From Chryseobacterium endalhagicum (GTDB lineage Bacteria > Bacteroidota > Bacteroidia > Flavobacteriales > Weeksellaceae): DNA of 64,000 nucleotides. The position numbers were made by a program, and so were the translations under genes. This document shows positions 1 to 64,000 of the stretch, piece by piece; the first letter of the stretch is position 1; each line of letters opens with the position of its first letter. The notes beneath the pieces are model-generated. The model saw only the letters and a list, made by a program, of their open reading frames with translations, was not told the DNA's origin and did no database searches. The stretch lies in NCBI RefSeq assembly GCF_016745235.1, contig NZ_JAELVM010000003.1:496001-560000 (forward strand), given 5' to 3'.

Positions 1-55
1 ATTGAGAGTGAAAAAGTTGCGAGATGCGGGGTTCGGGATTACTATTTCACGGATT

Positions 56-88
56 TTCTAACTTCTAATTTCTAGCTTCTAACTTCTT
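56..88. repeat. TTCTAAC-type short tandem tract
   Basis: Degenerate tandem copies of a 7-base unit (TTCTAAC / TTCTAAT / TTCTAGC) lie just before trpC. The same unit recurs at 4023-4083 before trpA and, in the opposite orientation, at 23852-23891. It looks like slippage-prone intergenic filler; no protein or site is evident. Confidence 0.6.
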
Positions 89-103
89 ATAAAAAACAAG
101 CAC

Positions 104-883
104 ATGACCATACTGGATAAAATTATTGAAAGAAAAAAAGAAGAAATCGCGGTTTCAAAATCAGAGATTTCAATTGCTCAACTGAAGGATTCTGAGTTTT
201 TTGGAAGACAAGGTTATTCACTTAAAGAATCCATTGAAAATAAAAGCGGAATTATCGCTGAATTTAAAAGAAAATCTCCATCAAAAGGAATTATCAACGA
301 TAAAGTTCAGCCTTTGGAAGTCGCTTCTGCTTATGAGAAATTTGGAGCATCCGGAATTTCTATTCTAACGGATAAAGATTTTTTCGGAGGAAGCTTTGAT
401 GATATTTTAGCGGTAAGAAACGCGATCAGAATTCCCATTCTCAGAAAGGATTTTATGGTGGATGAATACCAGTTTTATGAAGCCAAAAGTATCGGAGCAG
501 ATGCAGTATTGCTGATTGCAGCCTGCCTTTCACCGAATCAAGTTCAGGAATTTACTGAGTTGGCCCACGAGCTGGATCTGGAAGTTTTGCTGGAAATTCA
601 TACGGAAGAAGAGTTACAGCATTTTAATTCTAAAATAGATCTCGTAGGTATCAACAACAGGAATTTAAAGGATTTTAAAGTTGATCTTCAGCATTCTGTC
701 CTTTTAAAAGACCAGCTTCCGAAAGATGTTTTATCTGTGGCAGAAAGCGGAATTTACAATATCGAAGATTTTAAATATTTAAAGGAAAAAGGCTTCGACG
801 GTTTCCTGATGGGAGAATATTTTATGAAAAATGAAGATCCGGCGAGTACATTTGCTGAATTTGTATCCAATGTAACAATATAA
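104..883 (+). CDS. trpC: Indole-3-glycerol phosphate synthase (TrpC)
   Basis: Closes the ring of 1-(o-carboxyphenylamino)-deoxyribulose phosphate to give indole-3-glycerol phosphate, the fourth step of tryptophan synthesis, in the cytoplasm. The 259 residues match the family length. Visible landmarks are EFKRKSPSKG (53-62, the Glu and Lys of the phosphate/substrate site), the catalytic lysine in RKDFMVDEYQ (K115), GINNRNL near 183-189 and VAESGI near the C-terminus, all in the TIM-barrel order. It is followed 18 bases later by trpF in the same direction. An upstream trpD is expected but lies outside the window. Confidence 0.97.
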   Translation: MTILDKIIERKKEEIAVSKSEISIAQLKDSEFFGRQGYSLKESIENKSGIIAEFKRKSPSKGIINDKVQPLEVASAYEKFGASGISILTDKDFFGGSFDDILAVRNAIRIPILRKDFMVDEYQFYEAKSIGADAVLLIAACLSPNQVQEFTELAHELDLEVLLEIHTEEELQHFNSKIDLVGINNRNLKDFKVDLQHSVLLKDQLPKDVLSVAESGIYNIEDFKYLKEKGFDGFLMGEYFMKNEDPASTFAEFVSNVTI

Positions 884-901
884 CAGTCTAGCAATTTAAC
901 A

Positions 902-1573
902 ATGAAGAACGGCCCGCCATCTAAACTGAAAGTCTGTGGATTGACAAAATTAGATCAGATTCAGGAACTGATTTCCATGAAAACAGATTTTCTTGGGTTT
1001 ATTTTCTATGAAAAATCCCCGAGATATGTTTTGAATCATTTGGAATTGAAAGATATAGCCAAGATCAATCATCCGGGAAAGACAGGCGTTTTTGTGAATG
1101 AAGACATTGATAATATTATAAGGATTTCAGAAAACGCAGAATTGAATCTGATTCAGCTTCACGGCGATGAAAATGAAGATTTTATTCTTGAATTAAAACA
1201 AAAATTACATCCGGACGTTAAAATTATCAAGGTCATAAGAATGGGAAGCAATAATGGGGAAACCAGAAAAAAAACAGAAGAAAAGATTAATTCCGGACGT
1301 TTAATGGTCAATTATTTCCTTTTTGATACAGATAGTAAGGCATTCGGAGGAACGGGAAAACAGTTCGACTGGACCCTATTGGATGAAATGGAGATTCCAC
1401 TTCCCTATTTTCTTAGCGGCGGCATTTCAGAGGGAAACATTGAAAATATCAGCCTTTTAAAACAAAAGCCTTATGCCATTGATATCAATTCAAAATTTGA
1501 AATTGACCCCGGAAATAAAGATATTGAAAAAATAAAAAAAACATTTCAAAAGAGTCCCAACGGGACGATTTAA
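902..1573 (+). CDS. trpF: Phosphoribosylanthranilate isomerase (TrpF)
   Basis: Amadori isomerase acting one step before TrpC. The 223 residues form a TIM barrel with the catalytic pair visible: Cys12 in KVCGLT and Asp142 in LFDTDS. LIQLHGDE and FLSGGI are the other family landmarks. The last seven residues (KSPNGTI) and the stop codon are encoded by a REP hairpin (1549-1573), so the natural C-terminus after the KIKKTFQ helix appears to have been replaced by mobile-element sequence. The barrel is complete before that point, so activity is probably kept. Confidence 0.95.
   Translation: MKNGPPSKLKVCGLTKLDQIQELISMKTDFLGFIFYEKSPRYVLNHLELKDIAKINHPGKTGVFVNEDIDNIIRISENAELNLIQLHGDENEDFILELKQKLHPDVKIIKVIRMGSNNGETRKKTEEKINSGRLMVNYFLFDTDSKAFGGTGKQFDWTLLDEMEIPLPYFLSGGISEGNIENISLLKQKPYAIDINSKFEIDPGNKDIEKIKKTFQKSPNGTI
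1549..1573 (+). repeat. REP hairpin, left copy of an inverted pair around the RAYT
   Basis: A 25-base palindromic element: AAAGAGTCCC, loop AAC, then GGGACGATTTAA. The reverse complement of 2135-2159 is identical except for the 3-base loop, so the two REPs face each other across the transposase gene. It overlaps the 3' end of trpF. A second hairpin, CATTGGA-TGCAG-TCCAATG (1579-1597), follows immediately on the inner side. Confidence 0.85.
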
Positions 1574-1625
1574 CAAAGCATTGGATGCAGTCCAATGAAA
1601 TTAAAACACAAAAAAAAACACAAAA

Positions 1626-2078
1626 ATGCCCCAATCCCTCGTAAAAAATTACATCCATATAGTTTTCAGTACGAAGCACCGGGAGAATTTCATTGATGAT
1701 GAAATAGAAAAAGAATTATTTTCCTATATCGCAGTATTATGCAAAGATTTTGAAAGTCCTGCGTTACAGATAGGAGGAACTGATGATCATATCCATATTT
1801 TATGTGTCCTTTCACGGAAAATAGCATTGATGAAGCTGGTACAGGAAATTAAGGCACATTCCTCAAAATGGATCAAGACAAAAGGATCTAAGTATGAAAA
1901 TTTCTTCTGGCAGAACGGATATGGAGCATTTTCTGTCGGTAGAAATGAAATCAATAGAGTCGTTAATTATATCAAAAACCAGAGGTTGCATCATAAAACG
2001 CAAGAGTTCAAAAATGAACTGATTGAAATGCTGGACAGCCACAATATTGAATATGATGAAAGATATATCTGGGACTGA
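1626..2078 (+). CDS. REP-associated tyrosine transposase (RAYT, IS200-like Y1 family)
   Basis: Single-strand DNA transposase of the Y1/HUH superfamily. The 150 residues carry the HUH metal motif at 55-57 (DDHIHIL), the conserved WQNGYGAFSVG segment near 95-105, and a tyrosine in VVNYIKNQ (Y115) where the nucleophile lies in this family. The gene is enclosed by inverted REP hairpins (1549-1573 and 2135-2159), the usual arrangement of domesticated RAYTs rather than of a free insertion sequence. It sits between trpF and the rest of the trp operon, in the same direction. The reading frame is intact. Family assignment is firm; activity is inferred. Confidence 0.9.
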   Translation: MPQSLVKNYIHIVFSTKHRENFIDDEIEKELFSYIAVLCKDFESPALQIGGTDDHIHILCVLSRKIALMKLVQEIKAHSSKWIKTKGSKYENFFWQNGYGAFSVGRNEINRVVNYIKNQRLHHKTQEFKNELIEMLDSHNIEYDERYIWD

Positions 2079-2100
2079 ATTTCGTGATAAATGATAATTG

Positions 2101-2159
2101 ATAGTAATAAAGGACTTCATCCTTTACTATAAAATTAAATCGTCCCTTCGGGACTCTTT
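2101..2159 (-). repeat. REP hairpin, right copy, with inner hairpin
   Basis: TTAAATCGTCCC-TTC-GGGACTCTTT at 2135-2159 is the inverted partner of the REP at 1549-1573. On its inner side, 2101-2130 forms another hairpin (AAAGGA-CTTCA-TCCTTT with ATAGT/ACTAT extension). The inner hairpins differ in sequence between the two ends while the REP cores are the same. Confidence 0.85.
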
Positions 2160-2181
2160 ATATAAAAAAATACACACTAAG

Positions 2182-2706
2182 ATGATGAACATACATCTGT
2201 TAAGAAAAACATTCTATAAAACCTTATTTCCGCCCAAGTTCGGGAATAAAAAAATCCAGTTGCTGTATAATTTTGTTTCGCAGAATGACAGTGATGCAGA
2301 ATACTGGACCATAGATGGGCAGCTGAATGAATTTATAGGAATTATTAAGAATTTTGAAGCAAGTGATATTCAGTATTTTTTTGAGAGAATCAGTTTATGG
2401 AACAGCTATTATCTGGTCATTATTTCTGATAAATTTCTGGATAGTCATGTGAAGGCCAATGTCAACTATGATCTCGGGAAGATTTATGCGAAGATCTTTC
2501 TGCTGTATGAAGAGGCTGACCCCTATTTTTTAATCGATAATCTCGAAATTGCAGTTACCATGTATGATTCAAAGATAGACGTTGCGACTTTAATTGACCT
2601 GATCAGTAAAATTGAAATGCTGCAGCATAAAAAGCTGATTACAAAACAGCAAAGAAATTACAACATACAATTTATCAACAGTTTGAATGATGAATTATCA
2701 AGTTAG
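2182..2706 (+). CDS. Hypothetical protein in the trp operon
   Basis: I do not recognise this protein. An in-frame ATG exists at 2098, but that start would translate the REP, so I place the start at 2182 (MMNIHLLRKTFYK, 174 residues). The protein is soluble, has no signal peptide, is rich in aromatic and acidic residues (YNFVSQNDSDAEYWTIDGQLNEFIG), and ends in a basic helix. It lies between the RAYT and trpB with the same orientation, so it is probably co-transcribed with trp. Nothing in it suggests an enzyme. Confidence 0.7.
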   Translation: MMNIHLLRKTFYKTLFPPKFGNKKIQLLYNFVSQNDSDAEYWTIDGQLNEFIGIIKNFEASDIQYFFERISLWNSYYLVIISDKFLDSHVKANVNYDLGKIYAKIFLLYEEADPYFLIDNLEIAVTMYDSKIDVATLIDLISKIEMLQHKKLITKQQRNYNIQFINSLNDELSS

Positions 2707-2757
2707 ACTGCTTGGTCCCGGAAAAAATGCATATTTAACAGACTAAAAAATACGACA

Positions 2758-3945
2758 ATGAATTATAAAAACCCTGATGAACACGGATATTATGGAGAAT
2801 TCGGAGGTGCTTTCATCCCTGAAATGCTTTACCCGAATGTAGAAGAACTACAAAACAATTACCTGGAGATCATAGAATCTGAAGCGTTTCAGAATGAGTA
2901 TCAGGACCTGCTTAAAAACTACGTGGGCCGTGCGACACCGCTTTATTTTTCTAAAAATTTAAGCCAAAAATATAATACCCAAATTTATCTGAAAAGAGAA
3001 GACCTCAACCATACCGGAGCGCATAAGATCAACAATGCCTTAGGACAGGTTCTTCTGGCAAAACGTCTCGGAAAAACAAGAATTATTGCTGAAACAGGTG
3101 CCGGACAGCATGGTGTGGCTACCGCTACGGCCTGTGCCCTTCTTGGTCTGGAATGCATTGTCTATATGGGTGAAATTGATATCCAGCGCCAGGCCCCGAA
3201 TGTCGCAAGGATGAAAATGCTGGGGGCAGAAGTTATTCCTGCCACCTCAGGTTCCAAAACACTGAAAGATGCTGTGAATGAAGCCCTTAGAGATTGGATC
3301 AATAATCCTGTGACCACGCACTATGTGATCGGAAGTGTGGTGGGACCTCATCCTTTCCCGGATCTGGTGGCAAGATTTCAAAGCATTATTTCAAAAGAAA
3401 TCAAGGAGCAACTGCACGAAAAAATCGGAAGGAAAAATCCAGATTATGTTATCGCCTGTGTAGGCGGTGGAAGTAATGCAGCAGGAACTTTCTATCATTT
3501 TGTGGAAGAAAAAGACGTAAAAATTATCGCTGCGGAAGCGGGCGGTCTCGGTGTGGATTCCGGGAAATCTGCCGCGACAACCTTCTTAGGAACACTGGGA
3601 GTTCTACATGGAAGCAAAAGCCTTGTCATGCAGACTGATGACGGGCAGGTGATTGAGCCCCACTCTATTTCTGCCGGACTGGATTATCCGGGAATCGGGC
3701 CATTCCATGCTCATTTATTCAAGGAAAAAAGAGCCGAATTTTTCAGCATCAATGATGAGGAAGCATTGAAATCTGCTTTTGAACTGACGAAGCTGGAAGG
3801 AATTATTCCCGCTCTGGAAAGCTCCCACGCGTTGGCTGTTTTAGATAAAAAGAAATTCAGTGAAAATGATGTGGTCGTGATCTGCCTGAGCGGACGTGGG
3901 GATAAGGATATGGAAACGTATTTAAGAGAAATGAAAAGTGAATAG
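2758..3945 (+). CDS. trpB: Tryptophan synthase beta chain
   Basis: PLP enzyme that condenses indole with serine, working as an alpha2-beta2 complex with TrpA. The 395 residues are full length. The PLP lysine is K90 in HTGAHKINN, the catalytic glutamate E112 is in AETGAGQHG, the phosphate-binding glycine loop is GGGSNA, and the C-terminal SGRGDKD motif is present. It follows the hypothetical gene by about 50 bases and precedes trpA after a repeat-filled 146-base gap. Confidence 0.98.
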
Positions 3946-4083
3946 TAAAGAGTGAATAGTAAAGAGTGAATAGTGAATAGTGAATAGTGAAAAATTAGTT
4001 TTTATGACTTCAAATTGTACTATTCCCCCTTCTAACATCTAATCTCTAACTTCTAACTTCTAACTTCTAATACCTAACATCTA
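3938..4083. repeat. Two simple-repeat tracts between trpB and trpA
   Basis: From the trpB stop, GTGAATAGTAAAGA-type units repeat, then shorten to GTGAATA units until about 3990. After a spacer, 4023-4083 is a run of TTCTAAC/ATCTAAT heptamers like those before trpC. Both look like slippage products. They fill the whole trpB-trpA gap, which is unusually long for this normally tight gene pair. Confidence 0.65.
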
Positions 4084-4091
4084 TTATAACA

Positions 4092-4826
4092 ATGAAAAAA
4101 CTAAACATATATTTCACAGCAGGAATTCCGCAACTGGAAGATACCGCTGAGATTCTAAAACTGATCCAGAATTCCGGTGCAGATATGATGGAAATCGGAA
4201 TGCCCTATTCTGATCCCGTAGCAGACGGGCCGGTAATTCAGCTGGCTCATGAGCTGGCTTTAAAAAACGGAATGACCATTGAAAAACTGTTCTCACAGCT
4301 AAAAACAGTAAAAGATGAAATTAAAATTCCGGTTATTCTGATGGGCTATATCAATCCTGTTTTAAGCTTCGGATTTGAAAAATTCTGTCGTGAATGTTCG
4401 GAAAGCGGAGTTTCGGGACTTATTATCCCTGACCTTCCTCCTATTGAATTTGAAAACAACTACCAGCAGATCTTAAAAAAGTATAACCTTAATTTTACGT
4501 TTCTGGTAACACCTGAGACTTCGGATGAAAGGATTCTCTATCTGGATTCTTTAAGTTCCGGGTTTCTGTATGCAGTAAGCTCTTCATCCACAACAGGAAA
4601 TGACAATGCCGTTCTGAAAAATGAAAACTATTTGTCCAGGCTGGCTTCCCTTCCTATTAAAAATCCGGTGATGATCGGTTTTGGAATCAAATCTAAAAAT
4701 GATTTTGAGAATGTCACGGAAAAAGCAGACGGCGGGATTATAGGAACCGCCTTTGTGAATACCCTTTTAAACAATAAAGACTGGAAGAATGCTGCCATAG
4801 ATTTTATCCATGCTGTAAAAGGGTAA
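4092..4826 (+). CDS. trpA: Tryptophan synthase alpha chain
   Basis: Cleaves indole-3-glycerol phosphate to indole and glyceraldehyde-3-phosphate and passes indole to TrpB. The 244-residue TIM barrel has the two catalytic acids in place: E34 (MMEIGMPYSDP) and D45 (DPVADGPVIQ). GLIIPDLPP, the YAVSSSSTTG loop and IGFGI follow in order. It is slightly shorter than the 260-270 residues common in proteobacteria, as is usual in Bacteroidota. It ends the trp genes here; lipB follows after 77 bases. Confidence 0.97.
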   Translation: MKKLNIYFTAGIPQLEDTAEILKLIQNSGADMMEIGMPYSDPVADGPVIQLAHELALKNGMTIEKLFSQLKTVKDEIKIPVILMGYINPVLSFGFEKFCRECSESGVSGLIIPDLPPIEFENNYQQILKKYNLNFTFLVTPETSDERILYLDSLSSGFLYAVSSSSTTGNDNAVLKNENYLSRLASLPIKNPVMIGFGIKSKNDFENVTEKADGGIIGTAFVNTLLNNKDWKNAAIDFIHAVKG

Positions 4827-4903
4827 AATTCACTAAATTTGTATGTCAAAAAATGGTATGAAATTAAAATTTCACAGCCATTAAAGAAAACAGACATCAA
4901 CTT

Positions 4904-5632
4904 ATGAATACAAATCAGAATAAGTCAGTAGAATTTGAAGATCTGGGGATAAAAGAATATCAGCCTGCCTGGGATTATCAGGAAAGTCTGATGAAAAATA
5001 TTATTGACACCAAGATTAAAAACCGTGATTTACCGGCAGAACAGCATATCACCACTCCTAACCACCTCCTACTGGTAGAGCATCCGCACGTGTACACACT
5101 GGGGAAAAGCGGCCATGAAGAAAATATGCTTGCAGGGATTGATAAGCTGAAAGAAATTGACGCTACTTTCGTAAAGGTGAACCGTGGCGGAGATATCACG
5201 TATCATGGTTTCGGACAGATCGTTGGCTACCCTATTCTGGATCTTGAAAACTTCTTTACGGATATTCATTTATATATGAGAAATCTGGAAGAAGTGATCA
5301 TCAGAGCCATTGGCGAGTTTGGACTTAAAGGTGAGCGTTCACCGGGAGAAACGGGAGTATGGCTGGATGTAGGGAAACCTTATGCCCGAAAAATATGTGC
5401 CATGGGTGTAAAAGCTTCACGATGGGTAACCCTTCATGGTTTTGCGCTGAATGTAAATACCGATATGCGTTATTTTGAATACATTATTCCGTGCGGGATT
5501 AAAGACAAGCAGGTAACTTCCGTAAAAAGAGAGCTTGAAAGAGATCTGACCACCGAAGAAGTAGAAGACCTGAAAGCCAAGATCAGAAAGCATTTTGCAG
5601 ATGTTTTCGGAGCTGAACTGATCTATAAGTAA
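4904..5632 (+). CDS. lipB: Octanoyltransferase (LipB)
   Basis: Transfers octanoate from acyl carrier protein to the lipoyl domains of 2-oxoacid dehydrogenases and the glycine cleavage H protein. The 242 residues contain the signature RGGDITYHGFGQ (94-105) and the catalytic lysine/cysteine pair K170 (AMGVKASRW) and C197 (IIPCGIK). The proline usual in the RGG..YHGPGQ motif is phenylalanine here. It runs in the same direction as trpA and ends at a clear terminator, so it may be read through from the trp operon or have its own promoter. Confidence 0.96.
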   Translation: MNTNQNKSVEFEDLGIKEYQPAWDYQESLMKNIIDTKIKNRDLPAEQHITTPNHLLLVEHPHVYTLGKSGHEENMLAGIDKLKEIDATFVKVNRGGDITYHGFGQIVGYPILDLENFFTDIHLYMRNLEEVIIRAIGEFGLKGERSPGETGVWLDVGKPYARKICAMGVKASRWVTLHGFALNVNTDMRYFEYIIPCGIKDKQVTSVKRELERDLTTEEVEDLKAKIRKHFADVFGAELIYK

Positions 5633-5656
5633 ATTATTTATCAATATATATACAGA

Positions 5657-5687
5657 AGCTATCTCAAAATTGAGATGGCTTTTTTTG
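5657..5687 (+). terminator. Rho-independent terminator after lipB
   Basis: The stem AGCTATCTCA pairs with TGAGATGGCT (one G-T pair) around an A-rich loop and is followed by a run of seven T. It begins 24 bases after the lipB stop codon. Confidence 0.85.
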
Positions 5688-5689
5688 AC

Positions 5690-6215
5690 TATTACCCAAT
5701 AACATTATTAATCCTATTAAGTGCAATGTCAACCATCAGCTTCATCACTGACGAAGTCAGAATTCTTTGCTTTCCTCAGATAAAGCGGTTTGCTAGATAA
5801 ATCTTTGCGATAAAAATTCTATATTTCTGGATCTGCAAAGATTTTTTGTATGCCGGTTTGTACGGATTGATAGAAATACAAAATTTATTAAGCAAAGATG
5901 AAATATTTTAAACACAAATTTCACGAATGAATTCACGGATAACACTAATCTGATAGGCAAAAAAATCTGTGCAATTCGTGTGATCTGCGAGAGATTTTAA
6001 CTCAAAGTTTTAATATTATATATTTTAAGGAGGTCAAAGGTAAAAATCAAGCTTCGACTGATTCGATGAAGGGTCTGCATATTGTGTTTGCTTCATCAAT
6101 TGCGTAGCCAGAATTTTTTGCCCGCCAATAAACATCTGTGAAATTATCTGACCATGATGTTATTTTAAAACTTATTTTTGATGATCCTATTATTTCTCAT
6201 CAAATTAAAAAATTA
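5690..6215. other. Gene-free region with decayed dispersed repeats
   Basis: No convincing gene is seen between the lipB terminator and the serine hydrolase. The stretch 5730-5815 (CAGCTTCATCAC, TTCTTTGCTTTCCT) resembles parts of the 179-bp element at 47.9-48.4 kb. 5910-6000 contains the ATTTCACGAATG and ATCTGTGCAATTCGTG motifs that recur at about 13.45, 43.4, 54.5 and 61.6 kb. These look like decayed copies of dispersed intergenic repeats. Confidence 0.5.
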
Positions 6216-7259
6216 ATGAAATCAGTAATCAGAATCTGCTGCACAGCTGCATTCCTTGTATTTGCATCCCAATCCTGTGCCCAAAACAATACTCCCTGTT
6301 CCAAACAGATTGACAGTTTGATACAATCACCTTCCCCAAGACCATTTAACGGGGTTATCCTGATTACTAAAAACGGTAAAACCCAATATTCCAAAGCGTA
6401 TGGTTTTAAAGACAACAGAACAAAGGTGCCTTTAAAAATGGATGATCAGTTTGAAATCATGTCCAACAGCAAACAGGTCACCGCTATTTTGTTATTGAAA
6501 CAGTCTGAAAAAGGAAAAGTGGATCTGCAGGCTCCTATCAAAAAATATATTCCAACTCTGACACAGCCCTGGGCCGATTCGGTTACGGTTCATCAGCTTT
6601 TAAATCATACCCACGGAATTCTCGATACGGAAAAACCTCTGGCCTTTAAACCCGGTACGGAATTTAAATATGGCAACCTTTCCAATATTCTTTTGGGACA
6701 AATCATTGAAAACACTTCCGGTTCTTCTTACATCCAGCAAGCCAACGCCTTGTTTAAAGAACTTCATATGAAGAACACCTTCTGTTATTCAAAAAATAAT
6801 AACAGGAATCTGGTATCCGGCCATATGAATAAAAATAATGTATTTACTCCTGTTGAAAATTCATTTATCAACGATACCAATATGCCTGCTGACGGAATTA
6901 TCAGCACCGCCCGGGATATGGCATTATGGAATACTCTGCTTCATAACGGGAAAATCCTGAATAAAAAAAGCTATGCATTAATGACCAGTTCATCCGTACT
7001 CTCTGAGCATGATGTTTTCGGAAAAGGCAAAATGGGTTACGGTTATGCCATCCGGATCGTGAATTATAATGGCATTCCCTATTTCGGCCATACAGGTTTG
7101 GGTGACGGTTTTGCTTCCCTGAGTGTGTATGTTCCAGGTTCAGATGTCAGCATTGTGGTCATGGAAAACCAGATGAGTGAGGACAGTACGCTTTATTATT
7201 ATCATGAGGCGCTGATAAGGGATATTGTTTTAAAAAGCAGTCTGATAAAGGATAAATAA
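6216..7259 (+). CDS. Exported serine hydrolase of the beta-lactamase / PBP fold
   Basis: Class C beta-lactamase-like family (PF00144), which covers esterases, D-aminopeptidases and peptidoglycan-acting enzymes; the substrate cannot be told from sequence. The frame opens with a GTG at 6138, but the signal peptide (MKSVIRICCTAAFLVFASQS) begins at the ATG at 6216, giving 347 residues. In that numbering the nucleophile motif SxxK is S83-K86 (MSNSKQ), the YxN motif is Y152-N154 (KYGNLS) and HTG is 292-294 (FGHTGLGDG). All catalytic motifs are present. It stands alone, with large gaps on both sides. Confidence 0.88.
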   Translation: MKSVIRICCTAAFLVFASQSCAQNNTPCSKQIDSLIQSPSPRPFNGVILITKNGKTQYSKAYGFKDNRTKVPLKMDDQFEIMSNSKQVTAILLLKQSEKGKVDLQAPIKKYIPTLTQPWADSVTVHQLLNHTHGILDTEKPLAFKPGTEFKYGNLSNILLGQIIENTSGSSYIQQANALFKELHMKNTFCYSKNNNRNLVSGHMNKNNVFTPVENSFINDTNMPADGIISTARDMALWNTLLHNGKILNKKSYALMTSSSVLSEHDVFGKGKMGYGYAIRIVNYNGIPYFGHTGLGDGFASLSVYVPGSDVSIVVMENQMSEDSTLYYYHEALIRDIVLKSSLIKDK

Positions 7260-7663
7260 GAGGTCTGAAGATGGAAGTTACTAGTAGGCACTAATATTGA
7301 ATATCCATGTTTAAACTTATTAACTCTATTTTAAAAATTAATAAAACCACATTATATTTCTGTTTTTAGGCTTCAATAACCTCCATCTTCGGGCTTCCAT
7401 CTTTCTTACCATAATAAATGCAATTCTATTAACAAACTCATAGTCAAAGCCAAATAAAAGCTTTTAAATACAGGCTTTATTTAGTGTAATCCTAAAATAA
7501 TCAGTTTTTTATTGAAAAATAATTTGCTGGTATTGTATTTTTATCTACTTTTAATATCACAATAAAGTGAACTATTTTTATTGAAATAATTCATCTTTTA
7601 ATGAAACGACACACACCAAAAACTTAGATATACATTTATTACTAACACCAAACTATGAGAATT
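7260..7663. other. Gene-free region upstream of the protein-glutaminase
   Basis: About 400 bases with no gene. GAAGATGGAAG at 7266 and CTTCCATCTTTC near 7395 form a distant inverted repeat around the former end of the serine hydrolase gene. The remainder (7440-7663) is very AT-rich and should hold the glutaminase promoter, but I find no clean TAnnTTTG element. The nearest fits are TACTTTTA near 7550 and a one-base-short TAATTTG near 7520. Confidence 0.4.
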
Positions 7664-8617
7664 ATGAAAAAACTAATCTTATCAATGATGGTATTTGTGG
7701 CAGCCCTGTCATCTAATGCCTGTAAAGATTCTGTTGCAGAGCAGCAGATGATTCAGACCGAAGCTAATAGCAAAACCTTTACAGATCTGGGAAAAACAGT
7801 TCCGGTAGGGATAGAGAATGAAAACGGTACCCTTAAAGTATCCTTCATTGTTACGGCACAGTTCTACACAATCGCTCCTTCAAAGGAAAATGAAAAGTAC
7901 ATCAGCCTGATCAGGGAAGCGGTTAAAAATGAATCTCCTATTCAGGTTTTTATCAAGCCTGGAACGCATGAAATTGCAAAAGTAGAAAAAGGAAACGAAG
8001 AAGATATCCGCTTCTTCAAAGCGGCTTATACAAAAGAGGTTAAAAATGAAACAAACAAATTAACCAGCGTTCTTCCCAACGTAGCTACTCTGAACAGTAT
8101 GTTTAATTTAATCAAAAATCAGGCTTGCGGTACTTCTACGGCATCTTCTCCGTGTATCACTTTCAGATATCCTGTAGACGGATGCTACGCGAGAGCCCAT
8201 AAAATGAGACAAATCCTGATCAACAACGGCTACGACTGTGAGAAACAGTTTGTATACGGAAACTTAAAAGCATCTACCGGAACCTGCTGCGTTGCATGGA
8301 GTTATCACGTTGCGATCCTGGTAAGCTACAAAAATGCATCAGGCGTTACTGAAAAAAGAATCATAGATCCTTCCCTGTTCCCAAGCGGACCGGTTACGGA
8401 TACTGCATGGAGAAACGCATGCATCAACACAACCTGTGGATCTGCCTCTGTTTCTTCTTATGCTAATACTGCAGGGAATGTATATTACAGAAGCCCTAGC
8501 GCATCTTATCTGTATGACAATAATTTAGTGAACACCAACTGTGTCCTGAATATATTCTCATCACTTTCAGGATGTTCACCATCACCGGCTCCAAGTGTGG
8601 CAAGCTGTGGATTCTAA
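7664..8617 (+). CDS. Protein-glutaminase precursor (protein side-chain deamidase)
   Basis: Hydrolyses the side-chain amide of glutamine in intact proteins, releasing ammonia; secreted as an inactive proform. I start at the second ATG (7664) because it gives the same 21-residue signal as the C. proteolyticum enzyme; 317 residues. The propeptide runs to K132, and the 185-residue mature part (from LTSVLPNVATLN) is nearly the same as the C. proteolyticum sequence I recall. The Cys-His-Asp triad is C174 (DGCYARAHKM), H215 (WSYHVAIL) and D235 (RIIDPS), with the same spacing (41 and 20) as Cys156/His197/Asp217 of the known structure. A65 in TAQF corresponds to Ala47, the propeptide residue that plugs the active site. 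Several cysteines suggest disulphides. SNAC at the signal end could be misread as a lipobox. Confidence 0.97.
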   Translation: MKKLILSMMVFVAALSSNACKDSVAEQQMIQTEANSKTFTDLGKTVPVGIENENGTLKVSFIVTAQFYTIAPSKENEKYISLIREAVKNESPIQVFIKPGTHEIAKVEKGNEEDIRFFKAAYTKEVKNETNKLTSVLPNVATLNSMFNLIKNQACGTSTASSPCITFRYPVDGCYARAHKMRQILINNGYDCEKQFVYGNLKASTGTCCVAWSYHVAILVSYKNASGVTEKRIIDPSLFPSGPVTDTAWRNACINTTCGSASVSSYANTAGNVYYRSPSASYLYDNNLVNTNCVLNIFSSLSGCSPSPAPSVASCGF

Positions 8618-8625
8618 TTAACTTC

Positions 8626-8668
8626 CAAAGCTCCTGTCATTAAAAAGCCAGGAGCTTTGTATTAAAAT
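8626..8668 (+). terminator. Strong hairpin between protein-glutaminase and the small lipoprotein gene
   Basis: CAAAGCTCCTG (8626-8636) pairs perfectly with CAGGAGCTTTG (8649-8659) around a 12-base loop, then an AT-rich tail. It starts 8 bases after the glutaminase stop, and the next ATG is only 17 bases beyond the stem. It is most likely a terminator that lets part of the transcription through to the lipoprotein gene. Confidence 0.75.
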
Positions 8669-8675
8669 ATTTTTT

Positions 8676-8987
8676 ATGAAAATCTGGACTTATATACTAT
8701 TCATCCTATTTATGATCACATCCTGTTCCGGCAGTTCAAGTTCACAGAACCTGACCTGGTATAATAACTCGGTTATCACCAATGTAGCTGAAGATCCGGA
8801 AAAACCGGAAGAATTCATGCGGGTATCCATTGGAATAAGTCCGCAGATTTTTTATTTATCTAAAAAAGGAGCAGATTACAAAGCTCTCCTTGAAAAAGCA
8901 AGCCAGAGCCACAAAAAAGGAAAAGCATATAATATAGGTATTGAAAATAATACCAACATTATAAAACAGGTCAATGAAGTTCCGTGA
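8676..8987 (+). CDS. Small lipoprotein resembling the protein-glutaminase propeptide
   Basis: 103 residues with a lipoprotein signal ending in ITSC (lipidated Cys17), so it is likely membrane-anchored outside the cytoplasm. Residues 50-101 (RVSIGISPQIFYLS...DYKALLEKA...NIIKQVNEV) can be aligned by eye with glutaminase propeptide residues 58-110 (KVSFIVTAQFYTIA...KYISLIREA...EIAKVEKG): the same VS start, a Q after the plug position, a Y/F pair, a Y..LL helix and a final I-K-V strand. The plug alanine (A65) becomes P56. It has no catalytic domain. I infer a stand-alone inhibitor or chaperone of the glutaminase encoded 58 bases upstream; the alternative is an unrelated lipoprotein of unknown function. 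Confidence 0.75.
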   Translation: MKIWTYILFILFMITSCSGSSSSQNLTWYNNSVITNVAEDPEKPEEFMRVSIGISPQIFYLSKKGADYKALLEKASQSHKKGKAYNIGIENNTNIIKQVNEVP

Positions 8988-9063
8988 CGTGACTCCCTTT
9001 TTTTGCACAATATACTGCTTTAAAAAAGCAGGCCGATGAAAAAAACACACCACTTACCCCTCA

Positions 9064-9101
9064 AAAATCCCCCATCACAACGCTGATGGGGATTTTATTT
9101 T
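9064..9101 (+). terminator. Terminator after the small lipoprotein gene
   Basis: ATCCCCCATCA and TGATGGGGAT pair around a CAACGC loop, followed by TTTATTTT. It closes the glutaminase/lipoprotein pair. Confidence 0.75.
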
Positions 9102-9210
9102 ACCTAATAACAGAAATTCCGGCATCTACCCTGGTCTTTGTTTTATCATTTTGCCTTTTTACCCTATCATTTACATTTTCCTAAAATCGTTATAAATTAA
9201 ATCTATTAAA

Positions 9211-9246
9211 ATTAAATTGCACACAATTTAATTGGTCTTATATTTG
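9211..9246 (+). promoter_or_regulatory. Promoter with OhrR-type operator for the peroxide operon
   Basis: A perfect palindrome, ATTAAATTG-CACA-CAATTTAAT (9211-9232), is followed by the Bacteroidota -7 element TATATTTG (9239-9246). With the usual 19-base spacing, the -33 element would be ATTG at 9216-9219, inside the left half-site, so a bound repressor would block the promoter. The AATTG/CAATT half-sites resemble known OhrR boxes. The first gene of the operon starts 72 bases downstream. Confidence 0.75.
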
Positions 9247-9318
9247 CACTGTTATTTTCATCTCAGCATTTAATTTATCGTGTGAGATGATCGAAAAGTA
9301 TAATTTAAAATAATAGAA

Positions 9319-9951
9319 ATGTCATTAATAGAAAACTTACAGTGGAGACATGCAGCGAAAGCCTATGATCCATCTAAAAAAGTATCAGAAAAAGATCTTA
9401 ACACCATATTGGAAGCCACAAGACTGGCTCCTACTTCTTCAGGGCTTCAACCTTTCCGCGTTATTGTTGTGGAAAATCAGGAATTAAAAGAGAAAATGAT
9501 GGCAGGGGCTTTAAACCCTGAAGTGATGAGAGATTCATCTCATGTTTTGGTATTTGCTGCCTGGGACAGTTATTCCAATGAAAAAATTGATCAGGTTTAT
9601 GATTATCATACCGACGTAAGAGAGCTTCCAAGAGGACGTTTTGGAAGCTACACGGATAAAATCAAGGCGATGTATGATGCACAGACTCCGGATGAGCATT
9701 TTGCACATACAGCCCGCCAAACCTATATTGCGCTGGGATTTGCTTTAGCCCAGGCTGCTGAATTAAAGATCGACAGTACACCTGCCGAAGGATTCAGTAA
9801 TGAAGCAGTGGATGAAATTCTTGGATTAAAAGAATTGGGATTAAAAAGTGTCAGTCTTCTGTATCTTGGCTACAAGGATGAAGAAAAAGACTGGCTTTCA
9901 ACGATGAAAAAAGTAAGGGTTCCTATGGAGGAATTTATCATCAAAAAGTAA
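9319..9951 (+). CDS. NAD(P)H-dependent FMN oxidoreductase (nitroreductase family)
   Basis: Flavoprotein that reduces nitro compounds or quinones with NAD(P)H; the physiological substrate is unknown. The 210 residues open with the FMN-binding WRHAAKAYDPSKKV and continue with the family motif ARLAPTSSGLQPFRVIVVE. A conserved ALGFALAQAAEL helix lies in the second half and LKSVSLLYLGY near the end. It is the first gene after the OhrR-type operator and is followed 33 bases later by ohrR, so it is likely induced by organic peroxides and may detoxify the carbonyl or quinone by-products. Confidence 0.92.
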   Translation: MSLIENLQWRHAAKAYDPSKKVSEKDLNTILEATRLAPTSSGLQPFRVIVVENQELKEKMMAGALNPEVMRDSSHVLVFAAWDSYSNEKIDQVYDYHTDVRELPRGRFGSYTDKIKAMYDAQTPDEHFAHTARQTYIALGFALAQAAELKIDSTPAEGFSNEAVDEILGLKELGLKSVSLLYLGYKDEEKDWLSTMKKVRVPMEEFIIKK

Positions 9952-9984
9952 TATATTCAGTATAAACTTTCAAAATCGGGTATT

Positions 9985-10419
9985 ATGGAAAATTCAAAAT
10001 CTTTACAGCTGGAAAATCAGATCTGCTTTCCGCTGTATGTTATTGCAAAGGAGATCACGGGACTTTACCGTCCATTCCTTGACGAAATAGATATTACGTA
10101 TCCACAGTATCTCGTGATGATGGTTTTATGGGAAAATGACGGACTGGCGGTAAACCATATCGGTGAAAAACTGTTTCTGGACAGCGGAACTTTAACACCT
10201 CTTTTGAAAAGACTTGAAGCTAAGGGAATTATTACCCGGAAAAGAAAAAAAGAAGATGAAAGGGTGGTTGAAGTTTTTTTAACAGAATCAGGAAAACAGC
10301 TGCAGCAAAAGGCTTGCGAAATTCCCGGAAAAATACAGAATAAAATTGGGGTAGAGACGGAAGATCTGCTCCATCTTAAAGAAACAATATTAAAAATATT
10401 AAACAAAATAGAAAAATAA
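9985..10419 (+). CDS. ohrR: Organic hydroperoxide sensor-repressor OhrR (MarR family)
   Basis: Winged-helix repressor released from DNA when its N-terminal cysteine is oxidised by organic peroxides. The 144 residues contain the sensing cysteine C14 (QICFPLYVIAKE), the tyrosines that hydrogen-bond to it in GLYRP and TYPQYLVM, the recognition helix region DSGTLTPLLKRLEAKG and a wing (RKRKKEDERVVEV). Only one conserved cysteine is present, so it belongs to the one-cysteine type. Its stop is directly followed by the ohr start codon. Confidence 0.95.
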   Translation: MENSKSLQLENQICFPLYVIAKEITGLYRPFLDEIDITYPQYLVMMVLWENDGLAVNHIGEKLFLDSGTLTPLLKRLEAKGIITRKRKKEDERVVEVFLTESGKQLQQKACEIPGKIQNKIGVETEDLLHLKETILKILNKIEK

Positions 10420-10842
10420 ATGAAAACATTATATACAACGAAAGTTACAGCACAAGGCGGAAGAAACGGCCACGTAAAAAGTGAAAACGGAGTATTGGAA
10501 CTGGATGTAAGAATGCCTAAAGCTTTAGGTGGCGGCACTGATGATTTTGCCAACCCTGAAATGCTTTTTGCAGCGGGATATTCGGCTTGTTTTGATAGTG
10601 CGCTAAACAGAGTGATCAGCTTATCCAAAGTAAAAACCGGAGAAACCACCGTTACTGCTCAGGTAACTATCGGGCAGCTGGACAACGGAGGATTCGGGCT
10701 GGCGGCAGAACTGGATGTGAATATTCCGGGAGTTTCTCTTGAAGAAGCACAGTCTCTGACTGAAAAAGCCCACCAGATCTGTCCGTATTCTAATGCGACG
10801 AGAAATAATATGGAGGTAAAGCTTTCGGTTACGAATAACTAA
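10420..10842 (+). CDS. ohr: Organic hydroperoxide resistance protein Ohr (OsmC superfamily)
   Basis: Thiol peroxidase that reduces organic hydroperoxides using lipoylated proteins. The 140 residues contain the reactive cysteine C57 (GYSACFDSAL), the resolving cysteine C121 (HQICPYSNATR), and the Arg15 and Glu47 that shape the active site. The ATG abuts the ohrR stop with no gap, indicating translational coupling, and a terminator follows. Confidence 0.96.
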   Translation: MKTLYTTKVTAQGGRNGHVKSENGVLELDVRMPKALGGGTDDFANPEMLFAAGYSACFDSALNRVISLSKVKTGETTVTAQVTIGQLDNGGFGLAAELDVNIPGVSLEEAQSLTEKAHQICPYSNATRNNMEVKLSVTNN

Positions 10843-10865
10843 GCCTTAATTTCTTTAATTAAAAT

Positions 10866-10899
10866 AAAATCTGTTTCTTTTGGGAGCAGATTTTTAAAT
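10866..10899 (+). terminator. Terminator after ohr
   Basis: AAAATCTG (10866-10873) pairs with CAGATTTT (10887-10894) and is followed by T and A residues. It separates the peroxide operon from the NERD gene, which starts 20 bases later. Confidence 0.6.
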
Positions 10900-10913
10900 A
10901 TGATACCAACAGC

Positions 10914-11633
10914 ATGGACAATAGTTTTTTAATCATTTTTATTTTAGGCATCCTGTACCTGGTCATTAGATATTATACTCCCAAAATAAAGGGATATATT
11001 GGCGAGCGCAGGGTTTCTGAAAGTCTTAAAAGATTAAACACTAAAGAATATATTGTCCTGAATAATATTGAATTAAAGATTAAAGGCTCCATTTCACAAA
11101 TAGATCACATCATTGTTTCGGATTATGGAATATTTGTTATTGAAACCAAGAATTATAAAGGCTGGATTTTAGGCTATGAAAAAGACAGGTACTGGTATCA
11201 GGTCATCTATAAGTACAGACGTAAGTTTTACAATCCTGTTTTACAAAATCAGGGTCATATTTATGCTTTAAAGCACGTCCTGAAAAACTATAATTATTTG
11301 AGATATTACTCCATCATTGCATTTACAAAAAGGGCAACCCTTAAGACCAAAACATATACTGATGTGGTTTATACCAATAAGTTAGTGAAAACCATAAAAA
11401 AATATGATTCAGCTTATATCAATGAACGGACCAAGAACGAAATTGTCGCAGCCATTCTCACGGCAAGAAAAAACAGTCGTACTGAAGATAAAAAAGTAAT
11501 AGCCAACTCTACTATCAACCGAAATATTTGCCCAAATTGCGGAGGAAACCTTATTAAAAGAGATGGTCAATATGGGGTTTTCTGGGGCTGTTCTCATTTC
11601 CCGAAGTGTACATATACAAGAAACAACAGGTAA
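10914..11633 (+). CDS. NERD-domain membrane-anchored protein with C-terminal zinc ribbon
   Basis: 239 residues: one N-terminal membrane helix ([14 protein letters not shown]), a NERD (nuclease-related) domain with the expected [23 protein letters not shown] core holding the D..E-T-K catalytic-type residues, and a topoisomerase-type zinc ribbon ([15 protein letters not shown]...CSHFPKC) with four cysteines. NERD proteins are linked to DNA processing, but few have been assayed. The combination with a zinc ribbon is common in single genes of this kind. No partner gene is visible; it lies just after the ohr terminator and converges with the deformylase-like gene. Confidence 0.85.
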
Positions 11634-11648
11634 GACTTCTATCAGATA

Positions 11649-12278
11649 TTATCTCGTGGTAGAATCACTTTTCTTAAAGGCATCGACCTTTTTGTACAAA
11701 TCGTTTGTCTCCTTTTCTTTTTTATCAGAAATTAATATCCCAAAAAGATGGTCTATTTCATGCTGGAAAATTACTGCGGTAAAACCTTCCACAATTTCTG
11801 AATACTTCTGCCCTTTCAAATCCACATATTCCAGCTGAATCACCTTGCTTCTGTAAAACTGATCTCTAAATTCAGGAATTGACAAATCGCCTTCAGGGCC
11901 AAGGTTCTGTAATTCTGAGCGCCATACAATGACAGGATTGATGAAATATTCCAAAGGATTCCCTGTTTTATCGAAACGTTCCACCCAGATCACTTTTCTG
12001 TTGATGCCCACCTGGGGTGCTGCAATTCCTACTCCACCGTCTGTGGAAAGGAGAGATTCTTTCATTCTTTTAACCAAGGTTGCGGTATTGGAATCCATTG
12101 GATCAATTTCCGTGGAAAGGCTTAGTAAAGTTTTGTGCTGATCAGCATCTGTAGTCTGATAGATAGGCAAAGCCGTTTTTATATCGCCTTGAGTGATAAT
12201 TGAAAGTTCGGTTGATGTAAGCTTCTGAGCATTGACCAATCCGATAAAAAGAATCAGCAGAAAAGGTATTTTTTTCAT
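11649..12278 (-). CDS. Exported peptide deformylase-like protein with altered metal ligand
   Basis: 209 residues with the three deformylase motifs in order: GVGIAAPQ (82-89), EGDLS (129-133) and QHEIDH (172-177). Two things are odd. It begins with a signal peptide (MKKIPFLLILFIGLVNAQK), although formyl-methionine removal is cytoplasmic. In addition, the metal-binding cysteine of the usual EGCLS motif is aspartate (D131, codon GAT). The two histidines and the catalytic glutamate of HExxH remain. It may be a periplasmic metallo-hydrolase acting on formylated peptides or something else. It is not likely to be the housekeeping enzyme. Confidence 0.85.
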   Translation of the reverse strand: MKKIPFLLILFIGLVNAQKLTSTELSIITQGDIKTALPIYQTTDADQHKTLLSLSTEIDPMDSNTATLVKRMKESLLSTDGGVGIAAPQVGINRKVIWVERFDKTGNPLEYFINPVIVWRSELQNLGPEGDLSIPEFRDQFYRSKVIQLEYVDLKGQKYSEIVEGFTAVIFQHEIDHLFGILISDKKEKETNDLYKKVDAFKKSDSTTR

Positions 12279-12346
12279 TTTTATTATTTGTGATACAAAG
12301 ATAGGTAATGTGCTTCAAACATATAATTCTGTTTTTTATAAATTAA

Positions 12347-12377
12347 ACGGGCTAAAGCCCGTTCCTATTGAATTTTA
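12347..12377 (+). repeat. REP family 2 (ACGGGCTAAAGCCCGT), copy a
   Basis: The hairpin ACGGGC-TAAA-GCCCGT is followed by the conserved tail TCCTATTGAATTTTAA. Related copies lie at 12519-12552, 43103-43160 and 49731-49762, often at the 3' end of a gene. Confidence 0.8.
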
Positions 12378-12415
12378 AAGGATTCATTATATAGATATCT
12401 GAACTGCATTTGGAA

Positions 12416-12496
12416 AGGCTTCGACTCCGCTCAGCCTGACAGTCGATAACATTGTGCATAGTATTAGCATTGTCAGGCTGAGCGGAGTCGAAGCCT
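12416..12496. repeat. Long inverted repeat with 26-bp perfect arms
   Basis: The left arm (12416-12441, beginning AGGCTTCGACTCCGCTC) and the right arm (12471-12496) are perfect reverse complements, separated by 29 bases. It sits between two copies of REP family 2. The GCTTCGACTCCGCTCAGCC core is a common dispersed motif in flavobacterial genomes. It may also stop transcription in both directions between the converging neighbours. Confidence 0.85.
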
Positions 12497-12518
12497 CATG
12501 ATATTTTAAACAAAAAAA

Positions 12519-12552
12519 ACGGACCAGAGCCCGTTTCTATTGAATATTAAAA
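12519..12552 (+). repeat. REP family 2, copy b, overlapping the end of the ChaN-like gene
   Basis: ACGGACCAGAGCCCGT followed by TTCTATTGAATATTAAAA. The hairpin has one mismatch relative to the other copies. The tail contains the stop codon of the gene read leftwards from 13419. Confidence 0.7.
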
Positions 12553-13419
12553 TGTTTTCGTCATATCTGCAGGAATGATCAGATTGAAATCTGTAGGAAT
12601 GTATTCTTTTGCAGGAACTTTCAATTCCGGATCTTCAGACTCAAAAACAGAAATCACTGCCATTTTAAGGTTTGGATTTTTCTGTTTGATATACCAATAA
12701 ATTCCACCGAATTCCTTGCTGTGATAGTTTCCGTTGTAATGGATGAACGTTTTTCCTGCCTGCATACTTTTCAGGATAGATTCAGCCATGGTAGCGTCTT
12801 TTGTAGCTTGTGCCGAGATAAAATTCATCACTTTGGTGCCTTCCGCGTGATCACCCATCATGGCTTTCATTTCCTGATATCCAGGGGTATCCAGCGTCAC
12901 TTTAATCGGAAGCTGGGCAATGTACGCTTTCTCCTGAGCACTCAATTTATTCAGAGATTCCAGACCTTCTTTTGCCGTCTGGGAAGCATATCTTCTTGGA
13001 ATATTGGTGGCAATGAAGTTCAGCTTTTTGGCTTTGGCAAAATCAACGAGAGGCTTATAATCCGTAGGATAATTATTCCACAAACGGGCGGAATCTTTTA
13101 ATGTTTTAGCATCAAATTTTCCTTCCAGATATTGATTCAGCTGAGACTGGTTGTCTCTTTCGAACATCTCTGCCCCTAAAATAATCTGACCGTTTTTCTT
13201 TGCAAATAAACCTTCAGTAACTTTGAGCTGAAGCCAGTGATTAATGGAACTGTTATGATTTTCACCAAAGAAAACCACATCATATTCAGCCAGCTCTTTA
13301 ATCAGTTTGTCTGTCTTTACTTCCTTTCCTTTTTTATCATAAAACTGATAGGCTTTCAATTCCTGAGCCTGGATCATTCCCAAACCCATCATGAGTATGG
13401 CTATGAAAATATTCTTCAT
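12547..13419 (-). CDS. ChaN-like haem-binding exported protein (PF04187)
   Basis: 290 residues. I start at 13419 (MKNIFIAILMMGLGMIQAQ, a signal peptide); the frame runs 17 codons further upstream through a dispersed repeat. The family hallmark VVFFGENHNSSINHWLQL is at about 53-70, followed by a helical domain rich in Met, and AMMGDHAEG and FIHYNGNYHSKEFGG in the second half. Characterised ChaN proteins bind haem between subunits. It lies downstream of the haem operon in the same direction, behind a terminator and a 360-base repeat-containing gap, so a role in haem handling is plausible. Confidence 0.85.
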   Translation of the reverse strand: MKNIFIAILMMGLGMIQAQELKAYQFYDKKGKEVKTDKLIKELAEYDVVFFGENHNSSINHWLQLKVTEGLFAKKNGQIILGAEMFERDNQSQLNQYLEGKFDAKTLKDSARLWNNYPTDYKPLVDFAKAKKLNFIATNIPRRYASQTAKEGLESLNKLSAQEKAYIAQLPIKVTLDTPGYQEMKAMMGDHAEGTKVMNFISAQATKDATMAESILKSMQAGKTFIHYNGNYHSKEFGGIYWYIKQKNPNLKMAVISVFESEDPELKVPAKEYIPTDFNLIIPADMTKTF

Positions 13420-13783
13420 TTTTATTTTATTTAAACACAAATTACACAAATGTTTCTTCACAAATATCACAAATCTTTACATTGATTTATAACCACAAAA
13501 GTCACAAAAGACTTTTAACACCTTCGTTATTTCTAAAATTAAATACTTTACGAACAAGAAGTACACTTAAGTTCTATAAAAATCTTTGATTTTCAGCTTA
13601 TGTGCTCTTGTTATGCCAGAGTTTTAAAACTAAAGTGCTCTAAACTGTCCAAATAAAAAACTTTTGTGACTTTTGTGGTTAAAAAATTTGCAATTTCTTT
13701 TTCTTCAGCAAATCCGGATCTGCTTCAAAAAAAAGCCGCCTTGAATTAAAAAACAAAACGGCTCATTCAAAATCATCTAATTA
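13420..13783. other. Gap between hmuS and the ChaN-like gene, with terminator and dispersed repeat
   Basis: On the left-reading strand, AGCCG-TTTTG...CAAGG-CGGCT (13734-13763) followed by seven T (13727-13733) is a terminator for the haem operon. Further on, 13436-13480 has ACACAAATTACACAAATG, part of the dispersed motif seen at about 5.9 and 61.55 kb. 13560-13690 is AT-rich with no gene that I can support. Confidence 0.6.
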
Positions 13784-14812
13784 TTATTTCTCTAATTCTG
13801 CTACAAGATCTTTCCATTCCTGAAGTTCCGGAATACCCGGTTTTCTCTTTCCAAAGAACTGAACGATAAAATCACCTTCTTTGTTGAATACTTCGATAGC
13901 CGTTACCTCACCGTCTTCAGTAGGTTTCTTCACGATCCATGCTTCAGCAATTTTCGTTACATCCAGATGCAGGTTGAAATCAGGGTCCATGACATTGAAC
14001 CACTGCTGATGCCAAAGGGTTTTCTTTACGTTTCCGGTGTGGATCTGGATAATTCCTCTGTTTCCAACGAATACCATGATCGGAATGTTCTTTTCTGAAG
14101 CATCTTCAAGGATGTTTACCACTTTAGCATTGTCGATTTTTTTAGCAAATCCTTCCGGAGCCAGTCTCAATGCCTGAGTTCTGCTTACCCCGAATTTTCT
14201 GGTCATCATGAAGAAGTCGTGGGTGTCTTTTAATTCAGTCCATGCTGTTTTGAAACCTTCCACATCAATCTCAGCGTCTGCTTTTTCAGGAGCTTTCGGA
14301 GCTACGGCTTCAATAGTTAATGCCTGATTCTGATCTTCTGCCTTAAATTTTTCTACGATTGCATCGAAAGCAGCTTCATTGCTGGTCTTCGTCAGATAGA
14401 TCTTATGAAGGGCAAGACCGTCTTTACCAAAGAACTGAAGGCTTTTTTTATCTCCTTCCACTACGGCGAATGCAGATTTCCAATGGTTAAGGAATATTCT
14501 AAGGTCAATATCTTCCCCTACGAAAAGCTGTGCATGCGGGCTGCTAAAATCACCGTTCTGGTAAGTTCCCTTTCTCTCGTGTACACATTCATCGTTACGG
14601 GTAAGTGCCATTACCTTTCCAAGCTGTTCTGCTTCGGTAAGGATCGCAGGAAATTCAGGGTTCAGTACGGTTACGCCTTCTCCTATGCTTGTTGCCAGTA
14701 ATTCAGCTTCGCTTACCTCCAGCTGTGCTGCTGCATTTCTTATTCTTATATGTGGATTTTCTGCTTTCAGAGCCTCCCATTTTTCCTTTAAATCATTAAC
14801 TAACGTGCTCAT
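13784..14812 (-). CDS. hmuS: Haem utilisation / haemin-degrading factor HmuS (HemS/ChuS family)
   Basis: Cytoplasmic protein that receives haem from the ABC transporter and stores, passes on or degrades it. The 342 residues form two tandem HemS domains (about 1-170 and 185-342), as shown by repeated segments: ECVHERKGTYQNGDFSSPHAQLFVGEDIDLRIFLNHW in the first half and FVGNRGIIQIHTGNVKK...FNLHLDVTKIAEAWIVKKP in the second. It is the last gene of the hmu operon, 4 bases after the methyltransferase gene. Confidence 0.92.
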   Translation of the reverse strand: MSTLVNDLKEKWEALKAENPHIRIRNAAAQLEVSEAELLATSIGEGVTVLNPEFPAILTEAEQLGKVMALTRNDECVHERKGTYQNGDFSSPHAQLFVGEDIDLRIFLNHWKSAFAVVEGDKKSLQFFGKDGLALHKIYLTKTSNEAAFDAIVEKFKAEDQNQALTIEAVAPKAPEKADAEIDVEGFKTAWTELKDTHDFFMMTRKFGVSRTQALRLAPEGFAKKIDNAKVVNILEDASEKNIPIMVFVGNRGIIQIHTGNVKKTLWHQQWFNVMDPDFNLHLDVTKIAEAWIVKKPTEDGEVTAIEVFNKEGDFIVQFFGKRKPGIPELQEWKDLVAELEK

Positions 14813-14816
14813 TATT

Positions 14817-15467
14817 TTATTTTTTTATGGTTAAAACTGTGTAGATTCTATGAATGGTTTCGTTTCCGGATTTGCTTTGGATGTCTTCTTCTTTTTCGGA
14901 AATCTTCATCCTCTTGAAATGGCTTTTGGAAACCAGCTGCTCCATTTCGCTGTTGCTGTACATGGTAAAATTGTATTCTGTAAACGGCAGAGTCTCCATG
15001 AATTTCCGCTGTCCGAAAGTGAGGACAAATGTTCCGTCCTTCTTTAAAACCCTGTAAATCTCGTTGAGAAATTCAACCGGTTCTTCCCAGAAATAAACGG
15101 TATTGACGGTAAATATTTTGTCAAAGGTCTTGTCTTCAAAAGGAAGCTTTTTTCCTTCATACAGTACAAATTCTGCCTGGTTTTCAAAGTCTTTATTGAG
15201 CTTTCTGGCTTCGTTATACATGGTTTCGGAAATATCTACGCCTGTATATTTCAGATTCTGTGCTCTGTTCAGAATGTTTTTCAGGTGTCCGGCATTTCCG
15301 TGTCCTATTTCAAGGATGTGCTCATCATCTTCTATTAAAAGCGTTTTAATGCTTTCTAAGGTCATGCTGATGTTGGTTTCATTCATCATCCCGGCAATCT
15401 CAATTCCTTTTTCTCCCTGTGGATTGGCAAGGTTCTGAGCGAGGATTTTTAATTCATCTTTTTCCAT
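14817..15467 (-). CDS. Class I SAM-dependent methyltransferase in the haem operon
   Basis: 216 residues with the Rossmann-type methyltransferase motifs: motif I HILEIGHGNAGHLKNIL (about 52-68), the acidic residue ending strand 2 in YTGVDISETMY, motif IV FDKIFTVNTVYFWEEP, and a YRVLKKDGTFVLTFGQR post-motif. It is a general small-molecule methyltransferase (Methyltransf_11 type), not a radical-SAM enzyme. It starts 2 bases after hmuV ends and stops 4 bases before hmuS, so it is firmly part of the haem operon, but its substrate is unknown. Confidence 0.88.
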   Translation of the reverse strand: MEKDELKILAQNLANPQGEKGIEIAGMMNETNISMTLESIKTLLIEDDEHILEIGHGNAGHLKNILNRAQNLKYTGVDISETMYNEARKLNKDFENQAEFVLYEGKKLPFEDKTFDKIFTVNTVYFWEEPVEFLNEIYRVLKKDGTFVLTFGQRKFMETLPFTEYNFTMYSNSEMEQLVSKSHFKRMKISEKEEDIQSKSGNETIHRIYTVLTIKK

Positions 15468-15469
15468 GG

Positions 15470-16240
15470 TTATCCAAAAATGATCATTGGGTTATTGGTA
15501 ATAGGGTGTTCGCAGATGGTGCACGGAAAATTGTAGGCATGGCTGATATTTTCAGCGGTGAATACTTCTTCCGGCGTTCCGTATGCGGAAACCTTTCCTG
15601 ATTTCATTAATAAAATTTTGTCTGCAAACTGTGCCGCAAGATTAAGATCGTGCAGGACAACAATCGCTGAATTGGCTTTCTGAGTGAATTTTTTGATGAT
15701 ATCGAGCGCTTTATACTGATGCTTTATATCAAGATTATTCAATGGCTCATCCAGAAATACCAGTTTATGGGCAATATCGTTTTCAAGCTGAGACATCACC
15801 CGGGACAAATGTACCCGCTGTTTTTCACCTCCGGACAAAGTGTTGTATTCCCTGTCTTTAAGGTGGAAAATATCGGTTTCATACATCATCTTATTGGTGG
15901 CCTCAAGGTCTTCTTTTCCGGGCTGAGTCTCAAAATAAGGGTATCTTCCCATCATAATGACGTCTTTTACTTCAAGAGGAATGTCATTGCTGTTGTGCTG
16001 TGAAAATTTAGCCTTATGTAAAGACAGCTCTTTCACGTCCCATTTTGTAATTGCTTTATCCTTAAACAATACGTCCTGTCTGGATTTCACCTCATTGGCC
16101 AAAACACTGAGGAGACTGGATTTTCCTGCTCCGTTCGGGCCTACAATAGCAAGAAACTCACCATATCCGAGCGCGACATCTACTCCGTCCAGAATATGAA
16201 AGTCCTTATGCTTGTAAATGATCTGATGTGCCTTTATCAT
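15470..16240 (-). CDS. hmuV: Haem ABC transporter ATP-binding protein HmuV
   Basis: ATPase that powers haem import with the HmuU permease. The 256 residues have Walker A GPNGAGKSS (34-42), a signature LSGGEKQRVHLSR, Walker B VFLDEPLNNLD and the switch histidine in VVLHDLNLA, in normal order. Its start codon overlaps the hmuU stop by one base (TAATG), so the two are translationally coupled. Confidence 0.95.
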   Translation of the reverse strand: MIKAHQIIYKHKDFHILDGVDVALGYGEFLAIVGPNGAGKSSLLSVLANEVKSRQDVLFKDKAITKWDVKELSLHKAKFSQHNSNDIPLEVKDVIMMGRYPYFETQPGKEDLEATNKMMYETDIFHLKDREYNTLSGGEKQRVHLSRVMSQLENDIAHKLVFLDEPLNNLDIKHQYKALDIIKKFTQKANSAIVVLHDLNLAAQFADKILLMKSGKVSAYGTPEEVFTAENISHAYNFPCTICEHPITNNPMIIFG

Positions 16241-17280
16241 TACAGGGATTTTTTGAATTTAATTAAAATAGCAATAAAAATCGGCCCTCCCATAAGCGCG
16301 GTAAGAATTCCGATCGGAAGTTCGGAAGGTTCTACGATGCTCCTGCTGAAGGTATCTGCCGTTAACAGTAATATACTTCCGCATATGGCTGACAAAGGCA
16401 GAATAAATGTATAATTTGATTTAAATAAAAGCCTTAAAATATATGGTACGATAAGGCCTACAAATCCTATGGTTCCGGAAAATGCCACGCTGATTCCCAC
16501 CATTAATGCTACAATAATAATGATCTGCTTTTTAAGCCTTTCTACATTGATTCCCAAATGCTGGGCATCTTTTTCTCCAAGCATCATGGCATTTAAAGCC
16601 TTTCCTTTTGGAAGCAGGATGACGTAGGAAATGATCAGCACTACTCCTAAAATAATATTCTTCGTCCATGTGGCGGCTGCCAGACTTCCCAGGTTCCAGA
16701 ACGTAAGATCCCGCAGCTGTTCGTCTTTTGAAATATAAATCAAAAATCCGGTGATAGAAAATCCTATTGCCGTAATAGCCACTCCCGTAAGGAGCATCAT
16801 CACAACATTGGTTTTTCCACCGCTTGTAGAAATCCTGTATACCAACATCATCGATAAAAAAGATCCTATGAATGCCGCGATTCCCACCAGCGAAAATTGT
16901 ACGGCTTCAGGAAGATACTGTTTAAAATGCCCTCCTAAAACAATGGCAATGGCCGCCAGCAATGTGGCTCCCGAGGTAAGTCCTATCAGGTCTCCCGTCG
17001 CCAGAGGGTTTTTGAAAAGCCCCTGCAGACCGGTTCCTGAAACGGCGAGCATACTTCCTATTAAAATAGCCATAATAATTCTCGCTGCCCGTACATCCCA
17101 GATTACATATTTATGGCTTAAAGATAAGCCCGGATCTCCTTTTATATACTGCCACAAAACTTTGAAAGGCGATGTTCCCCCAAAGTCATAGACTCCTGTA
17201 TTAAGTGCCAGTACTGCTATAATAAGAAGCAGTACGACACCTATAGCTGAATAAAAGTACAGTTTACTTTGTGTTCTCAA
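16240..17280 (-). CDS. hmuU: Haem ABC transporter permease HmuU (FecCD family)
   Basis: Inner-membrane permease. The 346 residues are highly hydrophobic with about ten membrane helices. Family landmarks are RAARIIMAILIGSMLAVSGTGLQGLFKNPLA (65-95), LTGVAITAIGFS, GTIGFVGLIVPYILR (coupling loop to the ATPase) and PSELPIGILTALMGGPIFIAIL near the end. The start overlaps the hmuT end by 17 bases. Confidence 0.95.
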   Translation of the reverse strand: MRTQSKLYFYSAIGVVLLLIIAVLALNTGVYDFGGTSPFKVLWQYIKGDPGLSLSHKYVIWDVRAARIIMAILIGSMLAVSGTGLQGLFKNPLATGDLIGLTSGATLLAAIAIVLGGHFKQYLPEAVQFSLVGIAAFIGSFLSMMLVYRISTSGGKTNVVMMLLTGVAITAIGFSITGFLIYISKDEQLRDLTFWNLGSLAAATWTKNIILGVVLIISYVILLPKGKALNAMMLGEKDAQHLGINVERLKKQIIIIVALMVGISVAFSGTIGFVGLIVPYILRLLFKSNYTFILPLSAICGSILLLTADTFSRSIVEPSELPIGILTALMGGPIFIAILIKFKKSL

Positions 17281-18142
17281 TTAAAAGTTTGTTTAATCCT
17301 ACTGCTGCTTCTCCTAATCTCGGTCCGAAACCTGAAATTAATCCTCCATCCATTGCGATGATCTTCTTGTTTTTACCTGCGTTGGTTTGTGCTACGCCCG
17401 GCATTTTAAGAGCTCCTTCGTTTCCGCCGGCACCCTGAAGGCCCGTTGAGAAGAAGAATAAAACATCCGGATTGGCTTTTACAACCGCTTCCGGTGTCAA
17501 AGGCTTGAAATCTTCAAAATCGGTTACTGCGTTTTCTCCGCCTGCAATACTGATCAGTGAAGCCATAGGGGTATTTTTCCCGGCTACCATCATCATATTT
17601 CCTCTTGCATAGATGAACAGTACTTTTGGTTTTTTGGCAATGGGCTGGATCTGCTTTAAATCCGCATCAATTTTATCGGTTAATTTCTGATAATCAGTAT
17701 TTCCAATTGCTTTGGCTACATCAGTGATCAGTTTTTTAGTTCCTTCTACAGTGTAATCCTGCTTGAAAACCTCAGTTTTAATTCCTGATGACTTGATTTT
17801 ACCCATCAATTCAGGATTGATATCTTTTTCTGAAGCTAAAATTAATGTAGGATTTACAGCCATGATCGGCTCAATGGTGATGGATCTTACATGACCCAGA
17901 TTTTCAGCCGTCTTTTTCAATGTTTCAGGATAGGTGCTGGTAACATCTGTGGCTACAATTTCTTTTTCGTGGCCCAGCGCACTTACAATTTCGGTAATAC
18001 CTCCGCTTAATGTAACGATTTTATTATTGCTTTTCGGAGCTTCAGCAGATGCTTCTGTTGCATTTTCTTTTTTAGCCCCTTCTTCTTTTTTACATGAATA
18101 TACAGCCATCATAATGGACGCTGCAAGGATTAATTTTTTCAT
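17264..18142 (-). CDS. hmuT: Haem-binding lipoprotein of the ABC importer, HmuT
   Basis: Substrate-binding protein that delivers haem to HmuU. The 292 residues begin with a lipoprotein signal (MKKLILAASIMMAVYSC, Cys17), then a charged linker, then the periplasmic-binding fold of cluster A-8: KIVTLSGGITEIVSALGHEKEIVATDVTSTYPETLKK and NPDVLFFFSTGLQGAGG. The tyrosine after ST (DVTSTYPE) is a candidate haem ligand by family knowledge. Its position between hmuY and hmuU supports the call. Confidence 0.94.
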   Translation of the reverse strand: MKKLILAASIMMAVYSCKKEEGAKKENATEASAEAPKSNNKIVTLSGGITEIVSALGHEKEIVATDVTSTYPETLKKTAENLGHVRSITIEPIMAVNPTLILASEKDINPELMGKIKSSGIKTEVFKQDYTVEGTKKLITDVAKAIGNTDYQKLTDKIDADLKQIQPIAKKPKVLFIYARGNMMMVAGKNTPMASLISIAGGENAVTDFEDFKPLTPEAVVKANPDVLFFFSTGLQGAGGNEGALKMPGVAQTNAGKNKKIIAMDGGLISGFGPRLGEAAVGLNKLLIENTK

Positions 18143-18163
18143 AATCTACAATTTATTTGATTA

Positions 18164-19270
18164 TTATAAAGGTTCGAATTCGAAGTTGGTCGTTCCACGG
18201 TGTCCGTCTTCGCTTTTCATGGTATTGAATCTTAGTTTAAAATAAAATCCTTCGGCATCTTTAAGAATGAAAAAACGGTCAGCGTATACATGGGGCTGCG
18301 GATTGCTCTCCGTCCCTGTAGTTGTTCTCCATTTATCACCCAGTGCTCTCTGATCATTAAATACAAATTTGCTCTGATCAACATCACCTAATTTAAATGC
18401 ACCGTAAGCCTGATCAAGGTTTCCGGTAGGAGTTACCTGATATACGCCCACTCCATTAAACGTATTCGTCACCACAAAATCTGCAAAGAAGTAGCTTCCC
18501 GCACTTACTCCGGGTGCTGTGAACACTTCATTGGTGAAAGTTGTAAAACCAAGATCCCAGTTTTTCTTTTTAGGTTGAATTTTTACAGGTGCCCCGGTAT
18601 TAAAACTGAAAAAAGTGAAATTATATTCTGTGTCTTTTGGCACTAAATATTCGCTGTAGGTTGTATCGCCTACATTAGCGTATCTTATTTTATAACCGTT
18701 CAGGGCTCTTAAAATCTGGATTTTCTTCCAGCCTCTGGCAGCACCGGAAAGACTTACGGATCCCGGACCGATATTGTTGGAAGATGGAATTTCTCTTCCC
18801 AGATTTAACAGATATACAGGGTTTTCTGCATCATTCTCCTTAATAGGTTCAATTCCTGACGTCTGAGTAAGGAAATTACCATCAGGATGATCAATATATT
18901 TCATATTGGCAGGATTGAATGTTCCTACCATTGCACTTTCCTTAAGGGCTGCTACATCTGCTTCAGTTACTGCTTTGATGTCTTTTGCATTTGGGATTTT
19001 GGCTACAGTCATAGCAATAGAACCGTTAATGACCACATGAAAACCATCTCCGGTATAGAATCCCAGGTCCCAGTCTGTTCTTTTATTGGCAGCCTGGTTC
19101 TTAAGTTCACTTAGATCTATCCACACCTGATTAGGCTCGGTAGCTCCTCCTATTTCTACTTTTACTACAGACCCGGTAATAGGAGGTGCCGGAACCGGAT
19201 CTTCGTCAGCCGAAATACAGGACTGTAAAGCAATCGCTGAAAAAAGAGCAAATATTTTTAAATAATTCAT
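18164..19270 (-). CDS. hmuY: HmuY-family haem-binding lipoprotein
   Basis: 368 residues with a lipoprotein signal (MNYLKIFALFSAIALQSC, Cys18). HmuY proteins of Bacteroidota capture haem at the surface and hand it to the TonB receptor. Visible family features are TDWDLGFYTGDGFHVVING in the first half, the second WDLGF segment (KKNWDLGFTTFTNEVF), and ADRFFILKDAEGFYFKLRFN near the C-terminus. It lies 15 bases after the receptor gene in the same direction, the arrangement found in Porphyromonas hmuR-hmuY reversed. Confidence 0.9.
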   Translation of the reverse strand: MNYLKIFALFSAIALQSCISADEDPVPAPPITGSVVKVEIGGATEPNQVWIDLSELKNQAANKRTDWDLGFYTGDGFHVVINGSIAMTVAKIPNAKDIKAVTEADVAALKESAMVGTFNPANMKYIDHPDGNFLTQTSGIEPIKENDAENPVYLLNLGREIPSSNNIGPGSVSLSGAARGWKKIQILRALNGYKIRYANVGDTTYSEYLVPKDTEYNFTFFSFNTGAPVKIQPKKKNWDLGFTTFTNEVFTAPGVSAGSYFFADFVVTNTFNGVGVYQVTPTGNLDQAYGAFKLGDVDQSKFVFNDQRALGDKWRTTTGTESNPQPHVYADRFFILKDAEGFYFKLRFNTMKSEDGHRGTTNFEFEPL

Positions 19271-19285
19271 AAGGGTAGCTTTTGT

Positions 19286-21391
19286 TTAGAACTGATAGAT
19301 TAATCTCGCAAAATAACTTCTTCCGTAGTACAGGTTAAGGCGGTCTGGCGCTGCATTATGAGCGGTTCCTGCCGTTGCGGTCGAATTTAAAGTGGTTACA
19401 TCAAATATGTTTTTTACGCCCACAGAAAGCTCCAGACGGTCTTTCCAGAATGGCTGGCTTACAATAAAATCCATCATATGGAAATCATCTACTTTTCCAA
19501 GTCTGAAACCTTTCGCTTCGCTTTCCAGGACATAATTTCTTCCTGAACCTGTATATTTATAGTATAAAGCAAAACCTGTGTTGATATTTTTTAACTTATA
19601 GGTTGCCGAAGCGCCTGCCTGAACCAGATATTGATAATCTGTAGGCGATGTATGATAAAGACTGCTCAGAGCTACGGAAGTTCCGCTTACAGACCCTCTT
19701 AAGGATAAGGCCAACTGATCCTTTCTAAAATCTATGTTGGCAGAAAGCAACATATTTCTGTACTTATCCATATTCATGAACTTGTAGGTAGAAGGATCTT
19801 TCACCAGTACCATTTCTATCCGGTCCTGTACATCTAAATATAATGCATTAACGCTATAGGCAACTTTCCAGTCTCTCATTGAAAAATTCTGATCCCAGAA
19901 AGCTCCGGCTGAAAAACCTTTTTCAGGATTCAGATCAGGATTTCCCTGTACATCGTGATTGATATTCACAAAATAGGTATAGAGCTCATCATAGGTAGGA
20001 AACCGGTTTGCGGTTCCTGCTACAGCTCTTAAATTAGAATTTTCAGAAGTTTTATATCGTGCAGAAAGTGAATAATTAAACTGGTTATCAAAATTCTCGC
20101 TTACAGAAAGCCTGGCTCCCGGTCTTAATGAGAATTTATCTGAAATATTCCATTCCGCTGAAAGGAAATTGGAGTAAGTAAAAATCTTTCTTTTCACAGC
20201 ATTACCAAAGAAATCACCTGCAATGAGTGCGGCATACCCATTGGTATAATCCAGTTCGTAACCCAGCTGGAAGTCAAATGTTTTGTTATTCAGGAAATTG
20301 CTGAACATTCCTCTTGAATAGATCACATCCGTTTTGTAATAGGATTGTTCATCCCTGCTGATGCGCACTGATCTGTTTGGAATATCATAATTATAATCCT
20401 GGTATTTTCTGTCCTGATTCTGGTAAGAAAAATCTCCCATATATTTGATATTCCCGATATTGGTCTGAATATTAAACTGATGAGCCCATCGCTTGGTATT
20501 GAATTCTCTGTCGATACTTTCGTAAAGTGCTCCTCCCATTCCATCGTTCAGCGGAATCCGGGCTACTTCCGGATTGTAGAAATTAAATTTTTCATACAAA
20601 TAGGAAAGTTTATAGAAAAACGTTGTTTTATTTTTTGAATATTTGATAAGTGCTGAGGCATCGTACTGATCTTTAGGATTCCAGTCAAAGCCTCTTTTAT
20701 TATCTCTTTCAAAGTATTTATATCCTTTGCTTTCCCCTTCATACCCCATAAACTGGTTGTGGTTGAAGTTGATATTGGCAAACCAGTTGTCACTGATATT
20801 ATAATCAAAATTAAAGTTCTGGATATGTCTGCCGTTTCCTTTTTTCTTTAAATCGTAGTTATCTCTAACGCTTTCCTCCTGAAGAGATGCTCTGAAACTA
20901 ACTTTTTTACTGCTGCTTTTCCTGGTGATAATATTGATAACTCCGGCCACGGCCCCGTTACCATATTCTACGCCCATACTTCCCTTTACAATCTCAATTC
21001 TTTCTATATTATTCAGTGAAAGTTTGGTCAGGTCTATATTACTTCCCAGCCCTGTATCCCCTACTACCGGGATATTATCAATCAGTACTTTTACATAACT
21101 TCCATTCAGTCCCATCATATTCGCTGTAGAATTTCCGGAGCGGGTGTCTGGAGTGATCTGTATGTTAAGACTTTGATTTAAAACATCCGCTACATTGGTA
21201 GCCGCCATATTTTTAATCTGCTGGGCATCTATCACTTCAACTTTATATATTGATTTGTTAATCGACTGCTGCATATACTGTCCGGTAATAACAACTTCCT
21301 CTATTTTATTTTTATTAAGAGAATCTTTTTCTTGTGCATTCATCCAAAAGGCAATGGATAATGATAGAACGGAAAGCACTTTCTTCTTCAT
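19286..21391 (-). CDS. TonB-dependent haem receptor (HmuR-like)
   Basis: Outer-membrane beta-barrel importing haem or haem-protein-derived haem with TonB energy. The 701 residues comprise a signal peptide (MKKKVLSVLSLSIAFWMNAQ), a plug (KIEEVVITGQYMQQSINKS...VLIDNIPVVGDTGLG...GSMGVEYGNGAVAGVINIITRK) and a barrel ending in the terminal aromatic strand YYGRSYFARLIYQF. No N-terminal carboxypeptidase-like extension is present. It is the first gene of the leftward haem operon; haem specificity is inferred from hmuY, hmuT, hmuU, hmuV and hmuS behind it. Confidence 0.93.
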   Translation of the reverse strand: MKKKVLSVLSLSIAFWMNAQEKDSLNKNKIEEVVITGQYMQQSINKSIYKVEVIDAQQIKNMAATNVADVLNQSLNIQITPDTRSGNSTANMMGLNGSYVKVLIDNIPVVGDTGLGSNIDLTKLSLNNIERIEIVKGSMGVEYGNGAVAGVINIITRKSSSKKVSFRASLQEESVRDNYDLKKKGNGRHIQNFNFDYNISDNWFANINFNHNQFMGYEGESKGYKYFERDNKRGFDWNPKDQYDASALIKYSKNKTTFFYKLSYLYEKFNFYNPEVARIPLNDGMGGALYESIDREFNTKRWAHQFNIQTNIGNIKYMGDFSYQNQDRKYQDYNYDIPNRSVRISRDEQSYYKTDVIYSRGMFSNFLNNKTFDFQLGYELDYTNGYAALIAGDFFGNAVKRKIFTYSNFLSAEWNISDKFSLRPGARLSVSENFDNQFNYSLSARYKTSENSNLRAVAGTANRFPTYDELYTYFVNINHDVQGNPDLNPEKGFSAGAFWDQNFSMRDWKVAYSVNALYLDVQDRIEMVLVKDPSTYKFMNMDKYRNMLLSANIDFRKDQLALSLRGSVSGTSVALSSLYHTSPTDYQYLVQAGASATYKLKNINTGFALYYKYTGSGRNYVLESEAKGFRLGKVDDFHMMDFIVSQPFWKDRLELSVGVKNIFDVTTLNSTATAGTAHNAAPDRLNLYYGRSYFARLIYQF

Positions 21392-21407
21392 AGAGTAAAA
21401 ATTTTCG

Positions 21408-21470
21408 CAAATATAATGCTTTATTTAGAATAGTTAAAAATAAATACTTATTTTTGTAGAACAATTCTAA
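21408..21470. promoter_or_regulatory. Divergent promoter region with paired 7-1-7 operator boxes (iron/haem type)
   Basis: Leftward -7 element TATATTTG (21408-21415 read in reverse) serves the receptor operon, and rightward TATTTTTG (21449-21456) serves the T9SS gene. Two operator-like boxes flank them: TTAGAAT-A-GTTAAAA centred at 21432 and GTAGAAC-A-ATTCTAA centred at 21463, 31 bases apart. The first covers the -33 position of both promoters; the second directly follows the rightward -7. An equal pair at the same spacing lies at 22417-22462. A Fur-like regulator is the likely binder. Confidence 0.7.
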
Positions 21471-21484
21471 ATAAAAATAACGTT

Positions 21485-22303
21485 ATGAAATTAAAACTAC
21501 TTTTAGGAACATTGATGTTAACGGCTTTCACAGCGAATGCACAAGTAGCCACGCTTAATGAGAATTTCAACAACTTTACACTTGGAAATACCACTTTCCC
21601 ACAAGGGAACTGGTCTGCAGTAGTAGCTCCGATTACCGGATCATTTCCACCTGTATCTCCAAGAATGATTGTAGCTGCCCTTGATACTGACAACTCACAG
21701 AGATTTATCCAGTCCTATGCCGGAAATAATGCAACAACTCCTTCCTATCTGATTTCACCACAAATTGAAACTCCGACAGGAAATAAGACCCTTACATTTA
21801 AAACTACGCTGGTATCTCCATCTCCCGGCCCGGGAACCATTCAAATCGGAGTGGCTTCAAGCCCAACGGATATGACGACATTCGTACCGGTTGGAAACCT
21901 CATTAACGTTACCACCATTGGAACTGTACAAAATATCAGTGTAAATATTCCTGCTTCTACAGGTTCTTATATTGTTTTTAAATTTACTCCGTCCGCTACA
22001 CACGTTGCTATACAGGTAGACGATGTAGTATACAATACTTCTACTACACTGGCGGTGAATGATATTGCAAAATCAAACGAGAACTTGAAATTTGCAGTAA
22101 ATTCAGACAATACCGCTTTGGAATTCGTAACGAAATCAGAGCCTAAAAATATCGAAATCTATTCTGCTGCAGGGCAAAAAGCTGCGGAAGGAAAATTAAA
22201 AGGACAGAAATTTGATATCAGCGGACTTCATGCCGGTGTTTATTATATGCTTATTGAAACTGCAGAAGGCACAGCAGTAAAATCTAAGTTCATTAAGAAA
22301 TAA
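21485..22303 (+). CDS. T9SS-secreted protein with jelly-roll (choice-of-anchor J-like) domain
   Basis: 272 residues: signal peptide (MKLKLLLGTLMLTAFTANAQ), a beta-sandwich region beginning TLNENFNNF and containing FIQSYAGNNATTPSYLISPQIETP, TLTFKTT and VDDVVYNT typical of adhesin-type jelly rolls, then a C-terminal type A sorting domain (LKFAVNSDNTALEF...IEIYSAAGQKAAEG...GLHAGVYYMLIETAEG...KFIKK). It is therefore exported across the outer membrane. Its ligand is not evident; its promoter pair and its position opposite the haem operon suggest expression in iron or haem starvation. Confidence 0.82.
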   Translation: MKLKLLLGTLMLTAFTANAQVATLNENFNNFTLGNTTFPQGNWSAVVAPITGSFPPVSPRMIVAALDTDNSQRFIQSYAGNNATTPSYLISPQIETPTGNKTLTFKTTLVSPSPGPGTIQIGVASSPTDMTTFVPVGNLINVTTIGTVQNISVNIPASTGSYIVFKFTPSATHVAIQVDDVVYNTSTTLAVNDIAKSNENLKFAVNSDNTALEFVTKSEPKNIEIYSAAGQKAAEGKLKGQKFDISGLHAGVYYMLIETAEGTAVKSKFIKK

Positions 22304-22328
22304 GGTTTATTAGACAGTATACCTTTAT

Positions 22329-22366
22329 AAAGCCGGCTGGATATCGTTCAGCCGGCTTTTTTATGT
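22329..22366 (+). terminator. Terminator after the first T9SS gene
   Basis: AAAGCCGGCTG pairs with CAGCCGGCTTT around a GATATCGTT loop, followed by T residues. Confidence 0.9.
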
Positions 22367-22416
22367 CTGAAATTGTCATCTTTTAAGATAAAACACGACA
22401 AATATCATGTTTTTAT

Positions 22417-22462
22417 TTAGAATCATTAAAAATAATTATTTACTTTTGTGGAATCATTCTAA
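22417..22462 (+). promoter_or_regulatory. Promoter with paired 7-1-7 operator boxes, second copy
   Basis: TTAGAAT-C-ATTAAAA centred at 22424 and GTGGAAT-C-ATTCTAA centred at 22455 are 31 bases apart, as in the pair at 21425-21470. The -7 element TACTTTTG (22441-22448) directly precedes the second box. The first box covers the -33 position. Confidence 0.7.
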
Positions 22463-22484
22463 ATAAGAATCTAAACAATCAGTT

Positions 22485-23774
22485 ATGAAAACAAAACTAT
22501 TATTGGCTTCGGTACTTGCTCTTTCTGTTCAGCAGACTGTTTTGGCACAGACTGACGCATTGGGATACACGCAGGCAAATATGACGATGGGACCTTCCTA
22601 CCAAAATCGTGTGTTTTTTAACCTTGCCAATGGCAATATGGTTTCTCAGCAGGCTAATACCTGGGATGTAGCTTTTTACAGAAACTCCAATTATGCATTT
22701 GGAACAAGAATCAATGATGCGCTTAATATTGAAGTATACACAGCATCTACTACTCTTGCAGACTGGGACAACATTAACATCAGCAATATAGCAAGCTGGG
22801 GAGCTCCGCTTTACAACCCGGATCAAACAACTGATCTTAGCAAGGGAGCTTTTGAACAGGGGCCTATTACCCATGCTACTCTTCCTGCAACAGGCTGGGG
22901 TGTATACAATTCTATGACTCATCATATTGAAGGAAAGGCCATATTTGTACTAAAATATACTACATCCAATACGTATGTGAAATTTGCCATTGAAGATGCT
23001 TTTGGCGGATATACCTTTAAATATTCCAAGTGGAACGGAACCGCATGGGGACCTACTGAAACAAGAACCCTTGCCAACGGATCGGATGATGCTTATTTCA
23101 ACTATTTCTCCTTCACAACAGGAGCAAAAGTTCCTGATATGGAACCTTCAAAAAGTGCGTGGGATTTCATGTTTACAAAGTATTACACGTTCTACAACAA
23201 CATGATGATGTATCCGCTTACAGGAGCTATCCAGGGACCCAGTGTAAAAGTAGCGAAAGTTCAGCCTGAAACTCAGGCAACAGCAACATTTGCAACGCCT
23301 GCGGATACCAGCTTTTCTTCAAATATCACCACTATAGGCCACTCATGGAAAGGTATCGGAAACGTTTACAGTGACGTAGTGTATTATGTGAAAAAAGGAA
23401 GTGATTATTACAGAATGTACTTCACTACCAATGGAGGAGCGACTACCGGAGATATGTATTTCAAATATAAAAAGATCACAGCGACCTTAGGAATAACGGA
23501 AGTGAGCAAAAAAGCATCATTCGGAATTTATCCAAACCCTACGGCTGCTGACAAAAAAGTGACTGTTTTGTTTGATGTGAAAGAAAAAGCTGACAACAAA
23601 GGAAGCATCGAGGTGTATGATCTTACCGGTAAAAAAGTATATACTTCAGAACTGACCAATCAGTCAGGATTCTACAAGCAGGATCTGAACTTATCCCATC
23701 TTACTTCCGGAAATTATCTGGTAAAAATCAGTTTCGGAGGAAGTACGGAAACCAAAAAACTTATTGTAAAATAA
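22485..23774 (+). CDS. HmuY-like haem-binding protein secreted by T9SS
   Basis: 429 residues: signal peptide (MKTKLLLASVLALSVQQTVLA), a HmuY-like body (NTWDVAFYRNSNYAFGTRINDALNIEVY near 57-85, then SAWDFMFTKYYTFYNNMMMYPLTGAIQGP and HSWKGIGNVYSDVVYYVKKGSDYYRMYFTTN) and a C-terminal type A sorting domain (FGIYPNPTAADKK...IEVYDLTGKKVYTSEL...LTSGNYLVKIS...KLIVK). Unlike the HmuY lipoprotein of the operon opposite, this one should be released or surface-attached by type IX secretion, as expected for a haemophore. Haem binding is inferred from family resemblance only. Confidence 0.83.
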   Translation: MKTKLLLASVLALSVQQTVLAQTDALGYTQANMTMGPSYQNRVFFNLANGNMVSQQANTWDVAFYRNSNYAFGTRINDALNIEVYTASTTLADWDNINISNIASWGAPLYNPDQTTDLSKGAFEQGPITHATLPATGWGVYNSMTHHIEGKAIFVLKYTTSNTYVKFAIEDAFGGYTFKYSKWNGTAWGPTETRTLANGSDDAYFNYFSFTTGAKVPDMEPSKSAWDFMFTKYYTFYNNMMMYPLTGAIQGPSVKVAKVQPETQATATFATPADTSFSSNITTIGHSWKGIGNVYSDVVYYVKKGSDYYRMYFTTNGGATTGDMYFKYKKITATLGITEVSKKASFGIYPNPTAADKKVTVLFDVKEKADNKGSIEVYDLTGKKVYTSELTNQSGFYKQDLNLSHLTSGNYLVKISFGGSTETKKLIVK

Positions 23775-23810
23775 ACTCAAAACTTTAATACTTTCTATTT
23801 TTTCTAATCA

Positions 23811-23850
23811 AAAGGCGGTCTCAGATTCTGAAACTGCCTTTTATTTTTTT
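23811..23850 (+). terminator. Terminator after the HmuY-like T9SS gene
   Basis: AAAGGC(GG)T...CTGAAACTGCCTTTT hairpin with one mismatch, followed by a long T run. Confidence 0.65.
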
Positions 23851-23851
23851 T

Positions 23852-23891
23852 AAATTAGATATTAGAGGTTAGATTTTAGATATTAGATTTG
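23852..23891. repeat. TCTAAT-type short tandem tract (reverse orientation)
   Basis: Units such as TTAGATA, TTAGAGG and TTAGATT repeat; the reverse complement matches the TTCTAAC/ATCTAAT tracts at 56-88 and 4023-4083. Confidence 0.5.
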
Positions 23892-23948
23892 GTACTGATT
23901 AAAATCTCCCGTAATATTTAAATACTTAAATCTTTAAATTTTCAAAAA

Positions 23949-24239
23949 TCAATAAATCTTAAACCCCTTATACACTTCCACAGCGCTCTCCATCATTTTT
24001 GAAGCATCTCTACGGAAGTCCAGCAAATGATCCTGTCCGTTGTGTCTGTTGTGATGGTCAACGCTTTCCCAAAGTTCAACCAGAAAGAAAGTTCCTTTAT
24101 TGTCTTTGTCCTCAATAAGGTCGTACTGAAGGCATCCTTCTTCTTTTCTCGTCTCTTTTACAAGGTTTTGAAAAAGTTCCACAGCGTCCATCAGATAGTT
24201 TTCATTAAACTTAAAAAGCGCTACGATATGTAAATTCAT
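23949..24239 (-). CDS. ABM-family monooxygenase (putative quinol monooxygenase)
   Basis: 96-residue single-domain ferredoxin-like protein of the antibiotic biosynthesis monooxygenase family (PF03992). The sequence runs VALFKFNENYLMDAVELFQNLVKETRKEEGCLQYDLIED, then FFLVELWESVDHHNRHNGQDHLLDF, the standard order of the fold, including the E-x-W near the middle. These proteins are cofactor-free oxygenases or repair factors. The precise substrate is unknown. It lies downstream of the TauE gene, with an 88-base gap, in the same direction. Confidence 0.85.
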   Translation of the reverse strand: MNLHIVALFKFNENYLMDAVELFQNLVKETRKEEGCLQYDLIEDKDNKGTFFLVELWESVDHHNRHNGQDHLLDFRRDASKMMESAVEVYKGFKIY

Positions 24240-24327
24240 GTTCTGTTATTTAGAGATGTAAAAGTATACTATTTTCAAAACCGAAAGCATTTTTGAGGCT
24301 TTATTTTTACACAAAAAACATTATTTT

Positions 24328-25215
24328 TTATTTAAAAACTGATTTATAAATAGTTATACAGCTCATGACAATAACCAGGATTCCGATCACCAGAAACATC
24401 TTTTTTACAGGGAGCTTTGCAGTAAGCATCGCTGAAAATGGAGCTGTAATAATCCCGCCAATCAGAAGGCCGAGAATAATATTCCAGTGCTGAATTCCGA
24501 GGGTGAAGAAAAAAGTGACTGCGGCTGTTATGGTCAGGATAAATTTTGCCACTGTAGAACTCCCTACTGCAAATCTCGGGGTAAATGCATTCTTGATCAG
24601 TGTTCCGGTCACCAAAGGGCCCCAGCCTCCTCCCGCAAAAGAATCGATGAATCCTCCGATCACTCCCAGTCTGGTAAGATTGGTTTTCTTCTTCATCGCG
24701 CGGTTCTGTTTTTCTTTAAACGCATTGGAAAGAATCTGAATTCCCAGATAAAGGGTATAAAATGCAATGATTGTTTTGGTGATTTTGGCGTAATATTCAC
24801 CTAAATACGTAAGACTTACCGCTCCTATAATGGCTCCGATCACTGCCGGAATGGCAAGCTTCTTCACTAAACTTTTGCTGACATTCTTAAGTTTGATATG
24901 GCTTATACTTCCCGCAGCGGTTGTAAAACTTTCAGCAGAATGGATACTGGCACTTACAATATGAGGCGGAATATTCAGAAACAGCAGCGTGGTAGTACAA
25001 ATTACGCCATACCCCATCCCCATTGATCCTGCTACGATCTCTGCAAAAACTCCAACCAGCATCATCCAGTAAAAAATATAATGGTCTTTGGCCAGAATAT
25101 TCAGCAGTTCATCCAGATAGCCCATTTCGTACATAGATACAACACCAATCAACAGTATTGCAGCCGTAACAAAGAACACATTGAGTCTTATCTGAATTTT
25201 TCTTGAAATAATCAT
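24328..25215 (-). CDS. TauE/SafE-family sulfite or sulfoacetate exporter
   Basis: Membrane permease of about 295 residues with eight or so helices, the glycine-rich segment FAEIVAGSMGMGYGVICTTTLLF and its counterpart GVIGGFIDSFAGGGWGPLVTGTLI in the second half, typical of this two-repeat family. The frame extends upstream to 25293, but that would translate an operator-like site, so I start at 25215 (MIISRKIQ). The Rrf2 regulator gene is upstream in the same direction, and an operator-like palindrome lies between them. TauE/SafE members export sulfur oxyanions; the exact substrate here is inferred. Confidence 0.87.
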   Translation of the reverse strand: MIISRKIQIRLNVFFVTAAILLIGVVSMYEMGYLDELLNILAKDHYIFYWMMLVGVFAEIVAGSMGMGYGVICTTTLLFLNIPPHIVSASIHSAESFTTAAGSISHIKLKNVSKSLVKKLAIPAVIGAIIGAVSLTYLGEYYAKITKTIIAFYTLYLGIQILSNAFKEKQNRAMKKKTNLTRLGVIGGFIDSFAGGGWGPLVTGTLIKNAFTPRFAVGSSTVAKFILTITAAVTFFFTLGIQHWNIILGLLIGGIITAPFSAMLTAKLPVKKMFLVIGILVIVMSCITIYKSVFK

Positions 25216-25300
25216 ATGCAATATCAAAACTTTTAAAACGTTCCCGCAGCCCGTTTCAGGTGAGTGAATCATTTGGAGTACTGCAAATATCAAATAAAAA

Positions 25301-25327
25301 TATTACCCTACCAAAAAAGTAGACTAA
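25301..25327 (-). promoter_or_regulatory. Operator-like palindrome upstream of the TauE gene
   Basis: On the reverse strand it reads TTAGTCTACT-N6-GTAGGGTAATA. Nearly the same string, TTAGTCTACT-N5-GTAGGATAATA, lies at 33586-33609 upstream of the cupin gene. CTAC/GTAG half-sites fit an Rrf2-family dimer, and the Rrf2 gene ends 23 bases away. Confidence 0.65.
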
Positions 25328-25349
25328 TTATTCAAAAAAAAGGACCAGG

Positions 25350-25757
25350 TTAATCAACCAGATCCATTAAAGTTTTTCTCTCAAGAATATTCAGTGAGGC
25401 ATCCCGGACTTCAATCAGTACGTCATGCAGGCCGCAGTGGTCTTCATTGCAGTCTTCGCATTTTTCATAGAAGTTTAAACTTACGCATGGAAGCATCGCA
25501 ATGGGACCATTAACCAGACGGATAATTTTTGCGAGTTTCACATTTTCAGGGTTTTCCCGTAAGAAATAACCTCCTCCTTTTCCTTTTTTACTGTCAAGGA
25601 TGTCCGCTTTTTTCAGTTCCAGCAGAATATTTTCTAAAAACTTCAAAGGGATCTTCTTATGTTCCGCAATTTCGGATATAAGGACCGGGCCGTCATTCCT
25701 TTTCTCTACAAGGTATGAAAGCGCTTTGAAAGCATATTGGGATTTTTTTGAAAGCAT
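25350..25757 (-). CDS. Rrf2-family transcriptional regulator with cysteine cluster
   Basis: 135 residues from the ATG at 25757 (MLSKKSQYAFKALSYL); the frame upstream to 25868 has no family match. The winged helix covers LISEIAEHKKIPLKFLENILLELKKADILDSKKGKGGGYFL. A cysteine group follows (LPCVSLNFYEKCEDCNEDHC), in the region that binds an iron-sulfur cluster or senses thiol state in IscR/NsrR-type members. A promoter -7 element (TACTTTTG on the reverse strand, 25762-25769) lies just before the start. It probably controls the adjacent TauE gene. Confidence 0.92.
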   Translation of the reverse strand: MLSKKSQYAFKALSYLVEKRNDGPVLISEIAEHKKIPLKFLENILLELKKADILDSKKGKGGGYFLRENPENVKLAKIIRLVNGPIAMLPCVSLNFYEKCEDCNEDHCGLHDVLIEVRDASLNILERKTLMDLVD

Positions 25758-25840
25758 TACAGCAAAAGTAAGAAAATTGTTTGAAATAGATAAATGGAGG
25801 AAGCGAAATAGCTTTCTTTGCCTTTTTCCCATTAAATCCT

Positions 25841-25848
25841 TAAGTTTG
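25841..25848 (+). promoter_or_regulatory. -7 element placed directly before the DUF4268 gene
   Basis: TAAGTTTG lies only 5 bases before the ATG at 25854, so transcription should begin at or near the start codon, suggesting a leaderless mRNA. Confidence 0.5.
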
Positions 25849-25853
25849 TTCCT

Positions 25854-26282
25854 ATGTTCAGTAAACAAGAAGCACAGCAGTTAAAAAAGGAGTTTTGGAC
25901 GGCTTTTGGAAAATCATTTCCGAGAAAATGGCTCCTGTACGATACCAAGATCAAGGACATGTCATTTAAATTTCATGCCGACAATAAAAAAGCAGAGGTC
26001 TCCCTTGATATTGAAATGAAGGATGAGATTTTCCGGAATGCTTATTATGAAAAGATCTGGTCACTGGAAGATATCCTGAAAGATTTTATTGGAGATTTTC
26101 AAAAGGAAGAATATTTTACGCTGGACAACGGAAAAATGATCAGCAGGATCTGGGTTGAGAAACATGGTGTTTCCGTATTCAATAAAAATACATGGCAGGA
26201 AACTTTCGAATTTTTCCGGGAAAAAATGGATGGCTTTGAGAGATTTTATTATGAATACGAGGATTTTATCAAGGATGTATAG
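25854..26282 (+). CDS. DUF4268 domain protein
   Basis: 142 residues, soluble, no signal. The sequence (KKEFWTAFGKSFPRKWLLYDTKIKDMSFKFHADNKKAEVSLDI...FYYEYEDFIKDV) matches the DUF4268 family, which also occurs as the C-terminal part of larger DNA-associated proteins; the function is unknown. It is transcribed divergently from the Rrf2 gene. Confidence 0.85.
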   Translation: MFSKQEAQQLKKEFWTAFGKSFPRKWLLYDTKIKDMSFKFHADNKKAEVSLDIEMKDEIFRNAYYEKIWSLEDILKDFIGDFQKEEYFTLDNGKMISRIWVEKHGVSVFNKNTWQETFEFFREKMDGFERFYYEYEDFIKDV

Positions 26283-26552
26283 GAAAATAATTCTTTTCAG
26301 AACAAAAAAATCTCCGGAAGAACGTTATATGTGATTCAAATAAAACATCATCGGAAGTTTTTTTAGTCATCACAAAGATTGAGTTTAACATTATTGTCTC
26401 TTTTTAAGATTTTAAAACCCCTTCAAAAAGGCTCTATATCTCTTTTTTAAGGATTTCGTGATTTTTTTTCTAAAAATTCATGTTAAAAATTTCAAATATT
26501 ATTCTTTAATTCTCTGATTTTAAATATATTTGAACCTATAAAAAACATCCCC
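26283..26552. other. Gene-free AT-rich region before the small ORF
   Basis: No gene is seen. TATATTTG at 26525-26532 is a good -7 element and would drive the small ORF that starts 20 bases later. The motif CCGGAAGAACG / CGGAAG occurs at about 26313 and 26353 without clear meaning. Confidence 0.4.
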
Positions 26553-26663
26553 ATGAAAATTGAGTATAGAAATGAGAGTTTTAAGCTCGTGGACAGCATC
26601 CATGCCTATGGGAAAAAATACAAATGGTACGTCATACAGACAACCAGAATAAAGACCAGATAA
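26553..26663 (+). CDS. Possible small protein, 36 residues
   Basis: An ATG 20 bases after a good -7 element (26525-26532) opens a 36-codon frame: MKIEYRNESFKLVDS followed by a basic, aromatic segment (GKKYKWYVIQTTRIKTR). It is positively charged at the end and has no signal. I recognise no family. It could also be a chance frame in a leader region for the next gene. Confidence 0.4.
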   Translation: MKIEYRNESFKLVDSIHAYGKKYKWYVIQTTRIKTR

Positions 26664-26900
26664 CTTCATGCAGCGGATAAAAAACTCCGCCTGGGATACC
26701 TGCATGATACACTACCGAATTTCTACCGAACTATAAAAAAACGGCCTTAAATTTCAGAATGAATACTTCTGGAAAAGTTTCTGCGTAAAAAACGCATGAA
26801 ATTCCCAAAGCCAACTTAACCAATTAAAGATAATTCCATCTAAAGGGTGGAGGTTTTCAGGGTTTGTAAGATAACCCCGATTCCCTTTGATATAAACACG

Positions 26901-27572
26901 ATGAAAACACTAACATTAAACGAACTAAGCATGAGAAAAGTATACAAAAACATTTTTGGAGAAGTGATTTCAAAAGCAAAAGCTGAGAAACTGGATGATT
27001 ATCATCTTTATTATTATGAAAAGGATTCTGATGTACTGAAAGAGATTGAATTTCTCTCAGAAGATGAGATCTACAGCATCAACTACTATATCAGTGATGA
27101 TGAAAATGAGCAGCAGATTGTAAATTATCTGAAAGAAAAATCTGATCTTTTCGATATTGAAAAGAGAGAATCTGCAGGAAATTTCATTATTGCGACCAAC
27201 AAAATGTATTCGCTGGCTGTAGAGGATAAACCATTGATTTCAAAAACGGTTTTTTATCAGGATGATCCGGAAAACTTCATCTGCTCCCAGATTCTTGATA
27301 ACGAAACCCTTCAACCGATTCCGGAAAGAACCACAAAATGCTGGTACACTACTGATGAAAACGGCGAAAAATATGCAGCCATAGAATTCAGCTACCAGGA
27401 AGACGGAAAACTTGAACTGGCCATCGACAAAACCCCTAATCCTGAGAATGATCTGGATTGGGAGCACTACGAATACTCCACTTTCAAGAATCTCCAGAAT
27501 CAGATTGATGCGGATATAAGCTATTATAAAACAGCGGCTTTGCTTCCAAAAACAGCTGATAAAGAACACTAA
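26901..27572 (+). CDS. Hypothetical acidic protein
   Basis: 223 residues from the ATG at 26901 (MKTLTLNELSMRKVYK); an earlier ATG at 26847 would add a non-typical stretch. It is soluble and acidic, with alternating strands and many Asp/Glu/Tyr (YHLYYYEKDSDVLKEIEFLSEDEIYSINYYISDDENEQQ). I do not recognise the family. It stands alone and ends at a strong terminator. Confidence 0.7.
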   Translation: MKTLTLNELSMRKVYKNIFGEVISKAKAEKLDDYHLYYYEKDSDVLKEIEFLSEDEIYSINYYISDDENEQQIVNYLKEKSDLFDIEKRESAGNFIIATNKMYSLAVEDKPLISKTVFYQDDPENFICSQILDNETLQPIPERTTKCWYTTDENGEKYAAIEFSYQEDGKLELAIDKTPNPENDLDWEHYEYSTFKNLQNQIDADISYYKTAALLPKTADKEH

Positions 27573-27600
27573 AAAATCTTACACAAAAATATCAGAATAA

Positions 27601-27650
27601 AATGCCGGGTTTAAGAGCTTCAACACTTTTAAACCCGGCATTATTATTTA
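27601..27650 (+). terminator. Strong terminator after the acidic hypothetical gene
   Basis: AATGCCGGGTTTAAGAG pairs with CTTTTAAACCCGGCATT (one G-T pair), followed by ATTATTT. Confidence 0.9.
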
Positions 27651-27711
27651 TTATTAACATTCAATGACGTAATAAATCTGCTGTACCGGCTGTTATACTA
27701 TTAAAAGACAT

Positions 27712-28947
27712 ATGAAAAAAAATCTCTTACTTATTTTTGTCTATGCTGCTTTAACATCCTGTAACTCATTAAAAGTCAAACCTATTCAGCCCCATATAAA
27801 AGATTCGCTGAATACAGAAATAAACGCTTTATACCAGCAGGGAATTTTCAACGGGTTTGCTGTTTCCATCGTTGATGATACCTCAACGCTCTATCAGCAG
27901 GGATTTGGTTTTTCAGAAACAAAAAGTAAAAAAGCCTACACCAATCATACTCTTCAGAATATCGCTTCTGTCTCTAAAACATTTGTTGGAATTGCCCTTC
28001 TGAAGGCTCAGGAACTTGGAAAATTCCATTTGGATGATCCCATTCAAAAGTATCTGCCCTTCAAAGTGGCCAATCCCAATTTTCCACAGACTCCTATTAC
28101 CATCCGCCAGCTGGCAGCGCATACTTCTTCAATTACCGACAATGAATTTTATCTGTCCAAAACCTATTATCTGAAACCGGATCAAAATCTGGCCGGTGCT
28201 AAGCTTAATTTTGATGATGAACAGGTTTTTAACCCTTCCGGTTCCATTATTTCTATGGCTTCATTTTTAGAAAATGTCCTTACAGAAAACGGAAAATGGA
28301 ACAAAAACAGTTTTTCAGCCCATAAGCCCGGAACTATTTACGAATATTCCAACGTAGGAACCACGCTCGCTGCTTTTATTATAGAACAGGCCACAGGACA
28401 GAGTTTCAGTGATTTTACAAAACAATATATTCTGAAACCTTTAAAAATGAATGACTCAGGGTGGAAATTTGAAGAAATTAATTTTTCAGCGTTTTCCCGT
28501 CTTTATGAAAATCCTCAAACCGTCCTTCCCTATTACCATTCCATAACGTATCCGGATGGAGGCCTGATCACCAATATCAATGATCTGAGCAAGTATTTAG
28601 CTGAACTGATGAAAGGGTATAACGGCAAAGGAACTTTACTAACCTCGGAAAGCTATAAAGAATATTTTAAACCACAGCTTGCTGCCAAGAATTTTACTGA
28701 AAGAAATGAGCAGAATCCCTACAGTGAATCCTACAATACAGGAGCTTTTATCGGATATGGTTATACCGGATTTATAGGCCACACGGGAGGAGATCCGGGC
28801 GTGATGTCCATCATGTTTTTTGATCCGAAGAATAATCTGGGGCGGATTATGGTTTTTAATACCAATTTTTCAGATAAAAAAGGAAATGATGTCTTTTATG
28901 GGATATGGAATGTGCTTGAGAAATACCAGGGTAAGCTTAGTAAATAA
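27712..28947 (+). CDS. Lipoprotein serine hydrolase (beta-lactamase-like family)
   Basis: 411 residues with a lipoprotein signal (MKKNLLLIFVYAALTSC, Cys17). PF00144 fold: SxxK is S86-K89 (IASVSKTF), YxN is in YEYSNVG, and the third motif is HTGGDPG near residue 363. It resembles exported esterase/D-peptidase-like members; real beta-lactam hydrolysis is not implied. It is distinct from the serine hydrolase at 6.2 kb and stands alone between terminators. Confidence 0.88.
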   Translation: MKKNLLLIFVYAALTSCNSLKVKPIQPHIKDSLNTEINALYQQGIFNGFAVSIVDDTSTLYQQGFGFSETKSKKAYTNHTLQNIASVSKTFVGIALLKAQELGKFHLDDPIQKYLPFKVANPNFPQTPITIRQLAAHTSSITDNEFYLSKTYYLKPDQNLAGAKLNFDDEQVFNPSGSIISMASFLENVLTENGKWNKNSFSAHKPGTIYEYSNVGTTLAAFIIEQATGQSFSDFTKQYILKPLKMNDSGWKFEEINFSAFSRLYENPQTVLPYYHSITYPDGGLITNINDLSKYLAELMKGYNGKGTLLTSESYKEYFKPQLAAKNFTERNEQNPYSESYNTGAFIGYGYTGFIGHTGGDPGVMSIMFFDPKNNLGRIMVFNTNFSDKKGNDVFYGIWNVLEKYQGKLSK

Positions 28948-29049
28948 GCTGCTTTTATTTTTTATCGCAAAGTAAGACAAAGATTTGTTATGTGATGAAA
29001 ATTTTAAGCTAAACAATGGCGCTGACGCTTATCAGAGAAATACAATGAC

Positions 29050-29080
29050 AAAAAAAGAGGCTGTTGAAACAGCCTCTTTG
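29050..29080 (-). terminator. Terminator of the gldF-gldG operon
   Basis: GAGGCTGTT and AACAGCCTC pair around a short loop (29057-29077). Read leftwards it is followed by seven T, 3 bases after the gldG stop. Confidence 0.85.
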
Positions 29081-29082
29081 TA

Positions 29083-30753
29083 TTATCCAAACTTCCTTTT
29101 CCTCATCCAGAAGAACAATCCTCCCAGCAGTCCGATTACTGCCAAAGGAAGCAGGAGGTTAAGCCACTGCCAGTTTGTTTTTTCTTCTGTGATTCGGTTT
29201 CTGTCGAGAAGTCTTTCTTCAATATTTCTGTTTCGGAGCGCCATCAGGTTGCTGTCGTCCAGAAGATAATCCAGGGCATTTCTCAGAAACTGTTCGTTTC
29301 CAAATTCCTGGTTGGTCAGGCGGTCAATTCCCATCGGAAGCGGCTCGCCTTTGTGTATTTTATTTCTTCCGACATCTCCGTCAGCAATCACGATCATTTT
29401 ATTTTCAGGGCTCTGGTTTTTGAAACCGGGATAGCCTTTTCTTTCAATTCTTGATGCGTAAGCAGAGTTAAATTTCCCTTCCAGTGCCACGGCAAAGATT
29501 TTTGGTGTGCTTGGTTTTTCCATCTGTCCAAGACTGTCCACACTGGCAATTTCTTTCAGATCCACATAGTTCGGAACCTGCTTCAGAAGGGTTCTTTCAC
29601 TGGATTCAAAAAGAACATTGGTTTTAATATTTTTTCTTCCGCCCAAAGTATCAATAGACGTCGGGAATTCAAATTTTACCGGATTGATATTTTTCGTAAT
29701 GGGGTTATCATTTTCAGCAATTCCCAATGGAAAGTACGGCCATGGCAGACTCGTATACTGCGGATTCCCTCCTACTTCACCGGTTACCAGTTTCAGCAGG
29801 GCAAATTTCTTCACATCCTTTACCAGCGCAGGATTGATCCTGATTCCGTAATTGAAAAAGAAATCTGTCATATTGATATCTACAGGGAAAGGCATCACTT
29901 TCTGAGACCTTGTCAGCGTATCCATTTCAGCGTTCACGGCATCGATCATCCAAAGTGTTTTTCCGCCGTTCATAATAAACTGGTCAAGGATCACTTTTTC
30001 GTTATCTGTAAATGCTTTTCTAGGTTTTGCAATCACCAAAGCACTCATCTGCTTCAGCAAAGGAAGATCTTCCAAAGTAAGCTCTGTCTGGTTTTTCGGA
30101 ATCACAGGACCGGCATCATAATTTTCCATGGCCAGCTGCATAAATCCGTGGAATTCTTCAGGGCTCAGTTCATCATGATTCACCAGAATTCCTACTTTCT
30201 TTCTTCTGTCGGCTGCAATATTTTTGATATTGGAAACAAGGCTGTATTCCAGACCTTCTATCGATCTTGTGAGCTGCTGATCTGCATCTATTCCGGCCTG
30301 CTGTACCACCAAAGGTATAGAAACTCCCCTTTTGTCATACTTTATAACCGCATAAGGAAAAAGGGTGATCTGTGAAATTTTTCCGTCTTTGATATCAGGA
30401 AGAACCGAAGGCTGCATTCCCATAGCCATCAGCGTGTCCTGAGACATTTTGGTTTTAATAGGATCTATGAATTTAAAATCGATCTTCGGATTGATCTTTC
30501 TGAATTCTTCCAGCATAAATTTGGTTTCATTCTGAAGCTGTTTAAAGCTGGCCGGAAAATCACCTTCAAGGTAAACATCTACGGTAAGCGGCTTTTTCAC
30601 AGACTCCAGTACTTTTACCGTGCTTTCAGAAAGCGTATATCTTTTTTCTTTCGTTAAATCTAATCTGATTCCGGAATACGTAAGCAGGATTACCAAAGGA
30701 ACCACTGCGATTAAGAAAATTCCCAACGGAGATTTTATATTGAACTTCTTCAT
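29083..30753 (-). CDS. gldG: Gliding motility ABC transporter component GldG
   Basis: Auxiliary periplasmic-domain subunit that works with GldF and the ATPase GldA (not in this window) and is needed for gliding in Flavobacterium. I start at 30753 (MKKFNIKSPLGIF), giving 556 residues; the longer frame would overlap gldF. It has one N-terminal membrane helix (LGIFLIAVVPLVILLTYSG), a large soluble domain (LDLTKEKRYTLSESTVKVLESVKKPLTVDVYLEG is the family opening), and a C-terminal membrane helix (WLNLLLPLAVIGLLGGLFFWMRKRKFG). The gap to gldF is 4 bases. Confidence 0.94.
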   Translation of the reverse strand: MKKFNIKSPLGIFLIAVVPLVILLTYSGIRLDLTKEKRYTLSESTVKVLESVKKPLTVDVYLEGDFPASFKQLQNETKFMLEEFRKINPKIDFKFIDPIKTKMSQDTLMAMGMQPSVLPDIKDGKISQITLFPYAVIKYDKRGVSIPLVVQQAGIDADQQLTRSIEGLEYSLVSNIKNIAADRRKKVGILVNHDELSPEEFHGFMQLAMENYDAGPVIPKNQTELTLEDLPLLKQMSALVIAKPRKAFTDNEKVILDQFIMNGGKTLWMIDAVNAEMDTLTRSQKVMPFPVDINMTDFFFNYGIRINPALVKDVKKFALLKLVTGEVGGNPQYTSLPWPYFPLGIAENDNPITKNINPVKFEFPTSIDTLGGRKNIKTNVLFESSERTLLKQVPNYVDLKEIASVDSLGQMEKPSTPKIFAVALEGKFNSAYASRIERKGYPGFKNQSPENKMIVIADGDVGRNKIHKGEPLPMGIDRLTNQEFGNEQFLRNALDYLLDDSNLMALRNRNIEERLLDRNRITEEKTNWQWLNLLLPLAVIGLLGGLFFWMRKRKFG

Positions 30754-30757
30754 GATG

Positions 30758-31486
30758 CTACTTCTTTTTGGTGATAAAATGGTTGGACAATAATAACGTT
30801 GCACCAATGATCAGGATAAAATAAGCTACATCCTTAAAATCGATAAGTCCTCTTGTAAAGCCCAGGAAATGCTGGTAGAATCCTATATTCTGAAGGATAA
30901 AATCTGCCCCGCCCAACAATTTATAGCTGGCCAGCTGCTCTATTCCGAAGTACATGATGAAACACATGAAAACGCCCAGCAAATAAGCCATGATCTGGTT
31001 CTGCGACAATGAAGAAGCCAGAATTCCTACTCCTGCAAAAGCTGCAATCAGCATAATCAACCCGATATAACTTCCGAAGGTCATCCCAAAATCAATATTC
31101 CCGGCAGGAACACCAAGTACATAAATGGTATAAAGATAAATCAGTGATGGAATAAGACATAAAACTCCAACGATCCACACTGAAAGGAATTTCCCTGTCA
31201 CGAGTTCTGAAACTTTTAACGGCTGTGAAAAAAGCCAGTTCAGGGTCCCCGTCTGCTGCTCTTCTGCAAAGGTTTTCATAGAAAGTGCAGGAATAATAAA
31301 CATCAGCAGCCATGGAACGAGTACGAAATAGCTCTGTAAAGAAGCCATTCCGATATCGAAAATATTGGAATCATTTTCGAAAAAAAACAGGAAAAGAGCG
31401 GTTATCAGACTGAATGCTGCGATGATCACCCAAGCGCTCCAGTTTCCAAAGTAACTCCAAAGTTCCTTTTTTAAAATTGCAATCAT
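30758..31486 (-). CDS. gldF: Gliding motility ABC transporter permease GldF
   Basis: 242 residues with six membrane helices (ABC-2 type). It begins MIAILKKELWSYFGNWSAWVIIAAFSLITALFLFFF and contains TFAEEQQTGTLNWLFSQPLKVSELVTGKFLSVWIV, the conserved ABC-2 segment of GldF. It pairs with gldG immediately downstream. Confidence 0.95.
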   Translation of the reverse strand: MIAILKKELWSYFGNWSAWVIIAAFSLITALFLFFFENDSNIFDIGMASLQSYFVLVPWLLMFIIPALSMKTFAEEQQTGTLNWLFSQPLKVSELVTGKFLSVWIVGVLCLIPSLIYLYTIYVLGVPAGNIDFGMTFGSYIGLIMLIAAFAGVGILASSLSQNQIMAYLLGVFMCFIMYFGIEQLASYKLLGGADFILQNIGFYQHFLGFTRGLIDFKDVAYFILIIGATLLLSNHFITKKK

Positions 31487-31546
31487 AGTTTTTTTGTAAA
31501 ATGTAAAAAGTAAAATGTATTTATGTAAATATCCTACTTAGAACAA

Positions 31547-32098
31547 TTATTTGTTTTTTTTATTCTTATTAACGAGTTTAACGGTCATCATGATCAGAAA
31601 TACAAGAACGAAAAATCCGGCGATTAATTGCCACCAGTACTCAATGACCGATGATTTCAGAATTACGGTGAAAACAACGAGAAACAGAAGGAATGTCGCA
31701 ATTTCGTTAGCCTGTCTCAGCTTGATATTGGGTGTTTCTATGGTATTGCCGTTCAGTTCTTTTAATTTCAATACTTTTTTCCAGCACCAGTAATGATATA
31801 CCGCAAGGCCGATCAGAAAGGTAAGTTTAACGTGGAACCACGGCATTTTCATCAGTCCGGTATTCAGAAAGATCATGACAATTCCGCAAACCGCCATAAT
31901 CACTCCTGCCGGAACCGTAATAATATTCCAAAGCCTCCGGGCCATGAAAGTATACTGTTCTCTCAGGATCTTCTTTTTCTCTTCTGCAAATTCATCGGTA
32001 TCCTTGTAGTAAACGAAAATTCTTACGAGATAAAAAATTCCCGCAAAATAGCTTACCATAAAGATAATATGCAGTGCTTTGATTATTGTGTAAAGCAT
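31547..32098 (-). CDS. hemJ: Protoporphyrinogen IX oxidase HemJ
   Basis: Membrane enzyme that oxidises protoporphyrinogen IX in haem synthesis. The 183 residues have four or five helices. The residues essential in characterised HemJ are present: H10 (YTIIKALHIIFMVSYFAG) and K91 in the WFHVKL motif (86-91). RRLWNIITVPAG and LAVYHYWCWKK also match. A promoter -7 element (TATATTTG on the reverse strand, 32114-32121) precedes it. It could be annotated only as a CopD-family protein, but HemJ is the better call. Confidence 0.88.
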   Translation of the reverse strand: MLYTIIKALHIIFMVSYFAGIFYLVRIFVYYKDTDEFAEEKKKILREQYTFMARRLWNIITVPAGVIMAVCGIVMIFLNTGLMKMPWFHVKLTFLIGLAVYHYWCWKKVLKLKELNGNTIETPNIKLRQANEIATFLLFLVVFTVILKSSVIEYWWQLIAGFFVLVFLIMMTVKLVNKNKKNK

Positions 32099-32281
32099 TT
32101 TTTAAAATAATGGCAAATATAATGTTAATAACAAAAATATCTGATAGAAATAATGATAAAAATGCTTCGGCTGCGTTCTGCGTGACCTCAATTGTGCTGA
32201 CATTTTTCATTCTGTTAAAATCCAAACGTAAGAATCGGGTCATGCTGATCGAAATCGAAGCATTTGTATTTTGTTTTTTAC

Positions 32282-33478
32282 TTAAGAAATCACACCCAGC
32301 TCTTTTCCTACTTTCTCAAAAGCAGCAATAGCTTTATCAAGGTGGGCTCTGGTATGGGCAGCGGAAAGCTGCACTCTGATCCTTGCTTTTCCTTTCGGTA
32401 CTACAGGATAGAAGAATCCGATTACGTAAATGCCTTCATCCATAAGCTTTTCGGCCATTTTCTGGGCAAGAGGTGCATCGTAAAGCATCACCGGAACAAT
32501 GGCAGCATCACCTTCAGGAATATCGAATCCTTTGGCAACCATTTCTGTTCTGAAATATTCTGCATTTTCCATTACCTGATCACGAAGTGAAGTATCCTCA
32601 GAGATCATATCCAGAACTTTCAAAGCAGCTCCCACGATCCCAGGCGCCAGTGAATTTGAGAATAAATACGGACGGGAACGCTGTCTCAGCATATCGATAA
32701 TCTCTTTTTTACCGGAAGTAAATCCTCCCAAAGCACCTCCTAAAGCTTTTCCTAATGTAGAGGTGATGATGTCTACTCTTCCCATCACTTCATTCGCTTC
32801 ATGGGTTCCACGGCCTGTTTTCCCGATGAAACCTGTCGCGTGTGAATCATCAACCATCACTAAAGCATTGTATTTATCTGCAAGGTCGCATACGCCTTTC
32901 AGGTCGGCAACAATACCATCCATAGAGAAAACCCCGTCGGTAACGATGATCTTGAAACGGTGATTCTTTTCGGAAGCCGCAATCAACTGAGCCTCCAGAT
33001 CAGCCATATTATTATTTTTATAACGGTATCTCGCTGATTTACATAAACGTACCCCGTCAATAATGGAAGCATGGTTCAGTTCGTCTGAAATAATTGCGTC
33101 TTCTTCTGTAAATAAAGGCTCAAAAACTCCTCCGTTGGCATCAAAACAGGCGGCATACAGAATAGTGTCTTCAAGGCCCAGAAAATCTGCAATCTTTTTC
33201 TCCAACTGCTTGTGAATATCCTGAGTTCCGCAGATAAAACGTACGGAAGACATTCCATAACCATGAGATTCTATCATATCCTGAGAGGCTTTCATCACCT
33301 CAGAATTGTTGGATAAACCCAGATAGTTATTCGCACAGAAGTTTAAAAGCTTCTTTCCGTTGGCTTCAATTTCTGCACTCTGCTGAGAAGTGATGATTCT
33401 TTCTCTTTTGTAAAGACCGTCATTTTCAATGTTTTGCAGTTCATTCTGTAAATGTTGAAGATATTTTTCAGAGATCAT
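32282..33478 (-). CDS. kbl: Glycine C-acetyltransferase (2-amino-3-ketobutyrate CoA ligase)
   Basis: PLP enzyme that cleaves 2-amino-3-oxobutanoate with CoA to glycine and acetyl-CoA in threonine breakdown. The 398 residues match the family. The PLP lysine is K244 ([13 protein letters not shown]); others are [19 protein letters not shown] (209-227), [21 protein letters not shown] (73-93) and [14 protein letters not shown]. The close relatives BioF and the serine-palmitoyltransferase group share the fold, but the length and motifs favour Kbl. No threonine dehydrogenase gene is adjacent. It is divergent from the cupin gene. Confidence 0.93.
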
Positions 33479-33585
33479 TTTTTAGTAATTTTTTAGATGT
33501 GCTAATTTAATAAAAAGGCTTTAAACTATCAGCTTTTATCCGTTTAATTCTAAAAATGAAGATCAATTTCAGTTTTAACACAATT

Positions 33586-33620
33586 AGTCTACTAATTTAG
33601 TAGGATAATAGTTATATTTG
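33586..33620 (+). promoter_or_regulatory. Promoter with 7-1-7 palindrome for the cupin gene
   Basis: CTACTAA-T-TTAGTAG (33589-33603) is a perfect 15-base palindrome. The -7 element TATATTTG lies at 33613-33620, and the expected -33 position falls within the palindrome. The flanks TTAGT and GATAATA are shared with the site before the TauE gene (25301-25327). Confidence 0.7.
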
Positions 33621-33638
33621 TTCCATAAATTCAGGAAT

Positions 33639-34517
33639 ATGAAACTGACTCCGATAAAAAAAGTAAATACGATAAGTTCCCGAAGCTTTATAAAAAACCA
33701 TATGAAGCCGCGTCTTCCCATCATTATGGAAGATTTTATCGACCCGGAAAGTCCTGCTTTTAAAAAGTGGAATTATGAGTATTTCAAGAAAATTGCAGGG
33801 GACCACAGGGTCAATATTTACGGAAGTGAACTGGAATCTCTGGACCGGGTGGCGAGCAGTCCCATCGGGCAGACTACCTTTTCGGAATATCTGGATCTGA
33901 TCAGCACGACGCCTACAGAGCACAGGCTTTTTTTGTTTAATTTACTCAATATCAGACCGGAACTCAAAGATGACATTCAGTATAATGACGTCACTAACGG
34001 GAAGATTTTAAAATGGCTGCCTTTCATGTTCTTCGGCGGTGAAGGCTCCATTACCAGAAACCACATCGATATTGATATGTCCCATGTTTTTCTCACCCAG
34101 TTTCACGGGATCAAGAGAATATGGCTTTTTCCGTGGGAACAGTCGGATCTGATGTACAAACTGCCTTATAACTTCCACAGCCTCCCGAATATCAAAGATC
34201 CTGATTACAGAGAATTCCCTGCCCTCCTCTATCTGAACGGCTATGAAGCGGTATTGCAGCCTGGGGAAACGCTGTACATTCCTTCCGGCTGGTGGCATTA
34301 TATTCAATATGAAACTGAAGGATATTCTATTTCCATCAGAGCACTTCCGTCAAATCTCCTGGAAAAATGGCGGGGTTTCAAAAATATGGTCGTCACCCGG
34401 AATTTTGACAATATCATGCGCCGGATTTTTAAAGAAAAGTGGTTCAGGTATAAGGTAAAAACGGCCCGTAAAAGAGCTGCCAAAGCTGCCAGAAGGCACA
34501 AAAGTTTTTTGATCTGA
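33639..34517 (+). CDS. Cupin-like (JmjC-type) Fe(II)/2-oxoglutarate oxygenase
   Basis: 292 residues from the ATG at 33639 (MKLTPIKKVNTISS). Cupin_8 family, related to JmjC hydroxylases. Likely metal ligands are the HxD in TRNHIDIDMSHVF and the distal histidine in GETLYIPSGWWHYIQYE; the lysine/tyrosine that holds 2-oxoglutarate is plausible in MSHVFLTQFHGIKRIWLFPW. Bacterial relatives hydroxylate proteins or ribosomal components, but the substrate is unknown. The C-terminus is strongly basic (KTARKRAAKAARRHK). Its promoter carries the palindrome shared with the TauE gene. Confidence 0.85.
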   Translation: MKLTPIKKVNTISSRSFIKNHMKPRLPIIMEDFIDPESPAFKKWNYEYFKKIAGDHRVNIYGSELESLDRVASSPIGQTTFSEYLDLISTTPTEHRLFLFNLLNIRPELKDDIQYNDVTNGKILKWLPFMFFGGEGSITRNHIDIDMSHVFLTQFHGIKRIWLFPWEQSDLMYKLPYNFHSLPNIKDPDYREFPALLYLNGYEAVLQPGETLYIPSGWWHYIQYETEGYSISIRALPSNLLEKWRGFKNMVVTRNFDNIMRRIFKEKWFRYKVKTARKRAAKAARRHKSFLI

Positions 34518-34652
34518 AATTCTTCAACATATATTTAACCTTAAAATCATTTCAACTATGGAATTACTATATGCCATAACCTCTGCAGAACGTTCTCTGC
34601 ATTCTTTCTATCCTCTTTTTTATCATCTTTCTTATTGATGATACTCCTGAAA

Positions 34653-34690
34653 ATAACAAAAACGGACCTGCGGCCCGTTTTTGTTATCCT
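34653..34690. terminator. Bidirectional terminator between the cupin gene and the first M1 peptidase
   Basis: ATAACAAAAACGG pairs perfectly with CCGTTTTTGTTAT. The A/T-rich ends allow termination on both strands of this convergent pair. A 26-codon frame starting at 34558 (MELLYAITSAERS) lies just upstream of it but has no support. Confidence 0.8.
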
Positions 34691-34703
34691 ATTCGAAGTA
34701 TTT

Positions 34704-36635
34704 TTAATGTTTTAAAAACTTAATATTTTTTTCTTGAACCGTAAAGATATAGGTTCCCGGAACCAGTTCAGCGATTCCAACTGGTTTTCCTGGCTGATAG
34801 ACATCTTTTCTGATCAATTTCCCGTCCGCAGAATGAATGGAATACTCTACAGATCTGTCGATTCCCTTCAGGTATAATTCATTTTTTGCAGGATTCGGGT
34901 ATAGTGCAAACTCTTCTTTTTCTACGGAAGATACACTTAATGTATTGTCCTTAACTACGGTAGAGTTTTTATCTAAAATCTGGTGCTCATAGTTGAACTG
35001 AACGCTCGCAACAGGGAAAGAAACCGTTTCCAGAAACCCCTGATTGTTAGCGGTATGATTCAGTACAAAATAAGCAACTTCTCCTCCGGTTCCATTAACT
35101 TTGATCGGTAAAGGCATTTCAAAAAAACTTACCGAAGAGTGGCTCTGCGTCTGGCCTGCCTTAAAAAGGATCTGATTTCCTGTCTGTCTCCATTTGATCG
35201 TATACGTAGGATATCCCTGGCCGTATAACCAGTCATTGAAAAATTCTGTAAAATCTTTTCCTGTGGATTGAAGAAACGAAGCTTTGAAATCTGCTGTACT
35301 CGCATACCCGTAAGCTAGATTCGGTCTTGCATGGTAGTCTTTTACGGCCTGATAGAAAGCGGTATCACCTAAGATCCATTTAAGCATTCTTACGATATAA
35401 CCTCCTTTTGCGTAGGAAAGCCTTCCGCTGAAAATCCTGTTTGAGCTGGACAGTTCTGCATCCGATACATAAGTACTTCCTCCCGGAGAACTTGTAATAT
35501 TATTTTTCTCACCCAACAGATAATTCATAAACTGGGCATTGCTCATCAAAAGTTTTTCATTAGCCAGATGTTCTCCGAATGTTGCAAAACCTTCATTCAG
35601 CCAGATATCATTCCATGTAGCGCAGGTGATTTTATCTCCAAACCATTGATGGGCAAGCTCATGGGCGATAATACCCCTGCTCCATGTACCCATAGAAGAC
35701 ATGGTCTGATGCTCCATACCACCACCCCAGGTGAATTCCATATGGCCGTATTTTTCGTTGCGGAAAGGATAAGGTCCTAAATAGTTTTCAAAGGTAGTCA
35801 TCACCTGTTTGGTCCACTCAATATTTGACATATCTGTAGCATCAGCGTTGGTAGACGGAAATACATAGTTCACAAACGGAAACGGCGGATTACCTATCGT
35901 ACTGGTGAGTTTCGTGAAATTGGTAATAGAAAGGGCAATCAGATAAGCGGCTGTTGGATAAGCAGTTCTCCAGAAAGTCAGTTTCTTAGAACCCGGAAGT
36001 GTGGTCTCAGACATCAGCTTGCCATTTGCTGCTACATTATATTGAGAGGGAGTTGTGATTTTAAAATCAAATCTTTCAATTTTATCATTTAAGCTCTGCT
36101 TGGTCGGGAACCAGTCCTGAGCACCGTAAGGCTCGCTTAAAGTGGAAAGGACAGCTGTTCCGCCCTGATTCCCATTAAAAAAAGCACTGTTAGCATTTGA
36201 TGGCGCTCCTGAATAGTTGATAGTCAGGGAATCCAATGTGTTGGCAGGAATTGCTGCCGGAAAATCTATTTTCAGTTCTTTTGTAGAAAGCTGCTGGAAA
36301 CTAAGATTATTCCCATGGTACTTCACCTGAGAAACGGTCAGTACATTTGACAGATCAAAATAAATGCTGCTCATGTTCTGATTCGGCTTAAAGTGAGAAG
36401 TCACAGAACCTGAAATATTATAAACGGCAGGATCCAGGGAAATATCCATTCTCTGGTACTGAAGATCATAGTTTAAGGTATTGGGATTCACATTATAAGT
36501 GGTCATTTTTTTAGCAAAAGATTTCATTTCTGATGCTATCAGGCCTTTCTTTTCAATATTGTGATCATGTTCATGCTGGCTGTATGCAACCTGTGGAAGC
36601 AATAAGCTCAGAATCAGAAGATAAAGTGTTTTCAT
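34704..36635 (-). CDS. M1-family zinc aminopeptidase with T9SS sorting domain, copy 1
   Basis: Secreted gluzincin peptidase. I start at 36635 (MKTLYLLILSLLLPQVAYSQ, signal), giving 643 residues. The N-terminal beta domain is about 45-250. The exopeptidase motif is GGMEH (305-309, the GAMEN equivalent), and zinc site HELAH is at 325-329 with the third ligand in NEGF (E348). The C-terminal part holds a sorting domain (FALYPNPAKNELYLKG...YSIHSADGKLIRKDVY...LVPGTYIFTVQEKNIKFLKH). It is a close paralogue of the next gene and lies 254 bases downstream of it. Confidence 0.92.
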   Translation of the reverse strand: MKTLYLLILSLLLPQVAYSQHEHDHNIEKKGLIASEMKSFAKKMTTYNVNPNTLNYDLQYQRMDISLDPAVYNISGSVTSHFKPNQNMSSIYFDLSNVLTVSQVKYHGNNLSFQQLSTKELKIDFPAAIPANTLDSLTINYSGAPSNANSAFFNGNQGGTAVLSTLSEPYGAQDWFPTKQSLNDKIERFDFKITTPSQYNVAANGKLMSETTLPGSKKLTFWRTAYPTAAYLIALSITNFTKLTSTIGNPPFPFVNYVFPSTNADATDMSNIEWTKQVMTTFENYLGPYPFRNEKYGHMEFTWGGGMEHQTMSSMGTWSRGIIAHELAHQWFGDKITCATWNDIWLNEGFATFGEHLANEKLLMSNAQFMNYLLGEKNNITSSPGGSTYVSDAELSSSNRIFSGRLSYAKGGYIVRMLKWILGDTAFYQAVKDYHARPNLAYGYASTADFKASFLQSTGKDFTEFFNDWLYGQGYPTYTIKWRQTGNQILFKAGQTQSHSSVSFFEMPLPIKVNGTGGEVAYFVLNHTANNQGFLETVSFPVASVQFNYEHQILDKNSTVVKDNTLSVSSVEKEEFALYPNPAKNELYLKGIDRSVEYSIHSADGKLIRKDVYQPGKPVGIAELVPGTYIFTVQEKNIKFLKH

Positions 36636-36889
36636 ACCCAAATAAAATTTTACGCTCAAATATAAATAAAAACCTTTCAATCAGGGATTAAAAGGTTAAT
36701 TTTATTCAAAATGAATTTTACTATAAAAATTTATTTAAATTATTGATTTATTAGAATATTTATTTCGTTTAATTCTCAATAATATATAATTTTTTAAATA
36801 TCCAATAAGGCGAAATCAATGTTTTAATTTACAATTTTATAACGCCAGGCACCTAATATTAATGATCAATCAGAAAATATATTGCTTTT

Positions 36890-38815
36890 TTAATATTTAA
36901 TAAACTTAATATGCTCGTCTTTAATGGTAAAAATATAAGTCCCGGGAACCAATGTTGAAATTCCAATTGCTTTTCCAGGCTGACAGGTTCCTTTGATGAC
37001 TAATTTACCGTCTGCAGAATGTACAGCATATTCCATAGACCTGGTAATTCCTTTCAGATAAAGTTCATTCTTTGCAGGGTTCGGATATAAGGCAAAATCT
37101 TCTTTTATCACAGAATCTACGCTCAGTGTATTGTCCTGAACTACCGTAGAATTTTTTTCCAGAATCTGGTATTCATAGTTGAATTCCACACTGGCAACGG
37201 GGAAAGACACTGTTTCAAGGAATCCCTGATTATTTGCTGTATGATTCAGTACAAAATAAGCGGTTTGGCCGCCGGTTCCATTTACTTTGATCGGGAGCGG
37301 CATTTCAAAGAAACTTACAGAGGCATTACTCTGCGTCTGTCCTGCTTTAAACAGAATCTGGTTTCCGGTTTGCCTCCATTTAATTGCATAGGAAGGATAA
37401 CCCTGACCATACAGCCAGTCATTAAAGAATTCTGTAAAATCTTTTCCGGTAGATAATAATAAGGATGCATTAAAATCTGCAGTTTTTGCATAATTATAAG
37501 CCAGATTGGGTCTTGCATGATAGTCTTTTACGGCCTGATAAAAAGCAGCATCACCCAAAATCCATTTGACCATTCTCAAAATATACGCCCCTTTTGCATA
37601 GGTCAGCCTGTTGCTGAAAATCCTGCTGACCGAGGAAAGATCAGCATCCGGAACATAGGTGGAACCATCGGGAGCAGAGGTAATATTATTAATTTCTCCC
37701 AGCAGGAAATTCTTAAATTCCGCAGGGGTCATGAGTAATTTTTCATTGGCAAGAACAGCCCCGAAGGTTGCAAAACCTTCATTCAGCCAGATATCGTTCC
37801 ATGCCCCGCAGGTCACCTTGTCGCCAAACCACTGGTGTGCAAGCTCATGGGCAATCAATCCTTTACTCCAGCTTCCCATGGAAGACATGGTCTGATGCTC
37901 CATTCCTCCGCCGAATTTAAACTGCATATGCCCGTATTTTTCATTTCTGAAAGGATAAGGTCCGAAATAGTTTTCAAAAGTATTCATAATTTCCTTGGTC
38001 CATTCAATATTGGACATGCTTACAGGATCTGCATTGGTAGACGGATATACGTAATTGACGAACGGGAAAGGTGGATTTCCTATGGTATCATTCAGCTTCA
38101 CAAAATTGGTAATGGAAAGGGCAATCAGATAAGCAGCGGTAGGATAAGCCGTTCTCCAGAAGGTTAGTTTCTGGCTGCCGGGAAGAGCCGCTTCAGACAT
38201 CAGTTTTCCGTTGGCAGCAACGTTATAGGCTGAAGGTGTGGTAATTTTAAAATCAAATCTTTCAATTTTATCGTTCATGCTCTGTTTGGTCGGAAACCAT
38301 TCCTGTGCGCCATAAGGCTCACTCAAAGTGCATAAAATAGGAATTCCGCTTTGCAGAGTGGTTGAGAAAGCATTTCCTGTTGTAGGTGCTCCTGAATAAT
38401 GAATGGTCAGGGAATCAAGGGTATTCGCCGAAATAGAAGCCGGGAAATCTATTTTTAATTCCTTGGTAGGAAGCTGCTGAAAAGCGAGATTGTTTCCATG
38501 ATACTGCACCTGTGAAACCACGAGAATATCAGACAGATCAAAATAAATGCTGCTCATATTCTGATTAGGTTTAAAATGAGAAGTCACAGAGCCTGAAATA
38601 TTATATACCGCAGGATCCAGCGTCACATTCATTCTCTGATACTGAAGATCATAATTCAGGGTATTGGGATTGATGTTGTAGGCGGTCATTTTCTTCGTAA
38701 AAGCATTCATTTCTTTCGCGATGAGCCCCTTCATTTCAATATTTTGTTCCTGGATCTGGCTGTAAAACGGCTGGGACATCAGAAAGCCCAGCATCAGAAG
38801 ATAAAATTTTCTCAT
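36890..38815 (-). CDS. M1-family zinc aminopeptidase with T9SS sorting domain, copy 2
   Basis: 641 residues from the signal peptide at 38815 (MRKFYLLMLGFLMSQPFYSQ). The same architecture as copy 1: GGMEHQTMSS, HELAHQWFGDK, NEGFATFG and a C-terminal sorting domain ending FTIKDEHIKFIKY. By eye most residues are identical to copy 1, with clusters of differences at 160-180 and in the loop after the zinc site, showing a tandem duplication that has diverged. Both copies keep all catalytic residues. Confidence 0.92.
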   Translation of the reverse strand: MRKFYLLMLGFLMSQPFYSQIQEQNIEMKGLIAKEMNAFTKKMTAYNINPNTLNYDLQYQRMNVTLDPAVYNISGSVTSHFKPNQNMSSIYFDLSDILVVSQVQYHGNNLAFQQLPTKELKIDFPASISANTLDSLTIHYSGAPTTGNAFSTTLQSGIPILCTLSEPYGAQEWFPTKQSMNDKIERFDFKITTPSAYNVAANGKLMSEAALPGSQKLTFWRTAYPTAAYLIALSITNFVKLNDTIGNPPFPFVNYVYPSTNADPVSMSNIEWTKEIMNTFENYFGPYPFRNEKYGHMQFKFGGGMEHQTMSSMGSWSKGLIAHELAHQWFGDKVTCGAWNDIWLNEGFATFGAVLANEKLLMTPAEFKNFLLGEINNITSAPDGSTYVPDADLSSVSRIFSNRLTYAKGAYILRMVKWILGDAAFYQAVKDYHARPNLAYNYAKTADFNASLLLSTGKDFTEFFNDWLYGQGYPSYAIKWRQTGNQILFKAGQTQSNASVSFFEMPLPIKVNGTGGQTAYFVLNHTANNQGFLETVSFPVASVEFNYEYQILEKNSTVVQDNTLSVDSVIKEDFALYPNPAKNELYLKGITRSMEYAVHSADGKLVIKGTCQPGKAIGISTLVPGTYIFTIKDEHIKFIKY

Positions 38816-38848
38816 ACTCAGAATGTTAGATAAGATCAAAGATAAAAA

Positions 38849-38884
38849 AAACCTTTTAACAAATTGCTAAAAGGTTTTTTTAAA
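38849..38884 (-). terminator. Terminator after dacB
   Basis: AACCTTTTA and TAAAAGGTT pair around CAAATTGC, with T runs on both strands. It lies directly after the dacB stop, read leftwards. Confidence 0.8.
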
Positions 38885-38897
38885 AGTATATTGTCTG

Positions 38898-40367
38898 TTA
38901 AAGATCCAGAGCCGGCTCAAGGATTTTTTCCATCCTTTTCTTGACCATATCCACAGATCCTGAATAATTATTGACCATTAGGGAAAACACCAGCGTTTTT
39001 CCTGAATTCGTTTTTAGGTATCCTGCCAGGGTTTTTACTTTATTTAAAGTTCCTGTCTTGGCAAAAACCTGTCCGTTTCCGGTTCCGATGAACATTCTCT
39101 TCAAAGTCCCGGACTGTCCTCCTACCGGAAGTGAAGTGAAATAGGTTTTATAATATTTTTCATCCATCAGCGAAGTTAAAAACTTCACCTGGGAAATAGG
39201 TGTTACGTTATTACCTCTTGAAAGTCCGCTTCCATCCATATAATTCAGGCCTATCATATCAAAGCTTTCGTCTTTCAGGTGATTGGTTACGACCATTCTT
39301 CCCGATTCTGAAGTCTGATCCCCTAATTTCTGGAAACCTACTGTTTTCAGCAGAGCTTCAGCCAGTGAATTGTCACTGTGCTGGTTGGTATAGTATACAA
39401 TATCACCTAAAGTAGGAGATTTATAGGCAGCAACCAATTTTCTGCTTTCAGGAGCTGCATCTGTCATTTTAGGCGTTACTTTACCGGTTACTCCAATTCC
39501 GCTTTTTACCAGCGTCGTTCTGAAAGAATTGGCAAGGTAAGCCGGAGCATCAGGAAGTTTTGTGGTAAGGATACCGTCTCCGTCATACTTTTCTGCGTAC
39601 ACCGTCTGTTTTACATAAGGAGAAACGTAGAAATATTTTTTGTCAGAAGAAAACCCTGATTTTTTCACGATCAGCTTTTCGTTGGCAGGATTGATCTCGC
39701 GGGTAGTTCCTACAGGCAGATAGTAATTATTGTTTTCAAGCCATACAACATTTTCCGGAAGCACTGCAATATTGCCTTTGAAAAGCGCTGTCTGAATGAT
39801 AATATCACCATTTACCTTTTTGATACCTTCGCGGGAAAGTCCGCTCATGAAGTCTGAAATAATGTCTCTGTAAGACCATGCTCCTGCTTTATTGGTTCCC
39901 AGTGAAGGGTCGCCGCTTCCTACTACATACAGATTTCCGTTTAAAGTTCCATTCTCGTCCACAGTTCCCGAATACTCCAGCTGAGTCATCCAACGGTAGT
40001 TTTCGCCCAGAATATTCAGGGCTGTTTCCGTGGTTAACAGTTTGGTCGTGGAAGCCGGAACTAAGGGAGTATTTTCATTGTACGAAGAGATTACTTTCTT
40101 CGTTTTAGGATCGTACACTACGAATCCCCAGGATGCATTTTTCAGCACAGGATCCGCCATCATTGTGTTTACATTAATATCTACAAGTTCTTTGGCAGAC
40201 AAAATCGTTTTCTCCGCTACGGAAGTAACGGGAGAAGGAAGATTCAGAGAATTTCTTTGATTTTCGTAAGCCTGTGAGTAAAGAACTGTAGAAACGGTAG
40301 ATTGAGCAAGGAAAAACCCAGAAGCCAATACCGCTACACCTGAAATATATTTTCTGTAATTTACCAT
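38898..40367 (-). CDS. dacB: D-alanyl-D-alanine carboxypeptidase/endopeptidase (PBP4, DacB)
   Basis: Penicillin-binding enzyme that trims or opens peptidoglycan cross-links in the periplasm. The 489 residues have a signal peptide (VAVLASGFFLAQS). The three catalytic motifs are S106-K109 in VPASTTKLLT, SDN in HSDNSLAE and KTG in FAKTGTLNKVKTLAGYL, with the large insertion domain between the first two that marks the PBP4 class (peptidase family S13). Confidence 0.95.
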   Translation of the reverse strand: MVNYRKYISGVAVLASGFFLAQSTVSTVLYSQAYENQRNSLNLPSPVTSVAEKTILSAKELVDINVNTMMADPVLKNASWGFVVYDPKTKKVISSYNENTPLVPASTTKLLTTETALNILGENYRWMTQLEYSGTVDENGTLNGNLYVVGSGDPSLGTNKAGAWSYRDIISDFMSGLSREGIKKVNGDIIIQTALFKGNIAVLPENVVWLENNNYYLPVGTTREINPANEKLIVKKSGFSSDKKYFYVSPYVKQTVYAEKYDGDGILTTKLPDAPAYLANSFRTTLVKSGIGVTGKVTPKMTDAAPESRKLVAAYKSPTLGDIVYYTNQHSDNSLAEALLKTVGFQKLGDQTSESGRMVVTNHLKDESFDMIGLNYMDGSGLSRGNNVTPISQVKFLTSLMDEKYYKTYFTSLPVGGQSGTLKRMFIGTGNGQVFAKTGTLNKVKTLAGYLKTNSGKTLVFSLMVNNYSGSVDMVKKRMEKILEPALDL

Positions 40368-40527
40368 CTATCTTTTTTTGGTTCCATAGTTTGACACAGT
40401 AAAAAGTGATAAGTTAAATCACCCGATTAAAGAGTCAAACACTTAATCAACGACCAAATGTAGAAATTATTGTGAGAAAAAGGATCACAGGGATCTTATA
40501 AAAGACCGTAAAGTTTGTTAAAAATTG

Positions 40528-42975
40528 TTAAAAATCTACAAAAACATCTTTTTTAATACTTTGATAAGCAGTGATTTCATCGAATTCATTCAAACTCAGC
40601 AAAACCATTTTTTTGAATTCATCATACTTTTTACCACGTGGAAGTTTAAGCATAATCTGGAACTGATATAAATTATTCAGCCTTGCGATCTGGGCTCTTT
40701 CCGGTCCCAAAACACATTCTTCAGGAAGATATTTTCTAAGAATAGATCCTAAAAACTGAGAAGCACGGTTTACTTTGTCTTCTTTTCTGTGTTTCAGCTC
40801 GATCATAATCAGCTTTGTGAATGGCGGATAGTGGAATTTCTGCCGTTCGGTAAGGATGTATTTATAGATCTTGGCAGGATTATTCATCTTGATCAGCTGG
40901 AATACGGAATGATCCGGATTATAGGTCTGAATTAAAATTTTTCCTTTTCCGGACACTCTTCCCGCTCTTCCGGATACCTGAGTGATCAGCTGGTAAGCTC
41001 TCTCTTCCGCCCTGAAATCCTGTACATACAGAAGGGAATCTGCTTTTGGAATGGTCACCAGTTCAATATGATCAAAATCGAGACCTTTGGAAATCATCTG
41101 CGTTCCTACAATAATATCCGTTTCCCGGTCTTCTATTTTTTCATAGAGCTTTTCATACGCAAATTTTTTACGCATGGAATCTACATCCATCCGGTCTACT
41201 TCATGATCAGGAAAGAGTTTGGACACTTCTTCATGAATCTGCTCCACGCCTACACCTCTTTCGTTCAGGTTTTCCGACTGGCATTTCGGGCAGGATCTGG
41301 GCTTTGAAGCTCTCTGTCCGCAGTAGTGGCACTTCATTTCATTGGCAGCCTTATGATAGGTCATCACCACATCGCAATTGGAACAATAGTTCACGTATCC
41401 GCAGGTTTCACATTCTATCACATTGGCATAACCACGGCGGTTATGAAGCACAATGGCCTGATTTTTTTCGTCCAGTGTTTTTTTGATCTCATCAATTAAG
41501 TGTAAAGAAAAATTCCCTGACACCTTTTTGGATTCCTGGGCTTCTTTAAAGTTGATCAGTTCATATTCAGGCAGATTGACGTTCCCGAACCTTTCGTTAA
41601 GGAAAATATATTTTATTTTGTCTTTTCTCGCGTTGTAATAACTTTCTACAGAAGGCGTTGCGGAGCCTAAAATCACTCCGGCTCCGTAAAAATTACCCAG
41701 CACCAACGCAGCATCTTTTGCATTGAAATAGGGTGAAGCTTCTCTGGGCCTGTATGCAGAATCGTGTTCCTCGTCTACCACAATAAGTCCTAAGTTCTGA
41801 TAAGGCAGAAACATGGCATTCCGGGTTCCGATAAGAACTTTAATGTCGTTCTGTGTAATTCTCCTCCATACTTCCACGCGCTCAAAATCCGTCAGTTTCT
41901 GATGGTAAAAACCAAGCTGCCGCCCATATTTTTTCTCTAATCTCTGGGTAATTTGTTTGGTCAAAGAAATTTCCGGAAGCAGGAACAGTACATTTTTCCC
42001 TTCCTGAATGCATTCTTCAATTTTCTCCAGATAAATGTGGGTTTTCCCTGAGGAAGTCACCCCGTGAAGGAGGACATTTTTCCCTTCTTCAAAAGCTTCA
42101 TCAATCTCAATTTTGGCTTCTTTCTGCTGTTCGGACAGTTCATCCAATTCTTCAATTTCCCCTTCATAGCTTTCAATCCGGTCTTTCTGCATATGGTATT
42201 CTTCCACAAGACCTTTGTCCAGTAATCCTTTAAGATGGCTGGCCCCGAAATAATCATCTTCAAACAGGTCTGCCTTTTTGATGGGAGTTTCAGGATGCTC
42301 GGTCTGCTTTTCCAGAATCGCCAGAAAAAGATCTTTCTGCTTGGCGGCCCTGCTGAGCTTTACCAGAATATCCGTCAGGTTCTGATTGTTCAAAACCCCA
42401 TCACTGATTTTTACGTAAGCAACTTCTTTCGCTTTATATTTCTCAGCAATCTTTTCATCAATTTCAATATACTGAAGATCAATCAGGGAATTGATTGTTT
42501 TGATGATTTCTTTTTTGGGAATAAAGGCTTCAATATCGGTAAGATTGATCAGCTGACGTACTTCCAGCGCCTGGATAAGATACATTTCATTGACATCCAG
42601 ATTTTCAAAGTCAACCGTTATATTGGGCTTTAATTTTAAATAGGTTTCGCTTTCGAGTTTTAAAGAGGAAGGAAATGCAAAGCGGTAAATCTCTCCCAGC
42701 CCGCACAGGTAATAGTCTGAAAGCCAGTTCCAGAAACTGATCTGTTCTTCCGGCAGAATAGGTTTGTCATCCAGAATACTGATGACTTCCTTTGCCACAA
42801 AGCTTTCAGGAGCGTTATCATGAAGTTCAAATACAATTCCGGTATAAATCTTTTTCCCTCCAAACGGTACCAGCACACGCATTCCGGGCTGAATACCAGG
42901 TATCAGCTCTTCGGGAACTTTATAGGTGAAGGATCCTTTTAAATTAAGGGGTAAAACGATTTGGGCGTACTGCAC
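40528..42975 (-). CDS. priA: Primosomal replication-restart helicase PriA
   Basis: Superfamily 2 DNA helicase that reloads the replicative helicase at stalled forks. 815 residues. The N-terminal 3'-DNA-binding domain starts MQYAQIVLPLNLKGSFTYKVPEEL; Walker A is GVTSSGKTHIYL (K311) and the DEEH box is 401-404. The zinc-binding cysteine set CETCGYVNYCSNCDVVMTYH...CHYCG...CPKC is at about 527-570, and helicase motifs V/VI (IIVGTQMISKGLDFDHIELV, TQVSGRAGR) follow. Complete and unremarkable. Confidence 0.97.
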   Translation of the reverse strand: MQYAQIVLPLNLKGSFTYKVPEELIPGIQPGMRVLVPFGGKKIYTGIVFELHDNAPESFVAKEVISILDDKPILPEEQISFWNWLSDYYLCGLGEIYRFAFPSSLKLESETYLKLKPNITVDFENLDVNEMYLIQALEVRQLINLTDIEAFIPKKEIIKTINSLIDLQYIEIDEKIAEKYKAKEVAYVKISDGVLNNQNLTDILVKLSRAAKQKDLFLAILEKQTEHPETPIKKADLFEDDYFGASHLKGLLDKGLVEEYHMQKDRIESYEGEIEELDELSEQQKEAKIEIDEAFEEGKNVLLHGVTSSGKTHIYLEKIEECIQEGKNVLFLLPEISLTKQITQRLEKKYGRQLGFYHQKLTDFERVEVWRRITQNDIKVLIGTRNAMFLPYQNLGLIVVDEEHDSAYRPREASPYFNAKDAALVLGNFYGAGVILGSATPSVESYYNARKDKIKYIFLNERFGNVNLPEYELINFKEAQESKKVSGNFSLHLIDEIKKTLDEKNQAIVLHNRRGYANVIECETCGYVNYCSNCDVVMTYHKAANEMKCHYCGQRASKPRSCPKCQSENLNERGVGVEQIHEEVSKLFPDHEVDRMDVDSMRKKFAYEKLYEKIEDRETDIIVGTQMISKGLDFDHIELVTIPKADSLLYVQDFRAEERAYQLITQVSGRAGRVSGKGKILIQTYNPDHSVFQLIKMNNPAKIYKYILTERQKFHYPPFTKLIMIELKHRKEDKVNRASQFLGSILRKYLPEECVLGPERAQIARLNNLYQFQIMLKLPRGKKYDEFKKMVLLSLNEFDEITAYQSIKKDVFVDF

Positions 42976-43102
42976 AAGGGAAATTTTTAAAGTGTAAAAT
43001 TAGATTTTTCCTGAGAGAACTGCAATTTTTTGTTGAGATTGTATTTTGTTGTTTATAATTTCAAATGAAGGTTTAAAAGGGAGTGTTTAAATTTTAAATT
43101 TC

Positions 43103-43160
43103 GGCTAAAGCCATGGGCATGATTTTAAAATAAAACGGGCTAAAGCCCGTTCCTATTGAA
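43103..43160 (+). repeat. REP family 2, copies in tandem
   Basis: A degenerate copy, GGCTAAAGCCATGGGCATGA (43103-43122), is followed by a perfect ACGGGCTAAAGCCCGT (43135-43150) and the tail TCCTATTGAATAT. The same two-part order (GGCTAAAG... then ACGGGCTAAAGCCCGT) occurs at 49700-49762. Confidence 0.75.
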
Positions 43161-43297
43161 TATATTGGTCTTCTATAGGAAATTTGGACAGCTCATTTAT
43201 GTGTGCCTGTTAATTTATTGGTTGAAAAAATATTCCGTGACATGTTACATTAAAATTTATTCCCGCGAAATATGCAGATTTTCATTCTCAACTTTTA

Positions 43298-43420
43298 AAC
43301 CATTAAGATTGGTTAAGGAAGGAAGAATAATTAAGGTAAAATCTAAAGATTTTTTAAGCCATACGTCTTAAAGCAAAGCTCACCTTAATACTCTTAAAAT
43401 CTTAAAGCCTCTTAATGGTT
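43298..43420. repeat. 123-bp element with terminal inverted repeat AACCATTAAG, copy 1
   Basis: Begins AACCATTAAG and ends CTTAATGGTT. The interior carries AGATTTTTTAAGCCATAC and AAAGCAAAGCTCA. Copies 2 (43612-43734) and 3 (58118-58240) are of the same length. It has no coding content. Confidence 0.8.
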
Positions 43421-43611
43421 CAGATTTTTATTTCCCACAGATCACGCCGATTACACAGATTGCTGAAATTACAGATATAAAAAAACAGCGTAACCCTCTG
43501 CTGAATCTGTAAAATCTGCAAGAGGTTATTGTTTTAAAAGAAATATTCGGGGATATGGTATCATTAAAATTTATTCCCGCGGAATATACAGATTTTCATT
43601 CTCCGCTTTTA

Positions 43612-43734
43612 AACCATTAAGATTGGTTAAGGAAGGAAGAATAATTAAGGGTAAATCTAAAGATTTTTTAAGCCATACTTCCTAAAGCAAAGCTCAACTT
43701 AATATTCTTAAAATCTTAAAGCCGCTTAATGGTT
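43612..43734. repeat. 123-bp element with terminal inverted repeat AACCATTAAG, copy 2
   Basis: Same ends and length as copy 1, with scattered substitutions; it is part of the tandem duplication beside the AEC gene. Confidence 0.8.
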
Positions 43735-43820
43735 CAGATTTTTATTTCCCACAGATCACGCCGATTACACAGATTAAAAGAATAGTGTAAACTTTTGCTA
43801 AGTCTGTGCGAGGTTATTTT

Positions 43821-44729
43821 TTAAAAGAAATATTCGGTGATCTGGTACCAAACCGCTGAAGTGAGAAAGCCCACAATGATACTGAATCCGATAATCAGGT
43901 TGGTGAGTTTGGTATTCAATCTGAACTGTTCTGCAATAATACTGGAAGTAACCACGGTAGGCATCGCAGCCTCGAATACGGTAATTTTTGCTACGTCACC
44001 TTTTACATTCAAGAGTAAAGCCAGTCCCAGCACAATAGCCGGGGCCAGGATCAGTTTATACAACATGGAAGCAGACATCTGCGGAATAAGTTTTTTCCAA
44101 CCGTTGAATTTAAGCTGAAGTCCCACAGAAAATAACGCTAATGGGCTTACTGTGGCTGCGAGCTTATCAAAAAACGGTTCTGCGGCAGAAAAATCTATAA
44201 ACTGCGATAAGACCAATGCTGCTACACATCCTATCAGCGGAGGAAATGTAACCAGTCTTTTGAGAATAAATACAGCACTTACTTTTCCCGACCTGCTGCC
44301 TCCCTTCACCGCAGCAATAATTCCTAAGGTAGAAAGCGCTAAAAACATGGTCTGATCGCAGATAATGGCAATACTTAAGAGACCTTCTCCATAAAATGCA
44401 CTGATCAGGGGAAAGCCTATAAACGAAGTATTGCTGTAGCCGCTTGTCAGTTCGAGTGTGCTTCTGGAACGCCTTGAATAGCCTTTGCTTTTGCTGTAAA
44501 ACATCATGAAAAAGAAACAGAAAACAGCGATCAGAAAGGTGGCTGCAATGGGAAACAGCATTTCGGTTGTCCATTTTACTTTGGGCAGATATTTAAATGA
44601 AACAGCAGGCAGGGCAAGATAAAGGATCCAGGTATTAATGCCTTTGTGGGCATCGGGATGGATAGATTTTGTTGCTTTGAAAACCATTCCTGCGATAATG
44701 CACACTGCAATCAGAACAAAATTTACCAT
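43821..44729 (-). CDS. AEC-family (auxin efflux carrier type) transporter
   Basis: 302 residues, about ten membrane helices in two inverted halves, with the family pattern FKATKSIHPDAHKGINTWILYLALPAVSFKYLPK at the start and TSGYSNTSFIGFPLISAFYG in the first half. PF03547 members carry malate, auxin-like or other organic anions; the substrate is unknown. It stands alone, with duplicated copies of its 3' end downstream. Confidence 0.88.
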   Translation of the reverse strand: MVNFVLIAVCIIAGMVFKATKSIHPDAHKGINTWILYLALPAVSFKYLPKVKWTTEMLFPIAATFLIAVFCFFFMMFYSKSKGYSRRSRSTLELTSGYSNTSFIGFPLISAFYGEGLLSIAIICDQTMFLALSTLGIIAAVKGGSRSGKVSAVFILKRLVTFPPLIGCVAALVLSQFIDFSAAEPFFDKLAATVSPLALFSVGLQLKFNGWKKLIPQMSASMLYKLILAPAIVLGLALLLNVKGDVAKITVFEAAMPTVVTSSIIAEQFRLNTKLTNLIIGFSIIVGFLTSAVWYQITEYFF

Positions 44730-45026
44730 AGGATTTAAGAAATATGATGCAAAGTTACGGCTGATTTTTTAGTTGGGAATAGAAAAATTAAGTTTTTTAA
44801 TATGTTACGCGGAAGGATTGTTCTGGGTATTTTGTTGGGATTTCGCAAAGTTGCGAGGATATTTTAACGGATACTGTTTTTAAGGCGCGGAGATTTTATC
44901 TGCGATAAAATTTGATTGGAGTGTAATTAAATTATAAACCTCATAGGTTTTGAAAACCTATGAGGTTGTTTTTTTGTTGCCGCAGATTTTTCGGATTCTG
45001 CAGATCCTTTTATTCATTTACAGATT
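44730..45026. other. Gap between the AEC gene and the beta-mannosidase, with terminator
   Basis: AACCTCATAGGTTT pairs with AAACCTATGAGGTT (44937-44967) and forms a strong bidirectional terminator for the mannosidase end. The rest has no gene; 44860-44910 (GCGCGGAGATTTTATCTGCG) resembles decayed dispersed repeats. Confidence 0.6.
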
Positions 45027-47525
45027 TTAATTGTTTATCACATCCCACAGGCTCAACACTTCAATTTTATCAATAGATTTGGAAAGTTTAATTCTTTTTG
45101 AAGTATGGGGAAGAAGATCAAAGAAGTTATCGCTGAAGTGGGTATCTCCTACCAGATAAACGTCTTTGGCCAAAACATTTGTAGAAATTTCAATCTCATC
45201 AGATCCTATTCTTTTGATTTTAATGTCCGGTTTTGTAAGCTCCAGATCTTTAGGTTTGGAAAAGAAATGCTGATTGACTGCAATACTATTTCCGTCTTTA
45301 TCTTTTAACGTAAGTTGTAAAAAGACTTTATTTTTGTCAGATTCCGGAATAAGATCTTTAATTTGAAGAGGATCGAATTTCAGCATACTTTCCAATGATT
45401 TTTCCTTTGAAACCGCTTTGATCTTTTTTATCGTTTTACCATCAAAACGTACAGCTTCTATTTCTAAATGAATTCCGTTGAAAGCCTTTAATCCATCATT
45501 AACAGCATAAAAATGTAAAAGTCCCTGCTTCTCTTCTGCCAGAATGATCTGCTGCTCAAAGCTTCTTTTCATCTGGTAGTGTAAAGCTTTCCAGTTTCCT
45601 AAATAATCAATGGAAGACCAGGAAACAACAGGCCAGCAATCGTTCAGCTGCCAATATAAAGTTCCCATATTGTAAGGTTTTGCACGGCGGTGGGCTTCAA
45701 CGGCAATTCTCATTCCCCTCGCCTGCAACAGCTGGGAAACATAGTTGTATTTCACAAAATCTGCCGGAATTTTATAATCTCTTTTGAGGTATTCATTGAT
45801 GATTTCCCAACCTCTGCTGTGCTTTTCATGCGCTTTGATGACCGGATTCTGTACGTTGAGATCGGGAACTCCTGAAAACATAGATTTTACAGCTTCCAGA
45901 GTTGGCATTCCCTGAAAACCATATTCGGACATGAACCTGCCTACCTTTTCATTAAAAATCTCAAACGGCTGCTCGCCCCACCAGACGCCCCAGTAATGGG
46001 AATCTCCTTCCGTAAGGCTTTCTTTATGCCCCCATCCAATGGAAGGAGAGCTTGGCCAGTATATATTTTTGTCCGCGGTAAGATTTTCTTTTAAAGTATT
46101 GGGAATCAATTCATGGAAGAGTTTTTTATAATCTTTCCAAACCTGCAGTGAATCTGCTTTTGAATATTTGAACTGCTTTTGGTAACCCCAGTTGACGATG
46201 GCTTCATCCACTTCATTATTTCCGCACCACAAAGCAATAGACGGGTGATTCTGAAGTCTTTCCACCTGATCTTTCACTTCTTCTTTTACATTCGTTAAAA
46301 AAGCTTCATCAGCAGGATAAAAACTTCCTGCAAACATGAAATCCTGCCAGACCAGAATACCGTTTTCGTCGCAGGCTTTATAAAATTCATCATCTTCATA
46401 AATTCCGCCGCCCCAGATACGGATCATGTTCATATTGGCATCCTTCGTATCTTTGATCAGCTTCTGGTACTTTTCTTTGGTCATTCTTGGTGAAAAACTG
46501 TCTCCGGGAATCCAGTTGGTTCCTCTGGCGTACAGTGGTTTTCCATTCACTTTAAAATAAAACGATTTTCCCGCTGCATCTTTTTCCTGAACCAGTTCTA
46601 CCATTCGTAATCCGTATGAAACCTTGGAATCATGAACAATCTTACTTCCTTTGTCTGTAAAAAGACTGATCCTCGTCGTAATCAATTCCGGATTTCCCCA
46701 TCCATTGGGCTGCCACAGTTTCGGATTTTTTATTTTATAGGGAACGGATATTTTATTGAGTCCTTTTTTAAGATGAAAGCTGCGTTTTCCTTTATTTAAA
46801 TTAATTCCAACGGTATATTCTCCTTCTGCATCTGCCCATATCTGGATATTAAAATAAATTTCGGCTAAAGCTTCTGTCAATGTATGCTGTTGAATCTGGA
46901 TGTTTTTGACTTTTGCTTTATTCCAGAATTCCAGTTTTGCATCTTTCCATATTCCGGCAGTGACCAGTCGCGGGCCCCAATCCCAGCCAAACTGATACTG
47001 TGCTTTTCGGACAAAGCTTCTGGGGGATTCCGGCATGGTAAACGGAACTTTTTTAGCTAATTCTTTTCCTTCTGTTACTGCCGATCTGAATTTAATCAAC
47101 AAATCATTATCTCCTGCTTTCAGATAGTCTTTTACAGGAATTTCCCACTTCCTGAACATATTGTCTGTTTTCTTCAGCAGTTTTCCGTTCAGATAAATTT
47201 CTGAAAAAGTGTCAAGACCATTAAAAACAAGATCTATATGCTGGTTTTTGAGTTCTTCCGATGAAGTTTTAAAGCGGGTCTGATAGTCCCAGTCTTCATT
47301 TTCTATCCCCAGTACTTTTTTTTCATTTTCATCTTTGAAGGGATCAGGAATGATCTTATTATCCATGAGATCAAGATGTACCGTCCCTGGAATTTTTGCA
47401 GGCAGCCAGCTTTGTTCCTTTGCATTTCTGAACTGCCATTTTTCTGAAGATAAATTCCGTTCTGTGATCTGTGCAGTCATTGTATTCAGAATAAAAAGTA
47501 CAATAAAAAGGATAAATCTATTCAT
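45027..47525 (-). CDS. Exported beta-mannosidase (GH2)
   Basis: Removes terminal beta-linked mannose, the sugar joining the branch point to chitobiose in N-glycans. The 832 residues have a signal peptide (MNRFILFIVLFILNTMTAQ), a sugar-binding beta-sandwich domain, and the TIM barrel with MIRIWGGGIYEDDEFYKACDENGILVWQDFMFA. The acid/base is E438 (CGNNEVD) and the nucleophile E534 (FMSEYGFQG). These motifs fit beta-mannosidase rather than beta-galactosidase or glucuronidase. Its start overlaps the GxxExxY gene end by 8 bases. Confidence 0.92.
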   Translation of the reverse strand: MNRFILFIVLFILNTMTAQITERNLSSEKWQFRNAKEQSWLPAKIPGTVHLDLMDNKIIPDPFKDENEKKVLGIENEDWDYQTRFKTSSEELKNQHIDLVFNGLDTFSEIYLNGKLLKKTDNMFRKWEIPVKDYLKAGDNDLLIKFRSAVTEGKELAKKVPFTMPESPRSFVRKAQYQFGWDWGPRLVTAGIWKDAKLEFWNKAKVKNIQIQQHTLTEALAEIYFNIQIWADAEGEYTVGINLNKGKRSFHLKKGLNKISVPYKIKNPKLWQPNGWGNPELITTRISLFTDKGSKIVHDSKVSYGLRMVELVQEKDAAGKSFYFKVNGKPLYARGTNWIPGDSFSPRMTKEKYQKLIKDTKDANMNMIRIWGGGIYEDDEFYKACDENGILVWQDFMFAGSFYPADEAFLTNVKEEVKDQVERLQNHPSIALWCGNNEVDEAIVNWGYQKQFKYSKADSLQVWKDYKKLFHELIPNTLKENLTADKNIYWPSSPSIGWGHKESLTEGDSHYWGVWWGEQPFEIFNEKVGRFMSEYGFQGMPTLEAVKSMFSGVPDLNVQNPVIKAHEKHSRGWEIINEYLKRDYKIPADFVKYNYVSQLLQARGMRIAVEAHRRAKPYNMGTLYWQLNDCWPVVSWSSIDYLGNWKALHYQMKRSFEQQIILAEEKQGLLHFYAVNDGLKAFNGIHLEIEAVRFDGKTIKKIKAVSKEKSLESMLKFDPLQIKDLIPESDKNKVFLQLTLKDKDGNSIAVNQHFFSKPKDLELTKPDIKIKRIGSDEIEISTNVLAKDVYLVGDTHFSDNFFDLLPHTSKRIKLSKSIDKIEVLSLWDVINN

Positions 47526-47904
47526 TAATGAGTTTGTTTACAATTCTGTGAATCCCATATTTGATGAGTTCGCTGTTAAAATTTATCAGTAGTCCAAGCT
47601 TAAGATCAGTCAGTTTTAGGTAGGTTAAAACCTGAGAGTGAAAAACAGGATTCAGATCAAAGACGGCTTTTACTTCAATGATCACCTTATTTTCTACAAT
47701 TAAATCAATCTTATAAGCATTTTCTACTATAATTTCTTTATACTCTAAGGGTAAGGAAATTTGTTGTTTTACCTCCATCCCCAGTTTTTTCAATTCATAC
47801 GCCAGAGCGGTTTCATAGGCATTTTCTAATAATCCAACTCCAAGATTTCTATGAACTTCAATCGCAGCTCCTATTATTTTGTAGGATAATTCGTTTTCTG
47901 TCAT
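47518..47904 (-). CDS. GxxExxY protein (PDDEXK-like family)
   Basis: 128 residues with the family signature GVGLLENAYETALAYEL (GxxExxY) and a nuclease-like YKIDLIVENKVIIEVKAV, containing D, E and K in PDDEXK spacing. These small proteins (PF13366) are abundant in Bacteroidota and have no established role. The stop overlaps the start of the mannosidase by 8 bases, so they are likely cotranscribed. The 179-bp repeat array lies immediately upstream of it. Confidence 0.9.
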   Translation of the reverse strand: MTENELSYKIIGAAIEVHRNLGVGLLENAYETALAYELKKLGMEVKQQISLPLEYKEIIVENAYKIDLIVENKVIIEVKAVFDLNPVFHSQVLTYLKLTDLKLGLLINFNSELIKYGIHRIVNKLINE

Positions 47905-47940
47905 TCATTTGTGTTTTATATTTTGAATTTTAATAAAATG

Positions 47941-48440
47941 TTTTTTTGACGCAAAGTTTCATTGTAATACTTGATATTTTGAGGTGGCAAAGACGGAATC
48001 AATTATCATTGATTCGATTAAGCGAACGTATTATCCATTCGCTTCATCACGACGCAGTCGAACTCTTTGCTTTCCTTTAAATTCAGCATTGTCTAAAGTA
48101 AAACTTTGCGTCAAAAAAAATATAAAATTTAACGCAAAGTTTCATTTTCATACTGTATATCCTGAGGTGGCAAAGACGAAATCAATTATCATTGATTCGA
48201 TTAAGCGAACGTATTATCCATCAGCTTAATCACGACGCAGTCGAACTCTTTGCTGTCCTTTAAATTCAGCATTGTCTAAAGTAAAAACTTTGCGTCAAAA
48301 AAAATATAAAATTTAACACAAAGCTTCATTCTAATACCGCATACCTTGAGCATGCAAAGACGAAATCAATTATCATTGATTCGATTAAGCGAGCGTATTA
48401 AACCACTCTCTTTGCTTTCCTTTAAATTCAACGCGGTATG
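47941..48440. repeat. Three-unit array of a ~179-bp element with 19-bp terminal inverted repeats
   Basis: Unit 1 (47941-48119) begins TTTTTTTGACGCAAAGTTT and ends with its exact reverse complement (48101-48119). Unit 2 (about 48129-48304) repeats the interior and right end with a slightly altered left end; unit 3 (about 48313-48440) is decayed and lacks the right end. The interior has AATCAATTATCATTGATT and a CACGACGCAGTCGAAC segment. The element is MITE-like. Its interior motifs also occur singly at about 5.73 and 61.65 kb. Confidence 0.85.
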
Positions 48441-48449
48441 AAAGAAAAA

Positions 48450-49112
48450 CTACTCATTTTTCAAAGCGATCACTTCATCCGGGTTTGCAAAAGCTCCGCC
48501 ATCCGTGATTGCCGAGGAATGAAAATAGCCTGCATGGGTAAATGCTCTGATCTCTTCAATATTGGTAGATCTAAGGCCGCCACCAATCAGTATTTCGATT
48601 CTTCCAGCTGAAAGTTCTACCAGTTTTTTCAGGTTTTCCTTACCTTCTGAAACATTAGGTTTCTGGCCTGAAGTGAGAATGGTTTTAAAACCGCACTCAA
48701 TTACTTTTTCCAGGGAATTTTCAAGGTCAGCTGCTCTGTCAAATGCTCGGTGAAAGGTACATGGAAGTGGAGCTGCCATTTCAACCAAAATTCGGTTCTG
48801 TTCTACATTAACCTCATCTTTTTCATTTAAGATTCCAAAAACAAAACCGTCTATGTTAAGGGATCTCAGTGCTGTCAGTTCCTTTTTCATCTGTTCAAAT
48901 TCAGATTCTGAATAGGTAAAATCTCCTCCTCTCGGGCGGATCATGACAAAGATTGGTATATTTATTTTATCTCTGAGTTCTTTCGCGGTGTTAAAATCAG
49001 GGGTTGTTCCGCCTTCACTCAATCCGTCACATAATTCTATTCTGTCTGCTCCGTTTTCAAATGCAATCACTGCTGATTCGGGATTGAAGCATGCTATTTC
49101 TATTTTTGACAT
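48450..49112 (-). CDS. cutC: CutC family TIM-barrel protein
   Basis: 220 residues. CutC (PF03932) is named for copper homeostasis, but the E. coli phenotype is now credited to an sRNA (MicL) in its 3' end, so the protein's job is unsettled. Motifs: IEIACFNPESAVIAFENGADRIELCDGLSEGGTTPDF, IFVMIRPRGGDFTYSESEFEQM, CTFHRAFDRAADLENSLEKVIECGFKTILTSGQ. All are typical of the family. It sits amid beta-mannosidase, glycosylasparaginase and hexosaminidase genes on the same strand, which suggests sugar metabolism rather than copper. Confidence 0.93.
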   Translation of the reverse strand: MSKIEIACFNPESAVIAFENGADRIELCDGLSEGGTTPDFNTAKELRDKINIPIFVMIRPRGGDFTYSESEFEQMKKELTALRSLNIDGFVFGILNEKDEVNVEQNRILVEMAAPLPCTFHRAFDRAADLENSLEKVIECGFKTILTSGQKPNVSEGKENLKKLVELSAGRIEILIGGGLRSTNIEEIRAFTHAGYFHSSAITDGGAFANPDEVIALKNE

Positions 49113-49139
49113 TTTATTTTCCTTATTTATTTTTTAATC

Positions 49140-49673
49140 TTACTGAAGAACATCTGCAATGAGAAAACTGTTTTCTCCCGATTCTACCTTTATTTTAACA
49201 GGATATTCTGCCTTTAGGTTCTTATCGGAAAGGACTACATCAAACATCTTGTCCTCTTTGTTTTCCGAGATCAGCTCACATTTTGATACTTTTATCTCAT
49301 CCCAATCCTGTCCGGTTATTAAAAATCCGGAACCGATTCCTGCTTTAGCGGTATCAAACCTGCCTTTCCATTTGCTTTGAAATTCTTTTTCAGAAAGGCT
49401 TCCATCAACATCCATATCGACATTCATAGCATCGGTTTTATAATCATAGTAATCCGGGGTCGTTATCTTCTGCATCATTTTGTCTGATGCTCCCAGATCA
49501 GCTTTAAAATAGTTTTCCATACTTTTCATCAGCCATTTTTTTGCTTCTTCGGACTTATCCGGTTTGTCTTCTGCAATGACTTTGTGGGAAGGTTCCTGTT
49601 GGGCTGAAACCTGTTTCTGTTCTTCTTTGCAGGCTGTTATTATAAGCAATAACGCGATGACTGCTTTTTTCAT
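49140..49673 (-). CDS. Hypothetical lipoprotein
   Basis: 177 residues with a lipoprotein signal (MKKAVIALLLIITAC, Cys15). A charged linker is followed by a small alpha+beta domain (EEAKKWLMKSMENYFK...YYDYKTDAMNVDMDVDGSLSEKEFQSKWKGRFDTAKAGIG) resembling NTF2-like folds. No active site is recognised. It lies between cutC (27 bases) and the glycosylasparaginase gene in the same direction. Confidence 0.75.
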   Translation of the reverse strand: MKKAVIALLLIITACKEEQKQVSAQQEPSHKVIAEDKPDKSEEAKKWLMKSMENYFKADLGASDKMMQKITTPDYYDYKTDAMNVDMDVDGSLSEKEFQSKWKGRFDTAKAGIGSGFLITGQDWDEIKVSKCELISENKEDKMFDVVLSDKNLKAEYPVKIKVESGENSFLIADVLQ

Positions 49674-49699
49674 ATTCTGACTGATGTTTTTATATTTTG

Positions 49700-49762
49700 G
49701 CTAAAGACATTTGAATGTATGTATTTGAGAACGGGCTAAAGCCCGTCCCCATTGAATTTTAA
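49700..49762 (+). repeat. REP family 2, copies near the glycosylasparaginase 3' end
   Basis: A degenerate GGCTAAAGACATTTGAATG (49700-49718) precedes a perfect ACGGGCTAAAGCCCGT (49731-49746) with tail CCCCATTGAATTTTAAA. It is located between the stop codons/starts of two genes read leftwards. Confidence 0.75.
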
Positions 49763-49773
49763 AAAGTATATGA

Positions 49774-50766
49774 TTATTTCAATGCAAATTCCGGCTTTTC
49801 CAGACGGTTTCCTTTCTGATCATACACGGCATAGTTAAATCCATCCTGAATACAGTATGAACCGTATTCTCCTTTTTTATTTAATGCAATAAAACCGACC
49901 TGTATATCTTTCAGGTTTTTATTTCTTCTCTGGGCAATTTTTACAATTCTTTCAACCGCTTCTTTGCAGGCCTGCTGAGGATTCCGGCCCTGTCTCATCA
50001 ATTCAACGACCAGGTGGGTTCCAACGGTGCGGATCACTTCTTCACCATGACCGGTAGCGGTAGCCGCGCCCACTTCATTATCTACAAATAATCCTGCGCC
50101 GATAATAGGAGAATCTCCTACCCTGCCATGCATTTTAAAGGCCATACCGCTGGTAGTACAGGCTCCGGATAGATTTCCTTTCGCATCCAGTGCGATCATT
50201 CCAATGGTGTCATGGTTCTCAATATTGGCAACCGGCTTGTATTCACTGGTTTTCAGCCATTCTTTCCACTCTTTTTCCGAATCGGGAGTGAGAAGGTTTT
50301 CTTTTTTAAATCCCTGTGATAGTGCAAACTGTAGTGCTCCGTCTCCAACCAGCATGACGTGAGGTGTTTTTTCCATCACTGCTCTGGCCACTGAAATAGG
50401 GTTTTTAACATATTCCAGGCAGGCTACCGATCCAATATTATAGTTTTCATCCATAATACAGGCATCAAGGGTGACTCTTCCATCCCTGTCCGGACGGCCA
50501 CCGTAACCAACACTTCTTTCAGCAGGGTCCAGCTCTACCAGACGAACTCCTTTTTCCACTGCATCCAGAGCTCTTCCGCCTTTGCCTAAAATAGTCCAGG
50601 CTTCTTCGTTGGCTTTCAGTCCGAAATTCCAGGTGGAAAGAACGATAGGTTTGCCAACGGTTGTATTACGATCAGGAAGTTCCGAAGCCATAAGATCCAG
50701 AGGATTTACAGCCAATGCCAGAGATGCGGCGGCAGTTTTTTTAATGAAATTTCGTCTACTTTGCAT
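49774..50766 (-). CDS. Glycosylasparaginase (N4-(beta-N-acetylglucosaminyl)-L-asparaginase)
   Basis: Cleaves the GlcNAc-asparagine bond, the last step of N-glycoprotein breakdown. The 330 residues start with a Tat-type signal (SRRNFIKKTAAASLALAVN). It is an Ntn-hydrolase: autocleavage is expected between D186 and T187 in ENHDTIGMIAL, exposing the catalytic threonine. GACTTSGMAFKMHGRVGDSPIIGAGLFVDNEVGAATATGHGEE is the substrate pocket. It closely resembles the enzyme from Elizabethkingia meningoseptica. A GH20 gene lies upstream. Confidence 0.96.
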   Translation of the reverse strand: MQSRRNFIKKTAAASLALAVNPLDLMASELPDRNTTVGKPIVLSTWNFGLKANEEAWTILGKGGRALDAVEKGVRLVELDPAERSVGYGGRPDRDGRVTLDACIMDENYNIGSVACLEYVKNPISVARAVMEKTPHVMLVGDGALQFALSQGFKKENLLTPDSEKEWKEWLKTSEYKPVANIENHDTIGMIALDAKGNLSGACTTSGMAFKMHGRVGDSPIIGAGLFVDNEVGAATATGHGEEVIRTVGTHLVVELMRQGRNPQQACKEAVERIVKIAQRRNKNLKDIQVGFIALNKKGEYGSYCIQDGFNYAVYDQKGNRLEKPEFALK

Positions 50767-50816
50767 ATGAGATTATTAGGCTTACAAATTAATAATTTTC
50801 CGGCTAGCATAAAAGG

Positions 50817-50850
50817 AAAAAGACCACGACATCGAAGCCGTGGTCTTTTT
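50817..50850 (-). terminator. Terminator between the hexosaminidase and glycosylasparaginase genes
   Basis: AAAAAGACCACG pairs with CGTGGTCTTTTT around a 10-base loop; T runs flank it. Read leftwards it follows the GH20 stop. Confidence 0.85.
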
Positions 50851-50909
50851 TTATTTTTTACAGTCAAAATGATCAATTGATTTAATTTATTTACTGACCA
50901 TGTGTTTTA

Positions 50910-53177
50910 TTAATCCGCCCCAATTTCATCAACAAAAAGCCATGCTTTTGAATCTGCTCCGGGGTTTCCTGCAGGAATAATTCCGGCATTTTCTACTTTA
51001 AGCCTGATGTATTTTGAATTCTGGTTTCCTACGTTCAGTTTTATTTTCCCTTTTGCATTTTGGATTTCATCTTTACCAATTTCTTTGATCATTTTAAAAT
51101 TCGTACCGTCATCAGAAATAAAGACCTGTGCAGATTTAGCCAGATGAATCCAGCTTCCTTTGTTTTCTAAAGTATTAAAGTAAACCTCTGAAAAGCTTGT
51201 TTTCTTTCCGAAATCAATGGTTGCAACTACATCTTTTCCCTGAAATCCCAGCCATGTCTTGCCCAATTGTCTGGTGTTTCCGATAATTCCGTCTACCAGA
51301 GTAAAGGCTCCTCCAAAAGAATAATTTTCGCTCGGCTGCTGTTCCAGTGTGATTTTTTTTCCGGTTGTTTTTGAAACTTTAAATTCCTGTGTAGAAACGG
51401 CACTTTTCAGTTTTCCGTCTTCAAAATAGGCAGATTTAATGATCAGAGATTTTGATACGGGAATCCCTCCTTTATAAACCTGTGAATTCATGGAAGGTTC
51501 GGTACCGTCTGTTGTGTATCTTATTCCTTTTGGATCCTGTGATACGTTCAGTTCATATACCACACCGTTGTCTGCCGGAATTACTTTTCCGGAGATATTG
51601 TAAATGCTTTTGGCGTAATTGACATTCATTTTGTCCAGCACTTTGAACTGGCTGATGACCCTGTTTTCAAATTCTTTGTAGTTTTTGGGATCAGATGTTC
51701 CCCATCCTACTTCGGAAAGTGCCATCAGTCTTGGAAATATCATATACTGAACCTGTTTAAAATCTGTGATATATTCTGTCCATAAATTAGCCTGAACGCC
51801 CATAATATATTTAGCCTGTTCAGCATTCAGTTCGGAAGGAATGGGATTATAGGAATAAATTTTATCCAACGGTGTAAAACCACCAAAAGCATTTGGTTCA
51901 GATTGTGGATCACCCTGATAATGGTCAAAATAACAATATGCACCCGGCGTCATCACGGCAAAGTGTCCGGATTTTGCCGCTTCAATTCCTCCATTTACGC
52001 CTGTCCAGCTCATCACTGCTGCGTTTGGAGCCAGTCCGCCTTCCAGGATTTCATCCCAGCCAATGATCTTTCTGCCTTTACTGTTCACATATTTTTCAAT
52101 TCTCTGGATGAAATAGCTTTGCAGACCATGTTCGTCTTTCAAATTATTTTTTTTAATCAGTTCCTGGCAGTGGGCACATTCTTTCCATCTTGTTTTCGGG
52201 CATTCATCGCCGCCGATATGGATGTACTGCGATGGAAATAATGCAATAACCTCATCCAAAACATTTTCAAGGAATGTAAATGTTTCATCTTTTGGACAGA
52301 AAACATCATCAAAGACACCCCATTTCGTCGCAGATTCAAACGGTCCTTTGGTACAAGCCAGCTCCGGATAAGCCGACAAAGCGGATAAGGCATGCCCTGG
52401 CATTTCAATTTCCGGCACAACTGTTATATGTCTTTGCTGGGCATATTTCACGACATCTTTGATCTGCTCCTGAGTATAAAAATATGGACCATAAGGTTTT
52501 CCATCAAAAGTATTGTCTACGTAAGCTCCGATCATTGATTCTTTACGTTTTGAACCAATCTGCGTGAGTTTCGGATATTTTTTTATTTCAATTCTCCATC
52601 CCTGATCATCCGTCAGATGCCAGTGAAAAGTATTCAGCTTGTACATGGCAAGATAATCGATGTACTGTTTCACCTCATCCACCGTGAAGAAATGGCGGCA
52701 TACGTCCAGGTGCATCCCACGCCAGGCGAATTTTGGATGGTCCTTTATTTCCATGGCCGGAATTTCCTTGTCATTCTTGTGTTCTTCAAACAGCTGTATC
52801 AGTGTCTGAAGGGCAAGAAAATAGCCTTGTTTTGTACTGGAACTGATCAATATTCTTTTCGGAGAAATGTCAATAGAATAAGTTTCCTTATCTCCATCAG
52901 CATTTACCGGAGTTTTTGGCTGGGGAATCTGCATATACATTAACTGAGCCTCAGCCGCATTGCTGCTGAATTTAAACTGAACGGATGAACCGAGACGTTT
53001 TTTTAAGTATTCAGTCTCTTCTTTGGGAAGTTTGTCATTCAGTATCAAAGTTTCAGGAATGATAAATTTTCCCTGCTGTATGCTTACACTTTGAGGGTAA
53101 GGAATTAAATTCGGCTTCTTCTGAGCAGAAAACATCGTGGAAAAAAGAGCAGAAAACATAAAAAGAAAACGTCGCAT
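50910..53177 (-). CDS. Secreted beta-N-acetylhexosaminidase (GH20)
   Basis: Removes terminal beta-GlcNAc/GalNAc from N-glycans or chitobiose. The 755 residues have a signal (MRRFLFMFSALFSTMFSA), an N-terminal GH20b domain, a catalytic TIM barrel with WRGMHLDVCRHF, HWHLTDDQGWR and the catalytic pair D324-E325 in HIGGDECPKTRW, a chitobiase C-terminal beta region (GIRYTTDGTEPSMNSQVYKGG) and a final F5/8-type carbohydrate-binding domain (LGKTWLGFQGKDVVATIDFG...YIRLKVENAG). It is the first gene of the leftward glycan set. Confidence 0.94.
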   Translation of the reverse strand: MRRFLFMFSALFSTMFSAQKKPNLIPYPQSVSIQQGKFIIPETLILNDKLPKEETEYLKKRLGSSVQFKFSSNAAEAQLMYMQIPQPKTPVNADGDKETYSIDISPKRILISSSTKQGYFLALQTLIQLFEEHKNDKEIPAMEIKDHPKFAWRGMHLDVCRHFFTVDEVKQYIDYLAMYKLNTFHWHLTDDQGWRIEIKKYPKLTQIGSKRKESMIGAYVDNTFDGKPYGPYFYTQEQIKDVVKYAQQRHITVVPEIEMPGHALSALSAYPELACTKGPFESATKWGVFDDVFCPKDETFTFLENVLDEVIALFPSQYIHIGGDECPKTRWKECAHCQELIKKNNLKDEHGLQSYFIQRIEKYVNSKGRKIIGWDEILEGGLAPNAAVMSWTGVNGGIEAAKSGHFAVMTPGAYCYFDHYQGDPQSEPNAFGGFTPLDKIYSYNPIPSELNAEQAKYIMGVQANLWTEYITDFKQVQYMIFPRLMALSEVGWGTSDPKNYKEFENRVISQFKVLDKMNVNYAKSIYNISGKVIPADNGVVYELNVSQDPKGIRYTTDGTEPSMNSQVYKGGIPVSKSLIIKSAYFEDGKLKSAVSTQEFKVSKTTGKKITLEQQPSENYSFGGAFTLVDGIIGNTRQLGKTWLGFQGKDVVATIDFGKKTSFSEVYFNTLENKGSWIHLAKSAQVFISDDGTNFKMIKEIGKDEIQNAKGKIKLNVGNQNSKYIRLKVENAGIIPAGNPGADSKAWLFVDEIGAD

Positions 53178-53260
53178 TGATTAAGGATTAAGGTTTAAGC
53201 TAAGATAAATATTTTCTAAAACTCCCGGGTCATTTTTAACCTATTAAATAATAAAACATC

Positions 53261-53268
53261 TAAATTTG
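53261..53268 (+). promoter_or_regulatory. -7 element before the DUF4197 gene
   Basis: TAAATTTG lies 11 bases before the ATG at 53280, giving a very short leader. Confidence 0.55.
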
Positions 53269-53279
53269 CAAAAAATACA

Positions 53280-54089
53280 ATGAGAAAAAACATTCTTTTT
53301 GCGGCAGGACTCTTATTTTCAGTTTCCGCACAGGCACAGCTTTTAGACATAATCAAATCTACAGTGAAAAGCCAGACAGGGGTTGACCTTGAAAACCCTT
53401 CAAAGCCTAAAACTTCCACAACTGCTGCTACCACTACAACAACTCCAACTAAAAGTTCTTCTGTAAATCTGGGAAGCCTTACCTCATCGCAGATCTCTTC
53501 CGGACTCAAAGAAGCTTTAAGCATGGGAGTAACAGATGGAGTAAAAAAACTGGCTTTAACAGACGGTTTTTTGAAAAATGAAGCGGTTAAAATCTTAATG
53601 CCGGAAAAGTTAAGAAAGATCGATACCACACTCCGTTCCTTAGGAATGGGAAGCCTTGCTGATGAAGGGGTTAAATTATTAAACAGAGCTGCCGAAGATG
53701 CGGTAACGGAAGCTGCTCCTATTTTCACCAAAGCCATTACTTCAATGACTATTGCTGATGCTAAAAATATTCTGCTGAGCAGTGATAATGCAGCCACCAA
53801 TTATTTACAAACCAAAACACAGAGCCAGCTGTTCACCGCTTTCCAGCCGAAAGTAAAAGCTTCACTGGGAAAAGTAGGCGCAGATACAGTCTGGAAAAAC
53901 CTGATTTCAAAATACAATACGTTTACAGGACAATCTGTAACGACCGACCTTAACGAATACGTTACGACAGAAACCATCAATGGGGTTTTCAAAATGGTCG
54001 CTGAAAAGGAAAGCAGAATAAGAAATACGCCTGCCATGAGAACAACTTCTATTTTACAGAAGGTTTTTGGAGCTCAGGATTCGAAATAG
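53280..54089 (+). CDS. DUF4197 exported protein
   Basis: 269 residues with a signal peptide (MRKNILFAAGLLFSVSAQAQ), a Thr-rich linker (TSTTAATTTTTPTKSSS) and a helical DUF4197 domain (ISSGLKEALSMGVTDGVKKLALTDGFLKNEAVKILMPEKLRKIDTTLRSLG...MVAEKESRIRNTPAMRTTSILQKVFG). The family is widespread in Bacteroidota and Gammaproteobacteria; function unknown. It stands alone, divergent from the GH20 gene. Confidence 0.92.
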   Translation: MRKNILFAAGLLFSVSAQAQLLDIIKSTVKSQTGVDLENPSKPKTSTTAATTTTTPTKSSSVNLGSLTSSQISSGLKEALSMGVTDGVKKLALTDGFLKNEAVKILMPEKLRKIDTTLRSLGMGSLADEGVKLLNRAAEDAVTEAAPIFTKAITSMTIADAKNILLSSDNAATNYLQTKTQSQLFTAFQPKVKASLGKVGADTVWKNLISKYNTFTGQSVTTDLNEYVTTETINGVFKMVAEKESRIRNTPAMRTTSILQKVFGAQDSK

Positions 54090-54181
54090 ATGTTTGTTGG
54101 CTTACAACTAAGATTTTTAGTGATGCCATACCGAGGCAATGTATCTTCAACTATATTTCAGTATTAGACAAATTTAAGCAT

Positions 54182-54218
54182 AAAAAGGCTGTTTTGAGAG
54201 ATTGAAACAGCCTTTTTC
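54182..54218 (+). terminator. Terminator-like hairpin after the DUF4197 gene
   Basis: AAAAAGGCTGTTT pairs with AAACAGCCTTTTT around TGAGAGATTG, followed by CTTTT. Confidence 0.8.
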
Positions 54219-55142
54219 TTTTGCCTTGAAGCAAAAGAAACAAAAATTGTCTCCATAAAGTCGACGAATGATATTTCAAGACCGGGAAACTTCCGCTAAA
54301 AATAAATTCTGTTCACTAAAAATTCTAAAACTTGCGCGGATGTACTGTTGCTTTTTCGTTTCAACAGCTGTCCCGCGCTTCGGACAGTAGAATTTTCTTA
54401 ACGTTCACAGCATTTATTTTCTTAACGCTCCATTTTCCTATGTCGGTTTTGTCGTAGCTGGAAATATTAATCTTTGTAAAAATCTGTGCTAATCTGTGTA
54501 AATCTGTGGGAAATATGACAATAAACAAACTTTTTTTATCCTATTATTCTTTTGTCTTGAAACAAAAGAAGCAAAAATTGTCTCCATAAAGTCGACGAAT
54601 GATATTTCAAGACTGGGAAACTTCCGCTAAAAATAAATTCTGTTCACTAAAAATTCTAAAACTTGCGCGAGTTCAATATGGGTTATTCGATTCAGAATAG
54701 GTCTCGCGCTTCAGACAATAGAATTTTCTTAACGTTCACAGCATTTATTTTCTTAACGCTCCATTTTCCTATGTCGGCTTTGTCGTAGCTGGAAATATTA
54801 ATCTTTGTAAAAATCTGTGCTAATCTGTGTAAATCAGTGGGAAATATGACAATAAACAAACTTTTTTTATCCTATTATTCTTTTGTCTTGAAACAAAAGA
54901 AGCAAAAATTCAAGACCGGGAAACTTCCGCTAAAAATAAATTCTGTTCACTAAAAATTCTAAAACTTGCGCGAGTTCAATATGGGTTATTCGATTCAGAA
55001 TAGGTCTCGCGCTTCAGACAGTAGAATTTTCTTAACGTTCACAGAATTTATTTTCTTAACGCTCCATTTTCCTATGTCGATTTTGTCATAGTTGGAAAAT
55101 CAATCTTTGTAAAAATCTGTGCTAATCTGTGTAAATCTGTAC
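54217..55142. repeat. Tandem triplicate of a 331-bp unit with a variable stem-loop
   Basis: Unit 1 54217-54547, unit 2 54548-54878 and unit 3 54879-55142 (with about 37 bases deleted near its left end) begin TCTTTTG(C/T)CTTGAA and share almost all of the sequence. One internal 45-base segment (54334-54378, 54665-54709, 54968-55012) differs nearly completely between unit 1 and units 2 and 3, yet all copies form a hairpin closed by GCGCG...CGCGC. No gene is present. The unit ends with the TAATCTGTGTAAATCTGTGG dispersed motif. Confidence 0.85.
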
Positions 55143-55217
55143 TTGAAAAGTTTGCCCAATCTGCAAAATCTGCGAGCGTAAAACACTTGTGGGAATACTT
55201 TTTTACATGATATAAAA

Positions 55218-55240
55218 AAACCTCGCTATCGGCAAGGTTT
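55218..55240 (-). terminator. Terminator after scoB
   Basis: AAACCT(C)GC pairs with G(G)CAAGGTTT; read leftwards it ends in seven T. It is 8 bases after the scoB stop. Confidence 0.75.
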
Positions 55241-55247
55241 ATTGTAT

Positions 55248-55901
55248 TTAGAATTGCATTTCAGGAATTTCACCTTCAATGATCAGATCTGCTTCTGTAG
55301 ATTTTATGATGTGTTCCACTGAAACGCCCGGTGCTCTTTCAATAAGTTTGAACCCAGCCGGAGTAACGTCCAGTACAGCTAATTCGGTTACGACTCTCTT
55401 CACGCAGTTGACCCCTGTAAGCGGAAGGCTGCATTTTTTCAGGATCTTGCTTTCTCCTGCTTTGTTCACGTGCATCATGGCAACGATAATGTTTTCTGCA
55501 GAAGCCACAAGGTCCATTGCTCCACCCATTCCTTTGACCATTTTTCCGGGAATTTTCCAGTTGGCAATATCTCCGTTTTCGGATACTTCCATGGCTCCAA
55601 GAATAGTAAGATCTACTTTCTGACCGCGGATCATCCCGAAACTGAAAGCAGAATCGAAAAATGAACCTCCCGGCAGAATGGTGATGGTCTGTTTTCCGGC
55701 ATTGATGATATCGGCATCTTCTTCTCCTTCGAAAGGAAACGGCCCCATTCCCAGAACTCCGTTTTCACTCTGGAATTCTACGGAAATACCATCCGGGACA
55801 TAGTTGGCAACCAAAGTAGGAATCCCGATTCCCAGGTTTACATAATAACGATCTTTCAGTTCTTTTGAAATTCTTTTGGCAATTTGTTCTTTTGTAAGCA
55901 T
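55248..55901 (-). CDS. scoB: 3-oxoacid CoA-transferase subunit B
   Basis: Transfers CoA from succinyl-CoA to 3-oxoacids such as acetoacetate. The 217 residues contain YVNLGIGIPTLVANYVPDG and the catalytic glutamate in FQSENGVLGMGPFP, then GGSFFDSAFSFGMIRGQKVDLTILGAMEV. Subunit A (58276-58977) is separated from it by the ABC exporter on the opposite strand, although the two are normally adjacent. Confidence 0.95.
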   Translation of the reverse strand: MLTKEQIAKRISKELKDRYYVNLGIGIPTLVANYVPDGISVEFQSENGVLGMGPFPFEGEEDADIINAGKQTITILPGGSFFDSAFSFGMIRGQKVDLTILGAMEVSENGDIANWKIPGKMVKGMGGAMDLVASAENIIVAMMHVNKAGESKILKKCSLPLTGVNCVKRVVTELAVLDVTPAGFKLIERAPGVSVEHIIKSTEADLIIEGEIPEMQF

Positions 55902-56240
55902 AGTAAAAACTTAGACTGCAATTTAATTCTTTTCACTTGAATACAAAAGGGCTTTGTGATTCAAAATTAGTGATGCCGGATTTCAGGTATGAGGCTAAGG
56001 TTGAGGTAAAGGCTGAGAGAGACTAAGAAGGCGATCTGTATTTTCAATATTAAAACATTATAAATCTTTCACTCTTATACCCGTATCCCATATTCAGAAA
56101 CGCTCAAACTCTCCGACACTTAAACCCAAACCCCGTAACTTAAAGCCTCCAGCCATGTAATATTAATTTTTTTAACCCAAACTCACCTTAATACCATAAG
56201 TCAAAATAATATCTCTAATTTTGCAACATTATTTATCAGA
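55902..56240. other. Gap upstream of scoB and the ABC exporter, with promoter
   Basis: No gene. TAATTTTG at 56216-56223 is a -7 element for the ABC gene 18 bases downstream. 55985-56150 is a stretch of purine-rich then CCC-rich short repeats (AGGCTGAGAG, AAACCC) of no clear meaning. Confidence 0.5.
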
Positions 56241-58043
56241 ATGAAAATACTTTTAAGATATCTCAAGCCTTACCAATGGCTGATTGTCATTTCTTTGCTG
56301 TTGGCAACCATTAATCAGGTTTTTTCTTTATTTGCGCCGGCTATTACGGGTAATATCCTGGATCAGCTGGTTACGCATCCTAATTTTTTCGATAAGGAAA
56401 AGCTTTTACCCCGTAATCTGAACGAATATTTATACGGGAGCGAAGCCTATCACGGTGCTTTCTATTTTTTGGGACTGCTGATCGGAACTGCGATGATAAG
56501 CCGTATTGCCAAGGCTTTTCAGGATTATGCGGTAAGTGTTATTACCCAAAAATTTGGAGCGAAAATCTTTACAGACGGTCTGAAACATTCCATGGCGCTG
56601 CCTTATCAGGAATTTGAGGATCAGAGGAGTGGTGAAACCTTATCTATATTAACGAAAGTAAGGGAGGATTCTGTAAAATTCATCACCAACTTCATTAATA
56701 TTTTCTTTGGAATTTTAGTCAGTATTATTTTCGTTTCCGTGTATGCCATCCGCCTTCACTGGTCGATTATGCCGGTTTATATCTGCGGAATTTTTCTGAT
56801 CGCCTTTATCACCAACTTACTGAGTAAAAGAATCAAAGTTATTCAGAAGAATATCGTATCGGAAACCACATCTTTGGCCGGAAGTACCACGGAAAGCTTA
56901 AGGAATATTGAAATTGTAAAGAGTTTAGGATTAACCAATCAGGAAGTTATCCGTTTAAATAACAATACGTATAAAATTCTCGGGCTGGAACTCAGAAAGG
57001 TTAAAAGCATCCGTTCTTTGAGCTTTATTCAGGGAACAATGGTGAATTTTCTACAGCAATTGATCACATTAACCTTGTTGTATTTGATCTTTAAAAATAT
57101 TGTAACTCCCGGACAATACCTGTCTCTGATGTTTTATGGATTCTTTATTTTCGGACCGATGCAGGAAATCGGGAACATCATTATTTCTTACCGTGAAGCT
57201 GAAGCCTCACTTCAAAATTTTGATAACCTGATGAAAAAAGATGTGGAAGAAAAGCCTCTGCATCCGAAACAGATCGGTGCTATTGAAGAACTGGAATTCA
57301 AACATGTATCTTTCAAACACCAATCAGCCCAGTATAAAGCATTGAATAATATTTCTTTTGATGTTAAAAATGGAGAAACCATTGCTTTTGTGGGACCAAG
57401 CGGTTCGGGGAAAAGCACCCTGGTAAAGCTGCTGGTTGGGCTTTACAGGCCTCAGGAAGGCAATATTTTCTACAATACGATCAACGGGAAAGAATTTGAT
57501 TTTGATGAACTGAGAAACCAGATTGGTTTTGTGACCCAGGATACCCAGCTTTTTGCCGGAACCATCAAAGAAAATCTTCTTTTTGTGAATCCAAATGCTA
57601 CGGAATCTGAACTGGCTGTTGCTTTGGAAAAATCAAGCTGTACCGCATTACTGGAAAGAGCGGAAAAAGGAATTGAAACGGTGATTGGTGAAGGCGGACT
57701 GAAATTAAGCGGCGGGGAAAAACAAAGAATTGCTATTGCCCGAGCTCTTTTAAGAAAGCCTCATTTACTGATTTTTGACGAGGCCACTTCAGCGCTGGAC
57801 AGCATCACTGAAGAGGAAATCACATCTACAATCAAGAATATTTCAAAAGAAAGAGAACAGATCACGGTTCTTATTGCTCACCGTCTGAGTACGATTATGC
57901 ATGCAGACAGAATTTATGTTCTTGAACGCGGACAGGTCGTGGAAATGGGATCTCACGAGAATCTGATTTCTGAAAAAGGATTATACTACGCCATGTGGCG
58001 GCAGCAGATCGGGGAAAGAAAAACCCTCAATCCGCAGGCATAA
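56241..58043 (+). CDS. ABC exporter, fused permease-ATPase (MsbA/LmrA-like)
   Basis: 600 residues with six membrane helices (1-330) and a C-terminal ATPase: Walker A GPSGSGKSTLVKLL (near 391), signature LSGGEKQRIAIARALL, Walker B LLIFDEATSALDS, switch H in IAHRLST. This is a homodimeric half-transporter type of the lipid/drug exporter family; the substrate is unknown. It stands alone with its own promoter and terminator between the two CoA-transferase subunit genes. Confidence 0.93.
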   Translation: MKILLRYLKPYQWLIVISLLLATINQVFSLFAPAITGNILDQLVTHPNFFDKEKLLPRNLNEYLYGSEAYHGAFYFLGLLIGTAMISRIAKAFQDYAVSVITQKFGAKIFTDGLKHSMALPYQEFEDQRSGETLSILTKVREDSVKFITNFINIFFGILVSIIFVSVYAIRLHWSIMPVYICGIFLIAFITNLLSKRIKVIQKNIVSETTSLAGSTTESLRNIEIVKSLGLTNQEVIRLNNNTYKILGLELRKVKSIRSLSFIQGTMVNFLQQLITLTLLYLIFKNIVTPGQYLSLMFYGFFIFGPMQEIGNIIISYREAEASLQNFDNLMKKDVEEKPLHPKQIGAIEELEFKHVSFKHQSAQYKALNNISFDVKNGETIAFVGPSGSGKSTLVKLLVGLYRPQEGNIFYNTINGKEFDFDELRNQIGFVTQDTQLFAGTIKENLLFVNPNATESELAVALEKSSCTALLERAEKGIETVIGEGGLKLSGGEKQRIAIARALLRKPHLLIFDEATSALDSITEEEITSTIKNISKEREQITVLIAHRLSTIMHADRIYVLERGQVVEMGSHENLISEKGLYYAMWRQQIGERKTLNPQA

Positions 58044-58049
58044 AACAAA

Positions 58050-58085
58050 CAAAGCGCTGAAGATAACTTCAGCGCTTTGTTTTTA
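58050..58085 (+). terminator. Terminator after the ABC exporter
   Basis: CAAAGCGCTGAAG pairs with CTTCAGCGCTTTG around ATAA, followed by T residues. Confidence 0.9.
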
Positions 58086-58117
58086 TTGTAAAAATTCCTG
58101 GTTAAAATCTGTTTTTG

Positions 58118-58240
58118 AACGATTAAGAGTTTAAGAGGATAAGTTTAGTGAAGATGAATCATTCTGATTTTTTAAGCTGTACTCTTCTTAAAGCAAAGCT
58201 CAACTTCATATTCTTAATAACTTATTTCACCTTAATGGTT
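58118..58240. repeat. 123-bp element with terminal inverted repeat, copy 3
   Basis: Begins AACGATTAAG, ends CTTAATGGTT, and has the same length as the two copies near 43.3 and 43.6 kb, including AAAGCAAAGCTCAACTT. It lies between the ABC terminator and the scoA end. Confidence 0.75.
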
Positions 58241-58275
58241 CAAAATATAAAATTTTAAACAAGTTTATCATTAAA

Positions 58276-58977
58276 CTATTCTTTAGTTCTGACTGTTCTC
58301 TGCTCGATTCTTTTTTCAAATTTCTCGCCCTGGAATATTCTCTGGATCATAATTCCCGGAATGTGAATCTGGTTGGGATCAAGGGTTCCCACTTCTACCA
58401 GCTCTTCAACTTCAGCGATGGTAATTTTTGCAGCACCTGCCATCGGATGGTTGAAATTCCTTGCCGAACCTTTGAAGATCAGGTTTCCGGCATGATCGCC
58501 TTTCCATGCTTTTACAATTGAGAAATCTGCGTTGTAGGCATGTTCAAGGATATGAGGTTTTCCGTTAAAATCTTTCACCTCCTTCCCTTCTGCGATCTCT
58601 GTTCCGTAACCTGCAGGTGTATAAAAAGCAGGAATTCCCGCCTGTGCCGCTCTGCATTTTTCTGCTAAAGTTCCCTGTGGTGTCAGTTCTACTTCCAGCT
58701 CTCCAGACAGCATCTGTCTCTCAAATTCTGCATTTTCTCCTACATAGGAAGAGATCATTTTTTTGATCTGTCTTTTCTGAAGCAGCAGTCCTAATCCAAA
58801 ATCGTCGACGCCTGCATTGTTTGAAATACATGTTACATCTTTCACATCGCTTTCTACCAAAGCATTTATTGAGTTTTCAGGAATACCGCACAGACCGAAT
58901 CCGCCCAGCATTAAAGTCATTCCATCTTTAATTCCTTCGATGGCTTCCTTTGCATTTTTTACTCTTTTATCTATCAT
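58276..58977 (-). CDS. scoA: 3-oxoacid CoA-transferase subunit A
   Basis: Partner of subunit B. The 233 residues contain [48 protein letters not shown] and [59 protein letters not shown], matching the family throughout. It is on the same strand as scoB, but 2.4 kb upstream, with the ABC gene (opposite strand) and a 123-bp repeat between them. Confidence 0.95.
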
Positions 58978-59137
58978 GAAATATTAGATTTTCTGTCCGT
59001 TAAATTTAATCATTTTTCTCATATCTACAGTACTCAGGAATTTATTTGAATTCTGATCTAACTTTTTGCGTATTTTGTTATCATAGTTGGGAACATCCTT
59101 CACAAGCAGAAAAGTTTTAAACGATTATCAATATTAA

Positions 59138-59620
59138 ATGGAAAAAAATACATTCACTAAAGCCGGAGACCTTTTTTACGTGATCTGCAGAATCTGCATC
59201 GGACTGTTCTTTTTTATTACCGGATTGAATAAACTTTTCCATCCTGTTTTCCAGGGTTATATGCTTAAAACCATCAGCAGCTTAGGCTTTTCCAATCCTC
59301 AGTTTATGGCCGATTTTGTGGCTTTTAACGAAGCATTCTGGGGACTTCTTTTATTATTGGGGTTGCTGACGAGATTCAGCTCGCTGTCGTTAATTGTCAT
59401 TATGCTTGTGGCTTTGGTCACTAAAGATCTGCATTCCATTCCTACCGAATTGGTTCCCATTGATCCTGCTGTAGGAACGCGCTCTATGGACGGTTTCACA
59501 TGGCTTACGTACTTCTTTTTTCTGCCACAGGTTCTGTTTATTATGCTATTGGGAATGTTTTCTCTTTACGGATATAAAGCTTTCGGAATCGACCGATGGA
59601 TACACTGGAGAAGGAAATAA
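59138..59620 (+). CDS. DoxX-family membrane protein
   Basis: 160 residues, four membrane helices (YVICRICIGLFFFITGLNKLFHP opening, GLLLLLGLLTRFSSLSLIVIMLVAL, TYFFFLPQVLFIMLLGMFSLYGY). The RxxxGxxF..G..K pattern is the family mark. DoxX proteins take part in redox or sulfur-related membrane complexes; the role here is unknown. It diverges from scoA. Confidence 0.88.
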   Translation: MEKNTFTKAGDLFYVICRICIGLFFFITGLNKLFHPVFQGYMLKTISSLGFSNPQFMADFVAFNEAFWGLLLLLGLLTRFSSLSLIVIMLVALVTKDLHSIPTELVPIDPAVGTRSMDGFTWLTYFFFLPQVLFIMLLGMFSLYGYKAFGIDRWIHWRRK

Positions 59621-59923
59621 TCATTATTCATTTACAAAGATCATTCTACCTGATTTTCTGAAAAATTCCGTGATTTTACGGTGGTTTTCAGCTTGAAATT
59701 TCATTTATTTCTCATCAATTTGACTTATATTTGACATGATAAAATCAAAGGTTGGCTTATTTCAACCGGGATCATCACATCAACAAAATATTGAACGCAA
59801 TTTGTATGAAAAAAATTTTCTCTGCTAATCCAGCAGTTTCTTCTCTGTGCCGTGTTTATTTCCGGAATATTTTAACTCAACACCCTATTTTAAAAGCTAA
59901 ATCATTTAAACTATCATAAAAAC
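59621..59923 (+). promoter_or_regulatory. Leader region of the YwqK/MORN-repeat gene, with -7 element and small ORF
   Basis: TATATTTG at 59726-59733 is a good -7 element about 190 bases before the next gene. In the leader, an ATG at 59806 opens a 37-codon frame (MKKIFSANPAVSSLCRVYFRN...) that stops 4 bases before the next ATG. This may be a leader peptide or a chance frame; it has no recognised family. Confidence 0.4.
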
Positions 59924-61450
59924 ATGAAAAAATTATTTACTTCAGCAGTTCTTGCCCTGTTTCTAAGCATCAGCATCAGCGCTCAGGAGAAGATCTATTT
60001 TGATGAAAACTGGGAAAAAACCACTCAGGATAAAATGGAATTTTACCGGGAAACTGAAACCAAAGGCAAGCTTACCCTGATTAAAGATTTCTATAAAAAC
60101 GGAAAGCTTCAGATGGAAGGCCTTGCTTCGGATGCTACACCGGGCAGCGAAATTTATGACGGTAAAGTAACATGGTACAGCCCTGAAGGCAAAATCGTAA
60201 GCTCAGGTACCTATTCGGAGGGGAAACAGATAGGACCTTCACAGACTTATGATGATAAAGGAAGGCCTTTGGAGGATCTGGTTTATAAAGCAGACGGCAC
60301 TTTTAAGGGAAAAATGTACACTTATAAAGATCCGGACGGCTATTCTCTTTTTAACAGCATCACGACTTATGAAAGCTCTGATTCTTTTAAAACCATCGCT
60401 TATGATGAAGACATCAAAGGGATCCGTTATGAAATTACTACAGACAGCAGCGGTAAGTATGAAACTAAATATTACGGTGATAAAGGAAAACATATTGGCA
60501 CCAGTAATTCCGGCAGCGCGGATGAAACTATTCTGGTAGAATATTATTTTAACCCAATGAAGGTTTCCAAAATTGAAAAGTACAAGAGCGACGGAACTGT
60601 AAAGGAAGGAGTTACCTATTCAAAAAGTGGAAAAATCCTTCAGGAACAGAAAATGAGCAAAAAAGACGGCTATAAAACAACCTATGATGAAGCCGGAAAA
60701 AAATTAGGAAACCTAACCTATGTATATGACAAGGAATCGAATGTCTATACGCCTCAGGATGGTGAAGATTATCAGTACAACAGTGAACTTACCGGTTTTT
60801 CTACCATTGATATTTATAAAAACGGTTCTCCTATACTGAATAAATTTTTTGATGACAACGGAAAACTGTCTTCTGAAAATGTATTAAAAGATGGTTCAAT
60901 ACAGGAAATCAAATACTATTCCCCGGACGGAGGACTGAAAGGGACGTTAACCTATAAAGATGATCTGCCCTATAACGGAACGGTGTATGACGGCAATATG
61001 GGTGAGCAGCAATATAAAGACGGTATTCTGGTATATTCGAAATCATTTGGTGAAAACAAAAGAGTAAAATCAGAGAAAAAGCTGAATACCAAACAAACCG
61101 GGTACGATTCAACCATTTATGATGATAAAGGAAGTGTTGTCTATACCTACAGCCAGCCTTTGGAAGAAGCGGAAGGTTTTACAGCCCAGATTGTGCAGTA
61201 TGTGAAAGGAAAGCCGGGAAATAAAGCTGTTGTAAAAGACGGTGTTCTTCAGAGCGGAAAAATCAAGTATAAAACCGAGTCTGGGTTAAAAGAAATAGAA
61301 CGCAGCGGAAAATGGCTGCTATTGAAGTTTTATAATCCTGAAGGAAAGCTTGTTCAGGATTCAAAACTCCTTGCAGATGCTGAACCTCAGGATCCTTATA
61401 CTGCTTTTAGCGCGACTTTACAGGAAGCTGATCTTCTGTATGATTTCTAA
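59924..61450 (+). CDS. Exported YwqK/MORN-like repeat protein
   Basis: 508 residues with a signal peptide (MKKLFTSAVLALFLSISISAQ) and many short beta-hairpin repeats around the pattern Y-x-x-x-G-K/Y-D-x-x-G-K (for example TWYSPEGKIVSSGTYSEGKQIG, YDDKGRPLEDLVYKADG, YYSPDGGLKGTLTYKDD), like MORN and YwqK repeats. It is probably surface-exposed or periplasmic. No enzymatic motif. The family is often annotated as a toxin-antitoxin antitoxin by name, which is not supported here: no toxin gene is present. Confidence 0.8.
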   Translation: MKKLFTSAVLALFLSISISAQEKIYFDENWEKTTQDKMEFYRETETKGKLTLIKDFYKNGKLQMEGLASDATPGSEIYDGKVTWYSPEGKIVSSGTYSEGKQIGPSQTYDDKGRPLEDLVYKADGTFKGKMYTYKDPDGYSLFNSITTYESSDSFKTIAYDEDIKGIRYEITTDSSGKYETKYYGDKGKHIGTSNSGSADETILVEYYFNPMKVSKIEKYKSDGTVKEGVTYSKSGKILQEQKMSKKDGYKTTYDEAGKKLGNLTYVYDKESNVYTPQDGEDYQYNSELTGFSTIDIYKNGSPILNKFFDDNGKLSSENVLKDGSIQEIKYYSPDGGLKGTLTYKDDLPYNGTVYDGNMGEQQYKDGILVYSKSFGENKRVKSEKKLNTKQTGYDSTIYDDKGSVVYTYSQPLEEAEGFTAQIVQYVKGKPGNKAVVKDGVLQSGKIKYKTESGLKEIERSGKWLLLKFYNPEGKLVQDSKLLADAEPQDPYTAFSATLQEADLLYDF

Positions 61451-61963
61451 AATATTTTAAATTTCAATAAAAAACCGGCTGTTTGTAATGGTCGGTTTTG
61501 TTTTTTCTAAGATTTTAAACGGTTTATGTATGTGTGATTTTTTAAACACGAATTTCACAAATGTTTTTCACGAATGGCACAAAATCTTTGACATGATGGT
61601 GCTATTTGTGAAATTATTTGTGCTATTTGTGGTAAAAAGAAGATGTTCATTTGACGCAAAGAATGATTTATTATGCTGTAGATTGAAGCGAAGCAAAGAG
61701 GAAATCAATCTTCGATTGATTTGACGAAGCGAAGTGTCTGAGTGCATAAAAAAATCTGAGAAATCTGTGGAATCTGCGGGAAAATATTCAAGTAAAGAAT
61801 GATTGAATATACCGAAATTTATCCTCAGCATTATTTTTTTCTGTTCTGTTGGATAATGAATTTGTTTTAAATTTTTATTGGTAAAAAGCATTAAAAACTA
61901 AACTAAAGTGTAAAGCTTATTTCAATTCATTTAGCTTTTTTTGCATTTAAAACTTAAACTGCT
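61451..61963. other. Terminator and dispersed repeats; no gene
   Basis: AAAACCGGC...GTCGGTTTT (61471-61499) followed by T is the terminator of the preceding gene. 61545-61635 contains ACGAATTTCACAAATG and GCTATTTGTG dispersed motifs. 61651-61735 (GACGCAAAGAATG, AATCAATCTTCGATTGATTT) is a relative of the 179-bp element at 47.9 kb. Short frames here on both strands read through repeats and are not supported. Confidence 0.55.
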
Positions 61964-62653
61964 ATGAATGAAGAATTTTGCTCAAACTGTCAACAAAATT
62001 TAAAACCTAAGAGAATAGACGGACGTTACATTCTCCATGAAATTGAACACGTTTTACATTTTGAAAGAGGTATTTTATATACGATAAGAGAATTACTGAT
62101 AAAACCCGGAGAAAACATCAGGCATTTCATCAGTGAAAACAGAAGCAGGCTTGTGAAACCGGTGATATTTATTATTGTCACCTCACTGATTTATACGCTG
62201 ATCAATCATTTTTTCCATATTGAAGCAGGCTATATAAAAATTGACGGTGGAAAAGATCAGCAACTCAATGCTATTAACAGCTGGGTTCAGGGGCATTACG
62301 GATATTCCAATATTATAATGGGTGGGTTTATTGCTTTCTGGTTAAAAATATTTTTCAGGAAGTATGATTACAATTTTTTTGAAATATTAATTCTGCTATG
62401 CTTTATTCTTGGAATGGAAATGCTGATGTTCTCGGCTTTTGCCATTTTGGAAGGAGTGACGAAATTTCATCTCATGCCGATTGCCGCCGTGATTGTGTTT
62501 GCCTATTTTTCCTGGGCTGTAGGGCAATTCTTTGATAAATCCAGAGCAGCCAGCTATTTTAAAGCCCTTGCTTCCTACGTATTGGGAATGATCACGTTTG
62601 GTATTTCGATCATGATTTTAGGAGCTTTAATGAACCTAATCGTACACCATTAA
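61964..62653 (+). CDS. DUF3667 membrane protein with N-terminal zinc knuckle
   Basis: 229 residues. Two cysteines in CSNCQQNLKPKRIDGRYILHEIEHVLHFERGILYTIRELLIKPGENIRHFISENRSRLVKPVIFIIVTSLIYTLI match the DUF3667 pattern of a short zinc-binding head followed by five or so membrane helices. Function unknown; common in Flavobacteriia. It has its own terminator. Confidence 0.9.
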   Translation: MNEEFCSNCQQNLKPKRIDGRYILHEIEHVLHFERGILYTIRELLIKPGENIRHFISENRSRLVKPVIFIIVTSLIYTLINHFFHIEAGYIKIDGGKDQQLNAINSWVQGHYGYSNIIMGGFIAFWLKIFFRKYDYNFFEILILLCFILGMEMLMFSAFAILEGVTKFHLMPIAAVIVFAYFSWAVGQFFDKSRAASYFKALASYVLGMITFGISIMILGALMNLIVHH

Positions 62654-62710
62654 AAAGTAAAAGCGATGATTATTGTTATTTGTATTTTCCTGTTCCTGTT
62701 TATATTACAT

Positions 62711-62745
62711 AAAAAAAGCAGGAAATAAATTTCCTGCTTTTTCAC
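62711..62745. terminator. Bidirectional terminator
   Basis: AAAAAAAGCAGGAAAT pairs with ATTTCCTGCTTTTT. It serves the DUF3667 gene and the T9SS gene read leftwards. Confidence 0.85.
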
Positions 62746-62760
62746 GATATTGTTAGAATC

Positions 62761-64000
62761 TTACTGTATTACCAGTTTTAAAGTAAATAATTTTCTGGTG
62801 TGAACTTTCACGAAATACACTCCTTTCGGAAGGTTTTCATTCACTAAAGAGAAGCGCTGGTTATTGATATTCTTTGATTCATACAGCAGTTGTCCTGATG
62901 CTGAAACAAGTTCAATCTTCTCAATCGGGTAATCACTCTTAATGAAGGTTGGTTCGCCCGGTTTTGTAGGATTAGGATATAAAACTACATTTTTCTCGGT
63001 ACTTTTTGCTTCATCCGTTCCCAATGTTCCGGCTGTTACCTGGAACTGCTTTCTGTTGGATACTTCCGTATAGGAGTCATTCGTAAACATCACCATATAA
63101 TAATTACCCGGAGTGGTAGGAAGTGCTGTTCCCTGAATTGTTTTTGTTCCCTGGGTAACCCCGTCAAAGTAAGTATAAGAAACAAAATTATCATCCGGTG
63201 TCTGAATGCTCTGAGGATAAATTCCCAGCCAGTCTTTGATAATTCCCGGAGAATCCGTCCATGAAGCTGTAATATTTTCACCTAATGTATACACCGGCTT
63301 GTTGATCCACAGTTCCGTTACAATATCCCCTACTTTAAAGAATACTTTATCTCCGATTCCTGTATATCCGTCTTCAAGCAGGTACTGGGCGTAGTAATAT
63401 CCTTTCGGAAGCCCTGTGAAATTCAATGTTCCGGAAGGTGTTGTCACGTAGCTCCATTTGATAGAAGTATTCGTTCCCGGTGTCTGGCCCATTTTATAAA
63501 TCCCGATCCAGTCTTTCACTAAATTCGGTCCGTTGCTGTAATTAATAACCACTGTTCCGCCTACCGGATACGTATCTGCGGTAGTCTGAAGCTGTACTTT
63601 CGGGCCTACATAAAAGCTTTTTCTGCCTGTAATTTCCGTGTAGCCTCCATTCGCAAAGAATCCTGCGAAATACTGACCTTTATTGGCTAAACCATTGGTG
63701 AAAACTGCTGTTCCTGCGGTCTGTCCGTTCGTATAAAGGAAGCCTTGGGAAGTGGTTGCAGCAGGTGTCTGTCCTTTTTTGTAAAGTCCTACCCAATCCT
63801 GCTGATTTCCCGGACCACCAGTGTAAGTAGCTGTTATAGGCTCATTCTGTGTGTATTCAGTTTTATCTAAAACAAATGTAGGATTTGAAACCACACTTCC
63901 TGACACTTCAAACTGTTTCACATCGCTCCAGTCGCTCCATTCCAGGTTTCTGTCTCTGTATCGGACTTTTACGTAATATATTCCGTTTGAAATTGAGTTT
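62761..64000 (-). CDS. T9SS-sorted protein with tandem Ig-like repeats, 5' part outside the window
   Basis: The reading frame stays open to the window edge; the GTG at 63921 is not the true start (codons before it read ...YYVKVRYRDRNLEWSDWSDVKQFEV, a fibronectin-like segment). Visible parts: three or so repeats of about 100 residues with D-W-V/I/L-G-L/I-Y (DWVGLYKKGQTP, DWIGIYKMGQTP, DWLGIYPQSIQTP), then a type A sorting domain (NVVLYPNPTKPGEPT...IELVSASGQLLYESKN...LPKGVYFVKVHTRKLFTLKLVIQ). It is probably a surface or extracellular enzyme whose catalytic N-terminus is not in this window. Confidence 0.85.
   Translation of the reverse strand, partial: NSISNGIYYVKVRYRDRNLEWSDWSDVKQFEVSGSVVSNPTFVLDKTEYTQNEPITATYTGGPGNQQDWVGLYKKGQTPAATTSQGFLYTNGQTAGTAVFTNGLANKGQYFAGFFANGGYTEITGRKSFYVGPKVQLQTTADTYPVGGTVVINYSNGPNLVKDWIGIYKMGQTPGTNTSIKWSYVTTPSGTLNFTGLPKGYYYAQYLLEDGYTGIGDKVFFKVGDIVTELWINKPVYTLGENITASWTDSPGIIKDWLGIYPQSIQTPDDNFVSYTYFDGVTQGTKTIQGTALPTTPGNYYMVMFTNDSYTEVSNRKQFQVTAGTLGTDEAKSTEKNVVLYPNPTKPGEPTFIKSDYPIEKIELVSASGQLLYESKNINNQRFSLVNENLPKGVYFVKVHTRKLFTLKLVIQ

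What the first reader, a model, noticed from the sequence alone, without database searches (positions are those of the whole stretch)
7664..8987. Stand-alone lipoprotein resembling the protein-glutaminase propeptide, encoded next to the glutaminase
The 103-residue lipoprotein (8676-8987) can be aligned over about 50 residues with the inhibitory propeptide of the glutaminase just upstream: VS start, plug region (PG T64-A65-Q66; lipoprotein S55-P56-Q57), Y/F pair, Y..LL helix and final I-K-V strand. In the known enzyme, propeptide Ala47 (A65 here) fills the substrate site. A membrane-anchored propeptide look-alike could protect the producer from its own deamidase, act as a chaperone, or hold the enzyme at the surface. 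I know of no described case of such an inhibitor for protein-glutaminase. The similarity is judged by eye and is moderate.
Basis: partly seen in the sequence, partly recalled or inferred. Interest (0 to 1): 0.85.

Follow-up and report, generated by a model that had tools for sequence, protein, structure and literature searches.

The report
Stand-alone propeptide-like partner of protein glutaminase
A small membrane-anchored protein encoded right behind a protein-deamidating enzyme is predicted to fold like the piece that keeps that enzyme switched off, and may protect the bacterium from its own enzyme.

Summary
A 103-aa lipoprotein (LP, 8676-8987) follows a protein-glutaminase (PG, 7664-8617). 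Of 173 genomes of the genus, 105 have PG and 101 LP; all 101 LPs lie 54-95 bp behind PG, same strand (two of these LPs are broken). LP's AlphaFold model (pLDDT 87) matches, among 350,542 PDB chains, the propeptide of pro-PG best (3a54/3a56: Foldseek E 1e-4; VIA Z 11.9, rmsd 1.5 A, 75 residues), ahead of unrelated OB-folds (Z 10.0). Sequence similarity is weak but above shuffled controls. Where the propeptide has T-A47-Q, LP has S-P-Q, S-A-Q or S-Q-Q. LP is under purifying selection (dN/dS 0.13). I read LP as a stand-alone propeptide-type domain, most likely a cognate envelope-bound inhibitor, like SpeB's Spi or Plasmodium SUB1-ProM, but for a deamidase. Against: genome-wide profile searches do not link the two proteins, one PG clade lost LP yet kept PG, and my model of the complex failed. 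Inhibition is inferred, not shown.

The parts
7664..8617 (+). Protein-glutaminase precursor (prepro-PG); alternative ATG at 7655
   Evidence: NF040782 E 5e-132, PF18626 E 3.6e-28, PDB 3a56 E 2e-159
7721..8059 (+). PG propeptide region, from the conserved Cys at the end of the signal peptide (residue 23 counted from 7655) to the mature start
   Evidence: mature form 2ksv/2zk9 aligns from residue 136; [AS]C-x-[DENQ] in 64 of 65 distinct PG sequences
7853..7861 (+). Propeptide plug T-A-Q (A47 in the PDB chain)
   Evidence: register to 3a56, residue checked; that A47 sits in the substrate site is recalled from Hashizume 2011 (paper not held); the title of 3a54 names an A47Q1 mutant
8060..8614 (+). 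Mature PG catalytic domain; catalytic triad C177/H218/D238 counted from 7655
   Evidence: C177 and H218 read, D238 counted from the sequence; triad C156-H197-D217 in PMC13298967 and PMC4214742 (passages)
8626..8659 (+). Intergenic RNA hairpin between PG and LP
   Evidence: z -4.8, 0 of 200 shuffles fold as well; 10 of 12 predicted pairs have at least one both-sides change in 27 loci; a like hairpin remains in L106, which has no LP
8676..8987 (+). LP: stand-alone propeptide-like lipoprotein, 103 aa
8676..8726 (+). LP signal peptide and lipobox Cys17 (MITSC)
   Evidence: sequence; [TSIA]SC in 55 of 57 distinct LPs; motif only, no lipidation test
8745..8984 (+). LP OB-like domain (residues 24-103), propeptide fold
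   Evidence: AF2 block pLDDT 88-93 from mature residue 11 on; 3a56_B Z 11.9, rmsd 1.5, 75 residues
8838..8846 (+). LP plug-equivalent S55-P56-Q57 (A or Q at position 56 in other species)
   Evidence: 26 SPQ, 24 SAQ, 7 SQQ in 57 distinct LPs
9070..9091 (+). Terminator-like hairpin downstream of LP (also called on the other strand)
   Evidence: consensus scan only

Best explanation
LP is a stand-alone copy of the PG propeptide domain (OB-like fold, matching residues 19-93 of pro-PG) carried on its own lipoprotein signal peptide and encoded directly behind the enzyme. Shown by computation: predicted fold, conserved linkage, purifying selection. Inferred: it arose from the 5' part of a PG gene and has no catalytic domain. 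Inferred mechanism: LP sits on the envelope as a trans-acting propeptide. PG is exported as a zymogen whose own propeptide fills the active site; extracellular proteases remove that propeptide and free the enzyme. PG that matures too early or returns to the producer meets LP, which docks as the propeptide does and places S-(P/A/Q)-Q at the C177/H218/D238 site, so that the cell's own envelope proteins are not deamidated. My odds: about 0.9 that LP is a propeptide-type domain, about 0.6 that it is a cognate inhibitor; the score below is for the latter.
For: Best PDB match of the LP model is the pro-PG propeptide, by Foldseek (ranks 1-3) and by VIA (Z 11.9 and 11.6, rmsd 1.5). Colinear family and profile matches above controls. 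Linkage 101 of 101, and no LP without PG in 173 genomes. A linked homologue in another genus (G197/L099, E 1.7e-36, 32 bp behind PG) fused to a Big_14 Ig-like domain. Selection on LP (median dN/dS 0.127, 429 of 1275 pairs usable) resembles that on the propeptide (0.135, 346 usable). Plug residues agree: A-Q in the propeptides of the genus apart from two G088 paralogues, S-A-Q in 24 of 57 LPs. Precedents: Spi beside SpeB is a propeptide analogue, and protease and inhibitor are co-transcribed there (PMC2873492, passages); SUB1-ProM is a potent inhibitor (PMC6993865, abstract). For PG of Bacteroides helcogenes the authors found a band taken for the cleaved propeptide with the mature enzyme, either co-concentrated or still attached (PMC13139226, passages).
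Against: No binding or activity data. The read-through pseudo-complex did not fold (pLDDT 54, pTM 0.41, catalytic domain not folded), so docking is untested. Neither profile finds the partner genome-wide, the LP profile finds no PG among PDB sequences, and the window's mature LP alone hits the PG family only at E 0.073. OB-folds are common: enterotoxin B subunits reach Z 10.0, a margin of 1.9; AlphaFold2 may know 3a54 from training (recalled). LP has no counterpart of about residues 94-114 of the propeptide. G047 and G157 keep PG and show no LP remnant; LP is broken in G125 and G146. In G084, G123 and G128 PG is split while LP is intact. The window's LP has Pro, not Ala, at the plug. Pro-PG of B. 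helcogenes is active uncleaved, 17-fold less than mature (PMC13139226, passages), so propeptide inhibition can be partial.
Confidence: 0.6

Rival explanations
1. LP is a membrane-anchored folding helper or export partner for PG (comparable to a lipase-specific foldase, recalled), acting in trans through a propeptide-like surface.
For: Propeptides can help folding (stated for subtilases in PMC6993865, abstract); LP has a lipoprotein signal and is encoded downstream of the enzyme.
Against: PG carries its own propeptide in cis in the LP-bearing loci with a whole PG frame; PG persists without LP in G047 and G157; active PG is made in B. subtilis from pro-PG (PMC13139226, passages; those passages do not mention any LP gene).
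Confidence: 0.15
2. LP is a surface anchor that keeps a fraction of mature PG on the cell, with inhibition incidental.
For: Lipoprotein signal plus binding-type domain; in G197 the domain is fused to an Ig-like domain.
Against: A binder that fills the active site would block what it holds; the plug segment is among the most conserved parts of LP.
Confidence: 0.12
3. LP is an unrelated OB-fold lipoprotein; the match to the propeptide reflects a common fold and the linkage only the shared ancestry of one locus.
For: Weak sequence signal; other OB-folds score within 2 Z units.
Against: Pro-PG is ranked first of 350,542 chains with lower rmsd than the OB-folds next in rank (1.5 vs 2.2-2.5 A); the profile match beats 400 of 400 permutations; the partner is exactly the neighbouring gene in 101 of 101 cases.
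Confidence: 0.08
4. LP is itself a preferred substrate or decoy of PG (Gln at or next to the plug), used as a sensor of PG activity.
For: S-Q-Q in 7 of 57 LPs puts a glutamine where an engineered pro-PG mutant (A47Q1, title of 3a54) has one; Q57 is invariant in the 35-row alignment.
Against: 50 of 57 LPs have P or A at the plug.
Confidence: 0.05

Closest known systems
Propeptide of Chryseobacterium proteolyticum pro-PG (PDB 3a54, 3a56)
   Same: Predicted fold (Z 11.9, rmsd 1.5 A over 75 residues), order of elements, plug motif, signal peptide followed by a Cys
   Different: LP is a separate gene without catalytic domain, has no counterpart of about residues 94-114, 16-18% identity, P or Q instead of A at the plug in 33 of 57 LPs
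SpeB-Spi pair of Streptococcus pyogenes (propeptide-analogue inhibitor encoded next to the enzyme; PMC2873492, passages)
   Same: Stand-alone propeptide analogue in an adjacent gene
   Different: The target here is a protein deamidase, not a protease; SpeB's propeptide and Spi were not compared with LP; LP has a lipoprotein signal
SUB1-ProM of Plasmodium (PMC6993865, abstract)
   Same: Stand-alone propeptide-like protein in a syntenic locus, recognised by structure prediction
   Different: Subtilisin, eukaryote; inhibition was measured there, not here
Bfp/Bfi pairs of Bacteroides fragilis (PMC2873492, passages)
   Same: Same phylum; enzyme zymogens and some inhibitors predicted to be lipoproteins; co-transcribed neighbours
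   Different: Bfi proteins are described as staphostatin-like without identity to propeptides; the target is a C10 protease

Membership tests
PG propeptide domain (fold) | OB-like fold superposing on residues 19-93 of pro-PG | tested here: met
   Predicted model, Foldseek ranks 1-3 of PDB, VIA Z 11.9, rmsd 1.5
PG propeptide domain (fold) | Significant sequence or profile similarity | tested here: inconclusive
   Above controls; partner not found genome-wide, nor among PDB sequences
PG propeptide domain (fold) | Fills the PG active site | tested here: inconclusive
   Pseudo-complex did not fold
NCBIfam PG_glutam_Chrys (whole enzyme) | Score over the curated cut-off of 250 bits; catalytic domain present | tested here: not met
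   18.3 bits, match ends at model position 112 of 321: LP is not a glutaminase
Propeptide-like cognate inhibitors (Spi, SUB1-ProM kind; not one sequence family) | Stand-alone gene next to the cognate enzyme, conserved linkage | tested here: met
   101 of 101
Propeptide-like cognate inhibitors (Spi, SUB1-ProM kind; not one sequence family) | Fold like the cognate enzyme's propeptide | tested here: met
   By prediction
Propeptide-like cognate inhibitors (Spi, SUB1-ProM kind; not one sequence family) | Inhibits the enzyme | not testable with these tools
   Needs an assay
Propeptide-like cognate inhibitors (Spi, SUB1-ProM kind; not one sequence family) | Co-transcribed with the enzyme | not testable with these tools
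   Consistent with it: 58-bp gap, 34 bp of it a hairpin, and the + strand terminator-like site lies only behind LP. The scan also lists one 9-of-12 promoter-like match at 8640-8668; it found 16 such matches in 2 kb against 7.9 expected
Bacterial lipoproteins | Signal peptide with lipobox Cys | tested here: met
   [TSIA]SC in 55 of 57 distinct LPs; a motif count, no predictor run
Staphostatin / Bfi inhibitors | Lipocalin-like fold with a critical glycine | not tested
   No direct comparison made

The most novel reading that the evidence does not exclude
PG and LP form an enzyme-immunity pair: a secreted protein deamidase used against neighbours or hosts, whose producer is protected by a lipid-anchored, trans-acting propeptide. 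In lineages with S-Q-Q the inhibitor would present a glutamine to the active site and may be turned over, making it a timed or product-bound inhibitor. It would be the first propeptide-derived inhibitor that I know of for a protein-glutamine deamidase.
Probability: 0.15. Interest if true: 0.8.

Novelty: new variant of a known kind. Interest (0 to 1): 0.62.

Why it matters
PG is a commercial food enzyme known for its inhibitory propeptide; its natural role is unknown to me. A conserved partner encoded beside it gives a direct test of whether producers need protection from it, a possible specific inhibitor or stabiliser for enzyme production, and an example of a propeptide that has become an independent regulator outside the proteases.

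Tried and rejected
BLASTP of LP with PG gave no in-register match. LP has no Pfam match at E<=10 and no PG among PDB sequences. Searches of the window's own genome with the propeptide and LP profiles did not link the two. A pseudo-complex of mature PG and LP was not folded by AlphaFold2; the alignment was shallow and I draw nothing from it about docking. Weak LP-profile hits in G059, G227, G177 and G316 were not counted as LP: in G059 and G227 they fall on about 40 residues of a 239-residue protein (the G059 one has no Pfam family), G316's on an 804-residue ORF, and G177's has a stop inside. A second candidate pair, a 110-aa protein with a signal-like start 16 bp behind the PG of G889 (L154), scores against the propeptide profile with 1 of 5000 shuffles as good, but 1141 of 5000 are as good against the LP profile; among the 11 genomes searched in that order (most incomplete) no other has PG, so it stays a lead. 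The correlation of LP and PG distances (r about 0.81) is no larger in kind than that within PG (0.80) and says nothing of co-evolution. Pro-PG structure paper (Hashizume 2011): not held; what I say of Ala47 in the substrate site is recalled.

Rows dropped or chosen before counts: the 96 LP and 96 PG rows (many loci held twice) were reduced to 53 LP and 55 PG, two PG rows being fragments; L002 was dropped as a chance hit; one search added 4 LP and 13 PG rows and one search counted 57 LP and 65 PG; one search used the 51 loci with both genes and PG over 300 aa. In one search one PG piece per genome was used where PG is split or duplicated (G084, G123, G128, G147, G088). G125 (L109) was not in the tree. 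Two PG rows with stray tails were left out of the fold alignment.

Full report
What is there. PG (7664-8617; another ATG at 7655) is a full prepro-protein-glutaminase: NCBIfam NF040782 E 5e-132, PF18626, and the crystallised enzyme 3a56 over residues 37-320. LP (8676-8987) follows on the same strand after 58 bp and encodes 103 residues with a signal peptide ending MITSC. LP has no Pfam match.

Is the resemblance real? By sequence it is weak. BLASTP of the two proteins gives nothing in register. But among 18,950 NCBIfam models LP's best is the PG model, colinear over 7-102 against 10-112, E 0.0011, with the signal peptide included and far below the family's cut-off of 250 bits; without the signal peptide the window's LP has it at E 0.073. 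Of 35 mature LPs, 15 match that model at E<=1, best E 1.4e-4; the next family is matched by 5. Profile-profile comparison of LP cores with propeptide cores aligns 55 columns at P 8.7e-5; 0 of 400 column permutations of the LP alignment reach the score of 27.2, and the reversed alignment scores 9.4. A second pair of alignments gives P 1.3e-4. The full-length LP profile (signal peptide included) scores the G244 PG colinearly, 1-102 on 5-110, at E 8e-5 within a small set of ORFs; other PGs there scored between E 4e-4 and about 0.7. Against this, the propeptide profile does not report LP in the window's own genome at E up to 10, nor the LP profile PG, and the LP profile finds no PG among PDB sequences. 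Sequence alone would leave doubt.

The fold is the strongest evidence. AlphaFold2 with 35 LPs gives pLDDT 87.4, pTM 0.71, elements E E E H E E. Foldseek against 350,542 PDB chains ranks pro-PG first, second and third (3a54_A E 1.0e-4; 3a56_A, 3a56_B); the next hit, an enterotoxin B subunit, has 3.4e-3. VIA-align, applied to Foldseek's best 1000 chains, puts 3a56_B at Z 11.9 and 3a54_A at Z 11.6, both rmsd 1.5 A, over 75 and 74 residues, chain residues 19-93; the best unrelated OB-fold reaches Z 10.0 at 2.3 A, and the Flavobacterium PG 8z3i Z 9.6. The fold is OB-like, a common fold, and the margin is modest, but the closest instance in the PDB is the propeptide of the enzyme encoded next door.

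Linkage and distribution. Of 173 genomes of the genus (window's own included), 105 have PG at E<=1e-10 and 101 have LP at E<=0.001. All 101 lie downstream of PG on the same strand, 54-95 bp from the last PG residue to the first LP residue, median 72; no genome has LP without PG, 68 have neither (Fisher p 7.5e-44, not corrected for relatedness). Four have PG without LP: G047 and G157, where tblastn finds no remnant in the stretch read, and G063 and G088, whose PGs are divergent. In G125 LP carries two stops, in G146 it lies in two overlapping frames. G047, G157 and G146 fall with G136 and G154, which keep LP, in one PG clade (99/99), so LP was lost or broken within that clade while PG stayed. 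In G084, G123 and G128 the PG frame is split and LP intact. In the family search (320 genomes) LP is found strongly in 101, namely 100 of the genus and G197 of another genus; four weaker hits were not taken as LP. PG occurs in 107 of the 320. G197's homologue (206 aa, L099) lies 32 bp behind PG, lacks a clear lipobox and continues into a Big_14 Ig-like domain (E 1e-6). In the stretches read, the PGs of Capnocytophaga (L096) and G244 (L100) have no LP beside them. G147 has PG-LP-PG.

Selection. Over 51 loci (1275 pairs), median dN/dS is 0.127 for mature LP (429 usable pairs), 0.135 for the PG propeptide (346) and 0.073 for mature PG (661); median dN 0.223, 0.295 and 0.102. LP is a real gene, somewhat better conserved than the propeptide.

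The plug. PDB residue A47 corresponds to A68 (from 7655) by the alignment. LP residue 56 is aligned to it: S-P-Q in 26, S-A-Q in 24 and S-Q-Q in 7 of 57 distinct LPs. The propeptides read in the genus have (T/S/R)-A-Q except two paralogues of G088 (L103, L104); Capnocytophaga has S-H-Q and G244 S-H-R. In the 35-row LP alignment I, G, I, S, Q, F, Y and two K around the plug are invariant. That A47 occupies the substrate site is recalled from Hashizume et al. 2011 (not held); [quoted passage not shown]

How it most likely works. C. proteolyticum PG is made as an inactive proenzyme, secreted, and activated by extracellular peptidases (PMC13139226, passages); the B. helcogenes proenzyme keeps about a seventeenth of the activity (same passages). 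Of 65 distinct PG sequences 64 have [AS]-C-x-[DENQ] at the end of the signal peptide and the other has FSCSRKD, so pro-PG may itself be a lipoprotein, as predicted for C10 zymogens of B. fragilis, whose maturation would release the enzyme from its anchor (PMC2873492, passages). LP would share that membrane and cap PG that matures near or returns to the cell. Binding in trans is plausible: with mature B. helcogenes PG a band taken for the cleaved propeptide was found, which the authors explain by co-concentration or continued attachment (PMC13139226, passages). The step from fold to inhibition is inference: my pseudo-complex (mature PG, natural intergenic stretch and LP of one locus read as one chain, 31 rows) gave pLDDT 54 and pTM 0.41 with the catalytic domain not folded, and says nothing on docking.

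RNA. A hairpin lies between PG and LP (8626-8659; z -4.8), with both-sides changes at 10 of 12 pairs over 27 loci. The scan did not call it a terminator, whereas a terminator-like site follows LP. A like hairpin remains in L106, which has no LP, so it probably belongs to PG's 3' end; it may lower LP expression relative to PG or protect PG mRNA (inference).

Known kinds. Propeptide-derived stand-alone inhibitors are known for proteases: Spi for SpeB (PMC2873492, passages), SUB1-ProM (PMC6993865, abstract), the I29 inhibitors (PMC4089206, search listing only). I found none for a protein-glutaminase; most subscription papers are not in that library. Hence a new variant of a known kind, with function still to be tested.

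Noticed in passing
window 7664-7732 and 65 distinct PG sequences: A Cys followed by x-D/E/N/Q is conserved at the end of the PG signal peptide (64 of 65), so pro-PG may be a lipoprotein; the literature gives a putative 21-residue signal peptide (PMC6132073, abstract passage).
   Followed up: partly
window 8626-8659: Covarying RNA hairpin between PG and LP, also present in a locus without LP.
   Followed up: partly
L099:2437-3057 (G197): LP-like domain fused to a Big_14 Ig-like domain, directly behind PG in another genus.
   Followed up: partly
L154:3527-3859 (G889): 110-aa protein with a signal-like start, 16 bp behind a PG in a distant genome of the class, weakly propeptide-like: possibly a second stand-alone propeptide.
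   Followed up: partly
L102, L103, L104 (G088): Nine PG matches in one genome, several short and without propeptide match; one ORF between them is a papain-family protein (PF00112) and a neighbour looks alike.
   Followed up: no
L146, L147, L148 (G584, G596, G444): PF18626 proteins without a propeptide match next to transglutaminase-like and circularly permuted ATP-grasp/Alpha-E proteins (scanned in L146 and L148; L147 looks alike): a different setting of this fold.
   Followed up: no
L153:2945-4018 (G826): A PG whose N-terminal half shows two very weak propeptide-like stretches in tandem.
   Followed up: no
L098 (G147): PG-LP-PG arrangement: a second PG copy lies behind LP.
   Followed up: no
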